Below, piece after piece: positions 1-64,000 of a stretch of DNA of 64,000 bases; position 1 is the first letter of the stretch, and each line of letters starts with the position of its first letter. This DNA is from Shewanella maritima (GTDB lineage: Bacteria; Pseudomonadota; Gammaproteobacteria; Enterobacterales; Shewanellaceae), in contig NZ_CP036200.1 of NCBI RefSeq assembly GCF_004295345.1, positions 558,001 through 622,000 of the forward strand. The letters are read 5' to 3'. A program made the position numbers and the translations under genes. The notes beneath the pieces are model-generated. The model was not told the DNA's origin. It worked only from the letters and a program-made list of their open reading frames with translations, and ran no database searches.

Positions 1-779
1 GCTTTCTTCTTAGCATTATCAGACAATAGACGCTCACGCGCTTGCTGCGCAGCCATCATGTATTCATCGTAATTACCTGGGTAAACACGCAGCTCACCGT
101 AATCGATGTCAGCCATGTGAGTACACACTGAGTTCAGGAAGTAACGGTCATGCGAGATGATGATCATGGTGCTGTTTCGGGTGTTCAGCGTTTCTTGTAA
201 CCAACGAATGGTGTCGATGTCCAAGTTGTTGGTAGGTTCGTCAAGTAGCAGAATGTCTGGATCTGAGAATAGTGCCTGAGCCAGCAGCACACGTAGCTTG
301 AAGCCTGGCGCGATTTCGCTCATCAGACCAAAATGCTGGTCAACACCAATACCCACGCCCATCAATAAATCGCCAGCGCGCGCTTCTGCAGAATAACCGT
401 CCATTTCGGCATATTCCATTTCAAGCTCAGCCACGCGGATACCTTCTTCTTCGGTCATTTCTGGCAAAGCATAAATGCGGTCACGCTCTTGCTTAACTTC
501 CCACAGCTCTTTGTGCCCCATGATCACTGTGTCTACAACTGAGTATTCCTCATAAGCAAACTGATCCTGATTCAACTTACCAATGCGCTCACCCGGATCA
601 ATAGACACGTTACCGCTAGTAGGCTCAAGCTCACCAGATAAAATCTTCATGAAGGTTGATTTACCACAGCCGTTTGCACCGATCAGACCGTAGCGGTTAC
701 CACCGCCAAATTTGACCGAAATGTTTTCAAACAACGGCTTTGAGCCGAACTGCATGGTGATGTTGTTACTATAAATCAC
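1..779 (-). CDS. ybiT: ABC-F family ATPase YbiT (5' part; 3' end outside window)
   Basis: This is the first ATPase domain and the beginning of the linker of a soluble ABC-F protein. ABC-F proteins act on ribosomes and have no membrane segments. Visible motifs are Walker [10 protein letters not shown], Walker [12 protein letters not shown] and the H-loop ISHDRYF. The sequence closely resembles E. coli YbiT from memory, including the [16 protein letters not shown] stretch at the edge. The start is GTG (GTG-ATT-TAT-AGT) at 779, preceded by AAAGGAA at a suitable distance. The gene runs off the window at position 1, so about half the protein is seen. A miniature repeat (820-1084) lies between the start codon and a likely promoter near 1162-1190. 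Confidence 0.93.
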
Positions 780-819
780 AGAGGTTCCTTTATGCGCACT
801 GAGTGCATTAACGAATACT

Positions 820-1084
820 AGGGCCTGTTGATCCTTGCGGATTAGAATTTGTTCGAATTAAAAGCACTTTAATCGCGACGCGAGCGATGACGTCTAGTCA
901 CCTAAACAAATTCGCTCGCAACAAAGAGTAAAGTGCTTTTAAACGAACCTTTCAGGCAGCGCTTGTTGTCATTTCTACTGCGTTAACGACTTATCATGTG
1001 GAATAACCACACATCAAACTCGTTGCCTTGTATTAATTTCCAGCAAGCAGCTGCAAAAATAATCTTGAAAGATTAACAGACCCT
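820..1084 (-). mobile_element. MITE-like element, copy 1 (GGGCCTGTTGATC terminal repeats)
   Basis: A non-coding element of about 265 bp, bounded by AGGGCCTGTTGATC and, inverted, GATTAACAGACCCT. A second copy in opposite orientation lies at 58951-59232 and agrees over almost its whole length. Inside are inverted arms around AAAGTGCTTTTAATTCGAAC that could form a hairpin. Both copies are flanked by TA at each end, which fits the TA target duplication of IS630/Tc1-type transposition. No transposase is present, so movement would have to be in trans. It sits just upstream of ybiT. Confidence 0.8.
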
Positions 1085-1161
1085 AGCTACAAGCATAGCT
1101 AATCACACAAAAATGCCTGCTCAATTGCGGATATTTTCAGCTATACAAAAAATTGCCCGCG

Positions 1162-1190
1162 ATTATACATGAGCGCCGCCGTGCTTTACA
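1162..1190 (-). promoter_or_regulatory. Candidate ybiT promoter
   Basis: On the minus strand, a perfect TATAAT (1162-1167) is preceded after 17 bp by TGTAAA (1185-1190), a weak -35. It lies beyond the miniature element, so the ybiT transcript would carry the element in its 5' untranslated region. This is a sequence match only. Confidence 0.35.
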
Positions 1191-1297
1191 GCGGCTTATG
1201 CCGATTAGCGCATCATCAAGGTAAATCACCACGCGCCAGCAACTGTTTGATAACAAGCCAGTCTTCGAACTTGCTGTAATCTACTATCGAACGTGGG

Positions 1298-1464
1298 CTA
1301 TACCAACTGGGATAATGAAGTGATCAGAGATTACGCAGGAAAAACCGCTTAGAACAAGGCGGAAATTGCAGCTAGCTAGTTATTCTACCTACAAAATTTC
1401 TAACGAAGTTATAAGCGCTTTTAGCCAGTAAGAGTGAGCACATACTTGTGCTGATTGGTATCAA
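1298..1464 (+). repeat. Dispersed miniature repeat with TATACCAA ends, copy 1
   Basis: About 165 bp, starting CTATACCAACTGGGATAAT and ending, on the complement, GATACCAATCAGCACAAG. The ends form imperfect terminal inverted repeats. A diverged copy in opposite orientation is at 5438-5601. Shared blocks include GTGATCAGAGAT, CGCAGGA, CGCTT, and CAAGTATGTG near the end. It has no coding capacity. Its right end overlaps the TGA stop of the SnoaL-like gene. Confidence 0.7.
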
Positions 1465-1940
1465 TAAACACCGTTTTGGTTGCGCACTTTGCCACCTGTG
1501 AATAGTGCATACATACGCATCGATAAACTCATGCTTTGCACCGCGTCCCAATGCTCAATCAAATAGCCGTTTTCAACCTTCCAGGTATCAATAATATTCA
1601 GCCCTTGGCTATCGTCACCGCGATGCTTAGCTTTGAGCGTCGCATGGGAATGAACTGACACATAATCACCATCCACCAGCACGCGCTTTACGTCATAACT
1701 AAATTCAGGGGCAATCTTGATGAAGTCGCGCAAGGTACTGAGCACGCCATCAATGCCATCTGCCATAGTGCGATTATGCTGCTTGTAAGGCTTATCTGCA
1801 TAGCGCGCAGCTAAGCTATCAAAGTCATGCTCATTCATCAGCTGTTGAATAAATCCGATTACAGCGTTGGCATTGGCTTTGTCCTTGTCACTCCAATGCG
1901 CTTGTTCAAAATCTTCTGCATTAATTTGCGGGGCACTCAT
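1461..1940 (-). CDS. SnoaL-like / NTF2-fold protein
   Basis: A 159-residue soluble protein with the length and pattern of SnoaL-like NTF2-fold proteins: an N-terminal helix (NAVIGFIQQLMNEHDFDSLA), a middle segment YKQHNRTMADGIDGVL, and strands ending DTWKVENGYLIEHWDAVQ. This family binds small hydrophobic substrates, and some members catalyse aldol reactions. The substrate cannot be told from sequence. There is no signal peptide. It is divergent from an HxlR regulator across about 155 bp holding an operator-like palindrome, so it is probably the regulator's target. The TGA stop lies at the edge of a dispersed repeat, so the C-terminus may have been trimmed or replaced by that insertion. Confidence 0.8.
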   Translation of the reverse strand: MSAPQINAEDFEQAHWSDKDKANANAVIGFIQQLMNEHDFDSLAARYADKPYKQHNRTMADGIDGVLSTLRDFIKIAPEFSYDVKRVLVDGDYVSVHSHATLKAKHRGDDSQGLNIIDTWKVENGYLIEHWDAVQSMSLSMRMYALFTGGKVRNQNGVY

Positions 1941-1988
1941 GTCACTCTCCTAGAGTAAATAACAACACTATCGTTAACTTTTTAAATT

Positions 1989-2036
1989 TAACTTTCAAAA
2001 TGCAAGTTAAATTATTAGCTTTTATTTTGCAAGTTA
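1989..2036. promoter_or_regulatory. Candidate HxlR operator (AAGTTA half-sites)
   Basis: The divergent intergenic region holds an inverted repeat TAACTT-N9-AAGTTA (1989-2009), followed by another half-site TTGCAAGTTA (2027-2036). Palindromes like this between an HxlR gene and its divergent target usually bind the regulator. The site is inferred from symmetry and position. Confidence 0.5.
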
Positions 2037-2095
2037 ATTATTATGACGTTCGAAACAAACTTATCTCTTGTATCTGTGCTTAATGAGGCGAACGA

Positions 2096-2494
2096 ATGAC
2101 ACAACGCTCCGACTGCCCTATCTCTACCCTGCTCGACTTTGTTGGTGACAAGTGGAGTTTATTGATTGTGCGTGACTTGATGTTCTTTGGTAAAAGCTCG
2201 TTTTCAGAGCTGCAAAACTCAGATGAACGGATGGCGACAAACATTTTATCTAGCCGACTAGAAAAGCTGGAACAGGATGATTTAATCCAAAAACAAACTG
2301 ACCCAAATGACAGACGCAAGAAGATTTATAAGCTTACCGAGCAAGGTAAATCGCTACTACCGATTTTGTTGGAAATGATTATTTGGAGCAGTAAGCATGC
2401 CCAAGAAACGAATTTGCCCACGCAATTACTTGAAAGAGCGTCGACTGACAGGGATGGTTTGATAGCTGACTTACTAGCAAGGTTAGAAGACTAG
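2096..2494 (+). CDS. HxlR-family winged-helix transcriptional regulator
   Basis: A 132-residue DNA-binding protein with the full HxlR signature: the N-terminal cysteine motif DCPISTLLDFVGDKWSLLIV, the recognition region FSELQNSDERMATNILSSRL, then the wing LEQDDLIQKQTDPNDRRKKI and YKLTEQGKSLLPILLEM. HxlR/DUF24 proteins are dimeric repressors or activators that often sense reactive electrophiles through the N-terminal Cys. It is divergent from the SnoaL-like gene and probably controls it and itself through the palindrome at 1989-2036. The ATG is preceded only by a weak GAGGCG. Confidence 0.92.
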   Translation: MTQRSDCPISTLLDFVGDKWSLLIVRDLMFFGKSSFSELQNSDERMATNILSSRLEKLEQDDLIQKQTDPNDRRKKIYKLTEQGKSLLPILLEMIIWSSKHAQETNLPTQLLERASTDRDGLIADLLARLED

Positions 2495-2504
2495 TCAGTT
2501 GCTG

Positions 2505-2888
2505 CTAGTTGGCATGTGGAGCAACCACGATGTAAATCAGCCATAAACCGAACACGAGTGAGGCAACACCACAAGGTCGAAACACCGATTTAAACAGGTC
2601 AGCAGACCAAATAGCAAACTGTCGATGACGAGCCTCTCCGATTAATAGCAAACCAATACTGACACTAATTAGCAGTACACCCATGTACAAAACAAAAGTG
2701 GGATACAAGGTAACGTTGCGAGTGACAACAAACCCAACCCCTGCAATTGCCCTTGAGCATACTTCAAACCAATGAAAATAAGATTTTTGGCTAAATGTGA
2801 TTATGCCGGCTGACCAAGCATTTGGCCTCACAATCATTATGCAACTTAAACATACGGTAAGTATTCCAATCGCGACAATAAACAGCAT
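2505..2888 (-). CDS. Small integral membrane protein, about four helices
   Basis: A 127-residue, very hydrophobic protein with about four predicted membrane segments near residues 1-20, 40-58, 64-83 and 103-123. I do not recognise the family. It begins 7 bp after the stop of the DUF1287 gene (2896-3564) on the same strand, so the two are probably co-transcribed. It converges with the HxlR gene, whose stop is only 10 bp away. The ATG start is in phase with a continuous hydrophobic N-terminus. Confidence 0.7.
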   Translation of the reverse strand: MLFIVAIGILTVCLSCIMIVRPNAWSAGIITFSQKSYFHWFEVCSRAIAGVGFVVTRNVTLYPTFVLYMGVLLISVSIGLLLIGEARHRQFAIWSADLFKSVFRPCGVASLVFGLWLIYIVVAPHAN

Positions 2889-2895
2889 CTGCTGG

Positions 2896-3564
2896 CTACT
2901 CGTTCTCTGTCATAGGATCTGCTGTAGGGTTAGTTTTCGCTTGCGTACCAGCAACACCTTCACTGGAATAAGTGTCGGGGACAAATTTGTAATGACCAGT
3001 TATTGGATAATCAAACAGCATATCCTCCAACACGGGGCCTGAACCTATGTTATGGGAGATGAGTGGATTGCCCGTTGTTGGACTCAGCTTGTCGGTAACT
3101 ATTCCAATATGGGGTAAATTACCTGGCAGCATCCAGGTAACGAGCTGCCCAGCTTTATAATCCAAATGATTGTCTGAAACCACAAGAGATTGCCCATGGC
3201 GACTAAAGAAAGTCTGCAAATTGGGCACACGGCGATGATCGATATTACGGTCGGTAGAGTGTAAACCCCAAATCCGTTTTGAAGGATAAGCTGAAAAGTG
3301 TTGCTTCATGTCCTCATGTACTAACACTTGAAGATCAACCCCTATAGCGCGGTAACTTCTGATCACTACATCAGTACACACCCCGATATTGGCAGGGACA
3401 TCGCCGTTGGGATAATCAATTGCGATATATGCGCCATCATAAGTCACACTGTGATTAGTGCGCTCAATTGCGGCAGCCACAAAGTCTTGCTCGAACGTAT
3501 TAGCAAAGCTAACAGTTGAAATAGAACTGGATAAAACCAGTAACGCCGTGGCAATCAGTTTCAC
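2896..3564 (-). CDS. DUF1287 family secreted protein (YijF-like)
   Basis: A secreted protein of about 222 residues with an N-terminal signal peptide (KLIATALLVLSSSISTVSFA). The mature part matches DUF1287: FVAAAIERTNHSVTYDGAY, then GVCTDVVIRSYRAIGVDLQ with a conserved Cys, HSTDRNIDHRRVPNL, a VTWMLPGNLPHIGIV block with a conserved His, and SHNIGSGP. The Cys and His arrangement suggests an NlpC/P60-like fold, so a periplasmic hydrolase is possible, but the family's function is unknown. Start choice: a TTG at 3570 lies too close to the AAGGA ribosome-binding site, and the GTG at 3564 is correctly spaced. Confidence 0.85.
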   Translation of the reverse strand: MKLIATALLVLSSSISTVSFANTFEQDFVAAAIERTNHSVTYDGAYIAIDYPNGDVPANIGVCTDVVIRSYRAIGVDLQVLVHEDMKQHFSAYPSKRIWGLHSTDRNIDHRRVPNLQTFFSRHGQSLVVSDNHLDYKAGQLVTWMLPGNLPHIGIVTDKLSPTTGNPLISHNIGSGPVLEDMLFDYPITGHYKFVPDTYSSEGVAGTQAKTNPTADPMTENE

Positions 3565-3637
3565 GTACAAATCCTTGTAAACTGTAGTTTATTTCACCAT
3601 GCTACATCATTGTTTTAAAATTAAAAACTAAACTGGC

Positions 3638-4105
3638 TTATTGCGTTAATTCAAAAAATCTAGCACTTGTGAGTTTGGCTAAATCATCTGGGCTTATTTC
3701 AATTTCTAAACCTCTGCGCCCTGCACTAACATAGATTGTGTTCTGTTGCTGCGCCGACGCATCGATGACAGTTTTTAAACGCTTCTTTTGCCCAAGAGGA
3801 CTCACGCCACCCAACACATAGCCAGTTGAGCGTTGCACTTCGCTTGGCTCAGCCATGTTTGCCTTTTTCGCACCAACAGCTTTGGCAATGAGTTTCATGC
3901 AGAGCTTGGCATTGACAGGAACAATACCGACAACTAGCTCCTTGCTATCAAGACTAACTACCAGAGTTTTGAACACCTTCTCTGGCGCAATACCCAACTT
4001 TTCAGAAGCTTCTAGACCATAAGACTCACTGCTAGCATCATGCTGATACTCATGCACTTTATGGGATATTTTAGCCTTTTTTGCTCGATTAATTGCAGGT
4101 GTCAT
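3638..4105 (-). CDS. ybaK: Cys-tRNA(Pro)/Cys-tRNA deacylase YbaK/EbsC
   Basis: A 155-residue single-domain protein of the YbaK family, which hydrolyses Cys wrongly attached to tRNA(Pro) in the cytoplasm. Visible family features are the N-terminal TPAINRAKKAKISHKVHEYQ, LGIAPEKVFKTLVV, the catalytic-loop region NAKLCMKLIAKAVGAKKA, the GYVLGGVSPLGQKKRL segment with its conserved GGVSP loop, and AGRRGLEIEISPDDL. The length is typical of the family. It stands alone between the DUF1287 gene and a small conserved gene. Confidence 0.93.
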   Translation of the reverse strand: MTPAINRAKKAKISHKVHEYQHDASSESYGLEASEKLGIAPEKVFKTLVVSLDSKELVVGIVPVNAKLCMKLIAKAVGAKKANMAEPSEVQRSTGYVLGGVSPLGQKKRLKTVIDASAQQQNTIYVSAGRRGLEIEISPDDLAKLTSARFFELTQ

Positions 4106-4154
4106 AGTGTCCTTAAAAGCGAGTGCGGGAAATTTAATTAAACATTAGTCAATG

Positions 4155-4355
4155 TTAACGGCTTTGTTCAAAACGCTTGAATAACAGCGGTAATGCCCGC
4201 TCGCGCCAGAAGTCCGTACATATTGCACCACTCGACATACCGCCATGGACAAAGTCTTCGACATGTATAGTTTCATCCAAAGACATAGGGCGACCAGTCA
4301 GCTCTAAAAATGCCGACTCGATTAAATGCTGCAGTTGCTCAATATCTTGTGGCAT
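4155..4355 (-). CDS. Small conserved hypothetical protein
   Basis: A soluble acidic protein of about 66 residues starting MPQDIEQLQHLIESAFLELT, followed by DETIHVEDFVHGGMSSGAIC and DFWRERALPLLFKRF. I do not recognise a named domain. The non-repetitive, amphipathic composition looks like a real protein. The start is uncertain: ATG at 4355 has no clear ribosome-binding site; a TTG at 4370 has AGG six bases upstream; a GTG at 4406 is overlapped by its only AGAGG. It is 49 bp from ybaK on the same strand. Confidence 0.6.
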   Translation of the reverse strand: MPQDIEQLQHLIESAFLELTGRPMSLDETIHVEDFVHGGMSSGAICTDFWRERALPLLFKRFEQSR

Positions 4356-4573
4356 ATCTACAGATATCAAAATGTACCTGCATAGCTTGCCACAAGTAAG
4401 GGTCACCTCTTAATCCCCATTGCTCTGGGTGAGGGTTAAATAAATCACTTAGCTTCATAAATTGACCGTGTTGATGACATTAATTTACTCAAACTTCATT
4501 AGCCTGGAAAAACTGGAAATCGTTGTCAATGATACGATAGTGATGGCTTCAGAGACACAAATGCCCCATAGAA

Positions 4574-4653
4574 TGGTACCCGAGACCAAACTGCTCTTTA
4601 TAAACCAAAGTGGCACGCCTTGTTTTCAACAAGAGCGCGAGGGATTTTAAGTC
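4574..4653 (-). pseudogene. Decayed tRNA-Leu copy (3' half)
   Basis: On the minus strand the sequence repeats the 3' half of the intact tRNA-Leu next door: TTAAAATCCCTCG of the anticodon arm, GCGTGCCA, and CTCGGGTACCA with the encoded CCA. It has inserted bases in the variable and T-arms and lacks the 5' acceptor and D-arm. The few bases past the CCA also match the flank of the intact gene. It is a relic of a tandem tRNA or of an attachment-site duplication and cannot fold as a tRNA. Confidence 0.65.
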
Positions 4654-4681
4654 TCAAAATTTTACTATTGCAATAAACGCA

Positions 4682-4708
4682 AAAAAGCCTCTGCATTGCA
4701 GAGGCTTT
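4682..4708 (-). terminator. Terminator of tRNA-Leu
   Basis: AAAGCCTCTGCA pairs with TGCAGAGGCTTT, followed on the minus strand by a T run. It lies 13 bp past the tRNA 3' end. Confidence 0.8.
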
Positions 4709-4721
4709 ATGCACCATATAA

Positions 4722-4807
4722 TGGTACCCGAGGCCAGACTTGAACTGGCACGCTTATTCAGCGAGGGATTTTAAATCCCTTGTGTCTACCGATTCCACCA
4801 CTCGGGC
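4722..4807 (-). tRNA. tRNA-Leu (anticodon UAA)
   Basis: An 86-nt gene including the encoded CCA. The acceptor arms GCCCGAG and CTCGGGT pair (one G-U), followed by the D-arm GTGGTGGAATCGGTAGACAC, an anticodon stem GGGAT/ATCCC with loop TTTAAAA giving anticodon TAA, a long class II variable arm CTCGCTGAATAAGCG, and the T-arm with GTTCAAGTC. The long variable arm and anticodon identify tRNA-Leu reading UUA/UUG. A terminator follows at once, then a degraded copy of the 3' half. Confidence 0.96.
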
Positions 4808-5035
4808 AAACTGTTAAAGTAATAACAGAAAGTCAGTACTTTGAAATGTTTGCTTCACTTACAACTCACATGAACGTGTGTCGCTGTGAACGAGTGCATA
4901 CTTTACTGATTTTTTTACCGCAATCAACTAAATAGTGAAGATTTAAGCTTAATTGCAGCAAAAAACAGCGATATCCAGAGCTTTAACGCGTCAGCTCAGC
5001 ATAGTATCGCCTAAAGCAACCGATAAAATTAGCGT

Positions 5036-5362
5036 TTACGGCTTCACTGGCGTTAAACCTTTTTCGCGTTCATCGACAGCTTCATCCAACTCAAAGCCAC
5101 TTTTAACCCAATTTGTCGCTTCTTCTACACTAAATTTTGCTTTGGCCCACTCTTTTGCAGCATCAACGCTAAACTTCGCGTCAACCCAAGCTTTTGCTTC
5201 ATCAGCAGCAAAGCCATTTTTACTCCATGTTTGCGCACCTGCAGCGTCAAAACCTGCAGATTTCCAAGCTGAGATCTGTCCTTCAGACATACCCTCCCAG
5301 GTTGGACTAGATGCACAGCCAATTAAAATCAACCCTAATACCATTGCAAAGTATTTTTTCAT
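5036..5362 (-). CDS. Small repeat-containing lipoprotein
   Basis: A 108-residue protein with a lipoprotein signal peptide: MKKYFAMVLGLILIGC, lipobox LIGC, mature N-terminal Cys about residue 16. Asp is absent at +2 (the sequence is CASS), so outer-membrane sorting is expected. The rest is about five imperfect repeats of 12-14 residues with a conserved W and aromatic pattern (AWKSAGFDAAGAQTWSKNGF, then AWVDAKFSVDAAKEW). I cannot name the family. The ATG has AGGGA upstream. It is monocistronic, with a dispersed repeat in its upstream region. Confidence 0.82.
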   Translation of the reverse strand: MKKYFAMVLGLILIGCASSPTWEGMSEGQISAWKSAGFDAAGAQTWSKNGFAADEAKAWVDAKFSVDAAKEWAKAKFSVEEATNWVKSGFELDEAVDEREKGLTPVKP

Positions 5363-5437
5363 GTGAAGTCCCTTATTTACGCCAGAAAAAGTAACTTCAT
5401 TAACCCTAGTTCAGCACTTTGATTTCGCAAATGTTTA

Positions 5438-5601
5438 TTATTAATCAGCGCAAGTATGTGAACACACTTAACTGCTAAATTGGCCTATCACTTATTTGGA
5501 AATTATAGTTATATTACATATAGGTAGCTACAAACTCTGTCTTATAACAAGCGATTATCCTGCGCCATCTCTGATCACTAATTTATTGCGCTAGGTATAA
5601 C
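5438..5601 (-). repeat. Dispersed miniature repeat with TATACC ends, copy 2
   Basis: A diverged inverted copy of the element at 1298-1464. On the minus strand it starts GTTATACCTAG, continues AGTGATCAGAGAT, CGCAGGA and CGCTTGT, and ends CAAGTATGTG in reverse near 5450. It fills most of the gap between the lipoprotein gene and the rluB terminator and has no coding capacity. Confidence 0.65.
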
Positions 5602-5613
5602 AACAAAGCACAA

Positions 5614-5638
5614 AAAAAGTCGCACAAAGCGACTTTTT
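5614..5638. terminator. Terminator after rluB
   Basis: Perfect stem AAAAAGTCGC / GCGACTTTTT with loop ACAAA. It is symmetric, so it can act in both directions, and lies about 40 bp past the rluB stop. Confidence 0.85.
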
Positions 5639-5679
5639 ATATTTATGGCTATTCATAACCCTATGAACACAGTTGCGTA

Positions 5680-6549
5680 TTAACTACGCTGACGAGTTGG
5701 CTTTTTGCCACCAGTCACCTTGTGCTTGCGTACTGCGCGGCGAATTTTAGCGCTTTTCACTTTAGCACGTGAAACTGAGTGCTTGTCAGTACCAAGGAAT
5801 GAGCGAGTTTCAGGCTCTAAACCTGCAACCTGACGTAGGTAGTTGACCTGCTCCATGGTTAACTCAGTCCAGCCACCACGAGGCAGTGATTTAGGTAATT
5901 CAATCATGCCATAACGCACACGAATTAGGCGGCTAACTTGCACTTCTTGCGACTCCCACAAACGACGAACCTCACGGTTACGACCTTCATGCAGAGTAAC
6001 ATGCCACCACTGATTAATACCTTCACCACCCGCAGCTTTAACACTGTCGAAGTTAGCAGGGCCATCTTCTAGCATGACGCCTTGGCGTAGGCGCTGCACT
6101 GCAGCCTCTGGCACTTCGCCAAATGTACGTACAGCGTATTCACGCTCTACTTCATTCGACGGGTGCATTAAGCGGTTCGCTAACTCACCATCTGAGGTAA
6201 ACAGCAGCAAACCTGAGGTGTTAATATCCAAACGTCCTACCGCTACCCAGCGTGAATCACGCACTTTAGGTAGTCGGTCAAATACCGTAGGGCGACCTTC
6301 CGGGTCCTTACGAGAACAAATTTCACCTTCAGGTTTATGGTAAGCCAGTACGCGACAAACAACGTCATCAGCTGATTTGATTGATACCGCGCGGCCATCA
6401 ATTCTTACTTTTGCATCTGATTCGATACGATCGCCAAGTTTAGCGATTTCACCGTCAATACTAATTCGACCTGCAGCAATCCATGCCTCCATCTCACGAC
6501 GGGAGCCATGGCCTGCACGGGCCAAGACTTTCTGCAATTTTTCACTCAT
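5680..6549 (-). CDS. rluB: 23S rRNA pseudouridine synthase RluB
   Basis: A 289-residue enzyme that makes pseudouridine at 23S rRNA position 2605 (E. coli numbering). An N-terminal S4 RNA-binding domain ([20 protein letters not shown] through [10 protein letters not shown]) is followed by the RsuA/RluB catalytic core with [17 protein letters not shown], whose Asp is the catalytic residue, and [20 protein letters not shown]. The C-terminal tail of about 45 residues is strongly basic, as often in RluB. The start overlaps the end of scpB by 8 bp, showing translational coupling in the scpA-scpB-rluB operon. Confidence 0.96.
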
Positions 6550-7183
6550 TAGTTGACTCTTCTATTGTAGTTGGCGCTGCCTCTGACTCTGCATCATTTG
6601 CAGGCTCTGGTGCTTGTTGAGCACGCTCAAACATCGCCTGTAGTGACTCAATGTCCGAAAGCGGAGGTAAATCTACTAATCGGTTTAAGCCAAAGTAAGA
6701 TAAAAATGTATTGGTGGTGGCATACAAGGCGGGTCGCCCTGGCACGTCTTTATGACCAACTACTTTTACCCAATGTCTATCAGCTAAGGTTTTTATGATG
6801 TGACTGCTGATCGCCACCCCTCTTATTTGTTCAATATCGCCGCGTGTTACTGGCTGGCGATAAGCAATAACGGCAAGAGTTTCCATTACTGCTCGAGAAT
6901 ACTTAGGTGCTTTTTCTTGCCACAGTGGCTGCAACAGTGGATTAAGCATTTCCAATGTTTGAAAACGATAGCCAGATGCGACCTTCACCAACTGTACGCC
7001 GCGCTCTTGATAATCTTGCTGTAACTCATTAACTACAGCCTGAATGCGTGCGCGCGATACACTAAAACCTGCAAGTACAGTTTCACGCATGAACTTAATG
7101 GTCAGCGGTTTGCCAAGCACAAATAGGCTGGCCTCGATTAATTGCTTTAGCTGCGTATCACTAATTTTATTATTGTCAGCCAT
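6542..7183 (-). CDS. scpB: Segregation and condensation protein ScpB
   Basis: A 213-residue winged-helix protein that dimerises and binds ScpA. In many bacteria ScpA and ScpB bridge SMC heads in chromosome condensation. Conserved elements are [39 protein letters not shown], the core [20 protein letters not shown] with [12 protein letters not shown], and [16 protein letters not shown]. The C-terminal 30 residues are acidic and low-complexity. It begins 2 bp after scpA and overlaps rluB. Confidence 0.95.
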
Positions 7184-7185
7184 GA

Positions 7186-7977
7186 CTATCCACTTGCCTT
7201 AACATAAATAGCATCAAACGGCTGGTTTTGATTGACATCCACCAGCATGTTTTTTATCAGCTCCATCAAGGCTAAAAAGGTCACCACTACACCAGCTCGC
7301 CCTTCGCGGACATCAAACAAGGTGCTGAACTCGACAAACTCACCTTCACGCAAACGCGCTAAGATTTGACTCATGCGCTCGCGGGTTGATAACTGCTCCT
7401 GCTGCACATGATGATCTTCATTGGCTTCAATGCGCGATAGCACTTGACCAAATGCTCTGGCTAACTCAGCAAGGGACACATCTGGCGCCACAACCACAGG
7501 CTTAATATCTTTATGGGCAACAGCCTTGGCTTGAAATACATCTCGGCCCAGGCGCGGCAAATTATCTAAATCTTCAGCGGCTTGCTTAATCACTTCATAA
7601 GCTTTTAACTGCTTAATTAAGCGCTCACGCGGGTCTTCTTCGTGCTCATCTTCAACCACCATGCGTGGCAGCAATAAGCGCGATTTAATTTCAGCGAGCG
7701 TTGCAGCCATCACCAAATAGTCGGCGGCGAGCTCAATGCGTGCTTCGGTCAAGATTTCAATGTAACTTAAGTATTGACTGGTGATTTGCTGAATAGGCAA
7801 ATCGACCACATCCATTTTTTGCTTGCGGATCAAATACAAAAGTAAATCGAGAGGCCCTTCAAACGCTTCAAGGAATACTTCCAACGCTTCTGGCGGAATA
7901 AACAAGTCTTTCGGCAGCGTGTCTAACGCTTTGCCGCGAACAATGGCTAAAGGTAAGCTTTGTTGTGTCGCTTGCAT
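7186..7977 (-). CDS. scpA: Segregation and condensation protein ScpA
   Basis: The kleisin-type partner of ScpB, about 263 residues. The signature FEGPLDLLLYLIRKQKMDV lies near the N-terminus, followed by ADYLVMAATLAEIKSRLLLP, the middle linker with RERLIKQLKAYEVIKQAAEDL, and a C-terminal winged helix ending LALMELIKNMLVDVNQNQPF. Start choice: a GTG at 8001 is in frame, but the ATG at 7977 is preceded by AAGGA at proper spacing. It is the first gene of the scpA-scpB-rluB operon, with a good promoter match at 8093-8121. Confidence 0.94.
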   Translation of the reverse strand: MQATQQSLPLAIVRGKALDTLPKDLFIPPEALEVFLEAFEGPLDLLLYLIRKQKMDVVDLPIQQITSQYLSYIEILTEARIELAADYLVMAATLAEIKSRLLLPRMVVEDEHEEDPRERLIKQLKAYEVIKQAAEDLDNLPRLGRDVFQAKAVAHKDIKPVVVAPDVSLAELARAFGQVLSRIEANEDHHVQQEQLSTRERMSQILARLREGEFVEFSTLFDVREGRAGVVVTFLALMELIKNMLVDVNQNQPFDAIYVKASG

Positions 7978-8092
7978 TGTATCCTTAGGGCTAATTGGCA
8001 CATCTAACTGCTTAGATGTAAGTGAGCAAAAATCTATCGGTTTTTACTGACCGCATCGAGTGCGACGCCCGCTAGGCTTGACCAAACGCGCG

Positions 8093-8121
8093 ATTATACG
8101 CACAAATGCCTAAGGTTTAAA
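8093..8121 (-). promoter_or_regulatory. Candidate scpA-scpB-rluB promoter
   Basis: On the minus strand, TTTAAA (8116-8121), exactly 17 bp, then a perfect TATAAT (8093-8098). It lies about 115 bp upstream of the scpA ATG. Confidence 0.5.
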
Positions 8122-8163
8122 CACACAATGACGACAATTTTGATACTTTACGCGCTCAACAAA

Positions 8164-8197
8164 AAAGGGGCAAGTGAATAATCACTAATACCCCTTT
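8164..8197. terminator. Terminator after yciO
   Basis: AAAGGGG pairs with CCCCTTT, and the loop contains a second arm pair AGTGA/TCACT. It lies about 60 bp beyond the yciO stop, with A/T tracts on both sides. Confidence 0.55.
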
Positions 8198-8256
8198 ATA
8201 ATCAGCATCTTGCTATCGGATCTTCCAAGACGACTTGCGTTATAAACATAAACGCC

Positions 8257-8877
8257 TTATTCAAATGCACTCGCATCGCCTGCGCCGTGGCGCAAGACTT
8301 CAATGTCACCATCTGACATATCAATCACAGTGGTTTGCTTTTCAGCAAGGTAGCCACCATGAATAATCGCATCGACTTGATGCTCTAAAATATCGCGAAT
8401 ATGCTCAGGATCTGATTCAGCAAACTCTTCATCTGGCATCACCAATGAGGTCGACATTAACGGCTCATCTAAGGCTTCAAGCAGTGCCAGTGCAATCACA
8501 TTGTCTGGTACGCGAATACCTATGGTGCGCTTTTTGTCGTTTTGCAAACGTCTTGGCACTTCTTTGCTTGCCTTAAAAATAAAGGTGTACGGGCCAGGTG
8601 TGCAGCTTTTTAGCAAGCGATAAGCCTGATTATCAACACGTGCAAAGTTAGCAAGCTCAGATAAATCACGGCACATCAACGAGAAGTTATGATCGTTTTC
8701 AATGCGGCGAATACGCACCATGCGCTCCATTGCATTTTTGTCGCCAATCATACAGCCTAGGGCATAACCAGAATCGGTTGGGTACACGATTACCCCGCCC
8801 TGTTTTAGAATCGCCACTGCTTGATTAATTAATCGAGCTTGCGGGTTTTCATCGTGAATATAAAAGAATTGACTCAT
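8257..8877 (-). CDS. yciO: YciO, Sua5/YciO/YrdC-family protein
   Basis: A protein of about 206 residues with the YrdC-like fold: AVAILKQGGVIVYPTDSGYALGC near the N-terminus, FSLMCRDLSELANFARV, GPYTFIFKASKEVPRRL, and RTIGIRVPDNVIALALLEAL. It is related to the TsaC/Sua5 enzymes of t6A tRNA modification, but YciO is a distinct paralogue whose physiological role is not settled. An upstream in-frame start exists at 8892, but the ATG at 8877 overlaps the rnm stop as TAATG and matches the usual N-terminus MSQFFYIHDENPQA. It is translationally coupled to rnm. Confidence 0.93.
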   Translation of the reverse strand: MSQFFYIHDENPQARLINQAVAILKQGGVIVYPTDSGYALGCMIGDKNAMERMVRIRRIENDHNFSLMCRDLSELANFARVDNQAYRLLKSCTPGPYTFIFKASKEVPRRLQNDKKRTIGIRVPDNVIALALLEALDEPLMSTSLVMPDEEFAESDPEHIRDILEHQVDAIIHGGYLAEKQTTVIDMSDGDIEVLRHGAGDASAFE

Positions 8878-9734
8878 TAGCGTTCCATCCAAGATTCCGA
8901 CTCCCAGACCCAGGTGACGCCCGGTGGCTGGAATAAATTTTTTCCTAGTTCAATCCAATTGCTCGGGAAGTGAAAATCACTACCTACCGAGCCAAGTAAG
9001 TTATGCTGCAAGCTAAGGGAAATCAGCAAATTACGATCATCAATCGTTTGTTGGCCTAACACCACTTCCATTGCATCGCCGCCCGCTTGAGCAAACTCTT
9101 TAACTAATTTTTTTAACCACTTAGCAGATAATTTATAACCACTTGGGTGAGCTAATACCGCGATTCCACCAGCCTGATGAATTATCTCGCAAGCATTCGC
9201 CATATCTTGCCAATTATTAGGTACATAGCCGGTTTTGCCACGGGCTAAATAGCGTTTAAATACACTGGCAGTATCTTTGGCATAGCCGTTTTCAGCTAAC
9301 CAGCGAGCGTAATGACCACGGCTAATCGCAGCGCCGTCAGCAAACTTCTTAGCACCTTCATAGGCGCCTTCAATTCCCGCTTTGGCTAAGCGCTCACCAA
9401 TCTCTTTGGCGCGTTCATCACGCAGGCTAACTTGTTTAGTTAAAAACTGTTGCAGCTCAGAGTTATCAATATCTAAATTGAGCCCAACAATGTGGATATC
9501 AAAGTTATGCCAACGAGTTGAAATCTCGACACCATTAATCAATTTCAAACTATTTGGTTGCGCCTGATTAAATTGATGGGCTTCAGCAAGGCCAGCCACT
9601 GTGTCATGATCAGTAATTGCCAGCATTTCTACGCCTTTTTCCAGCGCGCGCTCGACTAATTGTGACGGAGAAAGAACGCCGTCTGATGCTGTGGTGTGGC
9701 TATGTAGATCAGCCAAGATACTCTGAGTTGTCAT
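8877..9734 (-). CDS. rnm: PHP-domain RNase AM / YciV
   Basis: A PHP-superfamily phosphoesterase of about 285 residues. Metal-binding motifs are LADLHSHTTASDG at the N-terminus, LAITDHDTVAGL, GVEIS, AVLAHPSGY and the late GSDFHFP. In E. coli the homologue (YciV/RNase AM) trims 5' ends of 5S and 23S rRNA and acts on short oligoribonucleotides. Start: ATG at 9734 places DLHSH at the usual distance; GTG codons at 9752 and 9758 are in frame but lack a better ribosome-binding site. It is divergent from the trp operon and coupled to yciO. Confidence 0.92.
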   Translation of the reverse strand: MTTQSILADLHSHTTASDGVLSPSQLVERALEKGVEMLAITDHDTVAGLAEAHQFNQAQPNSLKLINGVEISTRWHNFDIHIVGLNLDIDNSELQQFLTKQVSLRDERAKEIGERLAKAGIEGAYEGAKKFADGAAISRGHYARWLAENGYAKDTASVFKRYLARGKTGYVPNNWQDMANACEIIHQAGGIAVLAHPSGYKLSAKWLKKLVKEFAQAGGDAMEVVLGQQTIDDRNLLISLSLQHNLLGSVGSDFHFPSNWIELGKNLFQPPGVTWVWESESWMER

Positions 9735-10037
9735 AGGCTTATTGTACTGCACATTCACAGCTAATAGGGGCTAGAAGCTTAATTATTTTCAAATGCGAAC
9801 AACCCTTGCTGTATTTTTAACCCATTTAGCGAGTTTTAATGAATGTCACCACTGTAAAATTGCCGCAAATGGTCAACTTTTGAGTGATTAGTAAAAAAAT
9901 ACTCAAAATGTAGAATATTCAATTGACTTTAAATCGCTGCTGGGTTTTCCTATAGGCACAGACGAAAAAGCTAAATTTTACGAGCTTATTTTTAAGAGCT
10001 AGATTTGAAGAACTAGCTTGAAGAGCAAAGAGCACAA

Positions 10038-10103
10038 TGACTTTATTCAACGCAAAAAACATCGCTTGGTGGTGGCACTTCCCAAATTAGACGGGTGGTG
10101 TGA
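10038..10103 (+). CDS. trpL: trp operon leader peptide
   Basis: A 21-codon reading frame beginning MTLFNAKNIA with three consecutive Trp codons (codons 11-13), then HSQIRRVV and a TGA. It sits 160 bp upstream of trpE and is followed by a terminator hairpin at 10139-10166. This arrangement is the classic attenuator: when charged tRNA-Trp is scarce, the ribosome stalls on the Trp codons and the terminator does not form. A possible -35 (TTGACT at 9923) lies upstream, but no good -10 at 17 bp was found. Confidence 0.88.
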
Positions 10104-10138
10104 TGCGTTGCGCTTAAATTTAGCAACAAGAATTTACG

Positions 10139-10166
10139 AAAAAGCCCGCAGAAATGTGGGCTTTTT
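10139..10166 (+). terminator. trp attenuator terminator
   Basis: AAAAAGCCCGCA pairs with TGTGGGCTTTTT around a GAAA loop, followed by a T tract, between the Trp-rich leader peptide and trpE. It is the intrinsic terminator of an attenuator. Confidence 0.88.
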
Positions 10167-10264
10167 TGCTATCTGGCCTACATAAAACAGCAACAGATTG
10201 AACAAGTTAACTATTTATAGTTTTTTAGGCCAACTCATGGCAGCAACATAGAGGCAAACGGATA

Positions 10265-11854
10265 ATGACCCATAACCGCCCATTAGCACAGGTCAGCACC
10301 AATAAGCAGGCAATGACCTACCATGCTGATCCGCTGAATCTATATCAGCATGTGACCAATAATCAGCCCCATACCATGCTGCTTGAGTCAGCTGAAATTG
10401 ACAGCAAAGATCACCTTAAAAGCATAGTGTTAACCCATGCAGCATTAATGGTGCGTTGTGACAGTTACCAAATCACCTTTAACGCGCTAACGGACAATGG
10501 CGCTAGCTTACTCGGCGCGATTGCAGACTTCTTTAACAATGAAGCAGCCTTTGGCAAAACTGAAATATTCCAAGAGCCTAACAGCCTTATTGTTAACTTG
10601 AGTAAATCTGATGCCTGTCAGGATGAAGACGCCAGATTAAAGTCAACCTCTCCGCTTGATGGCCTGCGTTTACTGGTAAAACACATCAGCAAAGCCGATG
10701 GTGAATTGGCCTTTGAAGATCTATTTTTAGGCGGCGTATTAGCATATGACCTAATCGATACGGTAGAGCCTCTACCACAAGTTAAAAATGCCGCTAACAC
10801 TTGCCCTGACTACCTATTCTACCTTGCTGAAACCCTTGTCCTTGTTGACCACCAAACTGAAACCGCTGAAATCATCACTCACCAGTTTGATAGCGATCAA
10901 TCAATTTCGAAAAAGACGGCGCAAACACTTAAACAGCGCGCGCAGCAAATCGCTGCAGACACACAAACATTAAGCAGTGTTGCTGAGTTAATCAGCGTTG
11001 AAGCCGAAACTGAAGTCAATATCTCAGATGACAAGTTCAAACAAACTGTAGTTGAACTAAAAGAGCATATTGTTGCGGGTAATATCTTCCAAGTGGTGCC
11101 ATCACGCAGTTTTAGCCTACCATGCCCTAATACACTAGGTGCATACCGCGCCCTTAGACTGACCAACCCAAGCCCGTACATGTTCTATTTTAGAGGCCCA
11201 GATTTCACCTTATTTGGCGCATCGCCAGAAAGCGCACTGAAATACGAGTCGCAATCGAATCAAGTTGAGGTTTATCCCATTGCTGGTACTCGCAAGCGCG
11301 GTAAAGATGCCAATGGCGCAATCGATGCCGACCTAGATAGCCGCATTGAATTAGAGCTGCGCTTAGATAAAAAAGAACTGTCAGAGCATTTAATGCTAGT
11401 AGATTTGGCTCGAAACGACATCGCCCGTATTAGCCAAAGCGGCAGCCGCAAAGTGGCAGAATTACTCAAAGTCGACCGCTACTCACACGTGATGCACTTG
11501 GTTAGCCGCGTAACAGGTCAACTTCGTGAAGATTTAGACGCGCTGCACGCTTATCAAGCCTGCATGAATATGGGCACCCTGGTTGGCGCGCCAAAAGTAC
11601 GCGCATCACAACTGGTGCGAGAAGCAGAGCAAGCGCGCCGCGGCAGCTACGGCGGCGCAGTGGGTTACTTAAATGGCTTAGGCGATATGGATACCTGCAT
11701 TGTGATCCGCTCAGCCTTTGTTAAAGACAATGTTGCCCACATTCAAGCCGGCGCTGGCGTGGTGTTTGATTCAGACCCACAAGCCGAAGCCGATGAAACC
11801 AGACAAAAAGCCCAAGCGGTGATTTCAGCAATCAAAATGGGAGGCGGCCTTTAA
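10265..11854 (+). CDS. trpE: Anthranilate synthase component I
   Basis: A 529-residue large subunit that turns chorismate into anthranilate with ammonia supplied by TrpG. The N-terminal part carries the LLES motif (HTMLLESAEIDSKDH), typical of tryptophan feedback inhibition. The chorismate-binding domain covers about residues 235-520, with FQVVPSRSFSLPCP, FGASPESALKY, IAGTRKRGKDANG, LVDLARNDIARI and the C-terminal QAGAGVVFDSDPQAEADE. It is the first structural gene of the trp operon, and its stop overlaps the trpG start (TAATG). Confidence 0.97.
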   Translation: MTHNRPLAQVSTNKQAMTYHADPLNLYQHVTNNQPHTMLLESAEIDSKDHLKSIVLTHAALMVRCDSYQITFNALTDNGASLLGAIADFFNNEAAFGKTEIFQEPNSLIVNLSKSDACQDEDARLKSTSPLDGLRLLVKHISKADGELAFEDLFLGGVLAYDLIDTVEPLPQVKNAANTCPDYLFYLAETLVLVDHQTETAEIITHQFDSDQSISKKTAQTLKQRAQQIAADTQTLSSVAELISVEAETEVNISDDKFKQTVVELKEHIVAGNIFQVVPSRSFSLPCPNTLGAYRALRLTNPSPYMFYFRGPDFTLFGASPESALKYESQSNQVEVYPIAGTRKRGKDANGAIDADLDSRIELELRLDKKELSEHLMLVDLARNDIARISQSGSRKVAELLKVDRYSHVMHLVSRVTGQLREDLDALHAYQACMNMGTLVGAPKVRASQLVREAEQARRGSYGGAVGYLNGLGDMDTCIVIRSAFVKDNVAHIQAGAGVVFDSDPQAEADETRQKAQAVISAIKMGGGL

Positions 11855-12495
11855 TGAGCATGCAAGCGAAACAAGCGGTCAAACTCTACCTACTCGATAA
11901 CTTCGACTCGTTCACCTATAACCTGGTTGATCAATTCCGCAGCCTAGGTTTTGAAGTGGTAGTTTACCGTAACGATGTGAGTGCTGATTACCTAGCAGAA
12001 AAGCTACTTAACGAATCAGGTAAAAGCGCGCTAGTGCTATCGCCAGGGCCAGGTGCACCACATGAAGCAGGCAGCATGATGCAGCTAATCGACAAGGTCG
12101 CTGGCAAGGTGCCAATGCTGGGGATCTGTTTAGGCCATCAAGCCATGGTGGAATATTATGGCGGCAAGGTTGAGCGCGCACCATTTGTGGTACACGGCAA
12201 AGCCAGCCCTACCATACATAATGGCAAAGGCGTATTTGCTGACTTACCGTCTCCACTGCCGGTCGCTCGCTACCACAGCCTAGTTGCGACCAAGGTGCCA
12301 GATTGCCTTGATGTGATTGCCACCACAGATGATATGCCGATGGCAATCTTACACGAGCACGACAAAGCCGTTGGTTTCCAGTTCCACCCCGAATCAATTT
12401 TAACCACTTTAGGTAGTCAACTACTTACCCAAACACTCAACTATTTAACTGCTGATGCGCAAGCAGCTTCAGCAAGTCAAGGAGACGTACAATAA
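11854..12495 (+). CDS. trpG: Anthranilate synthase component II (glutamine amidotransferase)
   Basis: A 213-residue class I glutamine amidotransferase that delivers ammonia to TrpE. Visible: LLDNFDSFTYNLVDQF at the start, the oxyanion region LSPGPGAPHEAG, the nucleophile elbow LGICLGHQAM with catalytic Cys, and FQFHPESILTTLG with the His and Glu of the triad. It is a stand-alone protein here, not fused to TrpD as in E. coli. It overlaps trpE and trpD by one base at each end, which indicates coupled translation. Confidence 0.97.
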   Translation: MSMQAKQAVKLYLLDNFDSFTYNLVDQFRSLGFEVVVYRNDVSADYLAEKLLNESGKSALVLSPGPGAPHEAGSMMQLIDKVAGKVPMLGICLGHQAMVEYYGGKVERAPFVVHGKASPTIHNGKGVFADLPSPLPVARYHSLVATKVPDCLDVIATTDDMPMAILHEHDKAVGFQFHPESILTTLGSQLLTQTLNYLTADAQAASASQGDVQ

Positions 12496-13532
12496 TGGCC
12501 GAGCTACAACCTTTACTAGACACCTTATACAAGGGTAACGCGCTCACCGCTGAGCAAAGCCAGCAACTGTTTAGTGCCATTATTGCAGGCGAAATGGAGC
12601 CTATCGCCATGGCAGGTATGCTAACTGCGCTAAAAATGCGCGGCGAAACTGTAGCTGAAATTACAGGTGCGGCGAATGCGATGCGCAGCGCAGCTAAGCC
12701 GTTCCCGCGCAGTGAAGCATCACTATCGACAGGCGTGGTTGATATTGTGGGTACTGGCGGTGATGGCTTTAATACCATCAATATTTCTACTACTGCCACC
12801 TTTGTTGCAGCAGCGGCAGGCGCAAAAGTCGCAAAGCATGGCAGCCGCGGCGTTTCGAGTAAATCTGGCGCATCAGATGTGCTATCTCACTGTGGGATCG
12901 GTTTGACCATGTCGCCAGAGCAAGCAAGTGATTGTGTTGATAATATTGGCGTGAGCTTTTTATTCGCACCTCACTATCATCAAGGAATGAAACACGCAGT
13001 ACCTGTGCGTCAGGCACTAAAAACTCGTACTATTTTTAATATACTTGGGCCTTTAGTTAACCCTGCAAAACCTGAATACATGCTACTTGGCGTGTACTCA
13101 CCCAAGCTGCTGGCTCCTATTGTTAATGTGCTACAAGCGCTAAACGTTAAGCACGCGATGGTGGTTCACGGTAGCGGACTCGATGAAGTCGCCCTGCATG
13201 GCGAAACCCAAGTTGCAGAGCTAAAAGATGGTCAAATCCGTTTTTACAACATCACTCCTGCTGAGCTAGGTGTCAAAACTGCCAGCATTGAAGCGCTCAA
13301 AGGTGGTGAGCCAAGTGAAAACGCGGAAATCACTAAAGCGATTCTGGCAGGCAAAGGCACTGATGCTCAGCGTGACGCAGTTGCGGTTAACGCAGGTTGT
13401 GCGCTTTACGTTGCAGGCCTTGCACCTAATGCTAAAGCGGGTACAGAATTAGCCCTTAAAACACTCGCCTCGGGCGAAGCGTTAAATCGATTGAATCAAT
13501 TGGCAGCTGCAAGTCAGCAGGCGCAGTCATAA
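12495..13532 (+). CDS. trpD: Anthranilate phosphoribosyltransferase
   Basis: A 345-residue enzyme that transfers phosphoribose from PRPP to anthranilate. The PRPP and magnesium sites are in VDIVGTGGDGFNTINISTTA and AKHGSRGVSSKSGASDVL. Other family blocks are GMLTALKMRGET, FLFAPHYHQGMKHAVPVR, RTIFNILGPLVNPA and VHGSGLDEVAL. The length is normal for the stand-alone enzyme. It starts inside the trpG stop (TAATGG). Confidence 0.97.
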   Translation: MAELQPLLDTLYKGNALTAEQSQQLFSAIIAGEMEPIAMAGMLTALKMRGETVAEITGAANAMRSAAKPFPRSEASLSTGVVDIVGTGGDGFNTINISTTATFVAAAAGAKVAKHGSRGVSSKSGASDVLSHCGIGLTMSPEQASDCVDNIGVSFLFAPHYHQGMKHAVPVRQALKTRTIFNILGPLVNPAKPEYMLLGVYSPKLLAPIVNVLQALNVKHAMVVHGSGLDEVALHGETQVAELKDGQIRFYNITPAELGVKTASIEALKGGEPSENAEITKAILAGKGTDAQRDAVAVNAGCALYVAGLAPNAKAGTELALKTLASGEALNRLNQLAAASQQAQS

Positions 13533-13563
13533 ACCAGCGATTAAAACCAGACAGGAACACACC

Positions 13564-15027
13564 ATGACAGCAAGCAAAGACAACAAGCTCGCAGAACTTG
13601 AAACCACAGCGCCAATTGCTACGGCTGCAGAGTCAAACGTCCTGACACGCATTGTTGATACCAAAGCTGAGCACATTGCTCAGCTAAAACAACGCTTTGG
13701 CGAAGCAGACGCACTCACGCCACAGGTCTCGACTCGCAGCATGTTCGATGCCCTTAAAGCGCCTAATGCACAGTATATTTTTGAGTGTAAAAAGGCGAGT
13801 CCATCGAAAGGTTTGATCCGCGATAACTTTAATGTAGAAGCCATTGCCAGTACCTATACTCGCTACGCGGCGGCGATTTCAGTATTAACTGACGAGCAGT
13901 TCTTCCAAGGCGACTTTGACTTTATTCCGTTAGTTAAAGCCAAGGTTACTCAGCCTATTTTGTGTAAAGACTTCTTTGTTGACCCTTATCAGGTCAAACT
14001 TGCTGCACACCAAGGTGCAGACGCTATCTTGCTAATGCTGTCAGTGTTAGATGATGCTCAGTACCTCGAGCTTGCAGAGCATGCGGCTAAATACAATTTA
14101 GATACCCTGACCGAAGTCAGTAATCAGGAAGAGTTGCAACGCGCAATCGATCTAAACGCGCCTATTATTGGTATCAATAACCGTAACCTACGTGACTTAA
14201 GCACAGACCTCGCCACCACTGAAGAGCTCGCGCCGCAAATTCCATCTGATCGCGTGGTGATTAGCGAGTCAGGCATTTACACCCATGAGCAAGTTAAACG
14301 CCTTAACCCTCTGGTGGATGGTTACTTAGTTGGCAGTTCATTGATGGCACAAGACAACCTAGATCTTGCTTGTCGTCAGCTCGTATTTGGCCCAAACAAG
14401 GTATGTGGGTTAACTCGCATTGAAGATATTGAAGCAGTCGCACACGCGGGTGCAAGCTTTGGCGGTATGATTTTCTATCCGCCCTCACCACGAGCGATTG
14501 ACCTCGATACAGCTAAAAGCCTGCGCGATAAAATGCGCGAGCAGCAACTTGAGCTAAACCTGGTTGGCGTATTTGTTAATCAACCAATTATTGAGCTAGT
14601 AGAACATGCAAAAGCGCTAAGTTTGTTTGCGCTGCAGCTACACGGCAATGAAAGCACTGAGTATGTTGCTGAGCTAAAACAAGCACTCAGTGATAATGGT
14701 TTAGTCGTTGAAGTTTGGAAGGCGATTGCGATCAACACCAGTGATACAGACGCTGAAATAGAGCTAGTCGCAGGAGCAGATAAATACCTCTATGACAGCA
14801 AGCATCAAGGTCAATTTGGTGGCAGCGGTCAAACCTTTGATTGGCAAAGGTCAATTAAAAACAAAGCACAGGCTATGCTTGCAGGCGGATTAAACCTAGA
14901 CAATATCGACAGTGCCCGCCAACAAGGTTTTGCAGGATTAGATATGAACTCAGGCCTAGAAGTTAGCCCAGGCATTAAAGATGTCGCCAAGATTAATACC
15001 GCTTTTGAGCTTCTACGTAAAAACTAG
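13564..15027 (+). CDS. trpCF: Bifunctional indole-3-glycerol-phosphate synthase / phosphoribosylanthranilate isomerase
   Basis: A 487-residue fusion of two TIM barrels carrying out two successive steps of tryptophan synthesis. The N-terminal synthase (to about residue 280) shows FECKKASPSKGLIRDNF, ILCKDFFVDPYQV, GADAILLMLSVL, IGINNRNLRDL and VVISESGIYT. The isomerase (from about 283) shows KVCGLTRIEDIEAVAHAG, FYPPSPRAI, LVGVFVNQP, LQLHGNES and AGGLNLDNI. The same fusion occurs in E. coli and Shewanella. An N-terminal extension of about 25 residues is Ala/Thr-rich. It is 31 bp from trpD. Confidence 0.97.
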   Translation: MTASKDNKLAELETTAPIATAAESNVLTRIVDTKAEHIAQLKQRFGEADALTPQVSTRSMFDALKAPNAQYIFECKKASPSKGLIRDNFNVEAIASTYTRYAAAISVLTDEQFFQGDFDFIPLVKAKVTQPILCKDFFVDPYQVKLAAHQGADAILLMLSVLDDAQYLELAEHAAKYNLDTLTEVSNQEELQRAIDLNAPIIGINNRNLRDLSTDLATTEELAPQIPSDRVVISESGIYTHEQVKRLNPLVDGYLVGSSLMAQDNLDLACRQLVFGPNKVCGLTRIEDIEAVAHAGASFGGMIFYPPSPRAIDLDTAKSLRDKMREQQLELNLVGVFVNQPIIELVEHAKALSLFALQLHGNESTEYVAELKQALSDNGLVVEVWKAIAINTSDTDAEIELVAGADKYLYDSKHQGQFGGSGQTFDWQRSIKNKAQAMLAGGLNLDNIDSARQQGFAGLDMNSGLEVSPGIKDVAKINTAFELLRKN

Positions 15028-15122
15028 GGCGTAAGAACTAAAGCTTAGCAACTAGCTCAAAGCCAAAAACAGATTTTAAAATATCAGGGCATCAAAGATG
15101 CCCAAAACTAAAGGGATACAAG

Positions 15123-16340
15123 ATGACAACCCTAAAACTAGACCCTTATTTCGGTGAATATGGCGGCATGTATGTACCGCAAATTCTCATGCCAGCACTC
15201 AAACAGCTTGAGGCAGCATTTGTTGAGGCGCAAAACGATGACAGCTTTAAAGCCGAGTTTACCGACCTACTTAAAAACTACGCCGGCCGCCCAACAGCGC
15301 TAACACTCACACGCAATTTAAGCCCGAACCCGCTGGTAAAAATCTACCTAAAGCGTGAAGACTTACTTCACGGCGGCGCCCACAAAACCAACCAGGTTTT
15401 AGGCCAAGCCTTACTTGCAAAACGCATGGGTAAAAAAGAGATTATCGCTGAAACCGGCGCAGGCCAACACGGCGTAGCTACCGCCCTCGCCTGTGCACTA
15501 CTAGGCTTAAAATGTAAGGTTTATATGGGCGCTAAAGACGTAGAGCGTCAGTCGCCAAACGTATTCCGTATGAAGCTAATGGGCGCAGAAGTTATCCCTG
15601 TTACTTCAGGCTCAGCCACCCTAAAAGATGCGTGTAACGAGGCAATGCGCGACTGGTCAGCTAGTTATGACAAAGCCCATTATCTCCTTGGCACAGCGGC
15701 AGGCCCTCACCCATTCCCGACCATAGTACGTGAATTCCAACGCATGATCGGTGAAGAAACTAAGGCGCAAATTCTTGAAAAAGAAGGCCGTCTGCCAGAT
15801 GCCGTTATTGCGTGTGTTGGCGGTGGTTCAAACGCCATTGGTATGTTTGCAGACTTTATCGATGAAAAAGACGTCAAGCTCATTGGTGTTGAGCCTGCTG
15901 GTAAAGGCATTGATACCACAATGCATGGCGCGCCGCTTAAACACGGTAAAACCGGTATTTTCTTTGGTATGAAAGCGCCGCTTATGCAAGACAGCGTAGG
16001 CCAAATTGAAGAATCATACTCCGTATCAGCGGGTCTAGATTTCCCATCAGTTGGCCCACAGCATGCGCACCTAAATGCCACAGGTCGCGCGACTTATGAG
16101 TCAGCTACCGATGATGAAGCACTAGAAGCATTCCAGCTACTTGCCCGCAGTGAAGGCATTATCCCTGCACTAGAGTCGTCACACGCGCTAGCCTACGCAG
16201 TTAAACTTGCCAAACAGGCAACCGAGGAAACCATTTTGGTGGTAAACCTATCAGGGCGAGGTGACAAAGATATCTTCACCGTGTCGGACATCCTTGAGAA
16301 CCAAGAAGCCCAAAACCAATCTGTGAATAAAAAAGACTAA
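15123..16340 (+). CDS. trpB: Tryptophan synthase beta chain
   Basis: A 405-residue PLP enzyme joining indole and serine to give tryptophan. The PLP lysine lies in [20 protein letters not shown]. The substrate loop [12 protein letters not shown], the phosphate-binding loop [15 protein letters not shown] and the C-terminal [13 protein letters not shown] are all present. The N-terminus [16 protein letters not shown] is the family start. It is separated from trpCF by 95 bp and has AAAGGGA upstream. Confidence 0.98.
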
Positions 16341-16351
16341 GGAGGCGCGTA

Positions 16352-17185
16352 ATGACTGAGCAAACCAATATATCTAGCCAAAGATACCAACGCGCTTTCG
16401 CAAAGCTGGCTGACAACAACCAGGGCGCGTTTGTGCCTTTCGTGACCTTGGGCGACCCAGGTGTTGAGCTGTCACTGAAAATTGTCAACACCTTGATTGA
16501 AAACGGCGCCGATGCGCTAGAGCTTGGCTTCCCGTTTTCAGATCCGCTCGCTGACGGCCCAGTCATTCAAGGCGCTAACATTCGCGCCCTTGATGCGGGT
16601 ACAACACCAGGGATTTGTTTTGACATAATCAAGCAGGTTCGGGAGCAACACCCTGATTTACCTATCGGTCTATTGCTGTATGCCAACTTAGTTTATGCCA
16701 ACGGTGTAGACGCGTTTTACGCTAAAGCGCAAGCTGCAGGCGTAGATTCAGTATTGATTGCCGATGTGCCAATGGAAGAGTCTGCAGAGTTCGTTGAATC
16801 TGCCACTAAATATGGCATTGAGCCGATTTTTATTGCTCCGCCAAATGCTGATGAAGCCACCTTGAAACAAGTGAGCACCTTGTGCCGAGGTTACACTTAC
16901 CTACTATCACGCGCTGGTGTTACTGGTACTGAATCTAAAGCAGGTCAGCCAGTAGATAAAGTGCTGGCTAAACTTGCTCAGTACAACGCACCGCCGCCGC
17001 TACTTGGTTTCGGTATTGCTGAGCCAAGTCAGGTTCGTGATGCTATTGCAGCTGGTGCAGCGGGTGCAATTTCGGGTTCTGCTGTGGTAAAAATCATCGA
17101 GCGCAATCAAGATGATGAAACCAAGCTACTTGCTGAGCTTGGCGAGTTTACTCGCAATATGAAAGCGGCAACCGCTCGAAGCTAG
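16352..17185 (+). CDS. trpA: Tryptophan synthase alpha chain
   Basis: A 277-residue TIM barrel that cleaves indole-3-glycerol phosphate and channels indole to TrpB. Catalytic Glu and Asp are in [18 protein letters not shown] and [36 protein letters not shown] and [10 protein letters not shown] are conserved. It has a strong AGGAGG ribosome-binding site, lies 11 bp from trpB and is the last gene of the operon. Confidence 0.98.
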
Positions 17186-17239
17186 CAGATCTACGATAGC
17201 TCAGTTAAGCAGCTAAAGCTGAATAACGTAAATTGAACA

Positions 17240-17269
17240 AACGGCGTATTTGCTAGCAAATACGCCGTT
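17240..17269. terminator. trp operon terminator
   Basis: AACGGCGTATTTG pairs perfectly with CAAATACGCCGTT around CTAG, followed by a T run. It is 54 bp past trpA. Confidence 0.9.
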
Positions 17270-17295
17270 TTTTATTTCCCGTCCCTACACCACCT

Positions 17296-17475
17296 ACTTC
17301 AATAGGCCGTTATCATTCAATAGACTTTTAGTAATTAGCTCACGTTGCAATGAAATTTAAAGCTCGTCGTGAACACTTCCGTGTGGACTCGACGAAAACA
17401 TCCATGTTTTCAACGGCTTTAAATATCATTGCAACTACATGCTTTAACTTTCGCAGATTAGGCTATGCTCCCTTC
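17296..17475 (+). repeat. Dispersed Shewanella-type repeat, copy 1
   Basis: About 180 bp that match, in opposite orientation, the repeat at 42343-42509. Shared blocks are TTATCATTCAAT, TTTAAAGC, CGTGAACAC, CCGTGTGG, AAAACATCCATGTTTTCAA, GGCTTTAAAT and ATGCTTTAACTTT. It contains the perfect palindrome AAAACATGGATGTTTT-type core (AAACATCCATGTTT with one mismatch). A short open frame runs through it (17350-17541), but the frame differs by substitutions in both copies and looks non-coding. Confidence 0.75.
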
Positions 17476-17604
17476 TCGGGAGATATCGCAAAGCTAACTT
17501 CTCCAAAAGATGAATTGTTTTTTCGCAATTCATTTCAATGACTATACTGAGAGTGATAAACATTTCTTATACGCAAAAGTCAGTCAAAAAAATAACTAGA
17601 AATA

Positions 17605-18669
17605 ATGAATTACATGGATACGTTCTTCAATCAAGTTAACCCATTCAGAGCATCTTTTTGTGCAACATTCATAGCGCACATCATGCTAAGCGCCGCGCTA
17701 TTTTTGTCGCTATTGAGTGTCAATTACGCTTTCGCTGAAACCAGTCACTCTATCACCCAAGCAAGTCACACGGGCTTGCAAACCAATATTTTGGCATTAG
17801 GTCCAACAACCTCAAGCAAGAGTAAACCGATTATCATCAAATATAATCTGTCTGCAGAGTTTAACGACAGCAAACAAAGCTACTATATCGACCTACTCGC
17901 GCTAGCGCTGGAAAAAACCATCAATGAAGGGCCCTATCAGCTCCATGCCGTGAGTTTAGCTATGCCCCAGGGTCGCACGGTCAAGATGGTGGAACAAAGC
18001 AAGCTCGATATCATTTGGACCATGACATCCATTGAACGTGAATCAGAAATGCAGGCGGTCTATGTACCGCTACTCAAAGGTATGATGGGCTATCGCATTG
18101 GTATAATTCGTAAAGGTGAGCAGGCTAAATTTGACGGTATTGATAATCTCAAGCGGCTAAAACAAGTGCGCATGGCACAGGGCAGTGATTGGCCTGATAC
18201 GCAAATACTAAAGCACAGTGGGTTTAACGTATTGCCAGTACCTGGATCAGCAAATCAACTGCTCAATATGTTGCCCTTTAATCGCTTCGACTTCTTCCCA
18301 CGAGCAGTGCATGAACCTTGGGATGAATTGCCAAGGCGTGACGATATCGCCCTTGAGCAGAACATACTGATTAAATATGCTTCGCCCATTTACTTCTTTG
18401 TATCTAAAGACAACCTTGCACTAGCGCAGCGAATTGAGCGCGGCTTAATGAAAGCCATTAGCGATGGTAGTTTCGACAATTTGTTTTACCAGCATCCGAT
18501 CACTCAAGACATGCTTAAAAAGGCTCGCATTGATGAACGCACCGAATTCGAAATCGCCAATCCATTACTATCGCCTACAAGCGCGGCACTACTCAATGAA
18601 ACCCAATTGTGGCTCACTGATACTAGTGTGAATAGCGACACCAGCTCTGAAACAGAGTCATCTCGTTAG
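17605..18669 (+). CDS. Orphan periplasmic substrate-binding-like protein
   Basis: A 354-residue protein with a long N-terminal signal segment (hydrophobic around residues 16-44, cleavage near AFA-ET), followed by a fold like type II amino-acid-type binding proteins: IIIKYNLSAEFNDSKQSYYIDLLALALEK, KLDIIWTMTSIERESEM, GYRIGIIRKGEQAKF, VRMAQGSDWPDTQIL and FDFFPRAVHEPWDEL. No permease or ATPase is nearby, so it is either a sensor-like or an orphan binding protein. The ligand is unknown. A second ATG four codons in (17614) is possible, and the ribosome-binding site is weak. Confidence 0.75.
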   Translation: MNYMDTFFNQVNPFRASFCATFIAHIMLSAALFLSLLSVNYAFAETSHSITQASHTGLQTNILALGPTTSSKSKPIIIKYNLSAEFNDSKQSYYIDLLALALEKTINEGPYQLHAVSLAMPQGRTVKMVEQSKLDIIWTMTSIERESEMQAVYVPLLKGMMGYRIGIIRKGEQAKFDGIDNLKRLKQVRMAQGSDWPDTQILKHSGFNVLPVPGSANQLLNMLPFNRFDFFPRAVHEPWDELPRRDDIALEQNILIKYASPIYFFVSKDNLALAQRIERGLMKAISDGSFDNLFYQHPITQDMLKKARIDERTEFEIANPLLSPTSAALLNETQLWLTDTSVNSDTSSETESSR

Positions 18670-18879
18670 ATGGCTTATCAAATAAGCAGGCAATTAAGCG
18701 AGTCAGCGCTAAACCGACCATTTGGGTTTAACACAACCTAAAGATATAGAAAATTAACCATGGTTAATCAAACTGTGGCCAAATCGCACCTTCAAGCTCT
18801 TCAAGCTAATTGGGCTGCGTGCTACACTGCCGTTCACTATTTTAAGCAATACTTGCCGTTTTAAAGAGCAACCCACAAC

Positions 18880-19446
18880 ATGAAACAACTGCTGGATTTC
18901 CTGCCCCTCATCATCTTTTTTGCCGTTTATAAGTTTGTCGATATTTATGCGGCAACAGGCGCGCTCATCGTAGCAACTGCAATTCAAATTGCCGTGTCTT
19001 ACGCGCTATATAAAAAAGTTGAGAAAATGCACCTGATCACCTTTTCTATGGTGACCTTCTTTGGCGCACTAACCCTATTTTTTAAAGACGATGCCTTTAT
19101 CAAATGGAAAGTCACCATCGTTTATGCCATGTTCGCTGGCGGTTTAGCGGTTAGTCACTTAATGGGTAAATCGGTACTTAAGAGTATGCTAGGGCAAGAG
19201 ATGACCGTGCCAGATGCAGTTTGGGCTAAAGTAACCTGGTACTGGGTAAGTTTTTTTGTAGTGTGTGGTCTAGTCAATATTTACGTGGCATTCAGCCTAC
19301 CGCTAGAAACCTGGGTTAACTTCAAGGTGTTTGGCCTTACTGCGCTAACCCTGATTAACACCGTAGGCACTGTGGTTTACCTGTTTAAGCACATGCCAAA
19401 AGAGTCAATTGAACAGATGCAAAATCAAGATAAACAAGACAAATAA
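18880..19446 (+). CDS. yciB: Inner-membrane-spanning protein YciB
   Basis: A 188-residue inner membrane protein with five or six predicted helices. The family signature [19 protein letters not shown] is at the N-terminus, followed by [37 protein letters not shown] and [13 protein letters not shown]. YciB (IspZ/septation protein A) affects cell envelope integrity and septation in enterobacteria, and its molecular role is open. It lies next to yciI, as in many gammaproteobacteria. Confidence 0.95.
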
Positions 19447-19490
19447 CTGCTTGTTTCGCTATTTCAACAATTTACAAATGGAGCCGTAAA

Positions 19491-19790
19491 ATGTGGTACA
19501 TGATTTCATCAACTGATGTTGAAAACAGTCTAGAAAAGCGCATGACAGTGCGTGCTGACCACCTAGCAAGACTACAAGCGCTTGCTGACGAAGGTCGCTT
19601 ACTTACCGCAGGTCCACACCCTGCAATTGATAACGAAAACCCGGGTGAAGCCGGCTTTACAGGTTCATTGGTGGTTGCCGAGTTTGCATCACTTGAAGAA
19701 GCTCAAACTTGGGCCGACGCTGACCCATACATAGGTGCTGGCGTATACCAAAACGTTATCGTTAAGCCATTTAAGCGAGTGCTACCATAA
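19491..19790 (+). CDS. yciI: YciI family protein
   Basis: A 99-residue small protein of the YCII family: [18 protein letters not shown], the R-x-H-motif region [25 protein letters not shown], and [23 protein letters not shown]. The fold is ferredoxin-like with a conserved His-Asp pair. The function is unknown. GGAGC lies upstream of the ATG. It overlaps xthA by one base (TAATG), an unusual coupling to a DNA repair gene. Confidence 0.94.
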
Positions 19791-20596
19791 TGAAAATTGT
19801 TTCGTTCAACATTAATGGTATTCGCGCCCGTCTGCATCAGCTGCAAGCCCTAATTGACACGCAAGCGCCTGACATTATCGGCCTGCAAGAAACTAAGGTT
19901 CATGATGAAGCTTTTCCCGTCGCTGACGTAGAAGCTATGGGCTACAAGGTTCACTATCATGGCGGTAAAGCCCACTATGGTGTGGCTATGCTGTCAAAAC
20001 AAGAGCCAGTTGAAATCATCAAGGGCTACGCCAGCGATGAAGAAGATGCACAACGCCGACTCATTATTGGTAAGTTTAAGCAAGACAATGGTCGCATCTT
20101 AACCGTGATAAATGGTTATTTCCCGCAAGGTGAAAACATTGGCCATGAAACCAAATTCCCAGCTAAGCGTAAGTTCTATAAAGACTTAATGCTGCATTTA
20201 GATGCTAACCACAACGCTGATGAAGATATTGCGGTGATCGGAGATATTAATATCTCACCAACCGATCTTGATATCGGTATCGGCGAGCCAAACCGTAAAC
20301 GTTGGTTAAAAACCGGTAAATGTAGCTTCCAACCAGAAGAGCGTGAATGGCTGGCCAAACTACTTGATTGGGGCTTTGTCGATTCATTCCGTGAGCTACA
20401 TCCAGAGCGCACAGAGCGTTATTCGTGGTTTGACTACCGCAGCAAAGGCTTTGATGACAATCGCGGCCTGCGCATCGACGTGATTTTAGTGACTAAATCA
20501 TTGGCTGAGCGCGCCCTAGAGTCAGACGTAGATTACGAGCTACGCGGCATTGAAAAACCATCAGATCATGCGCCGATTTGGACGACTTTTAGCTAG
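19790..20596 (+). CDS. xthA: Exonuclease III
   Basis: A 268-residue AP endonuclease and 3'-5' exonuclease of base excision repair. Catalytic motifs are FNINGIRARLHQL, GLQETKVHDE with the metal-binding Glu, VINGYFPQG, GDINISPTDLDIG, RIDVILVT and the terminal SDHAPIW with catalytic Asp-His. The length matches E. coli XthA. It is coupled to yciI and followed by a strong terminator. Confidence 0.97.
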   Translation: MKIVSFNINGIRARLHQLQALIDTQAPDIIGLQETKVHDEAFPVADVEAMGYKVHYHGGKAHYGVAMLSKQEPVEIIKGYASDEEDAQRRLIIGKFKQDNGRILTVINGYFPQGENIGHETKFPAKRKFYKDLMLHLDANHNADEDIAVIGDINISPTDLDIGIGEPNRKRWLKTGKCSFQPEEREWLAKLLDWGFVDSFRELHPERTERYSWFDYRSKGFDDNRGLRIDVILVTKSLAERALESDVDYELRGIEKPSDHAPIWTTFS

Positions 20597-20636
20597 TAGC
20601 TAGTACCTCTCTACGAGCGCTAGCCAGCTGAAATAG

Positions 20637-20676
20637 AAAAAGCCCTGATAGATATTGTCATCTAACAGGGCTTTTT
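20637..20676 (+). terminator. Terminator after xthA
   Basis: AAAAAGCCCTG pairs with CAGGGCTTTTT across an 18-bp loop. It lies 40 bp past the xthA stop. Confidence 0.82.
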
Positions 20677-20813
20677 ATTATTTATAGTGCTAACCAATTG
20701 AATTTAAACGTAAGCTGTTCGATATAAAAACTGTACAGCTTAATCGCAGCTTAAGATTTTAACGTTAACCTAGCCCCCCTAATTCACCATACAGCACACA
20801 TAATAAAAACAAT

Positions 20814-21017
20814 ATGGACAGTAAAGACTATTTCAAAATCGCACTTTTACTTCTGATCCCGTTGGCCATCTTAGGCTATATTTTCTGGCAAGCTGAATCT
20901 TGGCAAATGTTTATCGCTTATTTCATTATTGGTGGCATTATGCTTGGCACAACAAAACTCATGGGTATGATTTTTAGTGGCCTTGGTAAGCTATTGAATA
21001 GAATACGAAACAGGTGA
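20814..21017 (+). CDS. Small two-helix membrane protein
   Basis: A 67-residue protein with two predicted membrane segments (about residues 8-27 and 31-52) and a basic C-terminus (KLLNRIRNR) that would stay in the cytoplasm. I do not recognise it. A clear terminator begins inside its stop codon region, which supports a real transcript. There is no good ribosome-binding site ahead of the ATG. Confidence 0.6.
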   Translation: MDSKDYFKIALLLLIPLAILGYIFWQAESWQMFIAYFIIGGIMLGTTKLMGMIFSGLGKLLNRIRNR

Positions 21018-21038
21018 GCCACAATGGGGCTCACCTGT
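21010..21038. terminator. Terminator shared by the 67-aa gene and the chemotaxis receptor
   Basis: ACAGGTGAGCC pairs with GGCTCACCTGT around a 7-base loop. It overlaps the stop of the small membrane protein and lies 41 bp past the receptor stop on the other strand. Confidence 0.65.
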
Positions 21039-21078
21039 TCCTTTATCTTCAGCTCTTAAACTCTACACGAGGCGCGAT

Positions 21079-22527
21079 TTACGCCGTTTTATACTGACTA
21101 AGAATATGCGTTAAATTATGAGACGACTCAGTGAGGCCATGTGACACAGTCTCTGCTTCTTGCGCATGCTGCTTAATTTGCTCCGACTGCTGGCGAATAT
21201 CATTAAGCTGACTGGCAATATCGACCGCGGTAGCACTTTGCTCCTCGGCAGATGTGGCAATTTGGCTGCTCATATCAAATACTCTTTGGGTAGAGTCTGA
21301 CACCTGAGTAATATCCTCGCCCACTTCACGAATATTGGCGCTACCTTCTGCCGCCTGCTCAACAATAATGGTGGTCATAGCGGTTAAGCTGCTCGAATTC
21401 TTCTGTAAGCTTTCAATCATGTTTTGAATTTCAACTGTGGCCTGCTGTGTGCGACTAGCAAGGGTTCTGACTTCATCAGCCACTACCGCAAATCCTCGAC
21501 CTTGCTCACCCGCCCTCGCCGCTTCAATTGCAGCGTTTAGCGCGAGCAAATTAGTCTGCTCAGAAATGGCATTAATCGTGGTCACCACATCGTTGATTTG
21601 CGCCACTTCATTGGATAACTCTTCAACCGAATGGAAGGTTTCAGAAATCTTGTCAGATAATTGATTAATGTGCTGCACAGCTTGCTGCAAATTCCCCTGA
21701 CTATTAGCAATTTGCTCAGCGTTACTTTGGCTGTAGTTAGATGTATCAACCGCATGATGCGACACTTCGCCAATGGCTGCAGTCATTTGCTCCATCGCCG
21801 TAGATACAGAGTCTAAAAACGCATATTGGTTGTTAATCACGCCGCCACTGACTGTTGCCTGCTGCTCAAACTTCTCAGCGGCCTGATTTAAGGTGTTGGC
21901 ATTATCACGAATTGCCGCAACCATTTCGCTCATATTATCTGCGCTGCGATCAATCTCTTTGGCGATTAAACTAAAATCATCGGTGCCAAAAAAGTTAAGC
22001 CTTACGGTTAAGTCACCATCGGCCAAACGCTTAATTGCCGCATACATGTCCCACAAACCGCCGCCGAGTGAAGTCGATGTCCAGTAGCACAGCTGAAATA
22101 GCGGCAATAACCCCACCAATGCTAGCCAAAACAACCAGCTTTTATCTTCGGTTAAGCTCGCTTCTAACTGCGCCACAGGCTGCTGCAATACCACATATTG
22201 AGCGCCAAGCGGCGCTGAAGCCGTCACAGAATCACCGCGGCGACTCGTCTGCTCTGAGCTTGCTAAATTTGCCCCTTGAGCGCGAACAAAGCTTGCTTGT
22301 TCTTGCGCACTTAAGTTTTGTTGCCTTGCAATTTTGGCAATCATTTCAGCCTGCCCCTGTACATGGGCAATCGATGCCTGCTGAGCAACTTGCTGCATTT
22401 GCTGTTGGTTAGTAATGGCAACGGCTAAGGTGATCACAGATACCAGAGCACAAATAACAAAGAATTTTCCGTTAAGGCTAAGTTTAATTAACAGGGCGTC
22501 GATTTTGCGAAACTCGATAGCTTTCAT
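21079..22527 (-). CDS. Methyl-accepting chemotaxis protein
   Basis: A 482-residue transmembrane receptor. Membrane segments are near residues 20-42 and 132-152, with a short periplasmic region (about 90 residues, Gln/Ala-rich) between. A HAMP domain follows (about 155-210, [21 protein letters not shown]). The cytoplasmic coiled coil has the conserved hairpin [20 protein letters not shown] and [20 protein letters not shown]. It would pass a ligand signal to CheA/CheW. The small sensor region has no recognisable Cache fold, so the ligand is unknown. There is no CheB/R-binding pentapeptide at the C-terminus. Confidence 0.95.
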
Positions 22528-22641
22528 AGATTGCTATTCCTAAGCATAAAGTGAAGCGTGACAGGCGGTAGAGTAGTGACAAAGTGCCAGCAAACGCTAA
22601 CTGGGATTTTAGTATAGTTATTTATCGGCCATATAAACAAA

Positions 22642-22665
22642 AAGCCCAGATAAAAATCTGGGCTT
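22642..22665 (-). terminator. Terminator of the molybdenum hydroxylase operon
   Basis: AAGCCCAGA / TCTGGGCTT stem with a 6-base loop and a T run on the minus strand, 43 bp past the last gene. Confidence 0.82.
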
Positions 22666-22707
22666 AGGTCTAGTTTTTGAAACTTTTAGTGATTGGTTAG
22701 CTAGTCA

Positions 22708-24960
22708 CTATACATTAAGGTGATGGCTTAACGGTAAATCGCGATAACGTTTGCCGGTTGCAGCAAAAATCGCGTTAGTTAAGCTAGGCGCTACAGGCGG
22801 TACACCCGGCTCACCTACACCAGCAGGGTTAGCATCAGACTCAATAATATGGGTAATGATCTCAGGGCTTTGCGGCATACGTAACACAGGATAATTATGA
22901 TAATTTGACTGCTCAACCTTACCGTCTTTGTAGGTGATCTCGCCCATCATTGCGAGCGACAAACCAAAGATAATCGAACCTTCGGTTTGCGAGTGTACTC
23001 TATCTGGGTTCACCACAAGGCCAGCATCAATCACGCCGATGCTCTTAATCACATTTAGCGAGTTATCGTTCACTTCAACTAATGTCGCAATGCCCACATA
23101 CGCAGTGAAGCTACGGTGAATCGCGAAACCCCAGCCCTGATTTTTACCTGGCTTACCTTGCTCGTTAACGAGCTGCTCTAGCTTGTCGATAACGCCGTGG
23201 TAACGCCCCACATCCACTGGATGATCAGCTAAGGTCTCACCATAGTTGCCGTATTCAAAACCTTGATCGCTAAAGGTCTCTTGGCGAGCCTTACCTAGCA
23301 TTTCACGCCACATTTGCAAACATGGCTTATTCGCTTTTACCGCTAACTCATCGACAAAGCTACCAATACCAAACCCATGTTGAATATTACATACAGAGCG
23401 CATCCAGCCAATTCGGCTATGAGCTTTAGCTTTAACCACTTCAAGCTGCATTGACTCTAGTGCTAACGGCACATCGACAAAGCCCAAGTCCAGCTCGCCG
23501 CCAGATGGCTCATCGACACCTTCAGCAAAGGTTGAGCTAATTGATGGAAAGCCTGTGCGCGCAAGTAGATTGGTAACCTTGTCATCAGCGAACTTAGCCT
23601 GATAATGCTGGGCGCTAATCGCGTGGTAGTAACCATTTTGAATATCATCTTCACGACTCCAGCTGACTTTTACTGGACGTTCAAGCTGTTTCGACAACAA
23701 CGCGGCTTCAACACTAAAGTCAGGCTTTGACTTACGACCAAAGCCGCCGCCAAGCATAGTCACATTCACTTTCACTTGCTCTTTTTTAAGCCCCAACACG
23801 CCTGCGACATTGGCCTGGGTACTTTGTGGCGTTTGGGTACATGCCCACACTTCACAGCTATCTTTGGTTACATTTGCTACTGCAGCAGGCGGCTCCATCA
23901 TCGCATGGGCGAGATACGGCACTGTGTAGGTTGCATTAACAACATCATCGCCTTGCCAGTTAGTCGGTGCGTTGCCATATTTGCGCACAACCTTGCCAGG
24001 CTGACCACTATTGCCCTGCACTTTTGTCACTAGCTCGGCTAGATAAGCTTTGCTGTCGTGACTATCGTTATCGGCTTTAGTCCATTTAATATTGAGTGCT
24101 TTACGCCCCTCAACGGCGCTCCAACTGTTTGAGGCAATCACAGCGACGCCGCCGAGCGCTTGAAACAGCGGCGCACCTTGAGGTACGGGCAGTTTTACAA
24201 TATCTAATACGCCAGCCACTTTACGCGCGGCGATTTCATCAAATGACTCTACATCGCTGCCAAGTACAGGCGGGCGCGAAATACTGGTATACAACATGTT
24301 TGGTACTTTAATGTCGTAACCATACTCAGCACTGCCATCAATAATGGCATCAATATCAACGCTGCGTGGCGACTTACCAATAAAGTTAAATTTGTCTGCC
24401 GATTTTAGCGTAACTTCACTCGCCTCTGGCGTAGGTAGCGCGCTTGCCTTCATCGCTAGCTCACCAAAGCTTAAAGACTTATTTGAGCCTTTGTGATGAA
24501 TGCGCCCCGCTTTGGCGTATACCTCACTTGGGTCGACTCGCCACTCATTAGCCGCTGCTGACTCCAGCATGGTTCGCGCAGTTGCGCCCATTTGTCTCAT
24601 GGTGGTGTAGTGTTTGCGAATGCTGCGACTGCCATCGGTGTTTTGGCTGCCATAGCGCTCATCGGCAAGCCCTTGCACCACCACTACGTTGTCCCACTCG
24701 GCCTCTAGCTCATCAGCTAACACTTGCGGGATACCAGTACGAATGCCCTGGCCCATTTCTGAGCGATGACAGGTTAAGTAAACCTTGTTGTCCTCACCAA
24801 TCGCCACAAATAAATTTAGGCTTGCCTGGCGGTCTTGCGCAATCGCCATCGGGCTCCACGCCATACCTGTTGCGCCAAGGGCTAAACCACCACCCGCTGC
24901 GCCAAATAGCTTTAATACGTCACGGCGGCTAATATTCTCAACTGCAGTAAATGTGCTCAT
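22708..24960 (-). CDS. Molybdopterin-binding subunit of an IorB-type aldehyde/isoquinoline oxidoreductase
   Basis: A 750-residue large subunit of a two-subunit molybdenum hydroxylase of the xanthine oxidase superfamily. A twin-arginine signal (SRRDVLKLFGAAGGGLALG) begins at residue 12, so the folded complex is exported to the periplasm. Cofactor-binding blocks include CHRSEMGQGIRTGIPQVLAD, TMLGGGFGRKSKPDFSVEA, IGWMRSVCNIQHGFGIGSF, and GVGEPGVPPVAPSLTNAIF with the catalytic Glu. The substrate class (aldehyde or N-heterocycle) cannot be fixed. It lies 2 bp after the iron-sulfur subunit gene. Confidence 0.92.
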   Translation of the reverse strand: MSTFTAVENISRRDVLKLFGAAGGGLALGATGMAWSPMAIAQDRQASLNLFVAIGEDNKVYLTCHRSEMGQGIRTGIPQVLADELEAEWDNVVVVQGLADERYGSQNTDGSRSIRKHYTTMRQMGATARTMLESAAANEWRVDPSEVYAKAGRIHHKGSNKSLSFGELAMKASALPTPEASEVTLKSADKFNFIGKSPRSVDIDAIIDGSAEYGYDIKVPNMLYTSISRPPVLGSDVESFDEIAARKVAGVLDIVKLPVPQGAPLFQALGGVAVIASNSWSAVEGRKALNIKWTKADNDSHDSKAYLAELVTKVQGNSGQPGKVVRKYGNAPTNWQGDDVVNATYTVPYLAHAMMEPPAAVANVTKDSCEVWACTQTPQSTQANVAGVLGLKKEQVKVNVTMLGGGFGRKSKPDFSVEAALLSKQLERPVKVSWSREDDIQNGYYHAISAQHYQAKFADDKVTNLLARTGFPSISSTFAEGVDEPSGGELDLGFVDVPLALESMQLEVVKAKAHSRIGWMRSVCNIQHGFGIGSFVDELAVKANKPCLQMWREMLGKARQETFSDQGFEYGNYGETLADHPVDVGRYHGVIDKLEQLVNEQGKPGKNQGWGFAIHRSFTAYVGIATLVEVNDNSLNVIKSIGVIDAGLVVNPDRVHSQTEGSIIFGLSLAMMGEITYKDGKVEQSNYHNYPVLRMPQSPEIITHIIESDANPAGVGEPGVPPVAPSLTNAIFAATGKRYRDLPLSHHLNV

Positions 24961-24962
24961 AA

Positions 24963-25415
24963 TTAGGCCTCCGCTGCATCAATAATCGCCGCTTTAATAC
25001 GCGGATAAGTACCACAGCGACAAATATTGCCCGACATGGCATCGTTAATTTGTGCATCTGTTGGCTTAGGGGTAGTTTTCAGTAGCGCCGCCGCAGACAT
25101 TAGCTGCCCAGCCTGACAATAACCGCACTGAGGCACATTGTGCTTCTCCCACGCTTGTTTGAGCTTTTCAGCCTCTAGCCCTTCAATGGTGGTAATGTTT
25201 TTGCCGCTCACCTGCTTAACACTGGTTAAGCAGCCACGCATTGGCTTGCCGTCTACATGAATAGTACAAGCACCGCATAAGCCAGAGCCGCAACCATATT
25301 TAGTCCCGGTAAGGCCAAGAATGTCTCTTAGCACCCACAGCACTGGCATGTTGGGTTCGGCATTAACGGTAAAGTTGCGCCCGTTAATGGTTAAGTTTTG
25401 GGTTGGGTTTTCCAT
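24963..25415 (-). CDS. (2Fe-2S)-binding subunit, IorA-type
   Basis: A 150-residue small subunit with two [2Fe-2S] clusters: the plant-ferredoxin-like motif [19 protein letters not shown] with a fourth Cys in MRGCLTS, and the second domain [16 protein letters not shown] and [16 protein letters not shown]. It passes electrons from the Mo site to an acceptor. It has no signal peptide, so it would be co-exported with the Tat-tagged large subunit. No cytochrome subunit is encoded nearby, so the onward electron acceptor is unknown. Confidence 0.94.
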
Positions 25416-26213
25416 TTATCTCTCCTTGCTGGCCAACCACAACTGCAAATCGGTTGGAGTATCAATATCAAATTGGGCATTGGCAATAGGTACTTCAGTT
25501 ACCTTGCCGTGCAACTGAGCTTGCTTAATGATGGCTTTCGCGCCTTTATCACCCTCAAGCTGCATAAGTTTTGAAAATGCTGAATACGGGAATATTGCGG
25601 GCACGCCAAGTTGGTCGCGATAACGACTGGCACAAATCTGCCCGCTTTGTTTATAAGCATCGAATAAGCGCTGATAATCATCTGAGCGAATGGCGACCTG
25701 ATCGCCAAGTGTTATCAACACGGCTTTTATCTGGTTGGCGCTCAGTTGCTTGGCTTGTTGCTTGGCTTGTTGCTTAGATTGTTGACTGGGGAGTTGCTGA
25801 GCTTGCTTGTGCTCGCAAGGTTTACTGTCATCGCTGTCGTAACCTTGGTGATCAATGCTATTGCCTTGATAAACAGCAGCTTGTAGACCCGCGATAATGG
25901 ACGTTGAAATGCCCTGCTGCCAGTCTGGGTTACATACCATTTTTACCTTTGGTTCAAAACTTAGTAGTAAATCAGCAAGCTTTGCTTGGTAAGCACCTAA
26001 CACCACTTTAGGTGCGTTTAAGCCGTTGTTAGAGCTAAAACAAACTAGCTCTAACAAGCTAGTTTGTAGCACGCTGCATCCGGGCTGTAAGGGCTGCGCA
26101 AGTTTACAGTCACCAAAACGGCGACTACCACCGGCGGCTAACATCACGCATGCAAGCTCATTCGCTCGTTCAGGCGCTGTGCCTGATTCAAAACCAGAGG
26201 CTAACTCAGACAT
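25416..26213 (-). CDS. MobA-like nucleotidyltransferase (molybdenum cofactor maturation)
   Basis: A 265-residue NTP transferase of the MobA/MocA type, which would attach CMP or GMP to molybdopterin. The nucleotide-binding motif is LACVMLAAGGSRRFGDCKLAQ. Later blocks are VCNPDWQQGISTSIIAGLQ, VLITLGDQVAI, YRDQLGVPAIFP and ANAQFDIDTPTDLQLW. A Gln/Lys-rich insert (about residues 128-152, QQSKQQAKQQAKQL) is low-complexity and not a family feature. It is flush with the iron-sulfur gene and overlaps xdhC by one base (TAATG), so it likely serves this enzyme. Confidence 0.87.
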   Translation of the reverse strand: MSELASGFESGTAPERANELACVMLAAGGSRRFGDCKLAQPLQPGCSVLQTSLLELVCFSSNNGLNAPKVVLGAYQAKLADLLLSFEPKVKMVCNPDWQQGISTSIIAGLQAAVYQGNSIDHQGYDSDDSKPCEHKQAQQLPSQQSKQQAKQQAKQLSANQIKAVLITLGDQVAIRSDDYQRLFDAYKQSGQICASRYRDQLGVPAIFPYSAFSKLMQLEGDKGAKAIIKQAQLHGKVTEVPIANAQFDIDTPTDLQLWLASKER

Positions 26214-27244
26214 TAGCTCATCACCTTATCTAAGGTGGTCATCTTGCTTTGATAGAGCACACTATGGCATTGAGACAACATACTTAACGCAATAGAGCTT
26301 GGCAGCTCGCCGCCCAAGGCAAGCCCAGCAGGCGCCGAGAACACGCCGGAAAAGTCATCCACCGTTAGCTCTGCTTTAGTTAGCACCTTATCGCGGCGAT
26401 GCCCTGGACCCAACAGCGCCACATACTGCAGCGGGTACTGTGCCAAAACCCGCAGTGCATCAGCATCTAACTCAAGATTGTGATGCAACACAAACGCGCA
26501 GTTGAGCGAGCTAAGCACATCACTTGGCAGCTCATTGGCTTTATGTTTGTAAATCTTCGCGCCAGCAAAATCATAATTGCGAGCATAGGCACTGCGACTA
26601 TCAAATACCGACACCCGCCAACCCAGTAACTGCGCCATTTCACACACTGGCTTGGCATCTAAACCACCGCCGAAAATACCTAAATGAATTGGCGCGCGTA
26701 CGGGCACAGATAAAATTTGCTTAGGAGTATTCTCACCAGTCTCAAGGTTGAGCAGCTCGGTTTTTTCAGTAAAAGGTAAAGCTTGAGTGTTACTATGCAG
26801 CACTTCAACTTGCGCACTGAGTTCGTCACACGCAATAGGCTGAGATGGAATACTTAATTGATAGCGACAACTTTGGCCATGATTAAGCGCATCATAGAGT
26901 TTTAGCAACCCAAGGTAGTCGTTCGCCTTGGTCAGCGACACCAACATAATAGTGACAATGCCGCCGCAGCCAAGTTGATAACTTTGATCAGACTCATCGC
27001 TGGCATCATAGGTTAGCGTTAAGGTTTGCCCCGTTTGCATCACCCTTTGGGCATGACGGCGCAAATCAGCCTCTAAACAGCCACCACTGAGCATACCTAG
27101 GCTTTTGCCAAGGCCATCAAACAACATGATTGCACCTGGCTTACGATAGGATGAGCCAGACACATGCGTGATAACCGCTGCCACCCAATCTTGCTGATAG
27201 CTAGGTAACCAGGCTTCTAGAATTTCGCTAAGTTGCTGCGCCAT
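26213..27244 (-). CDS. XdhC/CoxI family molybdenum cofactor chaperone
   Basis: A protein of about 343 residues in the XdhC family, which binds molybdenum cofactor and helps insert it into hydroxylases. The N-terminal XdhC_CoxI domain shows WVAAVITHVSGSSYRKPGAIM and GMLSGGCLEADLRRHA. The C-terminal Rossmann-like domain shows HLGIFGGGLDAKPVCEMAQ and ALLGPGHRRDK. Start: a TTG at 27319 opens the frame, but the ATG at 27244 gives the family N-terminus MAQQLSEILEAWL with GGACA upstream. It is the first gene of the four-gene operon. Confidence 0.9.
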   Translation of the reverse strand: MAQQLSEILEAWLPSYQQDWVAAVITHVSGSSYRKPGAIMLFDGLGKSLGMLSGGCLEADLRRHAQRVMQTGQTLTLTYDASDESDQSYQLGCGGIVTIMLVSLTKANDYLGLLKLYDALNHGQSCRYQLSIPSQPIACDELSAQVEVLHSNTQALPFTEKTELLNLETGENTPKQILSVPVRAPIHLGIFGGGLDAKPVCEMAQLLGWRVSVFDSRSAYARNYDFAGAKIYKHKANELPSDVLSSLNCAFVLHHNLELDADALRVLAQYPLQYVALLGPGHRRDKVLTKAELTVDDFSGVFSAPAGLALGGELPSSIALSMLSQCHSVLYQSKMTTLDKVMS

Positions 27245-27596
27245 ATTCTGTCCATGAATAAATCGGTCGAAGATGCTCACAATGTGCAGATCAAAAAAGT
27301 GAGCAGGTTTAAAAAGCAAAAGAGTTGAGCAAATGTAAAGCGCTAATCATTAGCCCCTATGTAAGCCTACGGACAAATAAAACCATAAGGTTTGTAAGGC
27401 TTAACTCTACATTGTAAAGACACAAAACCTAAGCTAACAGAGCAGATTAAACATGGAAAGTAGGAAAATGTTTCAGGGTTTATCGGCGGGTTTGGGTGCA
27501 AGCAAAAACACCTGACTACTAGGTTATCAAGTCAATTCTCAACAATCGCAATGATCAGATGAATCCCTAACACGAGTGACCATGAGCAGGTTAATT

Positions 27597-27629
27597 TGCG
27601 CATTAATCCCATTATGTGCGCATGCGCGC
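27597..27629 (+). repeat. 33-bp direct repeat with GCGCATGCGC palindrome, copy A
   Basis: TGCGCATTAATCCCATTATG followed by TGCGCATGCGCGC. It matches copy B (27727-27759) at 30 of 33 positions. It contains the dyad TGCGCA...TGCGCA and lies upstream of the integron cassettes. The function is unknown; it may be a relic of the recombination or promoter region. Confidence 0.7.
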
Positions 27630-27680
27630 TTTTACGGTATGGCGTAAATATGGATAATCTGGTATTTATAATCAATACAG

Positions 27681-27712
27681 TTGGTTAGCTGCATTCTCAC
27701 GATTTATATAAT
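27681..27712 (+). promoter_or_regulatory. Candidate promoter reading into the cassettes
   Basis: TTGGTT (27681-27686), 17 bp, TTATAT (27704-27709); a perfect TATAAT also occurs at 27707-27712 with 20-bp spacing. It lies outside the first cassette and points into it, as an integron Pc promoter would. Confidence 0.35.
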
Positions 27713-27726
27713 TGGCAAAACGAGCA

Positions 27727-27759
27727 TGCGCGTTAATCCCAATATGTGCGCATGCGCAC
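27727..27759 (+). repeat. 33-bp direct repeat with GTGCGCATGCGCAC palindrome, copy B
   Basis: TGCGCGTTAATCCCAATATG followed by TGCGCATGCGCAC, 130 bp from copy A and ending 9 bp before the 5' core of cassette 1. It holds a perfect 14-bp palindrome, GTGCGCATGCGCAC. Confidence 0.7.
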
Positions 27760-27790
27760 TATATAAATGTTAACTGCATAGGAGAGATTT

Positions 27791-28642
27791 GTGCACTTTT
27801 TCTACATGGATGAAAGTGGCTGCACTGGAGCCAATCTTGAAGATGCCAATCAACCTATTTTTGTTCTTGGGGGTATTTCTGTTGCTGATCAAAAGTGGAA
27901 TAACACCCAGACAGCCTATTCAAAGATCATAAGTAGTTATTTCGATGGCAACATTCCAGAAGACTTCGAACTTCATTCTCTTGAGTTGCTTAGCCCCAAG
28001 GGTGAGGGGCCATTTGCTGGTCACGACATAGAAAAGCGACTTCAACTTGTAAGGGATGTCTTGGGGCTGCTAGATGAGCTTGGTCATGATGCATTCTTTT
28101 GCGCAATTGAAAAAGAGGTTTTGAATGGCCGAGAGTGTGACTTCGATTTCCAGTTTGACTATAAAACCCCTTATCTATGCTCCTTTGATTATCTTGTCAC
28201 ATACATAAATTGGCATGTGAAGAAAAACTTAGGGCATACCGCTAGGGGGCTAATTGTTCTGGATGAAAAAGATAATCTTCATGCGGATATAGAGCGGATA
28301 GTTCATAGCCGAAGGTTTGAGGGTGCTGCAGCCCACAGGGTCAAATGGATTGTTGAGTTCAGCTACCCCGTAGACTCAAGAAAAAATCCGATGATTCAAA
28401 TATCAGATTTAGTTGCACTATGTTTACGCAGGTTTCTTGAAATAGATAAAGGCTACAGAGACGAGTGGCCTGATGTTGTAAAAAAATTCTACGCCGAATG
28501 CTACAAAACCATTGATTCTCGCGTTAGGCGGAAAAAGATAGTTGAGCGCACCGGAAAGAAGTCAAAGAACTTAAATGACTTTATGGCAGAAATTCAGTGC
28601 AAGCCACGCACACGATGGAAGAATCACTATGGCGTGCAGTAA
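27791..28642 (+). CDS. DUF3800 domain protein (cassette 1)
   Basis: A 283-residue protein with the DUF3800 pattern: the N-terminal FFYMDESGCTGANLED with acidic DE pair, PIFVLGGISVADQKW, ARGLIVLDEKDNLHADIERI, and near the C-terminus QISDLVALCLRRFLE with a conserved Asp. The distribution of acidic residues suggests an RNase H-like nuclease fold, which is an inference. The function is unknown; DUF3800 genes often sit on mobile DNA. Start is GTG at 27791 with GGAGAG 5 bp upstream. ATA, AGG and AGA codons look more frequent than in the neighbours, fitting foreign origin. The stop is followed after 3 bp by attC1. Confidence 0.85.
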   Translation: MHFFYMDESGCTGANLEDANQPIFVLGGISVADQKWNNTQTAYSKIISSYFDGNIPEDFELHSLELLSPKGEGPFAGHDIEKRLQLVRDVLGLLDELGHDAFFCAIEKEVLNGRECDFDFQFDYKTPYLCSFDYLVTYINWHVKKNLGHTARGLIVLDEKDNLHADIERIVHSRRFEGAAAHRVKWIVEFSYPVDSRKNPMIQISDLVALCLRRFLEIDKGYRDEWPDVVKKFYAECYKTIDSRVRRKKIVERTGKKSKNLNDFMAEIQCKPRTRWKNHYGVQ

Positions 28643-28645
28643 AGC

Positions 28646-28723
28646 AGTTAACAAGGCCAGCCAGAGGGACCAAAAAACCGCCGCTTCGCTCTGTTTTTTC
28701 GGCCCCTGCTGGCGGCGTTATAT
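28646..28723 (+). repeat. attC1 recombination site
   Basis: A 78-bp imperfect hairpin: inverse core AGTTAAC, L'' GCCAGC (28656-28661) pairing with L' GCTGGC (28708-28713), a long stem including CCAAAAAAC/GTTTTTTCGG with unpaired extra bases, terminal loop CGCCGCTTCGCTC, and 3' core GCGTTATAT. The form (AACAAGG...GGCGTTA) is that of integron attC sites. Confidence 0.85.
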
Positions 28724-28742
28724 TTTTTAGATACATCACGCG

Positions 28743-29495
28743 ATGGCAGATAGAGTATTACCAACACCAGAGAAGTTCGCATCTTGTCCATACGATGAGA
28801 AGATTCTTCCTTTCTATGAGGGGCAGTTTGATTGCGTTTATGTTCTATTACATCCATTTTTTAAACCTACCGCTATTGGTATTGAACGGTTCTGTCCAGC
28901 GGAGTGGCCAGAGAAGCACGAAATCATTAACGGCTGTGAATCAATTAGCTGGCAAGAAATCCTGAAAATGTCAGGGCTAGATAGCTTGTCTGATATCGAT
29001 ATAGGTTTGAGAACTAGCATTGGTGGGTTAAAAGAAGAGTTATCAAACGAACAGTTTTCAGAAAAACTAGCTGAACTAGAAGAGCAAAATATTATTCATC
29101 CACAGGAAGGTGATATAGCTCCATTACTTGAAAACCGTCTTTTAAAAACAATCAAAAATCTTGGTCATGATTGGCTTTGGGTAGGTGATGAATTCGGCAT
29201 AGAAAGGAAGCTTCACTGGATTGATGACCTTGTGGAAAAAGATGAGATCCCATCCCATGGTTGTGTTTTTACTCACGATCATAGTTTGCTCGTAACAACA
29301 CACTGGGATAGTCATTGCTCGTTTCTATGTTCCTCAAAAGAGAATATTGAAAAAATACTATCACTAGAACCATTTGAAGGGTTTTATTGTACTCCGCAGA
29401 CGGAAGTATACTGGGGGCATATGAAATATAACAAGCGCATCTTGTCGGACTGGTTTTCCGCTTCGCTCCAAACCAGCCGCAAATGCGAGCGTTAG
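28743..29495 (+). CDS. Unknown cassette protein, C-terminus encoded by attC (cassette 2)
   Basis: A 250-residue soluble protein. I do not recognise it with confidence; segments such as VYVLLHPFFKPTAIGIERF and DIGLRTSIGGLKEEL faintly recall DUF2711, which needs a profile search. There is no signal peptide or membrane segment. The last 23 residues (KYNKRILSDWFSASLQTSRK then CER) are translated from attC2, and the TAG stop is part of the core GTTAGCT, so the natural C-terminus may have been fused on cassette formation. The ATG at 28743 has no ribosome-binding site, as is common in cassettes. Confidence 0.75.
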   Translation: MADRVLPTPEKFASCPYDEKILPFYEGQFDCVYVLLHPFFKPTAIGIERFCPAEWPEKHEIINGCESISWQEILKMSGLDSLSDIDIGLRTSIGGLKEELSNEQFSEKLAELEEQNIIHPQEGDIAPLLENRLLKTIKNLGHDWLWVGDEFGIERKLHWIDDLVEKDEIPSHGCVFTHDHSLLVTTHWDSHCSFLCSSKENIEKILSLEPFEGFYCTPQTEVYWGHMKYNKRILSDWFSASLQTSRKCER

Positions 29496-29497
29496 CT
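29426..29497 (+). repeat. attC2 recombination site
   Basis: A 72-bp imperfect hairpin: inverse core ATATAAC, AAGCGCAT pairing with ATGCGAGC, stem GACTGGTTT/AAACCAGCC, loop TCCGCTTCGCTCC, 3' core GCGTTAGCT. The inverse core is the exact complement of the 5' core of its cassette (GTTATAT at 28717). Confidence 0.88.
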
Positions 29498-29512
29498 GTA
29501 TAAGGATATATC

Positions 29513-29932
29513 GTGTACTTTGATGCACTAGTCAAACAAATAGAGCGTGAGTTTCCCAATAAAAGATTCGTAGTTAAACCTCATGACTTTTCAATTTCAG
29601 TCCCTCCAAAAGCTAAAGGTTTTGGTGCTATAGAAATTCAAGATGATTGTGATGAATTCATTATTTTTATTGGTAACTTTACTCACGTCCATTTTAGCTG
29701 TAATGACACTTCATTGAGTAAGCAACAACAAGCTGACTCAGCAGCATCCGAAGTCATCGACTTTTTAACGGATCTTTTCGCAGATAAAATTGTATTTTGG
29801 GGTTCTGCTGAAAAAGGTGGTGGCTTTTACTACCCAGAGTTTAGCTCAGCGGAAAACGAAGAAAAAAATGGGTTTGGTCAGGCGCATTATCCAGCTAACA
29901 AGCGCAACAGTTTCAGCCTAAAAATACTTTAA
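29513..29932 (+). CDS. Unknown cassette protein (cassette 3)
   Basis: A 139-residue soluble acidic protein with no family I can name. It has a long amphipathic start (MYFDALVKQIEREFPNKRF), strands such as GAIEIQDDCDEFIIFIGNF, and a C-terminal FWGSAEKGGGFYYPEFSS. The GTG start at 29513 has AAGGA 6 bp upstream. The last 13 residues (ANKRNSFSLKIL and preceding) come from the truncated attC3. A size near 120-140 residues is usual for cassette genes, including small immunity or antitoxin-like proteins, but nothing specific supports that here. Confidence 0.7.
   Translation: MYFDALVKQIEREFPNKRFVVKPHDFSISVPPKAKGFGAIEIQDDCDEFIIFIGNFTHVHFSCNDTSLSKQQQADSAASEVIDFLTDLFADKIVFWGSAEKGGGFYYPEFSSAENEEKNGFGQAHYPANKRNSFSLKIL
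29893..29932 (+). repeat. Truncated attC3
   Basis: It begins AGCTAACAAGCGCAACAG, where the inverse core AGCTAAC complements the 5' core GTTAGCT of cassette 3. The expected right half (GTTGCG followed by a GCGTT core) is not found in the next 380 bp, so the site is cut off or rearranged and probably not functional. Confidence 0.7.
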
Positions 29933-30319
29933 GCTTTTTTCTTCAACTTAGAGTTGAGTTAATGCAATAAGTGAAGCAAGTATATTCGTCGGTTTACATG
30001 CTGGTATTCGTGGATTACTTATCTTTCGATAAGCAGCGCCTACCTTACTACCAATTTACAAACATTGGGCGTCGTGACACCTGTCTTCAGTCTATGTTCG
30101 TGGTTCAATGAGAATATTGACATGGCCACCCATAATTATTGAACATCACAAAATACTAAAGCACGATTATTGAGCTCACTCTTTTGTGAATATTGAGTCA
30201 AAATCACAAGGCCGAAAAGTACGTTGATGAGATCAGAAGATACGCCCTGCTAACACCAAAAAGCTCAAGCAGTTGCTTGAGCTTTTATCTTTGTAATTCG
30301 GTTAAGGCCACGAATTAAC
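29933..30319. other. Gene-free stretch after the cassettes
   Basis: About 387 bp with no credible reading frame. It contains a small dyad CAACTTAGAGTTG (29944-29956) and a strong bidirectional terminator at 30259-30286. The rest is A/T-rich and unlike the flanking genes; it may be what remains of the deleted right side of the cassette array. Confidence 0.5.
30259..30286. terminator. Bidirectional terminator
   Basis: AAAAGCTCAAGC pairs perfectly with GCTTGAGCTTTT around AGTT. It serves the minus-strand gene at 30320-30925 and could also end cassette transcription. Confidence 0.85.
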
Positions 30320-30925
30320 CTAATTAAACTCGGCCTCTAGGCTCTGTTGCTCTTGGACTTTCTGTACAAAGGCAAGCACATTGTCTCGCTCAAAGTGCTG
30401 ACGCAGGTTTACTGCTTGCTCTAGGTCAAAATGTGGCTCTTTTGGATGGTAGGAGATGTATTGGTTATTGATGCTTTGCATTTTAGGGATGACAAACACC
30501 AGTTGGTGATGCTTTGGTGATTGTGAGTAAAAGTGCAGGCTAAGATCGACTGAGCGTCCTACTCGCCATGGGCTATTACCTAAACGCCAAAAGGTATAAC
30601 CAGTTTTGACTTTGGTGATCTCTTTATCAAGGGTGACGGCTTTAGCAATGGCTTTCTTATTCCATGATTCATACTTATAAATCGCTGACATTAGCGAGTC
30701 TGCCGCATCGCGAGACAACCTCACACCAACGACATAAATACCCTCATAGAAATAGATAGTAAACTCATCTTTTTCGGCGTTGTAATCGATACTGGCATCA
30801 GCCGCTTTTAGGCGATTGATATCTTCATCAAAATACTGTGGCTGGATATTACTCACGTAACGTTCATCAGCACAGACGCCTGAGAACGACAGTAAGAGCA
30901 ATACTAAAAGCACTAAAAATCTCAC
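30320..30925 (-). CDS. Secreted protein of unknown function
   Basis: A protein of about 201 residues with a signal peptide (MRFLVLLVLLLLSFSGVCA, cleavage before DER). The mature part is a mixed alpha/beta domain (EFTIYFYEGIYVVGVRLSRD, GYTFWRLGNSPWRVGRS) ending in a charged helix. I do not recognise the family. Start choice: a TTG at 30943 is in frame, but it would place AAGGAGGGG inside the gene; the GTG at 30925 is correctly spaced behind that site and begins the signal peptide. Confidence 0.72.
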   Translation of the reverse strand: MRFLVLLVLLLLSFSGVCADERYVSNIQPQYFDEDINRLKAADASIDYNAEKDEFTIYFYEGIYVVGVRLSRDAADSLMSAIYKYESWNKKAIAKAVTLDKEITKVKTGYTFWRLGNSPWRVGRSVDLSLHFYSQSPKHHQLVFVIPKMQSINNQYISYHPKEPHFDLEQAVNLRQHFERDNVLAFVQKVQEQQSLEAEFN

Positions 30926-31102
30926 AATCCCCTCCTTGATCAAAAATTTTACATTTCTACGCTAAATAAAAATGAGTAATTACTCAATCAAAAAATCATC
31001 ACATTTGAAAAAAATGACACTTGCAGCCTCCTTGTACGCGAATTTTAGCCAAGCTAAATCAGCCGGTTGCTTGAACACCTGCAATCCCACACACCTAAAA
31101 AA

Positions 31103-31126
31103 ATAGGCAACCGCTTGGTTGCCTAT
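31103..31126 (-). terminator. Terminator after gloC
   Basis: ATAGGCAACC / GGTTGCCTAT around a 4-base loop, with a long T run following on the minus strand, 38 bp past the gene. Confidence 0.85.
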
Positions 31127-31163
31127 GTCTTACTTGTCTCACGCTTAATACTGACTTCGACCG

Positions 31164-31808
31164 TTAGCCCAGTAACTGATCTGCCACAAACGGGTTGTGT
31201 TGACGTTCTTCCGAGAATGTCGACATTGGGCCGTGGCCAGGAATAAATTGGGTTTCATTGCCCAATGGCCATAGTTTTTTAGTGATTGAATTAATTAAAT
31301 CTTGATGATTCGACTGTGGGAAGTCGGTGCGCCCAATAGAGCTTCTAAACAGTACATCGCCTACCCAGGCAGTTTTTGATGATGCTGAGTAAAACACTAC
31401 GTGACCTGGCGTGTGGCCAGGGCAATGCACCACTTGCAGCTTTTGATTGCCTAACTCAACAGTGTCGCCGTCATTCAAGTATTGGTTTGGAGTAAAAGCG
31501 CCAACTTCTGGGAAGCCAAAATTTTTACTTTGGCCTGGCAAATTCTCTAGCCAAAAGCTGTCGTCGATATGCGGCCCTACAATAGGGATATTTTGCTGCT
31601 CGGCAAGCGCTTGCGCACCACCAACATGGTCAATATGACCATGAGTAAGCAAAATTTTGACTAGCGTTAGGCCTAACTTTTCAACCTCTGTGGTAATGCG
31701 ATCGATATCGCCACCAGGGTCGACGATTGCCGCTTGTAGGGTGTCTTTACACCAAATCACACTGCAATTTTGCTGAAACGGTGTTACCGGTATGATTTGA
31801 TACTTCAT
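31164..31808 (-). CDS. gloC: Hydroxyacylglutathione hydrolase GloC (MBL fold)
   Basis: A 214-residue metallo-beta-lactamase-fold thioesterase of the glyoxalase II group, closely like E. coli YcbL/GloC from memory. It hydrolyses S-lactoylglutathione in methylglyoxal detoxification. Metal ligands are visible in LLTHGHIDHVGGAQ, VHCPGHTPGHVVF, the Asp in WVGDVLFRSSIGRTD, and FIPGHGPMSTF. The N-terminus MKYQIIPVTPFQQNCSVIWC is characteristic. There is no signal peptide. AGAGGGAAG precedes the ATG. Confidence 0.94.
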   Translation of the reverse strand: MKYQIIPVTPFQQNCSVIWCKDTLQAAIVDPGGDIDRITTEVEKLGLTLVKILLTHGHIDHVGGAQALAEQQNIPIVGPHIDDSFWLENLPGQSKNFGFPEVGAFTPNQYLNDGDTVELGNQKLQVVHCPGHTPGHVVFYSASSKTAWVGDVLFRSSIGRTDFPQSNHQDLINSITKKLWPLGNETQFIPGHGPMSTFSEERQHNPFVADQLLG

Positions 31809-31923
31809 GAAACTTCCCTCTAAATAAACGGCTTTAATGCGCTGAAAACGAGTCAGGTTTTACCTAACGCTATTTTGCAATTATTGCTGAAAAAAGCCTA
31901 GGGGTATTTGATCTTTATCTAAA

Positions 31924-32121
31924 TAACCTCAACTCGGGATAATAAATCGGTTTCTAACGGCTATTTTTGTCTATTTCTTCGTTAAAGCTACTTGCAATAG
32001 GCTAGCTATTGACGCGCAGCTTCGCCTTGAACTAAACAAAACTATCTCGCTAGAAACATGAAATATCGTAAAGCACTTTGCTAAAGGTTTATTTGCACTT
32101 CCTTATCCCGAGCTAAGGTTA
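31924..32121. repeat. Miniature element with TAACCTCAACTCGGGATAA ends
   Basis: A 198-bp element bounded by TAACCTCAACTCGGGATAA (31924-31942) and, inverted, TTATCCCGAGCTAAGGTTA (32103-32121), with one further imperfect inner pair (TTTCTAACGG against CGCTAGAAA). It has no reading frame. A partial second copy follows directly. Confidence 0.7.
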
Positions 32122-32123
32122 CA

Positions 32124-32233
32124 TAACCTCAACTCGGGATAATAAACCGGTTTCTAACGGCTATTTTTGTCTATCTCTTATTAATAAAGAGCGCGTTAAA
32201 GCTCCTTGCATTAGGCTAGCTATTGACGCGCAG
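32124..32233. repeat. Partial direct copy of the TAACCTCAACTCGGGATAA element, overlapping the topB end
   Basis: It repeats about 96 bp of 31924-32019, with a 14-bp insertion (near 32180) and a few changes, ending GGCTAGCTATTGACGCGCAG. The last bases contain the stop codon and final codons of topB. The right TIR of copy 1 and the left TIR of this copy abut and form a near-perfect hairpin at 32103-32142. Confidence 0.7.
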
Positions 32234-34273
32234 TTGCTCGCTTTGAAGCAGGCTTTTTTGTCGTTGTTGTTTTTGATGCAGCTTTAGCATTTGAAGCACT
32301 AGATTTACTGTAGCTTTTGCGACCTTTTCTTGCTGTTTTTGCGCCCTTGCCCAAGATTTTTTAGCTGGCGCTTTAACGCCTTGTAATGCCGTAGGAATAT
32401 GGGCTGCTGCTTGAGAGACAAGATGAGATACTTGATTAACCAATGGCTGCATAAAGCTGTCGTAGCGTAACTGTTTTTGGCTTATGGCATCTAGGCTTTG
32501 CTCCCACAGCGCTGTCATATCAGGCAAGGTAGCCGACTCAGGCAAGCTGTGAACTAAACCTTTGCCTACCTCGGTCGCTATAATCGCTTTGCCTGAGCGC
32601 ACAACAAAGCCACGTTTAAACAGCAGCTCGATAATTCCTGCCCGAGTTGCTTCAGTGCCCAAACCATCGGTTTCTTTTAAAGTCTTTTTAATCTCTGCGT
32701 CGCTGACATAACGGCTAATGCCGGTCATTGCGCTAAGCAAGGTTGCATCAGTAAAGTGCTTAGGTGGCTGAGTCACTTTTTCTACCACTTCACCTTGATG
32801 ACAAAACAGCACCTGACCTCGAGTGAGTTTAGGCAGCTTGGCCAGTTCTTCACCATCCCCACTGGCAGCATCATCCTTAGTGCCGTTTTTCACTGCACTG
32901 CTGCTTGCGGGGAATAGCTGTTTCCAACCGAGTGATTTGTCGACTTTAGCTTTGGTGGTGAATCTGCCGCCTTGAATCGCTATTTCGACTTGAGTTTCGT
33001 CATATACGTAAGCCGGATAAAACTGCGCCAAATACTGGCGAGCGATATGTTGGTAAAGGTTCGCTTCATCGCGAGTAAGCGAGGCTAAATTTGCCTTTTT
33101 CTCGGTTGGGACGATGGCGTGGTGCGCATCGACTTTTGAGTCGTTCCAGGCTTTAGAGACTAAAGATAAATCTGGACTGTCGATTCCTTGAGTGAGTTGC
33201 GGCGCATTGGCGCATATAGCCTGGGTAACAGCAGGAGCAAGTGCTAACTGCTCTTTAGGTAAGTGACGACTATCTGAGCGCGGGTACGTGATAAGTTTAT
33301 GTTTTTCATACAGGCTTTGGCAGGTATCAAGCACAGCTTTGGCGCTTAAACCAAAGCGTTTAGCGGCGTCGATTTGCAGTGACGATAAACTGTAAAGCAG
33401 CGGTGGATTTTGCTTTTTGGTTTTGCATTCAAGCTTAGTGATTTTGGCTTGTTGACCGGTAATTCTGCCTGCCACGTTGTGCGCTAACCCTTTAGCAAGC
33501 ACACGGCCATCTTCGTCCATGTAGGGTTCACAAGCTTTGCTAGGTTGCCACTTGGCGCTAAAGCTAGGTTCTGACTCATTTACGTCAGATAAATGCGCTA
33601 ACACCTCATAGAACGGCTTAGGTTGAAAGTTTGTGATTTCTTCATCGCGGCGGACAATTAAGCCAAGTACTGGCGTTTGTACACGCCCAACTGACAACAC
33701 GCCTTGATAGCCAACCTTTTTACCTTGAATGGTATAGGCGCGGGTCATGTTCATACCATATAGCCAGTCGGCACGGCTACGAGCCAATGCTGATGTTGAT
33801 AGTGGAACAAACTCACGGTTACTGCGCAGTTGCCCAAGTGCCCTTTTTACCGCGCTTGGGTTTAAGTCACTCACCAATAGGCGCTGCACCTTGGCAAGCT
33901 TGTCGCCCTTAACGCCTAAATGGGAGATGACCTCATCGACCAGCAACTGCCCTTCTCTATCTGGGTCGCCAGCGTTAACCAGCTCATTGGCTTGTTTGAC
34001 TAACTTACGCAGTACGGTTAATTGGCTACGGGTTTTCGGCTTAGGTTTGAGCTGCCATTTTTCAGGCACTATGGGGAGATCTTCAATACGCCAGGATTTG
34101 TATTTGTCGTCATAGGCATCTGGCTCGGCTTGCTCAAGCAAGTGACCGATACACCATGACACGCAATCGCCGTTAGCCGCGGTAATAAACCCCTCAGCTT
34201 TTTTAAGTGGCTTAGGTAGCACATCGGCAATAGCGCGACCAAGACTTGGTTTTTCGGCAATATATAGACGCAT
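32216..34273 (-). CDS. topB: DNA topoisomerase III (C-terminal tail probably frameshifted)
   Basis: A type IA topoisomerase of about 685 residues that separates interlinked single strands, often working with RecQ. Visible: the N-terminal TOPRIM MRLYIAEKPSLGRAIADVLP, NAGDPDREGQLLVDEVI, the active-site region LITYPRSDSRHLPKEQL with catalytic Tyr, and GLGTEATRAGIIELLFKRG. Start: ATG at 34273; the frame runs upstream to 34390, but MRLYIAEKP is the family N-terminus. After about residue 637 (KKSW) the tail reads RAQKQQEKVAK. The +1 frame instead gives a Lys/Ser/Ala-rich tail ending KRATARQ with a TAG at 32220-32222, as expected for this family. One missing base near 32360-32365 would explain this. 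Confidence 0.93.
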   Translation of the reverse strand: MRLYIAEKPSLGRAIADVLPKPLKKAEGFITAANGDCVSWCIGHLLEQAEPDAYDDKYKSWRIEDLPIVPEKWQLKPKPKTRSQLTVLRKLVKQANELVNAGDPDREGQLLVDEVISHLGVKGDKLAKVQRLLVSDLNPSAVKRALGQLRSNREFVPLSTSALARSRADWLYGMNMTRAYTIQGKKVGYQGVLSVGRVQTPVLGLIVRRDEEITNFQPKPFYEVLAHLSDVNESEPSFSAKWQPSKACEPYMDEDGRVLAKGLAHNVAGRITGQQAKITKLECKTKKQNPPLLYSLSSLQIDAAKRFGLSAKAVLDTCQSLYEKHKLITYPRSDSRHLPKEQLALAPAVTQAICANAPQLTQGIDSPDLSLVSKAWNDSKVDAHHAIVPTEKKANLASLTRDEANLYQHIARQYLAQFYPAYVYDETQVEIAIQGGRFTTKAKVDKSLGWKQLFPASSSAVKNGTKDDAASGDGEELAKLPKLTRGQVLFCHQGEVVEKVTQPPKHFTDATLLSAMTGISRYVSDAEIKKTLKETDGLGTEATRAGIIELLFKRGFVVRSGKAIIATEVGKGLVHSLPESATLPDMTALWEQSLDAISQKQLRYDSFMQPLVNQVSHLVSQAAAHIPTALQGVKAPAKKSWARAQKQQEKVAKATVNLVLQMLKLHQKQQRQKSLLQSEQLRVNS

Positions 34274-34421
34274 AGAAAACTGGACAAAGCACTGTATGAA
34301 TTGACAGTACTTTACCCAGCGAAGCGGTAAAGCGCAATAGCAACAATCAACAACAGCTGATTTGATTAAATCTAGGTGCTTTGCGCTCACGCCGAAAAAG
34401 GCTTACAAATGCTTTAGCTTG

Positions 34422-35441
34422 CTAATCAACCAAACATGCCAGCAACTGAGATTCCATGCCATCGTCAATGGTACTTTTGCCGGCTGCATTAGCTTGCGAA
34501 ATCAACTCAATACGGCTCTCGAAGCATTCATCAAGCTCAATTTCGGTAATACCGTCTGGCGTTAAGTTGTAGCCAAATACTCCCATGTCGGTGATAAATA
34601 CGGCCTTCATACGCTCTACCACTAAATCAACTAATAAGCGCACCAATGACTGACGCGAGAACACTTTATCTGGCGCAAAACGCCAGCCGACACTGTTGTA
34701 GCCTTCGCCTTGATTGCTTGCTTTAATCACGCCGCTCTCTGGCATAGGCAGATCACACGCGAGTGGTTTAGGTTTGCCGTGATGATGGTGATGATGATGA
34801 TGTGAACTGTTGGATAAGCCTTGAGTTTTACCCTCAAGCGCACTTAGCGGCAATTTACCATGCTCGGCAAAAATCACTTTCGTATCAGGGTTAGCCTGAT
34901 TGACATAAGCAATGAGTTGCTCGGCTTCATCAGCGCGATACAGATCTTGCTTGTTACCAACAATCACATCAGCAATAGCGATTTGCTGATTAAACGTATC
35001 GTGCTCAGTGTATTTAGGCTCAGCTAGTTTACGGGCATCAACTAAAGTGATGGTTTGTTGCAGCGACAATACCTGGCGGTAATGCTCAGATGACAACACC
35101 TCAAGCACTTCTTTAGGGTGACCTAAGCCTGTTGGCTCAATCAATAATCTGTCTGGCTTAGCAGTGCTGAGCAGTTGATTTAACGCGATCTCCATCGGCA
35201 AACCTGCGGCGCAGCACATACAACCGCCGGGTACTTCTCGGATAAAGACTTGCTGCTCAGCATGCTGGCCTTGAAACAAGCTGCCATCTACACCGATTTC
35301 GCCAAACTCATTCACCAACACTGCCCAGCGTTCATGCTCTGGCTTGTGCTTCATTAGGCTCATAATGGTTGAGGTTTTACCCACACCAAGAGAGCCGGTA
35401 ATGATGTTGGTAGGTACCTGAGAGATAGGGTTAGAGCTCAT
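34422..35441 (-). CDS. COG0523 GTPase, zinc metallochaperone type
   Basis: A G3E-family GTPase of about 339 residues related to CobW/YjiA/ZigA. Walker A GSLGVGKTST, the metal-binding CxCC motif GGCMCCAAGLPME, EPTGLGHPKEVL, GNKQDLY and a C-terminal CobW domain are visible. A run of eight His (SSHHHHHHHHGKPK) sits between the two domains and suits metal binding. COG0523 proteins are proposed to move zinc to client enzymes under zinc shortage. Start: ATG at 35441 with GGAG upstream, overlapping the gamma carbonic anhydrase gene by 11 bp. It is the third gene of a likely pyrC-gamma-CA-COG0523 operon. Confidence 0.92.
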   Translation of the reverse strand: MSSNPISQVPTNIITGSLGVGKTSTIMSLMKHKPEHERWAVLVNEFGEIGVDGSLFQGQHAEQQVFIREVPGGCMCCAAGLPMEIALNQLLSTAKPDRLLIEPTGLGHPKEVLEVLSSEHYRQVLSLQQTITLVDARKLAEPKYTEHDTFNQQIAIADVIVGNKQDLYRADEAEQLIAYVNQANPDTKVIFAEHGKLPLSALEGKTQGLSNSSHHHHHHHHGKPKPLACDLPMPESGVIKASNQGEGYNSVGWRFAPDKVFSRQSLVRLLVDLVVERMKAVFITDMGVFGYNLTPDGITEIELDECFESRIELISQANAAGKSTIDDGMESQLLACLVD

Positions 35442-35991
35442 TAGCAATTCTCCGGTAACCTTCAACCAGGGTATGGTTTGCAGAAACGACAGACTCAGAA
35501 AATGCTGAATACTCTGGTGGTACTTTAGAGATGGTGTTTAAGTCAAAATCTGGGCCGATGTTAGTCATTGGCGGCACGTGGAACTGCTCTGGTAAGTCTA
35601 AGCCATCAACCACACTGTTATGGCGAATAACGCAGCCTTTACCAATTTTGGTAGAGAACACTACGGAGTTAAAACCAATGAATACATCGTCGCACACTTC
35701 ACATGGGCCATGGATAATTGAACGATGGGCAATAGAGCTTCGCTCGCCAATGGTTACCGCCGCGCCGGCTTTTGAGTGAATAACCACACCGTCTTGGATA
35801 TTGGTGTCGCGCTTGATAATAATTGGCTCCATGTCGCCTTGTGCGTTCACTTCATCAGCGCGGATAACCGCATAAGGGCCAACAAATACGTTTTCTTCAA
35901 TGATGACTTTGCCGCAAATAATGGCGGTAGGATCAATAAACGCGGTTTCTGCAACTACAGGCATGTGCCCAGTTGGATTTTTTCTTAGCAT
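35431..35991 (-). CDS. Gamma carbonic anhydrase family protein
   Basis: A 186-residue left-handed beta-helix (hexapeptide repeat) protein: ETAFIDPTAIICGKVIIEEN, VFVGPYAVIRADE, VVIHSKAGAAVTIGERSSIA, HRSIIHGPCEV, VFIGFNSVVF. The three metal His (VIHS, AHRSIIHG) are present, so it could bind metal at trimer interfaces. Paralogues of this type are found in zinc-limitation clusters with COG0523 proteins. The carbonic anhydrase activity itself is not proven for many members. It lies between pyrC (72-bp gap) and the COG0523 gene (overlap). Confidence 0.9.
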   Translation of the reverse strand: MLRKNPTGHMPVVAETAFIDPTAIICGKVIIEENVFVGPYAVIRADEVNAQGDMEPIIIKRDTNIQDGVVIHSKAGAAVTIGERSSIAHRSIIHGPCEVCDDVFIGFNSVVFSTKIGKGCVIRHNSVVDGLDLPEQFHVPPMTNIGPDFDLNTISKVPPEYSAFSESVVSANHTLVEGYRRIANEL

Positions 35992-36062
35992 GACAATTCT
36001 CGTTAATGTTGTTTTATTCGTTTTATTTATTCAGAAGCGCTAACCCCAATTGGTATGACAAA

Positions 36063-37412
36063 TCACCGCTCAAACGCTAATGCCATTGCAGCATTTGGCG
36101 CTTCAATAAGCTTGTCGCCATCAAATACCTGCTGACCATTTACCCAGGTGCCTGCAATGCGTGATGTGAATTCATGGCCAGCAAATGGGGTCCAGTTGCA
36201 GTGATATAAGCAGTTTTCATCAGTCACTGGCGTGGTTTGCGCTAAATCAACTAACACTAAGTCGGCATAGTAGCCTTCGCGGATATAGCCACGACCGTCA
36301 ATGGCATAACGAATCGCGACATTGTGCGCCGTTTTTTCAACGACTTGCTCTAGGGTTAAACGCTGATGCTGAACATGATCAAGCATGGTAAGCAGTGCGT
36401 GCTGAACCAAGGGTAATCCGGCTGGCGCTTGCTCATAAGGCACGTTCTTTTCTTCAAGTGTATGCGGCGCATGATCGGTGGCGACAACATCAATTTGCCC
36501 TGTGTGCAATGCTTTACGCAGCGCGTCACGGTCGCTTTGGTATTTAATTGCAGGGTTACATTTAATGCGGTTTCCTAGCTGGGCGTAATCGTCAGCGCTA
36601 AACCATAAATGGTGCACACAAGCTTCGGCAGTAATTGACTTACCCGAAACAGGGCCTGCTTCAAATAGGTCTAGTTCTTTGGCTGTGGTGATGTGCAGCA
36701 CATGCAATTGACTGTTGTGTTTTTTAGCTAGGTTTACCGCATAGCTAGACGATGCATAACAAGATTCATCGTCACGCAGTTTTGGGTGATCTTCTATCGT
36801 CAGCGGTGACTGGTCTTGCTTAAGCTTTTGCTGGTTTTCGGCAATAACAGCGCCATTTTCACAGTGGGTCACAATCAATACAGGTGAATGCTCAAAAATC
36901 GCCTCAAGCGCTTGTGGATGCTCAACCAGTAAATCGCCAGTTGATGCCCCCATAAATACCTTTACGCCGCAGTGACGCTTAGGGTTAAGTTGTTTAATTT
37001 GCTCAAGGTTGTCTTCGGTAGCACCAAGATAAAACGAGTAGTTGGCAGCAGAGTTTGCAGCAGCGATGTCAAACTTGCTTTCAAGCGCATCGATGGTGGT
37101 GGTTGATGGGCTAACATTTGGCATTTCCATATAGCTAGTAATTCCGCCAGCCACCGCTGCACGAGACTCTGTGGCAATACTGCCTTTATGAGTTAGGCCT
37201 GGCTCACGAAAATGCACTTGATCATCAATCATACCCGGCAATAAATATTTGCCAGACGCATCAATGAGTGTATCGCCAGGCTTTGCGTCAATATTTGGTG
37301 CAATTTCGGCGATTTTACCTGCTTTTATATATACATCTTGCTGAGTAATGCTGCCTTCGTTAACGATACTGGCACTTTTAATCAGTGTGGAGGTGATCAA
37401 TGTGGCTGTCAT
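36063..37412 (-). CDS. Dihydroorotase (PyrC2-type, QVH metal motif)
   Basis: An amidohydrolase of about 449 residues for the third step of pyrimidine synthesis or a related reaction. Visible: KYLLPGMIDDQVHFREPGLT, KVFMGASTGDLLVEHP with the Lys that is carboxylated in relatives, IVTHCENGAVI, LHVLHITTAKELDLF, and VATDHAPHTLEEKNVPYEQA. The usual HxH is QVH here, which also occurs in a known subgroup of dihydroorotases. Start: ATG at 37412 (a GTG at 37421 is also in frame). It heads an operon with the gamma carbonic anhydrase and the COG0523 gene, and a Zur-box-like site lies upstream. A second, ordinary pyrC is expected elsewhere in the genome. Confidence 0.88.
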   Translation of the reverse strand: MTATLITSTLIKSASIVNEGSITQQDVYIKAGKIAEIAPNIDAKPGDTLIDASGKYLLPGMIDDQVHFREPGLTHKGSIATESRAAVAGGITSYMEMPNVSPSTTTIDALESKFDIAAANSAANYSFYLGATEDNLEQIKQLNPKRHCGVKVFMGASTGDLLVEHPQALEAIFEHSPVLIVTHCENGAVIAENQQKLKQDQSPLTIEDHPKLRDDESCYASSSYAVNLAKKHNSQLHVLHITTAKELDLFEAGPVSGKSITAEACVHHLWFSADDYAQLGNRIKCNPAIKYQSDRDALRKALHTGQIDVVATDHAPHTLEEKNVPYEQAPAGLPLVQHALLTMLDHVQHQRLTLEQVVEKTAHNVAIRYAIDGRGYIREGYYADLVLVDLAQTTPVTDENCLYHCNWTPFAGHEFTSRIAGTWVNGQQVFDGDKLIEAPNAAMALAFER

Positions 37413-37552
37413 GGTTTGCACTCTTTATTGATGAGGTGTGTTGTAAACCTAATTGCAAACTCGAGTAGATCTTATTGAGTATTTGCCGCACTAGGTTCAC
37501 AATAACGATTACCGACTAGTGAATAGCGGTTTATTACAGATTAATATAGATA

Positions 37553-37567
37553 TGATACAACATATCA
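37553..37567. promoter_or_regulatory. Candidate Zur box between pyrC2 and zrgA
   Basis: TGATACAACATATCA agrees with the Zur-type consensus TGTTATAATATAACA at 11 of 15 positions and forms a dyad (ATGATA...TATCAT). It lies between two divergent genes of zinc function, 141 bp from the dihydroorotase start and 209 bp from zrgA. A match to a remembered consensus only. Confidence 0.5.
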
Positions 37568-37775
37568 TTTTAACCTCAAGCGGATCAGGATGCATAAACC
37601 GCTAAGCTGAAAATAATTGAGATAAATTAAGCGTATATAAATACTGACAGTTCACACTAATCGTTCGTGACTCACGGTGTCGATTGACATCATTTGGGCA
37701 CAAACATTACTGTCGTGTATTAGCAATAACAACGATATCGCCGAATAATAAAGATTGACCTTAAAGAGAGTGCTT

Positions 37776-38501
37776 ATGAATTTTAAAGTCCCTACACTTG
37801 TTGCTGCAATGATTTGCGCACCTACTGCATTTGCTGCTGATAAGCACGTACACGACCAAGGTGAAGTTTTTATCATCAATGAAGGCAAGCAGTGGAATGT
37901 GCAGTTTAATATTCCTGCCATTAACGCATTTGGTTTCGAGCACCGCGCTGAAGATAAACAGCAACAAGCAGCTGTGACTAAGTTTGCCAAACTGGTTCAA
38001 ACCGCAAATGATGTGGTCAGCCTAAATGCTAGCTGCAAGCTCGTGTCAGCGACAGATAATGTGGAAAAACAATTTGCTTTAGCTGCACATGCTCACGATA
38101 AACATGATGACAAGCACGAGCATCATGACCACGATAAGCATGACCATGACAAACACGAGCACCATGATCACGATAAGCATGATCACGATAAGCATGACCA
38201 TGACAAACACGAGCACCATGACCACGATAAGCATGATCATGACAAGCACGAGCATCATGACCACGATAAGCATGATCATGACAAACACGAGCATCATGAC
38301 CACGATAAGCATGACGAACATAATCATGCCGATGCAGAGTTTAGCTATGTATTTGAGTGTGATAAGTCAGTTACGTCAGCAGAATTTAACTTGTTTAAGT
38401 CATTGCCAACATTAACTCTGCTAGAAGCGCAGTGGATTGTGGGAAGTGCCCAAGGAGCGAAACCATTAACTCCTCAGGCAAGTTCGATTAGCTTTAAATA
38501 G
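37776..38501 (+). CDS. zrgA: ZrgA-like His-rich periplasmic zinc-binding protein (DUF2796)
   Basis: A 241-residue secreted protein with signal peptide (MNFKVPTLVAAMICAPTAFA). A DUF2796 N-terminal part (HVHDQGEVFIINEGKQWNVQ and FNIPAINAFGFEH) and a C-terminal part (FSYVFECDKSVTSAEFNLFK) flank about 80 residues of His/Asp/Lys repeats (units like HDKHEHHDHDKHD) that can bind zinc. In Vibrio cholerae, ZrgA is the binding protein of the Zrg zinc transporter. The true ATG at 37776 follows a TTG at 37755 and sits 7 bp after AAGAGAG. It converges with the next gene, the two overlapping by 8 bp at their 3' ends. Confidence 0.88.
   Translation: MNFKVPTLVAAMICAPTAFAADKHVHDQGEVFIINEGKQWNVQFNIPAINAFGFEHRAEDKQQQAAVTKFAKLVQTANDVVSLNASCKLVSATDNVEKQFALAAHAHDKHDDKHEHHDHDKHDHDKHEHHDHDKHDHDKHDHDKHEHHDHDKHDHDKHEHHDHDKHDHDKHEHHDHDKHDEHNHADAEFSYVFECDKSVTSAEFNLFKSLPTLTLLEAQWIVGSAQGAKPLTPQASSISFK
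38090..38325 (+). repeat. Tandem repeat encoding the His/Asp/Lys segment of ZrgA
   Basis: In-frame repeats built from units CATGACCACGATAAG and CATGACAAACACGAG in various combinations, giving HDKHEHHD-type peptide. Higher-order units near 30-40 bp recur (AAGCACGAGCATCATGACCA). Unequal crossing-over could change the number of metal-binding repeats without breaking the frame. Confidence 0.85.
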
Positions 38502-38952
38502 CGTTAACGCGGATAACCTTGATCAGGCTATAGGGACGACCATCGCGCATCCCTGTAGCCAGCATTTCAATATTGTGCGCACCTTTAGCCTCAGCGAGAA
38601 ATGATAAAATCAATTCGCCCTCAGCGCCTTCAAGCGACACTGTAGGCTCTGACTCAATCACCAATTGAGCACCTGATTTAATCTCTAACGCCATGTCTTT
38701 ATAAAAACGCGGCACACGGTATTGAATTGGGATTTCGCCATGCTCACCGGCAGACACAGTGACAACATCTTCGTGCTTTAGCTTGAACCTTGGTACAGGT
38801 CTAAAGTTGCCAGGGCCTGGACCATGCTGCGCACCAATTGCACCAAACATTGGGCCTGAATGATACTGGCAAGCTTGAGCTTGCTGCACTCCTTGCGCAC
38901 TAAAAAGCCCAAGGGCAACGCCTACAGCCAGCAGTGATTTTACAGTTTTCAT
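38494..38952 (-). CDS. Zrg-system periplasmic protein, ZrgE-like
   Basis: A 152-residue protein with signal peptide (MKTVKSLLAVGVALGLFSAQ, cleavage near AQA). The mature part has RPVPRFKLKHEDVVTVSAGE, a beta-sandwich-like series (GAQLVIESEPTVSLEG) and a His/Pro/Gly-rich head (QYHSGPMFGAIGAQHGPGPG). I recognise it only by its place beside DUF3299 and ZrgA genes. Its name in the Zrg system is a tentative reading. It overlaps the DUF3299 stop by four bases (ATGA), so the two are translated together. Confidence 0.7.
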   Translation of the reverse strand: MKTVKSLLAVGVALGLFSAQGVQQAQACQYHSGPMFGAIGAQHGPGPGNFRPVPRFKLKHEDVVTVSAGEHGEIPIQYRVPRFYKDMALEIKSGAQLVIESEPTVSLEGAEGELILSFLAEAKGAHNIEMLATGMRDGRPYSLIKVIRVNAI

Positions 38953-39557
38953 TGTTGGACCTCCGGTTCCACATAAGGAACGATAGTATCAACATCAAGT
39001 TGATATGCTGCACTTCCTATGTCTCTTTCCGTCATGGCGATAGCCATTGTGCCTTCAAACCAATATGGCGAGTAAGTTGACGCCATAATGTCGATGCCCT
39101 CTTCTACTTTCGAGTAAAGCATTTGGTTTGGCGGTGGCGGCGGCATGTGCAGACAAGCGCCATAATATGGCACGATAAAGAACTCGGTTAGCTTATCTTG
39201 CTCGTTGTACACTAAAGGTACAATAAAGCCGGGAATTTTGATATCTGCATTATTGAAAGAATCAACTACACGGGCAGATGTCAGGGCTTGGTAATAGCGA
39301 CCTATCTCACCACCATTTTTAGCAAGCTCTTGTAATGAATCAATATTATCATTGCTTGCGCCATCTTCAATGTTATAGATTTCTTCGGGCGGGTTTAAGA
39401 TGATTTCTAGCTCATCTGCAGGCATTAACGCATCCCACACCAACTCTTGATAGTTTTTGTCAACGACGACCGGCTTCTCAGCAGGCTTATCGTAGTAAAA
39501 ATAGCCCCCTGCAGCAGCTGCCGCTAATACGACTAAAGCGATTATTATATTCTTCAT
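38949..39557 (-). CDS. DUF3299 protein, ZrgD-like
   Basis: A protein of about 202 residues with an N-terminal membrane anchor or signal (IIIALVVLAAAAAGGYFYY). The DUF3299 part shows YQELVWDALMPADELE, IKIPGFIVPLVYNEQDKLTE, then FFIVPYYGACLHMPPPPPNQ with a Cys-His pair that could bind metal, and YWFEGTMAI. It is part of the zinc-uptake cluster, in a divergent unit from the ABC transporter genes with a Zur-like half site between (39586-39600). Start: ATG at 39557, since the TTG at 39569 has no ribosome-binding site. Confidence 0.82.
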   Translation of the reverse strand: MKNIIIALVVLAAAAAGGYFYYDKPAEKPVVVDKNYQELVWDALMPADELEIILNPPEEIYNIEDGASNDNIDSLQELAKNGGEIGRYYQALTSARVVDSFNNADIKIPGFIVPLVYNEQDKLTEFFIVPYYGACLHMPPPPPNQMLYSKVEEGIDIMASTYSPYWFEGTMAIAMTERDIGSAAYQLDVDTIVPYVEPEVQQ

Positions 39558-39585
39558 TGTTCGCCACAAACTTTAACCAATTAGG

Positions 39586-39600
39586 GCGGACAATATAACA
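39586..39600. promoter_or_regulatory. Candidate Zur half site between the DUF3299 and ABC genes
   Basis: GCGGACAATATAACA carries a perfect right half (AATATAACA) of the Zur-type consensus and matches 10 of 15 positions overall. It is 29-43 bp from the DUF3299 start and about 62 bp from the ATPase start. Confidence 0.45.
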
Positions 39601-39661
39601 TAACTCCTATTAAATGGTATGATGCTGCAAACTCTCATTACAATTTGACGAGGCTGATTTT

Positions 39662-40342
39662 TTGTCTTCCCTAGCCATTAATATTCAAGACCTTAGTTAT
39701 CGTTACAAACAAGCTAACAGCCCCCAATTTCATATTCCTCAGTGGCAAGTTCCCCAGGGCCAAAGCGTGTTTTTACATGGTGACTCTGGCACAGGAAAAT
39801 CAACCCTGCTTAATTTACTTTCAGGCGTGTTAACCCCGCAGAGCGGCAGTATTGAAATCATGGGCCAAGCGCTCACCACGATGAAAGCGAGCCAGCGCGA
39901 TAAGTTTAGAGCTAACCATATTGGTGTGGTATTCCAAACCTTTAACCTCATTCCTTACCTTACCGTGTTAGAAAACATTAAACTCGCCCACTATTTTGCT
40001 GATAACAAAGGCGACATTAGCGCTAAAGCAAGCGAGCTGGTCGAAGCGCTAAAACTGCCTGCAGGCGTATTAACTACGCCCGTAAGTCAGTTAAGTATTG
40101 GTCAGCAGCAACGTGTTGCCATTGTGCGAGCTCTGATTAATTCACCTGATGTGCTGCTTGTGGATGAGCCAACGTCAGCGCTTGATGCTTCTGCAAGAGA
40201 TGCATTTTTAACCTTGCTGGTTGAGATGACTAAAAGCAGCAATACCTGCTTGATATTTGTCAGCCACGACAGTGCGCTGCAAGACTACTTTGATGTAAAG
40301 ACGGATATTAAGTCGTTGATCAGCAAGGAGGTAAATGCCTAA
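39662..40342 (+). CDS. ABC transporter ATP-binding protein, zinc system
   Basis: A 226-residue ATPase of the LolD/MacB type: Walker A LHGDSGTGKSTLLNLLSG, Q-loop VVFQTFNLIPYLTVLENIKL, the signature position VSQLSIGQQQRVAIVRALI, Walker B DVLLVDEPTSALD and H-loop FVSHDSALQDY. The signature reads LSIGQ rather than the common LSGGQ. It would drive the FtsX-type permease encoded next (overlap TAATG). By context it is the ATPase of the Zrg-type zinc system. The start is TTG with GAGG nine bases upstream. Confidence 0.9.
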   Translation: MSSLAINIQDLSYRYKQANSPQFHIPQWQVPQGQSVFLHGDSGTGKSTLLNLLSGVLTPQSGSIEIMGQALTTMKASQRDKFRANHIGVVFQTFNLIPYLTVLENIKLAHYFADNKGDISAKASELVEALKLPAGVLTTPVSQLSIGQQQRVAIVRALINSPDVLLVDEPTSALDASARDAFLTLLVEMTKSSNTCLIFVSHDSALQDYFDVKTDIKSLISKEVNA

Positions 40343-41577
40343 TGTTACTTACCTTAGCGAGAAAAAGTCTGCTTAGCAGAAAGAAAACCGTATTGCTGAC
40401 CTTCCTGTCTCTGACCATCAGCTTAATGGTACTCCTCAGCGTTGAACACTTGCGTACTCAGGCTAAAACCAGCTTTACCCGCACCATTTCAGGCACAGAC
40501 TTAATTGTGGGCGCACCAAGTGGGCAGTTAAACCTGTTGCTGTATTCGGTGTTTAGGCTTGGCAGTCCCACCAACAATATTAAATATGACAGCTATCAAA
40601 AACTCGTTGATAACGAGCAAGTGAAATGGGCCATTCCTATCTCATTAGGCGACTCGCACAAGGGCTTTCGAGTTCTTGGCACCAACGATAGCTACTTTGA
40701 GCACTTCGCCTATGGCGATAAACGTAAGTTAACTTTCTCTCAAGGTGAGCGCTTTAATGGTTTATTTGAAACTGTTGTAGGCGCTGATGTCGCAGAAAAG
40801 CTTAACTACAAGGTGGGTGACAGAATTGTAGTCGCCCATGGTATTGGTAGCACCAGCTTTACCAAGCATGACCAATCGCCATTTGTAATTAGCGGCGTGC
40901 TCGATAAAACTGGCACACCAGTGGATAAAACCGTGCATGTTAGCCTGCCAGCAATTGAAGCGATTCACTTGCCACCATCAAGGCTCGCGCAAGTGATTGC
41001 CAACCCACAGGATGCCAAACTGCCTACAGAGAGTATTACTGCGGTGCTTGTGGGGTTAAACAGCAAATTTGCCACCTTTACCATGCAGCGCGAGCTTAAC
41101 AATGACAAAAGCGATCGCTTAATGGCAATTCTGCCGGGCGTGGCAATGACTGAGCTTTGGCAATTGGTTGGCTCAGTTGAAAACCTACTACGAGTAATCG
41201 CGGGTTTGGTGATGTTAACCACCCTATTTGGTTTATCTAGCATGCTGCTGGCATCAATGAATGAGCGTCAGGCAGAAATTGCGGTATTTAGGGTATTAGG
41301 CGCAGGCCCATGGAAAATCATGCTACTGATATTCTTAGAGGCAATGCTACTCACTTTAAGCGCGATTGCCACTAGCTACGCCTTATTGACCTTTGCATTG
41401 ACTGCCCTGAAAGACTTCTTTGCTACCGAGTATGGGCTGTTTATTACCAGTAACCTACTCAGCCCAAGCCTTGTTAGCTTAATGATCATGGTATTAGTAG
41501 CAAGCTGTGTTACCGCAATTTTCCCAGCAATTGAGGCCTATAAAGCGGCATTGCACAATCGACTAGGTAAGAAGTAG
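40342..41577 (+). CDS. FtsX/MacB-type ABC permease, zinc system
   Basis: A 411-residue permease with the MacB topology: one N-terminal helix (about residues 14-36), a large periplasmic domain to about 285, and three C-terminal helices (about 290-315, 335-360, 375-400) within LLRVIAGLVMLTTLFGLSSM, NERQAEIAVFRVLGAGPWKI and LMIMVLVASCVTAIFPAIEA. It works with the preceding ATPase, probably as the membrane part of the Zrg-like system. The last codons and stop (GGTAAGAAGTAG) seed a 16-bp tandem repeat that continues past the gene. Confidence 0.88.
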   Translation: MLLTLARKSLLSRKKTVLLTFLSLTISLMVLLSVEHLRTQAKTSFTRTISGTDLIVGAPSGQLNLLLYSVFRLGSPTNNIKYDSYQKLVDNEQVKWAIPISLGDSHKGFRVLGTNDSYFEHFAYGDKRKLTFSQGERFNGLFETVVGADVAEKLNYKVGDRIVVAHGIGSTSFTKHDQSPFVISGVLDKTGTPVDKTVHVSLPAIEAIHLPPSRLAQVIANPQDAKLPTESITAVLVGLNSKFATFTMQRELNNDKSDRLMAILPGVAMTELWQLVGSVENLLRVIAGLVMLTTLFGLSSMLLASMNERQAEIAVFRVLGAGPWKIMLLIFLEAMLLTLSAIATSYALLTFALTALKDFFATEYGLFITSNLLSPSLVSLMIMVLVASCVTAIFPAIEAYKAALHNRLGKK

Positions 41578-41627
41578 ATTAGGTAAGAAGTAGATTAGGT
41601 AAGAAGTAGATTAGGTAAGAAATAGAT
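41564..41627 (+). repeat. 16-bp tandem repeat across the permease stop
   Basis: Four copies of TAGGTAAGAAGTAGAT; the first contains the stop codon TAG and the last has one change. A duplication of the gene end. Confidence 0.85.
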
Positions 41628-41661
41628 TAGTTAGTACTTGAGCCTAATTAGAATTAACGTC

Positions 41662-41695
41662 AGAGCCCGCTATTTTTATGAAAATAGCGGGCTCT
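41662..41695. terminator. Terminator shared by the zinc ABC genes and the VOC gene
   Basis: AGAGCCCGCTATTTT pairs with AAAATAGCGGGCTCT around TATG, followed by a T run on the plus strand. It is a long, perfect stem. Confidence 0.9.
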
Positions 41696-41839
41696 TTTTT
41701 GTAAGTAGCTTTTGTCAGTAGCGTGCGGCAGTCATTTTCGCTAAACACCGATTCATCAATCAATGAGCTATAAACTAGTTCCCTGTATACAAGAGCGCTA
41801 GAAACAAGTGCTCTATAAACCACTTTATCAGCGGGCATT

Positions 41840-42223
41840 TTATAACGGGCCAAGTTCAACTTGCCATGGTGGGCTTAGTCGATTATCTCCCGCCCAGTAC
41901 AGCTTAACCTTGTTACCGCTTGGGTCGATAACCACCGCCTCTTTCCACAAGTAGCTTTGCTCGGTTGGCATCTGCGCGATTTCAATTCCCTTGGAAATTA
42001 AGCTCGCTACCCAATCATCCAGCTGCTCGTGCTCAAAATAAATGACACTTGGGTTTTCAATACGCTCTGAGGTGAGTGCTAATGAAAACGTTGATTCACC
42101 TTGTGGGCAGCGAAAGCGAGCATAGTGGGCGGTATCAACAATTTGCGTCATACCTAGTTTGCGATAAAACACACAAGCAGCCGCCATATCCGTCACTGGA
42201 ATCGTCACCTGATTTAGATTCAT
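41840..42223 (-). CDS. VOC-family (glyoxalase/dioxygenase fold) protein
   Basis: A single-domain vicinal oxygen chelate protein of about 127 residues. It has the N-terminal NLNQVTIPVTDMAAACVFYR, VIYFEHEQLDDWVASLISKG, and AVVIDPSGNKVKLYWAGDNR with the Asp-Pro-x-Gly-Asn element typical of the fold. Enzymatic role and metal cannot be told. Start: ATG at 42223 (AAGGA at 7 bp); the in-frame GTG at 42229 is too close to that site. Confidence 0.85.
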   Translation of the reverse strand: MNLNQVTIPVTDMAAACVFYRKLGMTQIVDTAHYARFRCPQGESTFSLALTSERIENPSVIYFEHEQLDDWVASLISKGIEIAQMPTEQSYLWKEAVVIDPSGNKVKLYWAGDNRLSPPWQVELGPL

Positions 42224-42342
42224 AAACACATCCTTATTTATTAGCCGCTTATTAGTGGACTTTGACTTTGTATTAAAACGGACACTATAGCCAGATGTAA
42301 AGAATCCACCTTCTGAAGAAGGTGGCTATATGTTAGCTGCCT

Positions 42343-42509
42343 AGAAGGCAGCATAGCTTAACCAACTAAAGTTAAAGCATATAGTTGCGATGGCATTTAA
42401 AGCCTTTGAAAACATGGATGTTTTCACAGAGCCCACACGGATGTGTTCACGGCGTGCTTTAAATGTCATCACAACGTAAGCTGATTGAATGATAACCATC
42501 CATTGAAGC
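42343..42509 (-). repeat. Dispersed Shewanella-type repeat, copy 2
   Basis: The inverse copy of the repeat at 17296-17475, here next to a short CTGCC/GGCAG hairpin at the left edge. On the minus strand it reads ATTTAAAGCACGCCGTGAAC, CATCCGTGTGGGCTCTGTG and so on. It opens the same short frame as copy 1 by chance of sequence. Confidence 0.8.
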
Positions 42510-42530
42510 AAATGCTTTAGGCCAGATACA

Positions 42531-42556
42531 AAAAAACCAGCGTGCGCTGGTTTTTT
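42531..42556. terminator. Terminator after purF
   Basis: AAAAAACCAGC / GCTGGTTTTTT around GTGC, 23 bp past the purF stop. Confidence 0.85.
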
Positions 42557-42578
42557 ATCGATTAACAAGCATCAATGC

Positions 42579-44093
42579 TTATGGATGGCAAACGTTATGC
42601 AGCTCTAGGTTAGTCCCTATGTCTTTCATGCGGTTTGCTTTAGCATCGTCATTACGTAGTTGGTTGATGTGATCAAGATAAGCTTGGTCAACGTCACCTG
42701 TGATGTAGTTGCCGTCAAACACTGAAGTTTCAAAGCGCTTGATTTCAGGGTTTTCCATCGCTACTGCATCAACTAAATCTGAGATGTTTTGGAAGATGAT
42801 ACCGTCTGCACCAATGATGTTCGCAATTTCGTCAGCATCGCGGCCGTGAGCAATTAGCTCGTTCGATGTTGGCATATCGATACCATACACGTTCGGGAAG
42901 CGAATTTCTGGCGCAGCAGAGGCAAAGTACACTTTCTTAGCTCCGGCTTCACGAGCCATCTCAATGATCTGCTCTGACGTGGTACCACGTACGATTGAGT
43001 CATCTACTAGCAGTACGTTCTTGCCTTTAAATTCAGCGTTAATCGCATTTAGCTTGCGGCGCACTGACTTCTTACGCTCTTGCTGACCAGGCATGATGAA
43101 GGTACGACCGATGTAACGGTTCTTCACAAAACCTTGGCGGTAAGGTAAGTCCATGTGACGAGCAATTTCTAATGCGATATCACATGAAGTTTCTGGAATT
43201 GGGATAACCACGTCGATATCTAAATCGTCCCACTCAGCTTTGATTTTCTCGCCAAGCTTAGTACCCATGTTCACGCGGCTGCCGTAAACAGAAGCTTTGT
43301 CGATAGTTGAGTCAGGGCGCGCGAAGTATACGAATTCAAAGATACATGGCGCGTAGCTTGGATTCTCAGCACATTGGCGCGTGAATAGCTGACCATCTAA
43401 AGTAATGTAAACCGCTTCACCAGGGGCAACATCACGCATTACTTCAAAGCCAACCGCATCAAGTGCCACACTTTCTGATGCAACCATGTACTCAGTGCCA
43501 GTTTCGGTTTCATGTTTACCTAAAACCAGTGGACGAATACCGTAAGGGTCACGGAAAGCAACCAGACCTTGACCGATGATCATTGACGCAACGGCGTATG
43601 CACCACTCGTTTGCTTATGCACAGCTGCAACAGCATCAAATACTTCGTCTGCCTCAAGCGTTAAGCTTGTGGTTTTCTGCAACTCATCTGCTAGTAGGTT
43701 AAGCAGAATTTCAGAGTCTGATGTGGTGTTAACGTGACGACGTTTTTCAACCAGACTTTGAGTTAGCTCAACTGTGTTAGTTAGGTTACCGTTGTGAGCT
43801 AATGAGATACCAAACGGTGAGTTAACGTAAAACGGCTGCGCTTCCGATGCACTTGAACTACCCGCAGTTGGGTAGCGAACATGGCCAATACCTGAATGAC
43901 CTTGTAAGCGTTGCATGTGCTTAGCTTCAAATACATCTTTCACTAAGCCATTAGCTTTACGTAGGCGAAATGCATTGCCATCAATGGTGACAATACCCGC
44001 GGCGTCTTGGCCGCGATGTTGGAGCACAGTCAGCGCATCATAAATGGTTTGATTAACTGACGATTTGCCTACTATTCCGACGATACCACACAT
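42579..44093 (-). CDS. purF: Amidophosphoribosyltransferase
   Basis: A 504-residue enzyme of the first step of purine synthesis. The N-terminal [13 protein letters not shown] exposes the catalytic Cys after Met removal (Ntn glutaminase). [10 protein letters not shown] and [15 protein letters not shown] follow. The PRPP motif is [20 protein letters not shown]. It lies 34 bp after cvpA on the same strand, as in E. coli and Shewanella, and is probably co-transcribed with the genes upstream. Confidence 0.98.
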
Positions 44094-44127
44094 GGGTAAG
44101 GTTCCTCATTAGAAGTGTTTTTTAAAA

Positions 44128-44616
44128 TTATTGCTTGGGTACAAAGCTTGATGTGTTTTCCATATAGTCAAAGAACCACTGAATCACCACACCAAATTCG
44201 GGCACAAGTACTGAGTCAGCCCACCAATCTTGTTGGTTGAGCTGAGTAAATGCGTCCATGAAAAATAGGATTGCGCTGACAATAAGCGCGCCGCGAATAG
44301 CACCAAAACACAGGCCTAATACGCGGTCGGTTCCTGATAAACCGGTTTTAGAAACAAGCTGACCTAATAAGTAATTAACGAGTGCACCTAGGATTAAGGT
44401 CGCCACAAACAAAATGGCAATTGCCACACCGTTTTTGATGTATTCATCACTAATTTGAGTAAGGTGGCCAGCTAGCTGGGGATAAAATTGGCTTGCGATA
44501 AAAAAGGCGGCAAACCAGACAACAAGCGACATCGCTTCTTTGGCAAAACCACGGACCAAGCTGATCAAGGTCGACATGCCAATAACAATTAGAATTGCGT
44601 AATCAATCCACACCAT
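44128..44616 (-). CDS. cvpA: Membrane protein CvpA
   Basis: A 162-residue inner membrane protein with four helices (about residues 4-22, 28-46, 62-84, 99-122). The family N-terminus is WIDYAILIVIGMSTLISLVR, followed by GFAKEAMSLVVWFAAFFIAS and GLCFGAIRGALIVSAILFF. It was originally linked to colicin V production. The gene has an ATG with GGATCC-free spacing and AAGGAT upstream. It sits between dedD and purF. Confidence 0.93.
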   Translation of the reverse strand: MVWIDYAILIVIGMSTLISLVRGFAKEAMSLVVWFAAFFIASQFYPQLAGHLTQISDEYIKNGVAIAILFVATLILGALVNYLLGQLVSKTGLSGTDRVLGLCFGAIRGALIVSAILFFMDAFTQLNQQDWWADSVLVPEFGVVIQWFFDYMENTSSFVPKQ

Positions 44617-44811
44617 GGAGATAAGGATCCGGTATCAGGGTTAAGACGGGCGCGATTCTAGCAAAGTAAACCAAGTTTCTCACCTTTAGTTGTACGAATT
44701 ATTCATGCGAAAATGAGAACAATGATTTTGAGTTCAACTCAAATAAAAACCTGTACAAGCGCGCGGTTAAAGTTACGCCCAATATCGACTGATATTGGGC
44801 GACTTGGTTGT

Positions 44812-45519
44812 TTAGTTTGTTGGGCTAAACGGCACAATTTTGCCTTCTAATCCCGTGAGCTTGCGAATAGGATCGCGCGCCTTTTCAAGCTTGGCTTTAT
44901 TGGTTTCAGGCCCAACAAATACACGGGTTAACTTGCCATCTACTGGTTTAGCAGGAACCGTATATGCGGTGTAGCCAGACAGCCTAAGCTGCGCAATCAA
45001 TGCTGACACATTCTTGGCATTATTAAAGCCGCCAAGTTGTAAGGTGTAACCCGCACTCACAGGTTTTATCTCACCAGCAACAGGCTTAATTTGCCCTGCG
45101 ACAGGTTTAGGTTTTGCAGCAACTTGTTTTTCAGCTTTTGGCTGGGCTTTTTCTTGAGAGCTTGATTGTTGTTTGGACTCTGTACTCGGCTTACTTTTTG
45201 ACTCATTGCTAGAGCCAGCAGCTTTTGAAGTGTTAGCTTCAGGTGTTGTCGCCGCTATGGGTTGGTCAGCGCTTTGGTCTGCTGACTGCGCATCAAGCTC
45301 ACCTAAGTCTTGCCCTTGTGGAATGTCGATAACCTGAAAGTCATCATCGCTATAATGCGGCTCGTTAACATTACCTTGATTCATTGGGCGCAGCGGAATT
45401 TCAGTAAACTCTTCAACAACTTGGGCTTTTTTGCCATCTAATAAATCAGGTAAGAAAATCACCCCAAGCGCCACCAATACTATGGTGCCGACAAGGCGGT
45501 TTTGAAATTGACGATCCAC
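44812..45519 (-). CDS. dedD: SPOR-domain cell-division protein DedD
   Basis: A 235-residue protein with a short cytoplasmic start (VDRQFQNRLVGT), one membrane helix (IVLVALGVIFLPDLL, about 10-26), a long Ser/Lys/Gln/Ala-rich linker (about 85-150) and a C-terminal SPOR domain (GYTLQLGGFNNAKNVSALIA through RVFVGPETNKAKLEK) that binds denuded septal glycan. The start is GTG with TAGGAT upstream. It belongs to the folC-dedD-cvpA-purF cluster. Confidence 0.92.
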   Translation of the reverse strand: MDRQFQNRLVGTIVLVALGVIFLPDLLDGKKAQVVEEFTEIPLRPMNQGNVNEPHYSDDDFQVIDIPQGQDLGELDAQSADQSADQPIAATTPEANTSKAAGSSNESKSKPSTESKQQSSSQEKAQPKAEKQVAAKPKPVAGQIKPVAGEIKPVSAGYTLQLGGFNNAKNVSALIAQLRLSGYTAYTVPAKPVDGKLTRVFVGPETNKAKLEKARDPIRKLTGLEGKIVPFSPTN

Positions 45520-45553
45520 AATAAAATCCTATTAATTCGTTGTCGTTGGCAGC

Positions 45554-46915
45554 TTAAGGCATTGATTGAAAACAAGCTTGGAACGCGGCAACCGTAAAAA
45601 ATGAGCCAAATACAATAATAAGTTCATTTGCTTGGCTATCGGATGATGATACCGAAGTCACCATACTTTGCCACGCAAGTTCCATGCTATCAAATTGATT
45701 TAGTGAAACTTGTTGTTTCAAATCACATGATTGCAGTGCAGCTGTGAGTTCATTTGCCGTTGCACCGCGAGGGTTGTCTAGGCTCACCATGTCCCAGTGA
45801 GATATCACGCCATCAAAACAAGCTAGAACGCTGGCAATGTCTTTGTCTTTTAACATGCCGCAAATAGCGCGAATATTCATGCCTTGCGCTTGATATCTTT
45901 GTAATTGCGCAGCTAAATACCTTGCCGCATGAGGATTGTGAGCAACATCTAACAGAATAACTGGCTGCTCACTCACCTGCTCTATTCGCCCTGAAAGCGT
46001 TGCTTTCGCAAAACCTTGGGTGATTTGTTCAAATGTAATTTCAGGCCAAAACTCACTAATTAACGCTAGTGCACTGGCAGCATTAGGCAGCGGTAGACTT
46101 GGTACAGGCAACTGGTGATACTCGGCGCTTGCCGAGCTAAAACGCCAGCTGTGTCCATCATTGAGCCGGCGTTCATCATAAGGGAGTGTTTCACCAGGGT
46201 TAACTTCATTTAACTGGTAGCTAAAATCATGCCCTACTCGGCGTACAAGGCTGCCAATATCTTTAGCAACAGCCATAACTGACTCTGGCAAATCTGGCTC
46301 ACCAATAATGCTCAAGCAATTAGCGCGCATTACACCGGCTTTTTCACGGCCAACATCTTCTCGGGTGTCACCTAGGTATTCTTGATGGTCAAGGTCAATC
46401 GCAGTAATGATGGTCGCATCAGAATCAATCAGGTTAGTGGCATCGAGGCGACCGCCGAGGCCGACTTCAAGTAACACGACATTTGGCTGAGTTTTGCCAA
46501 AGACATAAAGTCCAGCCAAGGTTGCAAACTCAAAGTAGGTGATAGTGATATCGCCGCGTGCTTGCTCAATCGCTTGAAACGCCTCAATGATAAGTTCATC
46601 ACTCACATCTTGCTGATTAACGCGAATACGCTCGTTAAAGTGGTTAATATGTGGCGAGCTATATACGCCAACACTTTTACCCGCTTGACGTAAAATCGAC
46701 TCAAGCATGGCGCAGGTTGTCCCCTTACCATTAGTGCCTGCCACGGTAATCACTTGTGAATTTGGCAGTTTGTCGATGCCAAGCTTGCTAGCGACTTGCG
46801 ACACGCGCCCTAACCCCATATCAATTTCTGCTGGGTGTATGGCAAGCAAGTGCTCAAGCCAATCGTTTAAGCTAGCGCTTGTTAAGTCTATAGTTTGCTT
46901 AGCTGATGTACTCAA
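45554..46915 (-). CDS. folC: Bifunctional dihydrofolate synthase / folylpolyglutamate synthase
   Basis: A 453-residue Mur-ligase-type enzyme that adds glutamate to dihydropteroate and folates. ATP-binding loop VAGTNGKGTTCAMLESILRQ, SPHINHFNERIRVN, LLEVGLGGRLDATNLI, TAIDLDHQEYLG, and VILLDVAHNPHAARYLAAQL are visible. The length is slightly over the family usual. The start appears to be TTG at 46915, since no ATG occurs before the conserved N-terminus. In most relatives accD lies between truA and folC, but here the gap of 84 bp holds nothing. Confidence 0.96.
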   Translation of the reverse strand: MSTSAKQTIDLTSASLNDWLEHLLAIHPAEIDMGLGRVSQVASKLGIDKLPNSQVITVAGTNGKGTTCAMLESILRQAGKSVGVYSSPHINHFNERIRVNQQDVSDELIIEAFQAIEQARGDITITYFEFATLAGLYVFGKTQPNVVLLEVGLGGRLDATNLIDSDATIITAIDLDHQEYLGDTREDVGREKAGVMRANCLSIIGEPDLPESVMAVAKDIGSLVRRVGHDFSYQLNEVNPGETLPYDERRLNDGHSWRFSSASAEYHQLPVPSLPLPNAASALALISEFWPEITFEQITQGFAKATLSGRIEQVSEQPVILLDVAHNPHAARYLAAQLQRYQAQGMNIRAICGMLKDKDIASVLACFDGVISHWDMVSLDNPRGATANELTAALQSCDLKQQVSLNQFDSMELAWQSMVTSVSSSDSQANELIIVFGSFFTVAAFQACFQSMP

Positions 46916-46999
46916 GTGTGCGATCCCGAATATGGTTGTTATTGTTACTAGCGGTTATAGGCTTTTTGGCTCATAAATGATCACAAGCATGACAGGATA

Positions 47000-47785
47000 T
47001 TAGTCGAGCATGAATAGCGGACCTAATGCCAGCTTGGGTAAGTCAAACTCTTGCGGATAAGTCACATCAACCAAATACAAACCATTAGGTTTGGCTGTTG
47101 CGGCGGCAAGATTACGATCTTTAACCGCAAGCAAGTGTGCTATCCACTCAGGCTTTTGGTTTTTAAGACCTACCTCGAGCAATGACCCAACAATGTTGCG
47201 CACCATGTGATGCAAAAAGGCATTCGCCTGAATATCGACCATGATATACATGCCCTGACGGGTGACTTTGACATGATGAACATTACGAAATGGCGTGTTT
47301 GACTGACAACCAATCGCGCGGAAACTCGTAAAGTCCTGCTCACCTAGTAAGTATTGAGCAGCTTGGTGCATTAAGCTCTCATCAATATCGCCATGATAAT
47401 GACTCACCCCTTGGCGCATAATGCCAGGGCGTAAGCTGTGGTTGTAGATGATGTAACGATAGCGTCTAGCCGTTGCACTAAAGCGAGCATGAAAATCATC
47501 TGGTACTTCTTTCGCCCAGCGCACCGCAATATCATCGGGCAACTGAGTGTTAATACCGCGAGTCCAACCTTTTATCGGGCGCACTGCTGTGGTGTCGAAA
47601 TGTACCACCTGACCAGTACCATGAACGCCAGAATCGGTGCGGCCCGCACAAAATATCTCAATAGGCTCGTTAGCTACATAGCTGAGTGCTTTTTCTAATT
47701 GTGCTTGAACTGAATCTACGTCTGCCTGGCGTTGCCAGCCAAAATATTTACTGCCGTCATATTCGACGCCTAATGCAATGCGCAT
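47000..47785 (-). CDS. truA: tRNA pseudouridine(38-40) synthase TruA
   Basis: A 261-residue enzyme modifying positions 38-40 of the tRNA anticodon arm. Visible are [20 protein letters not shown] at the N-terminus, the catalytic Asp in [35 protein letters not shown] and [18 protein letters not shown]. There is AAGGTAATTC ahead of the ATG. It lies between fimV and folC in an order usual for the group, apart from the lack of accD. Confidence 0.97.
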
Positions 47786-47833
47786 TAATGAATTACCTTA
47801 AAGCCGAGAATGGGCGCTAGTTTAACACAAAAA

Positions 47834-47859
47834 AAACGGCGCTTTGTATTGCGCCGTTT
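47834..47859 (-). terminator. Terminator after fimV
   Basis: AAACGGCGC / GCGCCGTTT around an 8-base loop, with a run of T on the minus strand, 25 bp past fimV. Confidence 0.85.
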
Positions 47860-47883
47860 ATCGTATCTTTAGCTGGGTAACTT

Positions 47884-51579
<3,696 letters not shown>

Positions 51580-51721
51580 CCAATTCTTCCCTAAGTAACG
51601 CCTGTCTTAACTTAGCGTTTTCATTTTTATAATTAGTTATCGTTAATGTGCCTAAAACATTAACTTTACGACTATAAACCAGATTACAATGGCTCGCTAG
51701 CAATGACAAAAGCTAAAATCA

Positions 51722-51748
51722 AAAAAGCCTGCAGTCTGCAGGCTTTTT
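51722..51748. terminator. Terminator after asd
   Basis: AAAAAGCCTGCAG and CTGCAGGCTTTTT form a near-perfect stem, 60 bp past the asd stop. Confidence 0.85.
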
Positions 51749-51807
51749 AAACTAAATCGCACTAAAATCACATTACTAACAACGAGATATAAGGCATCGA
51801 GTTCGGT

Positions 51808-52824
51808 TTAGTAATAGTCTCTAATTAAGATTTCAGCGATTTGGACACTGTTTAAAGCTGCACCCTTACGAATGTTATCGGCCGTTACCCATAAATTTAT
51901 ACCGTGTGGGTGCGAAATATCTTTGCGCACGCGACCCACATACACAGGATCTTGCCCTGCAGCATCAGTCACAACGGTTGGGTATTCTTCATCAGACTCA
52001 AACAACACAACACCTTCAGCCTGACTCAGTACCGCTTTTACATCATCAGCTTCTGCCGGTTGATGCATCTCAATGTGTACTGCTTCTGAGTGGCCATAAA
52101 ATGCAGGAACGCGCACTGCTGTTGGGTTTACCATGATGCTGTCGTCAGCAAAGATTTTTTGCGTTTCCCACACCATTTTCATTTCTTCTTTGGTGTAGCC
52201 GTTATCCATAAACTTATCGATTTGTGGCAACACGTTAAAAGCAATTTGCTTAGGATAAACAGATGGCTCAGCAGGCAAACCTTGCAGCAGCTTGGTGGTT
52301 TGCGTCGCCAGCTCTTCAATCGCTTGTTGACCAGAACCAGAAACCGATTGATAGGTTGATACGTTAATACGTGCGATACCAAAAGCATCGTAAATTGGCT
52401 TTAACGCAACCAACATTTGAATGGTTGAGCAGTTAGGATTGGCGATAATATTGCGGTTACGGAAATCAGCAATCGCTTCTGGGTTCACTTCTGGCACCAC
52501 TAATGGCACGTCAATGTCGTAACGGAAGTGTGAGGTGTTATCAATCACCACACAGCCCGCCTCGCCGGCAATTGGCGCCCATTTAGCCGATACATCGCCA
52601 CCAGCTGAGAAGAAGCCTATTTGCGCCTGTGTCCAGTCAAAGGTCTCTACGTCAAGAATTTCAACTTCGGTACCCTTAAAGTTAACGGTTTTACCGGCAC
52701 TGCGGCTACTTGCTAACGGATAAAGGTTGGCAATTGGAAAATCACGCTCTTCCAATATTTCGATCATGGTTTGGCCCACAGCGCCTGTTGCCCCTAGGAC
52801 AACAACATTAAATTCTTGCGACAT
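51808..52824 (-). CDS. asd: Aspartate-semialdehyde dehydrogenase
   Basis: A 338-residue NADP-dependent enzyme in the branch to lysine, threonine and methionine. The nucleotide loop VVLGATGAVGQTMIEIL, SAGGDVSAKWAPIA, the catalytic Cys in IIANPNCSTIQMLVALK, YQSVSGSGQQAIEEL and RVPAFYGHSEAVHIEMH with the active-site His are all present. This is the shorter Asd/Usg type that sits beside fimV in this group. The C-terminus LWVTADNIRKGAALNSVQIA is normal. Confidence 0.94.
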   Translation of the reverse strand: MSQEFNVVVLGATGAVGQTMIEILEERDFPIANLYPLASSRSAGKTVNFKGTEVEILDVETFDWTQAQIGFFSAGGDVSAKWAPIAGEAGCVVIDNTSHFRYDIDVPLVVPEVNPEAIADFRNRNIIANPNCSTIQMLVALKPIYDAFGIARINVSTYQSVSGSGQQAIEELATQTTKLLQGLPAEPSVYPKQIAFNVLPQIDKFMDNGYTKEEMKMVWETQKIFADDSIMVNPTAVRVPAFYGHSEAVHIEMHQPAEADDVKAVLSQAEGVVLFESDEEYPTVVTDAAGQDPVYVGRVRKDISHPHGINLWVTADNIRKGAALNSVQIAEILIRDYY

Positions 52825-52953
52825 TTTCGACTTCGACTCCTTACAGCAAACTAGTAAACCAATCTAACCCAGAATAGCGCGCCTTAGCTAGCGTTAATCG
52901 GCTAAAAACACCATTTGGAAAGTGATTTTTTCTCAAGCGCTTAAAAATAGCAC

Positions 52954-54108
52954 TTATGTCACCTTAAACCCGAGTTGTTCAGCAGCCAGCATAGGCTCAT
53001 TAGATAATTGTGCTTGAACAAAGTTAAGCGTCAATGCACTAAATTCACGGCGATGCTTATGCTGCTTACGCATTTGATCGAAACCATTTAGCTGCGCAAA
53101 CCGTTGACGGAATTTGACGTCATCATCGCGCACATCATAAGCCATGCGCGCAAGCCCCAGAAGTTTTGCTTGGTTAGCACCATCAAGCAAATCAGCGTTG
53201 ACTGATAAACTAAATTCACTGATATGAAATGGTGGCAATAAATCACTAACGGTTTTTGTCACCTTGGTATTGGTTAACTGGCACAGCTTTTCATACAACA
53301 TAAAGGTGCCCTTTGCCTTACCTTCCAGGCTATAACCAGCAATGTGCGGCGTGGCAATATCCACCAAAGGCACCAGCTCAGTGATAGGGTTTGGCTCACC
53401 TTGCCAGACATCAAGTACTAATTTTAAATCGCTTCGTTGCTGCCCAACCTTAATCAATGCGTTATTATCAATTACCTCACCGCGGCAGCAATTGAGCAGC
53501 CAGGTGTTAGGCTTTAATGCTGCCAGCCTTGCTTCATCAAATAAAAACCAGGTTTTATGCTCACCATCTTTCGTTATTGGCACATGCAGGCTTATCACAT
53601 CAGCTTCAGCCAGCACCTGCTCCAATGAGTAAAACGCGCGCTCATCACCCTCTTGTTGTTTAATTGGGTCGCACAACATGACCTTGACGCCATAAGCTTC
53701 AAGGCACTTTGCTGTAGCGCTACCTGTGTTACCTGCACCAACAATACCAACCACTTTATCTTTTAAGCTTTCACCACATCTTGTCGCTAGCTCTAACATA
53801 GCGATAAAAGCATATTCGCCTACGGCGGTGGCATTACAGCCTGGCGCATTCGAAAACGGGATATTTCTTGAGTCTAAATAATCAATATCGACATGGTCAG
53901 TACCGATAGTGGCACTGCCAACAAACTTGAGCTGCTGGTTTTGCTCAAGCAGCGCAGCATTGACCTTAGTGATGGAGCGAACCAGCAGTACATCAGCATC
54001 TTGTGCTTGCTCTGGGGTTAAATGGCGACCGTCAACAAATTCGATGTCACCGAACTCGTTAAATAGTTCAACAACATAGGGCATGTTCTCATCAGCAATG
54101 ATTTTCAT
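52954..54108 (-). CDS. pdxB: Erythronate-4-phosphate dehydrogenase
   Basis: A NAD enzyme of about 384 residues in pyridoxal phosphate synthesis. N-terminus [23 protein letters not shown] loop [20 protein letters not shown], catalytic Arg in [27 protein letters not shown] with Glu, and [17 protein letters not shown] with the His, followed by the PdxB C-terminal dimerisation domain. Start: ATG at 54108 gives the family N-terminus; the frame extends to a TTG at 54165. Confidence 0.95.
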
Positions 54109-54214
54109 AGGGCGAGGTTTGGGTTTAGTGATTAGATTGACATTATTGGCATATTCTACCGACAACAGCGGGGAAATTCAGTAGTGATAGACCTGTAGAT
54201 TTCAGGTAATAAAA

Positions 54215-54245
54215 AAACCGAGTGTCCACAACGAACACTCGGTTT
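54215..54245 (-). terminator. Terminator after fabB
   Basis: AAACCGAGTGT / ACACTCGGTTT around a 9-base loop with a T run on the minus strand, 52 bp past fabB. Confidence 0.85.
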
Positions 54246-54296
54246 AAAATATCGATTAGTCAATAAGGCTATTTGAGCTTTATTTGTGTTTACGCG

Positions 54297-55508
54297 TTAC
54301 TTGTATTTGCGCATTACTAGGGTAGCGTTAGTGCCACCAAAGCCAAAGCTGTTACTCATAACGGTATTTAGCTCAGCTTCACGCATTTCAGTTACAACTG
54401 GAATACCTTCAGCTTTCTCATCAAGGGTGTCAACGTTAATGCTTGGTGCAATAAAGCTGTTTTCTAGCATAAGTAAGCTGTAAATCGCTTCATGTACGCC
54501 AGCAGCACCTAGCGCGTGACCAGTCATAGACTTAGTTGAACCTACTGCTGGAACCTTGTCTTTAAACACTTCAGTTAATGCTTCTAGCTCACGTACGTCG
54601 CCTACAGGCGTTGAAGTACCATGGGTATTGATATAGTCAATTGGCGTATCAACACCTTCAAGTGCCATTTGCATACAACGTACAGCACCTTCACCTGATG
54701 GTGCGACCATGTCGTAACCGTCTGATGATGCACCGTAACCTACGATTTCAGCGTAGATTTTCGCGCCACGAGCTAGTGCGTGTTCTAGTTCTTCAACCAC
54801 TAGAATACCGCCACCACCAGAGATAACGAAACCGTCACGGTCAGCATCATAAGTACGAGAGGCTTTTTCTGGCGTGTCATTGTATTTGGTTGATAGTGCG
54901 CCCATCGCATCGAAGCCCATGGTTAGGGTCCAATCTAGCTCTTCTGCGCCACCAGCAAACACCATGTCTTGCTTACCCATTTGAATAAGCTCAACTGCAT
55001 GACCAATACAATGCGCAGACGTTGCACATGCAGAACTAATTGAGTAGTTCATACCTTTGATTTTAAATGGTGTCGCCAAACATGCGCTTGTGGTTGAAGC
55101 CATGATGCGAGGGACAATGTATGGACCTACGCGCTTAACACCGCGTGAGCGTAATGTGTCAGCCGCTTGAACCTGATTAGATGATGATGCACCGCCTGAG
55201 CCAACAATCAAACCTACACGGTGGTGTGAGTATTGCTCTTCAGTCAGGTTGGCATCTTCAATCGCTTGTTGCATTGCGATGTGAGCGTATGCTGCTGCAT
55301 CACCCATAAAGCGCAGTGCTTTGCGGTCAATGTGCTCAGCTGGATCAATCTTAATATCACCCCAAACGTGGCTGCGCAGTTTCATTTCTTCAAACTGTTC
55401 AGAACGGGTAATACCACTTTTACCGGCCTTGAGTGACTCAATCACTTCATTTTTGTTATTGCCGATGCTTGAAACCACACCTAAACCGGTGATCACGACT
55501 CTTTTCAT
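54297..55508 (-). CDS. fabB: 3-oxoacyl-[ACP] synthase I (FabB)
   Basis: A 403-residue condensing enzyme that elongates fatty acids and is needed for unsaturated ones. [20 protein letters not shown] at the start, the active-site Cys in [20 protein letters not shown], and the His residues in [13 protein letters not shown] and [18 protein letters not shown]. The final [14 protein letters not shown] is the family ending. Divergent from mnmC, as in E. coli and Shewanella, with a FadR-like match in the shared promoter region. Confidence 0.97.
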
Positions 55509-55574
55509 TTTTATCTATCCATTTGGTACGTATTGGTACTTAATTGCGGCAATCATATCTGCTTTAATGCAATT

Positions 55575-55590
55575 AAGTGGTCAGCTTTCC
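55575..55590. promoter_or_regulatory. Weak FadR-like match upstream of fabB
   Basis: AAGTGGTCAGCTTTCC resembles the FadR consensus core (CTGGTCAGACC) only in the TGGTCAG half. It lies 67-82 bp upstream of fabB, which FadR activates in E. coli. Confidence 0.25.
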
Positions 55591-55639
55591 ATAAACACGG
55601 GTAAAATAATGCCAACTAATGTGCAGTGAGTAAAATATT

Positions 55640-57790
55640 TTGCCCCAAGTTCCACCTATTTCAAGTGTTTATCATTCTGTGCAGCAGTGCATCTCGCGCC
55701 TGCTGGTAAGCGATTGCTCAACTCAAGTTAATCTGGCTGTTATCACTCATTTCCCTGGCGATGCTTTAGCACTGCTACTCAAGCTGTTACCTACAGCAAT
55801 GGGTAAACAGTCACACAACAACCAGCCGCTTAGTAATCAACAGCATAACAAGCGCGTGCATATCAGCATATATAGCCTCACCAGCGATAACTTGCAGCTA
55901 AGCGAGAGCTTACAGCAGTTAGATGTAACCAATATTAATGGCTGCCAACGAATTGAAACCAGCGATTACAAATTAACCATTGATGTACATCAACAGCTTG
56001 AACCTCAACCCGAATTGACTAACTACCTCAAACTTCAAGCTAACACTGAGCAAGCCTTTGATTTGGTGATTGCCTGTGCTGATACGTTATTTAATGACAA
56101 TTGGGATCACTATTTCAACCCAGCAAATTTTTGGCAATTGGGGCGGTTAAGCCGCGATGAAGCTCAAGTAGCCCTGCTTGGAAAAAATGAGCTAGGAAAT
56201 AATGAGCTAGAAAAGAATGAGCTAGGAAAGAATGAGCTAGGAAAGAGTGGGCTAGGAAAGAGTGGGCTAGGAAAGAGTGGGCTAGGAAAGGAAAAATTCG
56301 GTACAAATGAATTAAGTAACAGTGACATCACGACTCAAATAGCGCACCTTGCTAGCATTTGTCGCTCGACAGGTTTCCAGTTAGTCAACACCTTAACCGA
56401 TGACACACAAACAACTTCAGCATCGAGGCTCAATCGACAGTTCGAACTCGAGCAGCGACAAGTACTGCGTAGCCAGCAAAGCAATCAGTTTGCCTATAAC
56501 CCCTTGCCCAAAGCGATTACCTATAGCGCAAACACAAGCAGAGCAATCGCAATTATAGGTGGCGGGCTCGCCAGTGCCTTTCTAGCGCTATCTCTGGCCA
56601 AAAGAGGCATTAGCTCCACCATCTATTGTAAAGACGAGGCTATTGCACAAGGCGCATCTGGCAACAAGCAAGGCGCAATCTACCCCCTGCTCACCCCAGA
56701 TAATGGTCCACTAAGCCAGTTTTTTCAGCAGGCATACCTGTATAGCTGTCAGCAAATCAAACACCTTGTGAGTAATGGGCATAATATTAGCCACGAGTTT
56801 TGCGGCGTTATCCATACAGGCTATGACGACAAATCAATTAGTCGATTACAGAAAATTATTGATGGACAAGCTTGGCCTGAACAAATTGCTCAAGCAGTAA
56901 GCGCTGAAAAAGCAAGTGAAATCGCAGGAGTAGAACTCGATAAAAGCGGCTTTTATTATCCTTTGGGCGGATGGGTGTGTCCTTATGAGTTAGCTGAAGC
57001 TGCGATTAGAGAAGCGCAGAAACACGCTGAAGTAGATTTGGTTTTAAATACTGAAATTAGCACTATTGAAAAGCCAAACACTGCTACTGAAAGCTGGCTG
57101 TTAACTTCCGCTTCTACGAGTGAAAGCTACTTGCACGATCACATAGTCATCGCTACTGGCGCGAAGCTGACACAGTTTTCACAATCATCCGAAGTTGCGC
57201 TTACGCCATTTCGTGGTCAAGTTAGCCATGTTGCTTCAAAAGGAGAACTCAGCAAATTATCAAGCGTTATCTGCGCCAATGGTTACCTCACACCAGCTAA
57301 CAATGGCAAACATTGTGTCGGTGCAAGTTATATTAAAAACCCCGAAAACTGTAAATTTTCCATAACAGAGCAGCTGCAAAATCAGGAGAAGATGCGCCAG
57401 AGCTATCCGAGCTGTAATTGGACAAAAGACATTGATACCAGTGATAACCAAGCACGCGTTGGCGTGCGTATGGTAAGTCGAGATCACTTCCCGGTGATGG
57501 GTTGCGCTGCGGATTTCGAGGAAATTAAATCGCGCTATCAAGCTCAAATGCAATTGAAGCAATGGCAACAAACACCAGAATATTGGCGAAACACACCAGC
57601 GCCATTGTTAAATGGATTATACCTTCTTGGTGGTTTTGGCTCTCGTGGGATCAGCACCGCGCCATTGGTTGCAGAAACCCTAGCCGCTAACCTTACTGGC
57701 GAAACTGCTCCTTTAAACCTAACCACACAAACTTTGCTAAACCCTAATAGAATGTGGATGCGCAAGCTATTAAAAGGTAAAGCTATCTAA
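55640..57790 (+). CDS. mnmC: MnmC with degenerate methyltransferase half and intact FAD oxidoreductase half
   Basis: A 716-residue protein for tRNA wobble uridine modification (cmnm5s2U to mnm5s2U). The C-terminal half (from about residue 290) is the FAD oxidoreductase: IAIIGGGLASAFLALSLAKR, GASGNKQGAIYPLL, IVIATGAKLTQFSQ, VGVRMVSRDHFPVMGC and LGGFGSRGISTAPLVAE. The N-terminal half lacks the usual methyltransferase motifs (no ETGFGTGLNF-like loop and no DGFAP-like motif) and carries seven pentapeptide repeats (NELGK/SGLGK). The start is TTG at 55640 with a stop codon three codons upstream, so no missing N-terminus lies in frame. Confidence 0.87.
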   Translation: MPQVPPISSVYHSVQQCISRLLVSDCSTQVNLAVITHFPGDALALLLKLLPTAMGKQSHNNQPLSNQQHNKRVHISIYSLTSDNLQLSESLQQLDVTNINGCQRIETSDYKLTIDVHQQLEPQPELTNYLKLQANTEQAFDLVIACADTLFNDNWDHYFNPANFWQLGRLSRDEAQVALLGKNELGNNELEKNELGKNELGKSGLGKSGLGKSGLGKEKFGTNELSNSDITTQIAHLASICRSTGFQLVNTLTDDTQTTSASRLNRQFELEQRQVLRSQQSNQFAYNPLPKAITYSANTSRAIAIIGGGLASAFLALSLAKRGISSTIYCKDEAIAQGASGNKQGAIYPLLTPDNGPLSQFFQQAYLYSCQQIKHLVSNGHNISHEFCGVIHTGYDDKSISRLQKIIDGQAWPEQIAQAVSAEKASEIAGVELDKSGFYYPLGGWVCPYELAEAAIREAQKHAEVDLVLNTEISTIEKPNTATESWLLTSASTSESYLHDHIVIATGAKLTQFSQSSEVALTPFRGQVSHVASKGELSKLSSVICANGYLTPANNGKHCVGASYIKNPENCKFSITEQLQNQEKMRQSYPSCNWTKDIDTSDNQARVGVRMVSRDHFPVMGCAADFEEIKSRYQAQMQLKQWQQTPEYWRNTPAPLLNGLYLLGGFGSRGISTAPLVAETLAANLTGETAPLNLTTQTLLNPNRMWMRKLLKGKAI
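56186..56290 (+). repeat. 15-bp in-frame tandem repeat in mnmC
   Basis: Seven copies of AATGAGCTAGGAAAG or AGTGGGCTAGGAAAG, each coding NELGK or SGLGK, inserted in the degenerate N-terminal domain. Length changes of whole units would keep the frame. Confidence 0.9.
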
Positions 57791-57814
57791 CATCAATAGC
57801 TCGTCGAAAAACGA

Positions 57815-57845
57815 AAAACCGCGTGAGCTTAACTCTCGCGGTTTT
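57815..57845. terminator. Terminator between mnmC and galU
   Basis: AAAACCGCG-T-GAG and CTC-T-CGCGGTTTT pair around CTTAA. It can serve both convergent genes. Confidence 0.8.
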
Positions 57846-57872
57846 CATCTGTATATGAGTGCTGATTAACGA

Positions 57873-57940
57873 GTTCTAGTTTTGCGCTAGTTCCAGTTTT
57901 GCGCTAGTTCCAGTTTTGCGCTAGTTCTAGTTTTGGGCTA
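57873..57940 (-). repeat. 17-bp tandem repeat across the galU stop
   Basis: Four copies of GTTCCAGTTTTGCGCTA (two with T for C at position 5, one of these also with G for C near the end). The copy nearest the gene contains the galU stop and last codons (57924-57940); the others follow downstream. Confidence 0.88.
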
Positions 57941-58814
57941 ATAGTTTCTTAAGCTCTTTTTTGAATGCGTCACCCATTTTCGGGTCATGTAATCCGTATT
58001 CAACAAAAGCCTTCATGTAACCTAGTTTGTCACCACAATCATGGGATTTGCCCGTCATATTGAATGCTTCAACTTCTTCAGACTCAATCAACATATCAAT
58101 GGCATCGGTAAGCTGCACTTCATTCCCCGCGCCCGGTGGCGTTTTAGCAAGTAAGTCCCATATTTTTTCAGACAGTACGTAACGCCCAACCACTGCGAGA
58201 TTTGAAGGCGCAGAGCCCACAGCTGGCTTTTCTACCATCTTAGCAATCTTGGTTGAATGACCTGGCAGCAACTGCTCACCGAAGCAATCTGCGATACCAT
58301 ATTTGTCGACTTCGTTGTCATCCACTGGCGATACCATTATCTGGCTCGCATTCGATTCTTTATATCGACTGATCATAGAAGCAAGGTTTTCAGTGCGCTG
58401 ATCGGCACTATAACTATCAAGGATCACATCAGGCAGCACCACCGCAAATGGCTCATTACCAATACAAGGTTTAGCACACAAAACTGCATGCCCTAACCCT
58501 TTAGCCTCACCTTGGCGCACATGCATGATGGTTACATTACGAGGGCAAATAGACTGCACCTCATGTAACAACTGACGTTTTACACGCTGTTCAAGGGTTG
58601 ACTCTAACTCATAGGATTTATCAAAGTGGTTTTCAATGGCATTTTTACTGGCGTGGGTAACCAGTACAATTTCCATACACCCTGCACTCACACACTCATC
58701 TACAATATATTGAATTAGCGGCTTATCAACTAACGGCAACATCTCTTTTGGAATAGCCTTGGTTGCTGGCAGCATACGTGTGCCGAGTCCAGCGACAGGG
58801 ATGACGACTTTCAT
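57927..58814 (-). CDS. galU: UTP-glucose-1-phosphate uridylyltransferase
   Basis: A 295-residue enzyme making UDP-glucose for envelope polysaccharides. It has the nucleotide-binding [20 protein letters not shown], then [80 protein letters not shown] and [20 protein letters not shown]. The C-terminus ([12 protein letters not shown]) is followed by a tandem repeat of the gene end. It is convergent with mnmC. Confidence 0.97.
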
Positions 58815-58950
58815 TGATTATCCTTATTCGTTTGCAAATCAACTGTTTCTGGGAGCTTAGCACAAGATGATGAAAATACTTATTTTGTTGGCACTTTCCT
58901 GCAAATTATTCACGTAAACGCGTACATTTTACCTAGTTATTTGGATTAAT

Positions 58951-59232
58951 AGGGCCTGTTGATCTTTCAAGATTATTTTTGCAGCTGCCTGTTGGAAATT
59001 TATACAAGACAACGACTTTGATGTGTGGTTGTTCCACATGATAAGTCGTTAACGCAGTAGAAATGACAACAAGCGCTGCCTGAAAGGTTCGTTTAAAAGC
59101 ACTTACGCTCTTAGCAAAGAGTTAAGTTTGTTGTGAGCGAATTTGTGTAGGTGACTAGACGTCATCGCTCACGCCTCGATTAAAGTGCTTTTAATTCGAA
59201 CGAATTCTAATCAGCAAAGATCAACAGGCCCT
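58951..59232 (+). mobile_element. MITE-like element, copy 2 (GGGCCTGTTGATC terminal repeats)
   Basis: 282 bp bounded by AGGGCCTGTTGATCTTT and its inverse, with TA on both flanks. It agrees closely with the inverse of 820-1084 but has about 15 extra bases near 59115. It is directly joined to the lipase-like gene: the TAG stop of that gene is formed at the element edge (TA of the target plus G of the element). No reading frame. Confidence 0.82.
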
Positions 59233-60598
59233 AGTCAAATAACCACTGATTGATATATTGATAAACCAGCGAGTTGGTAAGGACGCCAGTGTGATCGTCA
59301 CTAACCCCTATCACTTTTCGCGCCTCTCGCTGTGCTTGCTCATTAAGTTGTGACTTCAGTGACACTGAGCCATCATTGGCACTACCCTCACCGCCGCGAC
59401 TTTTGGCATAGGCGAATAACAGATAGTGCTGATGATAAGTAGATAATTCAGTCGCAAAAATCTGCTTAAGATACTGACTCTCCGGCACCATGCTGCGCCA
59501 AACTGGCGCGACAACAGGTGAGTAAGCGACACCGTAGCTTGCGGCAAAATGTCCGCTCCATGGCGTCGCCATAGTGATAAACTTTATTGAATGGCTGTTA
59601 AGGTTATCACTTGCCACTAATGCACCTCTAGCCACTAGCCCGCCCATACTATGAGCAACAACAGCTAGTGACGATGGTTGATATAGGTTCACCACCTCTT
59701 CCAAAGCAACTTGCAAAATATACGCGCTATAATCCAGCGGATAAGCACTTGGATACTGAAACAGTAGCACTTGCACATCTTTAGCCAAGTGCTCTGCAAT
59801 CTGCTCAAATTGGGCGGGTGAGCCACTAATACCGTGCACAAATACCACGCTTGGTTTATTTGGCTCAAATTTATCTAGCGTATAAAGCCCAAAACCGAAT
59901 TGCTCACTAAACGCAACCGGTTGCCACATGCCAAGTTGTGCAACTTGCTGTGAAAACCTCGGATCCTGCCAATCAACTTGATGTAAGAACTTATCCTTTG
60001 CTTGAGCAAGTTGCCGTTTAAGCCCAAACATACTGACGTCAAGGTTTTGCTTAAAAGTCAGGTTTGGCTCAAGTTGCAGCTTAAGCGCATCCAATTCTTG
60101 CAAGCTAGAGTCTTGTTCGTCTAATGAGGAAAGCGCAATTGGAGCAATAGTCTTTTGCCAAAATATTGGTTCTCCCGGCTGATAAATTAAGTCGTCATTA
60201 CTATCGACAAATGCCAGCAACTCGTACTGTCCCATTGGCATTATCATATACTGCCTTTGCCCGGCAGCTGTGGTGCGAAAGTTCACCATCTCTCTGCTAT
60301 CACCGTTACCTCGGTATACAGCAACATAAACACGCTTTTTGTTATCTGTAAGAATAGTGGTTGGTAGTGTTTCGATGGTGAGTACGCCGTACTCTTGTTT
60401 GGCAACCTCAAGATCAGACTTAAGCTTTTGAATTTGGCAGCCTGACAACACCATGGCAACAGACAACAATACCAATAACTTCAGACCGTAAAGTTGAGAT
60501 GAAGGGTAGCCTGATTTAGTTATGCTCAAATACTGTCCCAGACTCGAACTAAATGCGAGACAACGTTTTAGGCCAAGGGATAAAAGTCTCAATGTCAC
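59231..60598 (-). CDS. Lipase-like alpha/beta-hydrolase lipoprotein
   Basis: A 455-residue protein with a lipoprotein signal (GLKLLVLLSVAMVLSGC, Cys about residue 54) and a beta-sandwich-like N-terminal domain (VYVAVYRGNGDSREM, FVDSNDDLIYQPGEPIFWQ). An alpha/beta-hydrolase follows from about 245: VVFVHGISGSPAQFEQIAEH, the nucleophile elbow AVVAHSMGGLVARGALVA, and candidate acid and base in ANDGSVSL and SDDHTGVLTN. Likely an outer-membrane-anchored esterase or lipase. The start is uncertain: the GTG at 60598 makes a long leader; a TTG 23 codons later would give a normal one. The stop lies at the edge of a MITE. Confidence 0.82.
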   Translation of the reverse strand: MTLRLLSLGLKRCLAFSSSLGQYLSITKSGYPSSQLYGLKLLVLLSVAMVLSGCQIQKLKSDLEVAKQEYGVLTIETLPTTILTDNKKRVYVAVYRGNGDSREMVNFRTTAAGQRQYMIMPMGQYELLAFVDSNDDLIYQPGEPIFWQKTIAPIALSSLDEQDSSLQELDALKLQLEPNLTFKQNLDVSMFGLKRQLAQAKDKFLHQVDWQDPRFSQQVAQLGMWQPVAFSEQFGFGLYTLDKFEPNKPSVVFVHGISGSPAQFEQIAEHLAKDVQVLLFQYPSAYPLDYSAYILQVALEEVVNLYQPSSLAVVAHSMGGLVARGALVASDNLNSHSIKFITMATPWSGHFAASYGVAYSPVVAPVWRSMVPESQYLKQIFATELSTYHQHYLLFAYAKSRGGEGSANDGSVSLKSQLNEQAQREARKVIGVSDDHTGVLTNSLVYQYINQWLFD

Positions 60599-60868
60599 TG
60601 TGCTCTTTGATAATGCAGGCTGTTTATAATAGTGTTTTACAGCATGCTAAAAAACGCAAGTAATTGTTCCTCATACCAATCACCGAGTCATTATTAATGG
60701 TTTCAAAATAAAAAATGCCATCATTTGCTGCTCATCTACGGCCATTTAGACTGCCCATCTTATCGACTGTAACGCTTAATTAAGTAAAATTTAGTTGGCG
60801 AGGCGTTACTAAGATTTGCTAGAACAGCTTCGCCGTTACTCTTGTCCGTAATGGTTTAAATGCAGATA

Positions 60869-62119
60869 TTAAGACGAGATTGTAGAAAGCGCTTGCTCGA
60901 TATCAGCAATAACATCAGTTACATCCTCAAGCCCTGCAGAGATCCGCAGCAAGGTATCACTAATGCCCGCCTCTGCACGTTGCTCTGGCGTGTACGGCGA
61001 ATGAGTCATCGAGGCAGGGTGTTGAATAAGGGTTTCTGCATCGCCGAGGCTAACTGCGATGGTGATGAGCTTTAAGTTATTTACAAACTTAATGGCATCA
61101 CTCATTGAACCTAAGAGCTCAAACGCCAATACTCCCCCTGCGCGGCGCATCTGACTGCCTAGGTATTTGTGACCTTGATGGCTTGCAAGCCCCGGGTAAT
61201 AAACCTGCTTTACTCTTGCATGGTTTTGTAAGTGTTCAGCCAACACCTGCGCATTATCGCAATGGCGCTGCAAGCGCACATCAAGGGTTTTCATCCCGCG
61301 TAAAATAAGCCAGGCATCATGCGGCGACAACACACCACCAAAGTCTTTTAACACTTCATATTTTAGTCGGTGCATGTGCTCTGCTTGACCACACACTATG
61401 CCAGCAATGACATCGCCATGACCGTTAAGGTATTTAGTCGCACTATGAATAACCATATCAACACCTAACACTAACGGTTTTTGCAGTAGCGGCGTCATAA
61501 AGGTGTTATCAACAATTGACACTAAATTATGACGCTTAGCAATATCGACTATGGCGCTAATATCGAACACATTAAGATGCGGATTGACCGGCGTTTCGCA
61601 AAAAATCACCTTAGTGTTTGGTAAAATTGCTCGCTCAATTGCCTCTAAATCATCAAAGTCGACCACGCTGCATTCAATGCCTAAGCGTTTAAGCTGAGTA
61701 GTCATCAAAGCAAAGCTACAACCATAAACCGCGTTAGATGCGACAAGGTGATCCCCTGCGCCTAGATGCGTAAGCAGTGCGCTCGATACTGCCGCCATAC
61801 CTGATGCTGTGGCCGCCGCATCATCGGCTCCTTCTAAGTTGGCGAGTTTACGTTCAAGCTCAGCTGTTGTCGGGTTACCAAGACGAGTATAAATATAACC
61901 TTGCTCATCACCTGCAAAGCGAGCGCCACCCTGCTCGGCGTTATCAAATACAAACGTTGCGCTTTGATGTAATGGGCTAACAAGTGCACCATGCTGATTA
62001 GCTTGATGCCCTGCATGAATTGCCTGAGTCGCATCATGCCAGTCGTGCCCCTGATTAAACCCTTTTGCTGTTTGCTCTTGCGAATGTATCGATTGTGACG
62101 CTTGCTTGTGATCCGCCAT
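60869..62119 (-). CDS. megL: Methionine gamma-lyase
   Basis: A PLP enzyme of about 416 residues of the cystathionine gamma-synthase/lyase family. It would split methionine to methanethiol, ammonia and 2-oxobutyrate. The Cys typical of methionine gamma-lyases is seen in SNAVYGCSFALM. YTRLGNPTTAELERKLANLE, VDNTFMTPLLQKPL, IHSATKYLNGHGDVIAGIVC with the PLP Lys, and SLGDAETLIQHPASMTHSPY are family blocks. Start: ATG at 62119 with AAGGAG upstream; the frame opens earlier at 62176. Distinguishing it from cystathionine lyases rests on this Cys and would need a tree. Confidence 0.87.
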   Translation of the reverse strand: MADHKQASQSIHSQEQTAKGFNQGHDWHDATQAIHAGHQANQHGALVSPLHQSATFVFDNAEQGGARFAGDEQGYIYTRLGNPTTAELERKLANLEGADDAAATASGMAAVSSALLTHLGAGDHLVASNAVYGCSFALMTTQLKRLGIECSVVDFDDLEAIERAILPNTKVIFCETPVNPHLNVFDISAIVDIAKRHNLVSIVDNTFMTPLLQKPLVLGVDMVIHSATKYLNGHGDVIAGIVCGQAEHMHRLKYEVLKDFGGVLSPHDAWLILRGMKTLDVRLQRHCDNAQVLAEHLQNHARVKQVYYPGLASHQGHKYLGSQMRRAGGVLAFELLGSMSDAIKFVNNLKLITIAVSLGDAETLIQHPASMTHSPYTPEQRAEAGISDTLLRISAGLEDVTDVIADIEQALSTISS

Positions 62120-62557
62120 GTGTTCTCCTTGCTTTTTATTATTTTGGCAACGTCCATAACGCACAGCTCTAATCAATTAGGGACGTTTTCAAGATACAAG
62201 CAAGAAGATGGTTGCCAATATTTGCCATTAAAGTTTTAACCGCCAAAGTTGTAACAGCATTGTTACAGGCAAAGCTAGAACCTAGACGAGTAGAGGATTT
62301 CGCTAAATTGGATTTACAAACGAAGAAAACATAACTGCTCAAAAAGCAGCCACCAATTAACTAGAAAAACATATGGTGCTAAAAAGTAACCCTACAGGAA
62401 TCCACTCAACATTTATTAGGTGGTATGAACAATTGAAATAACACAATGATAACAGGTGCACATGACACCATAGGGGGCTTTATCGAACGGTACTTTATCG
62501 AATCAAGCGCAACTCAGGCACAACTGCCTATGTTGCGCCTAGCTTGATAGAGTTGAA
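62120..62557. other. Intergenic region between penicillin acylase and methionine gamma-lyase
   Basis: 438 bp with no credible gene. It probably holds the megL promoter and the end of the acylase transcript, but I see no strong hairpin and no convincing regulatory palindrome. A direct repeat TATCGAACGGTACTTTATCG is present near 62480. Confidence 0.4.
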
Positions 62558-64000
62558 TTAAGGTTTTGGTGAAATATCAATGCTGTGAACAATCGCACCC
62601 GGCATTAATGGCGTGTGACGCTGATTAACATAATCGTTAAAACCACTGCGATAATAATCTGACATAGGGTGACCTGACTGCCCACCTGGTACAGTGAGTA
62701 TGCCATTTTCCTCAAATCCTGGCTGAACAATAAAACGCTGCGACGCACCAAAACTCGCCCCTTGAACTGAAGGCATAAAGGTGTCACCAAAACCAGCGTG
62801 GGTTGGCATATCAAGCCACTTACTCAATATTGGTACTTGCTTAGAAAATGGGTGCTGCACCTTAAGGGCGTTAACCTTACCCCAGGCAAGGTCAGTCAGC
62901 TGCTGACCATCACTGTATTTCGCCAGTAGTTTATTGCGCGCATCTTGATAGGCTTCTACGGTTAATTGCTCCCAACTTGCCATACCAGCAGGTAACCAAT
63001 CATCACTTTCCTGACGAATAAGTTGCCAAATTGCAGGCTCTAAATAACGCTTAACCACTGACAGGCTCAAGCCATGTTTTTGTAACTTGGTTTCCACCGG
63101 AGCAAATACTCTGTCTATCATCTCTTGCCTGAAATACTTCACAAGGGTGTAACCAACCGACTCTTTACAGGCGCAGCCTTGCCACTCTCTTAACTGTTTA
63201 AGATCTTTAATAAAGGTTTGTGAGTCTTGCTCTAGGTGAGTGACTAGATATCTATGCCATGGAGTTAAAAACTGCGCTTGGTTATCAAGCTGTAATTGAT
63301 AGAAGTCTTGCTCATCAAAACGCTTTTTAGCAAACATACCATCTCGAATTTGGCTCGCTCTCGCCCCTAACGCATAACCGCCATCACCCATTCTTTGATG
63401 CTCAGTGGCGCTAACCACTCGAGAATTTGCCGTCCAAATCCGGTTAATCGCTGGATTAATTTGCTCTGGTATATTGGTTTCATCTGTCAGCCATGCATCG
63501 GCATTAAACTTGTCAGCATTAATTGCAGTATCAGCAGGTTGCATTCTGCTTGGTATCGCGCCAGATAACTTCCAGGCAATCGAGCCATATTTATCAGCCG
63601 CAACAATGTTTTGCACAGGCATGCCAAAATCAACTACGGCCTCACTAAGCTCGGTCACATCACTGACCTGCTCCAAAGCTATCAACCCCATATCAACGGC
63701 ATATGCTTGATGAGCAACCCAGCTAAGTGCGTATTTATCATCACCTATCGTCTTTACGGGCCCATAATCTGACATTTCTAATTGATAGATATGCTCACCA
63801 TCTTTGCTGGTGATGATTTCTTCTACCGTATAGGTTGGCTCGCCATTAAGTTTGACCCAATCAGCAGTATCAATGTATGCATTGGTAAAGCCCCAGGCGA
63901 CACTGTTATTGGTGCCAACAACAATCGCTGGAGCACCAGGTAAACTGACGCCAGTCACTTGAACCGGCTTGTTCGCTTTATCAGCACTAAAAATATCACT
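62558..64000 (-). CDS. Penicillin acylase family protein (C-terminal part; 5' end outside window)
   Basis: 481 residues of an Ntn hydrolase of the penicillin acylase type, which cleaves amide bonds such as those of acyl-homoserine lactones or beta-lactams. The visible part is the beta-chain from SDIFSADKANKPVQVTGVSL onward: PGAPAIVVGTNNSVAWGFTN, AYIDTADWVKL, AAISWK-like IAWKLSGAIPSR, NRIWTANSRVV, DTFMPSVQGASFGASQRFIV and the end GQSGHPMSDYYRSGFND. The catalytic Ser at the beta-chain start and the signal peptide lie outside the window, so substrate and activity are open. Confidence 0.9.
   Translation of the reverse strand, partial: SDIFSADKANKPVQVTGVSLPGAPAIVVGTNNSVAWGFTNAYIDTADWVKLNGEPTYTVEEIITSKDGEHIYQLEMSDYGPVKTIGDDKYALSWVAHQAYAVDMGLIALEQVSDVTELSEAVVDFGMPVQNIVAADKYGSIAWKLSGAIPSRMQPADTAINADKFNADAWLTDETNIPEQINPAINRIWTANSRVVSATEHQRMGDGGYALGARASQIRDGMFAKKRFDEQDFYQLQLDNQAQFLTPWHRYLVTHLEQDSQTFIKDLKQLREWQGCACKESVGYTLVKYFRQEMIDRVFAPVETKLQKHGLSLSVVKRYLEPAIWQLIRQESDDWLPAGMASWEQLTVEAYQDARNKLLAKYSDGQQLTDLAWGKVNALKVQHPFSKQVPILSKWLDMPTHAGFGDTFMPSVQGASFGASQRFIVQPGFEENGILTVPGGQSGHPMSDYYRSGFNDYVNQRHTPLMPGAIVHSIDISPKP

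Follow-up and report, generated by a model that had tools for sequence, protein, structure and literature searches.

How does an array of integron cassettes come to stand in a bacterial chromosome with no integron integrase gene (intI) beside it? The question arises at a Shewanella maritima locus within a 64,000-nt stretch of DNA (the window; coordinates are positions in it unless prefixed C1). Three cassettes lie here on the + strand, at 27770-28717, 28718-29491 and 29492-29905, and the 5' core of each is matched by an R'' core of its own: GTTAACT at 27769 by AGTTAAC at 28646 for cassette 1, GTTATAT at 28717 by ATATAAC at 29426 for cassette 2, and GTTAGCT at 29491 by AGCTAAC at 29893 for cassette 3. 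Two complete attC sites, attC1 (78 bp, 28646-28723, + strand) and attC2 (72 bp, 29426-29497, + strand), were recognised by a strict attC scan and by folding, and have the loop CCGCTTCGCTC in common. The third, attC3, is truncated to its R'' core (29893-29899, + strand) and a few bases; the sequence ends within about 15 bp of that core, and cassette 3 has lost its right end at a breakpoint within about 29891-29910. The first-pass annotation of this DNA had described a cassette array without integrase (CALIN) with three core pairs, two complete attC sites with a common loop, an implicitly incomplete third, and one + strand ORF per cassette; we found all of this in the sequence, coordinates included. 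As a CALIN, the array has two complete attC sites, no intI nearby, and own-core matches in three of three cassettes.

Run over the whole 64 kb on both strands, the strict attC scan, whose thresholds were fixed after attC1 and attC2 had already been seen, returns exactly these two sites. Dinucleotide shuffles of the window (n=40) yield a mean of 1.6 strict hits and a maximum of 5, so the scan by itself proves little; hits as good as the weaker window attC numbered two in all over the 40 shuffles. Folding of the bottom strands, a check that the first-pass annotation had suggested, gives z = -3.3 and -3.2 with DNA energies (attC1 taken without its first base), and the top and bottom strands of attC2 fold equally well (-16.3 and -16.1), i.e. 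with no strand bias. The case for cassettes rests on a 5' core equal to its own R'' in each of the three cassettes, together with the same cores around relatives of the array genes: in unrelated hosts, the 5' cores and R'' are conserved at some loci and absent at others.

ORF1 (27791-28642, + strand, 283 aa) encodes a DUF3800 protein (PF12686, 1e-15) equal in length to its relatives, with a predicted fold nearest, weakly, to RNase HII (best E 1.1e-3); one relative (L094, 84%) has kept the 5' core, with R'' not evident by eye. ORF2 (28743-29495, + strand, 250 aa) encodes a DUF2711 protein (PF10924, 1.6e-16), for which a fold search gave nothing at E<=0.001. A scan of named genomes found 17 DUF2711 loci, and among the 14 whose borders we examined, GTTATAT lies just 5' of the gene in six (L053, L057, L058, L059, L060, L062) and ATATAAC at its stop in four (L053, L054, L057, L062), with both cores in three; at L056, L058, L059 and L069 the gene end falls outside the stretch examined. 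Neither core is found at the DUF2711 genes of Kiloniella (L064) and S. hanedai (L068). Since the cores are present at some of these loci and missing at others, DUF2711 is a recurrent cassette gene that is found outside arrays too. ORF3 (29513-29932, + strand, 139 aa) belongs to no known family and has four relatives besides itself in the protein collection, one of which (L091) has kept both the GTTAGCT core and AGCTAAC by eye, while another (L092, 34% identical) is situated in an array. ORF1 and ORF3 are rare and sporadic in the order, the former occurring at E<=1e-40 in 1 of 294 genomes and the latter in 2 of 393 other genomes. The C-terminal frames of ORF2 and ORF3 depart from those of their relatives: in each, the relatives' frame is left in homopolymer runs near the end, and reading then continues through the attC region (attC2 in the case of ORF2), which may reflect decay or sequencing error. 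Rfam has no match to the locus at E<=1. PADLOC matches are weak or partial, which leaves unchanged the first-pass statement that no defence role is shown.

The array is flanked by xdhC and a metallo-beta-lactamase gene, and the intergenic gap that it occupies measures about 3.9 kb here. Of 117 genomes, 88 have a match to xdhC, and from these we took 20 stretches of relatives for comparison. The metallo-beta-lactamase gene follows xdhC in 19 of the 20, at a distance of 126-433 bp in 14 and 2.3-2.7 kb in five, and was not found beside xdhC in the remaining one. None of the 20 stretches contains the attI motif described below (at <=6 mismatches), and attC-scan hits in them are weak and at most two. 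Conservation of the same genes and spacers among relatives had been named at the outset as evidence against a cassette array; what the relatives have instead is the two flanking genes adjacent or no more than 2.7 kb apart in those 19 stretches. The five longer gaps (L079, L080, L083, L087, L089) are filled with 2.3-2.7 kb of other DNA, with no attC-scan hit and no attI motif. Also inside the island is a gene (30320-30943, - strand) that is absent from all 116 other same-genus genomes searched.

To the right, the truncated attC3 runs into a remnant of the attC-side end of an attC-targeting element of IS110/IS1111 type (29900-30110, start approximate). This DNA matches an element present six times in genome G019, where one copy (L016) encodes a 384-aa IS110-type transposase and stands directly behind an attC; an attC adjoins matching IS DNA in L038, L040, L017, L019 and L020 as well. 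We take the element to be of the IS1111-attC group, with which it has in common an IS110-type transposase and a place beside attC in G019 and other genomes, and from which it differs in that the window holds a terminal remnant only. Because the element is found beside attC elsewhere, attC3 was probably lost through IS insertion and deletion. IS1111 elements can invade attC sites, as set out in part of PMC9229058. A second dispersed repeat of about 143 bp follows at 30114-30256, with further copies at C1:4363600, C1:2750114 and, in part, C1:4370082.

The first-pass annotation had concluded that the integrase is now distant or lost, and had proposed a search of the whole genome for intI. The conclusion is right as far as it goes: TIGR02249 identifies a single integron-type gene, which is split (C1:4145550-4146050 and C1:4146202-4146753), scores below the cut-off and is damaged, with stops within its second piece; six further matches are much weaker. 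The split gene lies about 1.16 Mb from the window array, across the start of the record if the chromosome is circular, beside a resident array whose attC sites range in length from 59 to about 140 bp, most of them being close to 100. Short repeats at 998-1087 and 58951-59037 of the window are akin to a stretch within this gene (73-90% identical over 29-30 aa, tblastn). It could be argued that a chromosomal rearrangement split the window array from the resident one, given that both are terminated by remnants of one kind of IS. We give this explanation very little credence. The genes flanking the window array stand next to each other or close together in 19 of 20 relatives, which indicates that the array was inserted; the attI region of the resident array is, by eye, unlike the left flank of the window array; and the IS remnant is all that the two arrays have in common by BLAST. 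With the sole intI broken and its attI different, we conclude that the enzyme that loaded the window site is not in the genome now.

The first-pass interpretation thus holds with respect to an array without integrase and a distant or lost enzyme. It missed both ends of the array: the IS remnant on the right and, on the left, an attI head. The left flank of cassette 1 is a putative orphan attI element without intI (27595-27771, + strand), with 73-74% identity along its length to DNA at two further places in the genome and containing two near-repeats of about 34 bp (27597-27630 and 27727-27760). Within it, the 24-bp attI core motif (27748-27771, + strand) has one mismatch to GCGCATGCGCACTATACAAATGTT and a crossover point at G27769/T27770, and the array begins at this G/TT, with GTTAACT and its matching R''. 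There are four copies of the motif in this genome, the window copy included. A search with the left-flank DNA found matches in 53 of 129 same-genus genomes, and in the copies examined similarity ends at the G/TT, where the cassettes start, or within about 17 bases of it.

The link to intI comes from the best 30 intI loci, of which 15 have the motif at <=6 mismatches; the other 15 lack it (other attI types, or beyond the end of the locus). In the 14 loci used, the motif and the intI start codon are 190-327 bp apart, and 265-327 bp in 13 of them. This position identifies the motif as the attI of that integron type, and intI, present beside the motif in these 14 loci, is not beside the window copy. 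A frequent variant of the core, CTAATAAAATGTTA, contains AATAAAATGTTRRRY, the attI2 minimum consensus as given in a section of PMC12901181. Two named Shewanella plasmids have "integron integrase" regions that are about 84% identical to the intI-attI stretch of one genome (G035); for the S. decolorationis pNi1-3 record the identity is 84.3% over 83% of the query. In several copies, an ATG in the attI core (-21 to 0) opens a frame, MRTIQML..., that runs into the first cassette, and this ATG is possibly a translation signal. A distant integrase could also have inserted cassettes off target, at an attG-like site; the array does start at a G/TT that is distant from intI, the outcome expected of attG insertion. 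However, the site is not arbitrary: its 24-bp motif is found again across the genus and next to intact intI, in many cases together with further adjoining DNA. We dropped attG insertion for the left junction, which is a repeat common to intI-linked sites, and consider off-target loading most improbable.

Orphan copies of this attI are common. At <=3 mismatches, 279 copies of GCGCATGCGCACTATACAAATGTT are spread over 86 of 129 same-genus genomes, with at least two in 61 genomes and up to 16 in a single one; the reversed pattern had 0 matches in the genomes listed. The 34 genomes without intI over the cut-off hold 120 of the 279 copies. Among 31 copies from 30 loci taken regardless of intI, five have intI within 1.5 kb, six of the others having less than 1.1 kb of upstream DNA. 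A larger set of 77 distinct copies, including 14 fetched via intI, was examined with tblastn (14 integrase queries, E<=1e-3): intI lies upstream of 17 and not of 60, where the upstream DNA available measured at least about 1.5 kb for 54 of the 60 and 168-1027 bp for the other six. ORF lists of 15 copies revealed no common gene that might have replaced intI.

Many orphans are followed by real cassettes. An R'' matching the copy's own core lies downstream of 40 of 56 orphans and is lacking in 16, against a mean of 5.5 and a maximum of 14 in shuffles (n=2000); four of the 60 were left out of this test because of short downstream DNA or a core other than GTT. Strict attC sites within 1.5 kb are found downstream of 21 of 60 orphans and upstream of 1 of 60; the corresponding figures for intI-linked copies are 8 of 17 and 0 of 17. 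At L255, one attC-scan hit lies at -572, to the left of the attI unit, a placing that would fit if the attI unit were a cassette in its own right. Sampling of the order found the motif in 34 of 394 genomes and 4 of 114 genera, and intI was found in 3 of 13 loci fetched from other genera. The same attI type occurs on conjugative plasmids of Enterobacter (L265, pN069_1), Moellerella (L266, pNX2019-MW2) and Shewanella (L270, pSX1_LC6), in stretches where an integron integrase is neither annotated nor detected; in the first two, a drug-resistance cassette (FosG and dfrA1, respectively) directly follows attI. Spread by phage found no counterpart in a search for exact matches, with the motif in 0 viral contigs.

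Each such array might be a decayed ordinary integron that arrived as intI, attI and cassettes and had its intI deleted in place. Some observations fit. One copy, on a Pseudoalteromonas plasmid (L269), still has a 53-aa stub of intI near -295 to -450 of the core, indicating that loss of intI from an integron gave rise to at least some of the orphans. A LexA-like CTG-N10-CAG box is present at the intI promoter position in 20 of 58 orphans, the figures being 15 of 17 for linked copies and 6 of 71 for control windows. Deletion in place may hold for single sites, but as the account of each array we find it doubtful: 60 of the 77 copies have no trace of intI upstream by tblastn, and a genome can hold as many as 16 copies. 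Moreover, five orphans of one genome (L207-L211 in G108) share 544-940 bp of upstream DNA, which runs beyond the position, about -294, where intI begins in the linked copy of that genome, so these copies descend from an orphan; two other orphans of that genome have about 234 and about 104 bp of upstream DNA in common with the rest. Two copies in G035 have almost nothing in common beyond the core. We read these observations as orphans being integrons that lost intI, whose attI would then have multiplied. In L229, L237 and L241 the body is, by eye, of one sequence type and the core of the genome's majority type, as if the attI cores within a genome were kept in step.

Cassettes have turned over at orphan sites. 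Two genomes from related species, G093 and G123, have eight attI copies each and no intI over the cut-off, and seven of the resulting site pairs are orthologous, with common flanks on both sides, 84-97% identical. The DNA between attI and the right flank differs in six of the seven pairs and is the same in one. In three of the six differing pairs (L246/L253, L248/L259, L252/L260) an attC-type GTT core, altered in L246, forms the right border; in the other three that border is not clean. An inner stretch is held in common by L247/L254 and L251/L255 (91 and 198 bp), and the eighth pair has no common right flank within the 8 kb examined. Cassettes are also shared between orphan and intI-linked sites. 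In S. maritima, the first cassette at the orphan site C1:4608819 matches the second one in the resident array, 461 kb away, without a difference over 397 bp, and the identity extends from the G of one core to the GTTA of the next, i.e. it is cut at the recombination cores. An orphan site and an intI-linked array in G137 have 127 identical bp, cut by the end of the contig. Among the sites of G108, G035 and G096 we saw no sharing.

We propose that the window array is an outpost of a distributed integron, seated on an orphan attI of SonIntIA type and loaded in trans, and regard this as the likely explanation. An orphan attI copy would have been in place between the two flanking genes; an integron integrase acting in trans, directly on such orphan copies, would have inserted circular cassettes at the G/TT, one after another; later, an attC-targeting IS would have hit the last attC, and a deletion would have fused the remainder. 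Cassettes 1 and 2 retain both recombination sites, and with attC3 lost, cassette 3 should no longer be excisable. The attI copy, the cassettes beginning at its G/TT, the species differences in cassette content at other orphan copies and the identical cassette at a second orphan site and in the resident array are seen directly. That an integrase acts on the orphan copies themselves, which integrase it was and how the attI copies spread are inferred; for the spread, integrons would have lost intI, and their attI would then have been copied. For the genus, the best reading is that a large part of the integrase-less arrays are outposts seated on dispersed attI copies and loaded in trans. We lean slightly towards a broader proposal, that one trans-acting integrase, whether resident, plasmid-borne or transient, serves many orphan attI in Shewanella and a few neighbouring genera, with most integrase-less arrays being working outposts. 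Several observations count against this account: the one intI of the S. maritima genome is broken and its attI different by eye; G093 and G123 likewise lack intI over the cut-off; 15 of the 30 intI loci lack the motif; 16 of 56 orphans have no R'' matching their own core, and 39 of 60 have no strict attC within 1.5 kb downstream; the right border is not clean in three of the six differing site pairs, two of which have an inner stretch in common; and L269 keeps its intI stub.

Three origins have been put forward for integrase-less arrays: off-target insertion, loss of intI and rearrangement (PMC8618304, citing Cury et al., in the section on this subject). Dispersed attI copies would be a fourth, with a searchable sequence signature, and would revise the customary view of a single attI paired with a single integrase. 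Stray docking sites of this kind in related bacteria suggest that a single integrase can supply numerous genomic sites with cassettes; if so, each orphan attI is a first-cassette position with its own chromosomal context, on chromosome and plasmids. Such copies may have been overlooked because IntegronFinder, according to the relevant part of PMC9024848, detects attI in class 1 integrons only. They are not described in the open-access literature that our search covered, subscription journals lying outside it, including the available portions of PMC9892861, PMC3053210, PMC3607928 and PMC2426708.

The arrays described here can be set beside several known systems. Sites of the attG type are neither attC nor attI, as excerpts of PMC11023631, PMC12444791 and PMC12901181 report of Loot et al. 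(2024); loading at such sites also places cassettes outside an integron, whereas the window site belongs to an attI motif family and is thus not an attG. In the delta-attI cassettes of class 1 and 2 integrons, displaced pieces of attI are functional in assays, as a section of PMC12901181 relates. There, too, attI pieces are separated from intI, but delta-attI lies 3' of a cassette gene in mobile integrons, and the copies reported here head chromosomal arrays. The SonIntIA-type platform (intI and attI, as on S. decolorationis pNi1-3) has the same attI sequence in the same position before the first cassette, and differs in having the intI that is missing at most of the copies. Lastly, CALINs and SALINs (attC arrays or single attC sites without an integrase) are abundant in Shewanella (PMC9229058, in part) and, like the arrays considered here, are scattered in the chromosome away from intI; in the available text of that study attI appears only as part of an integron, whereas here a recognisable attI heads the array.
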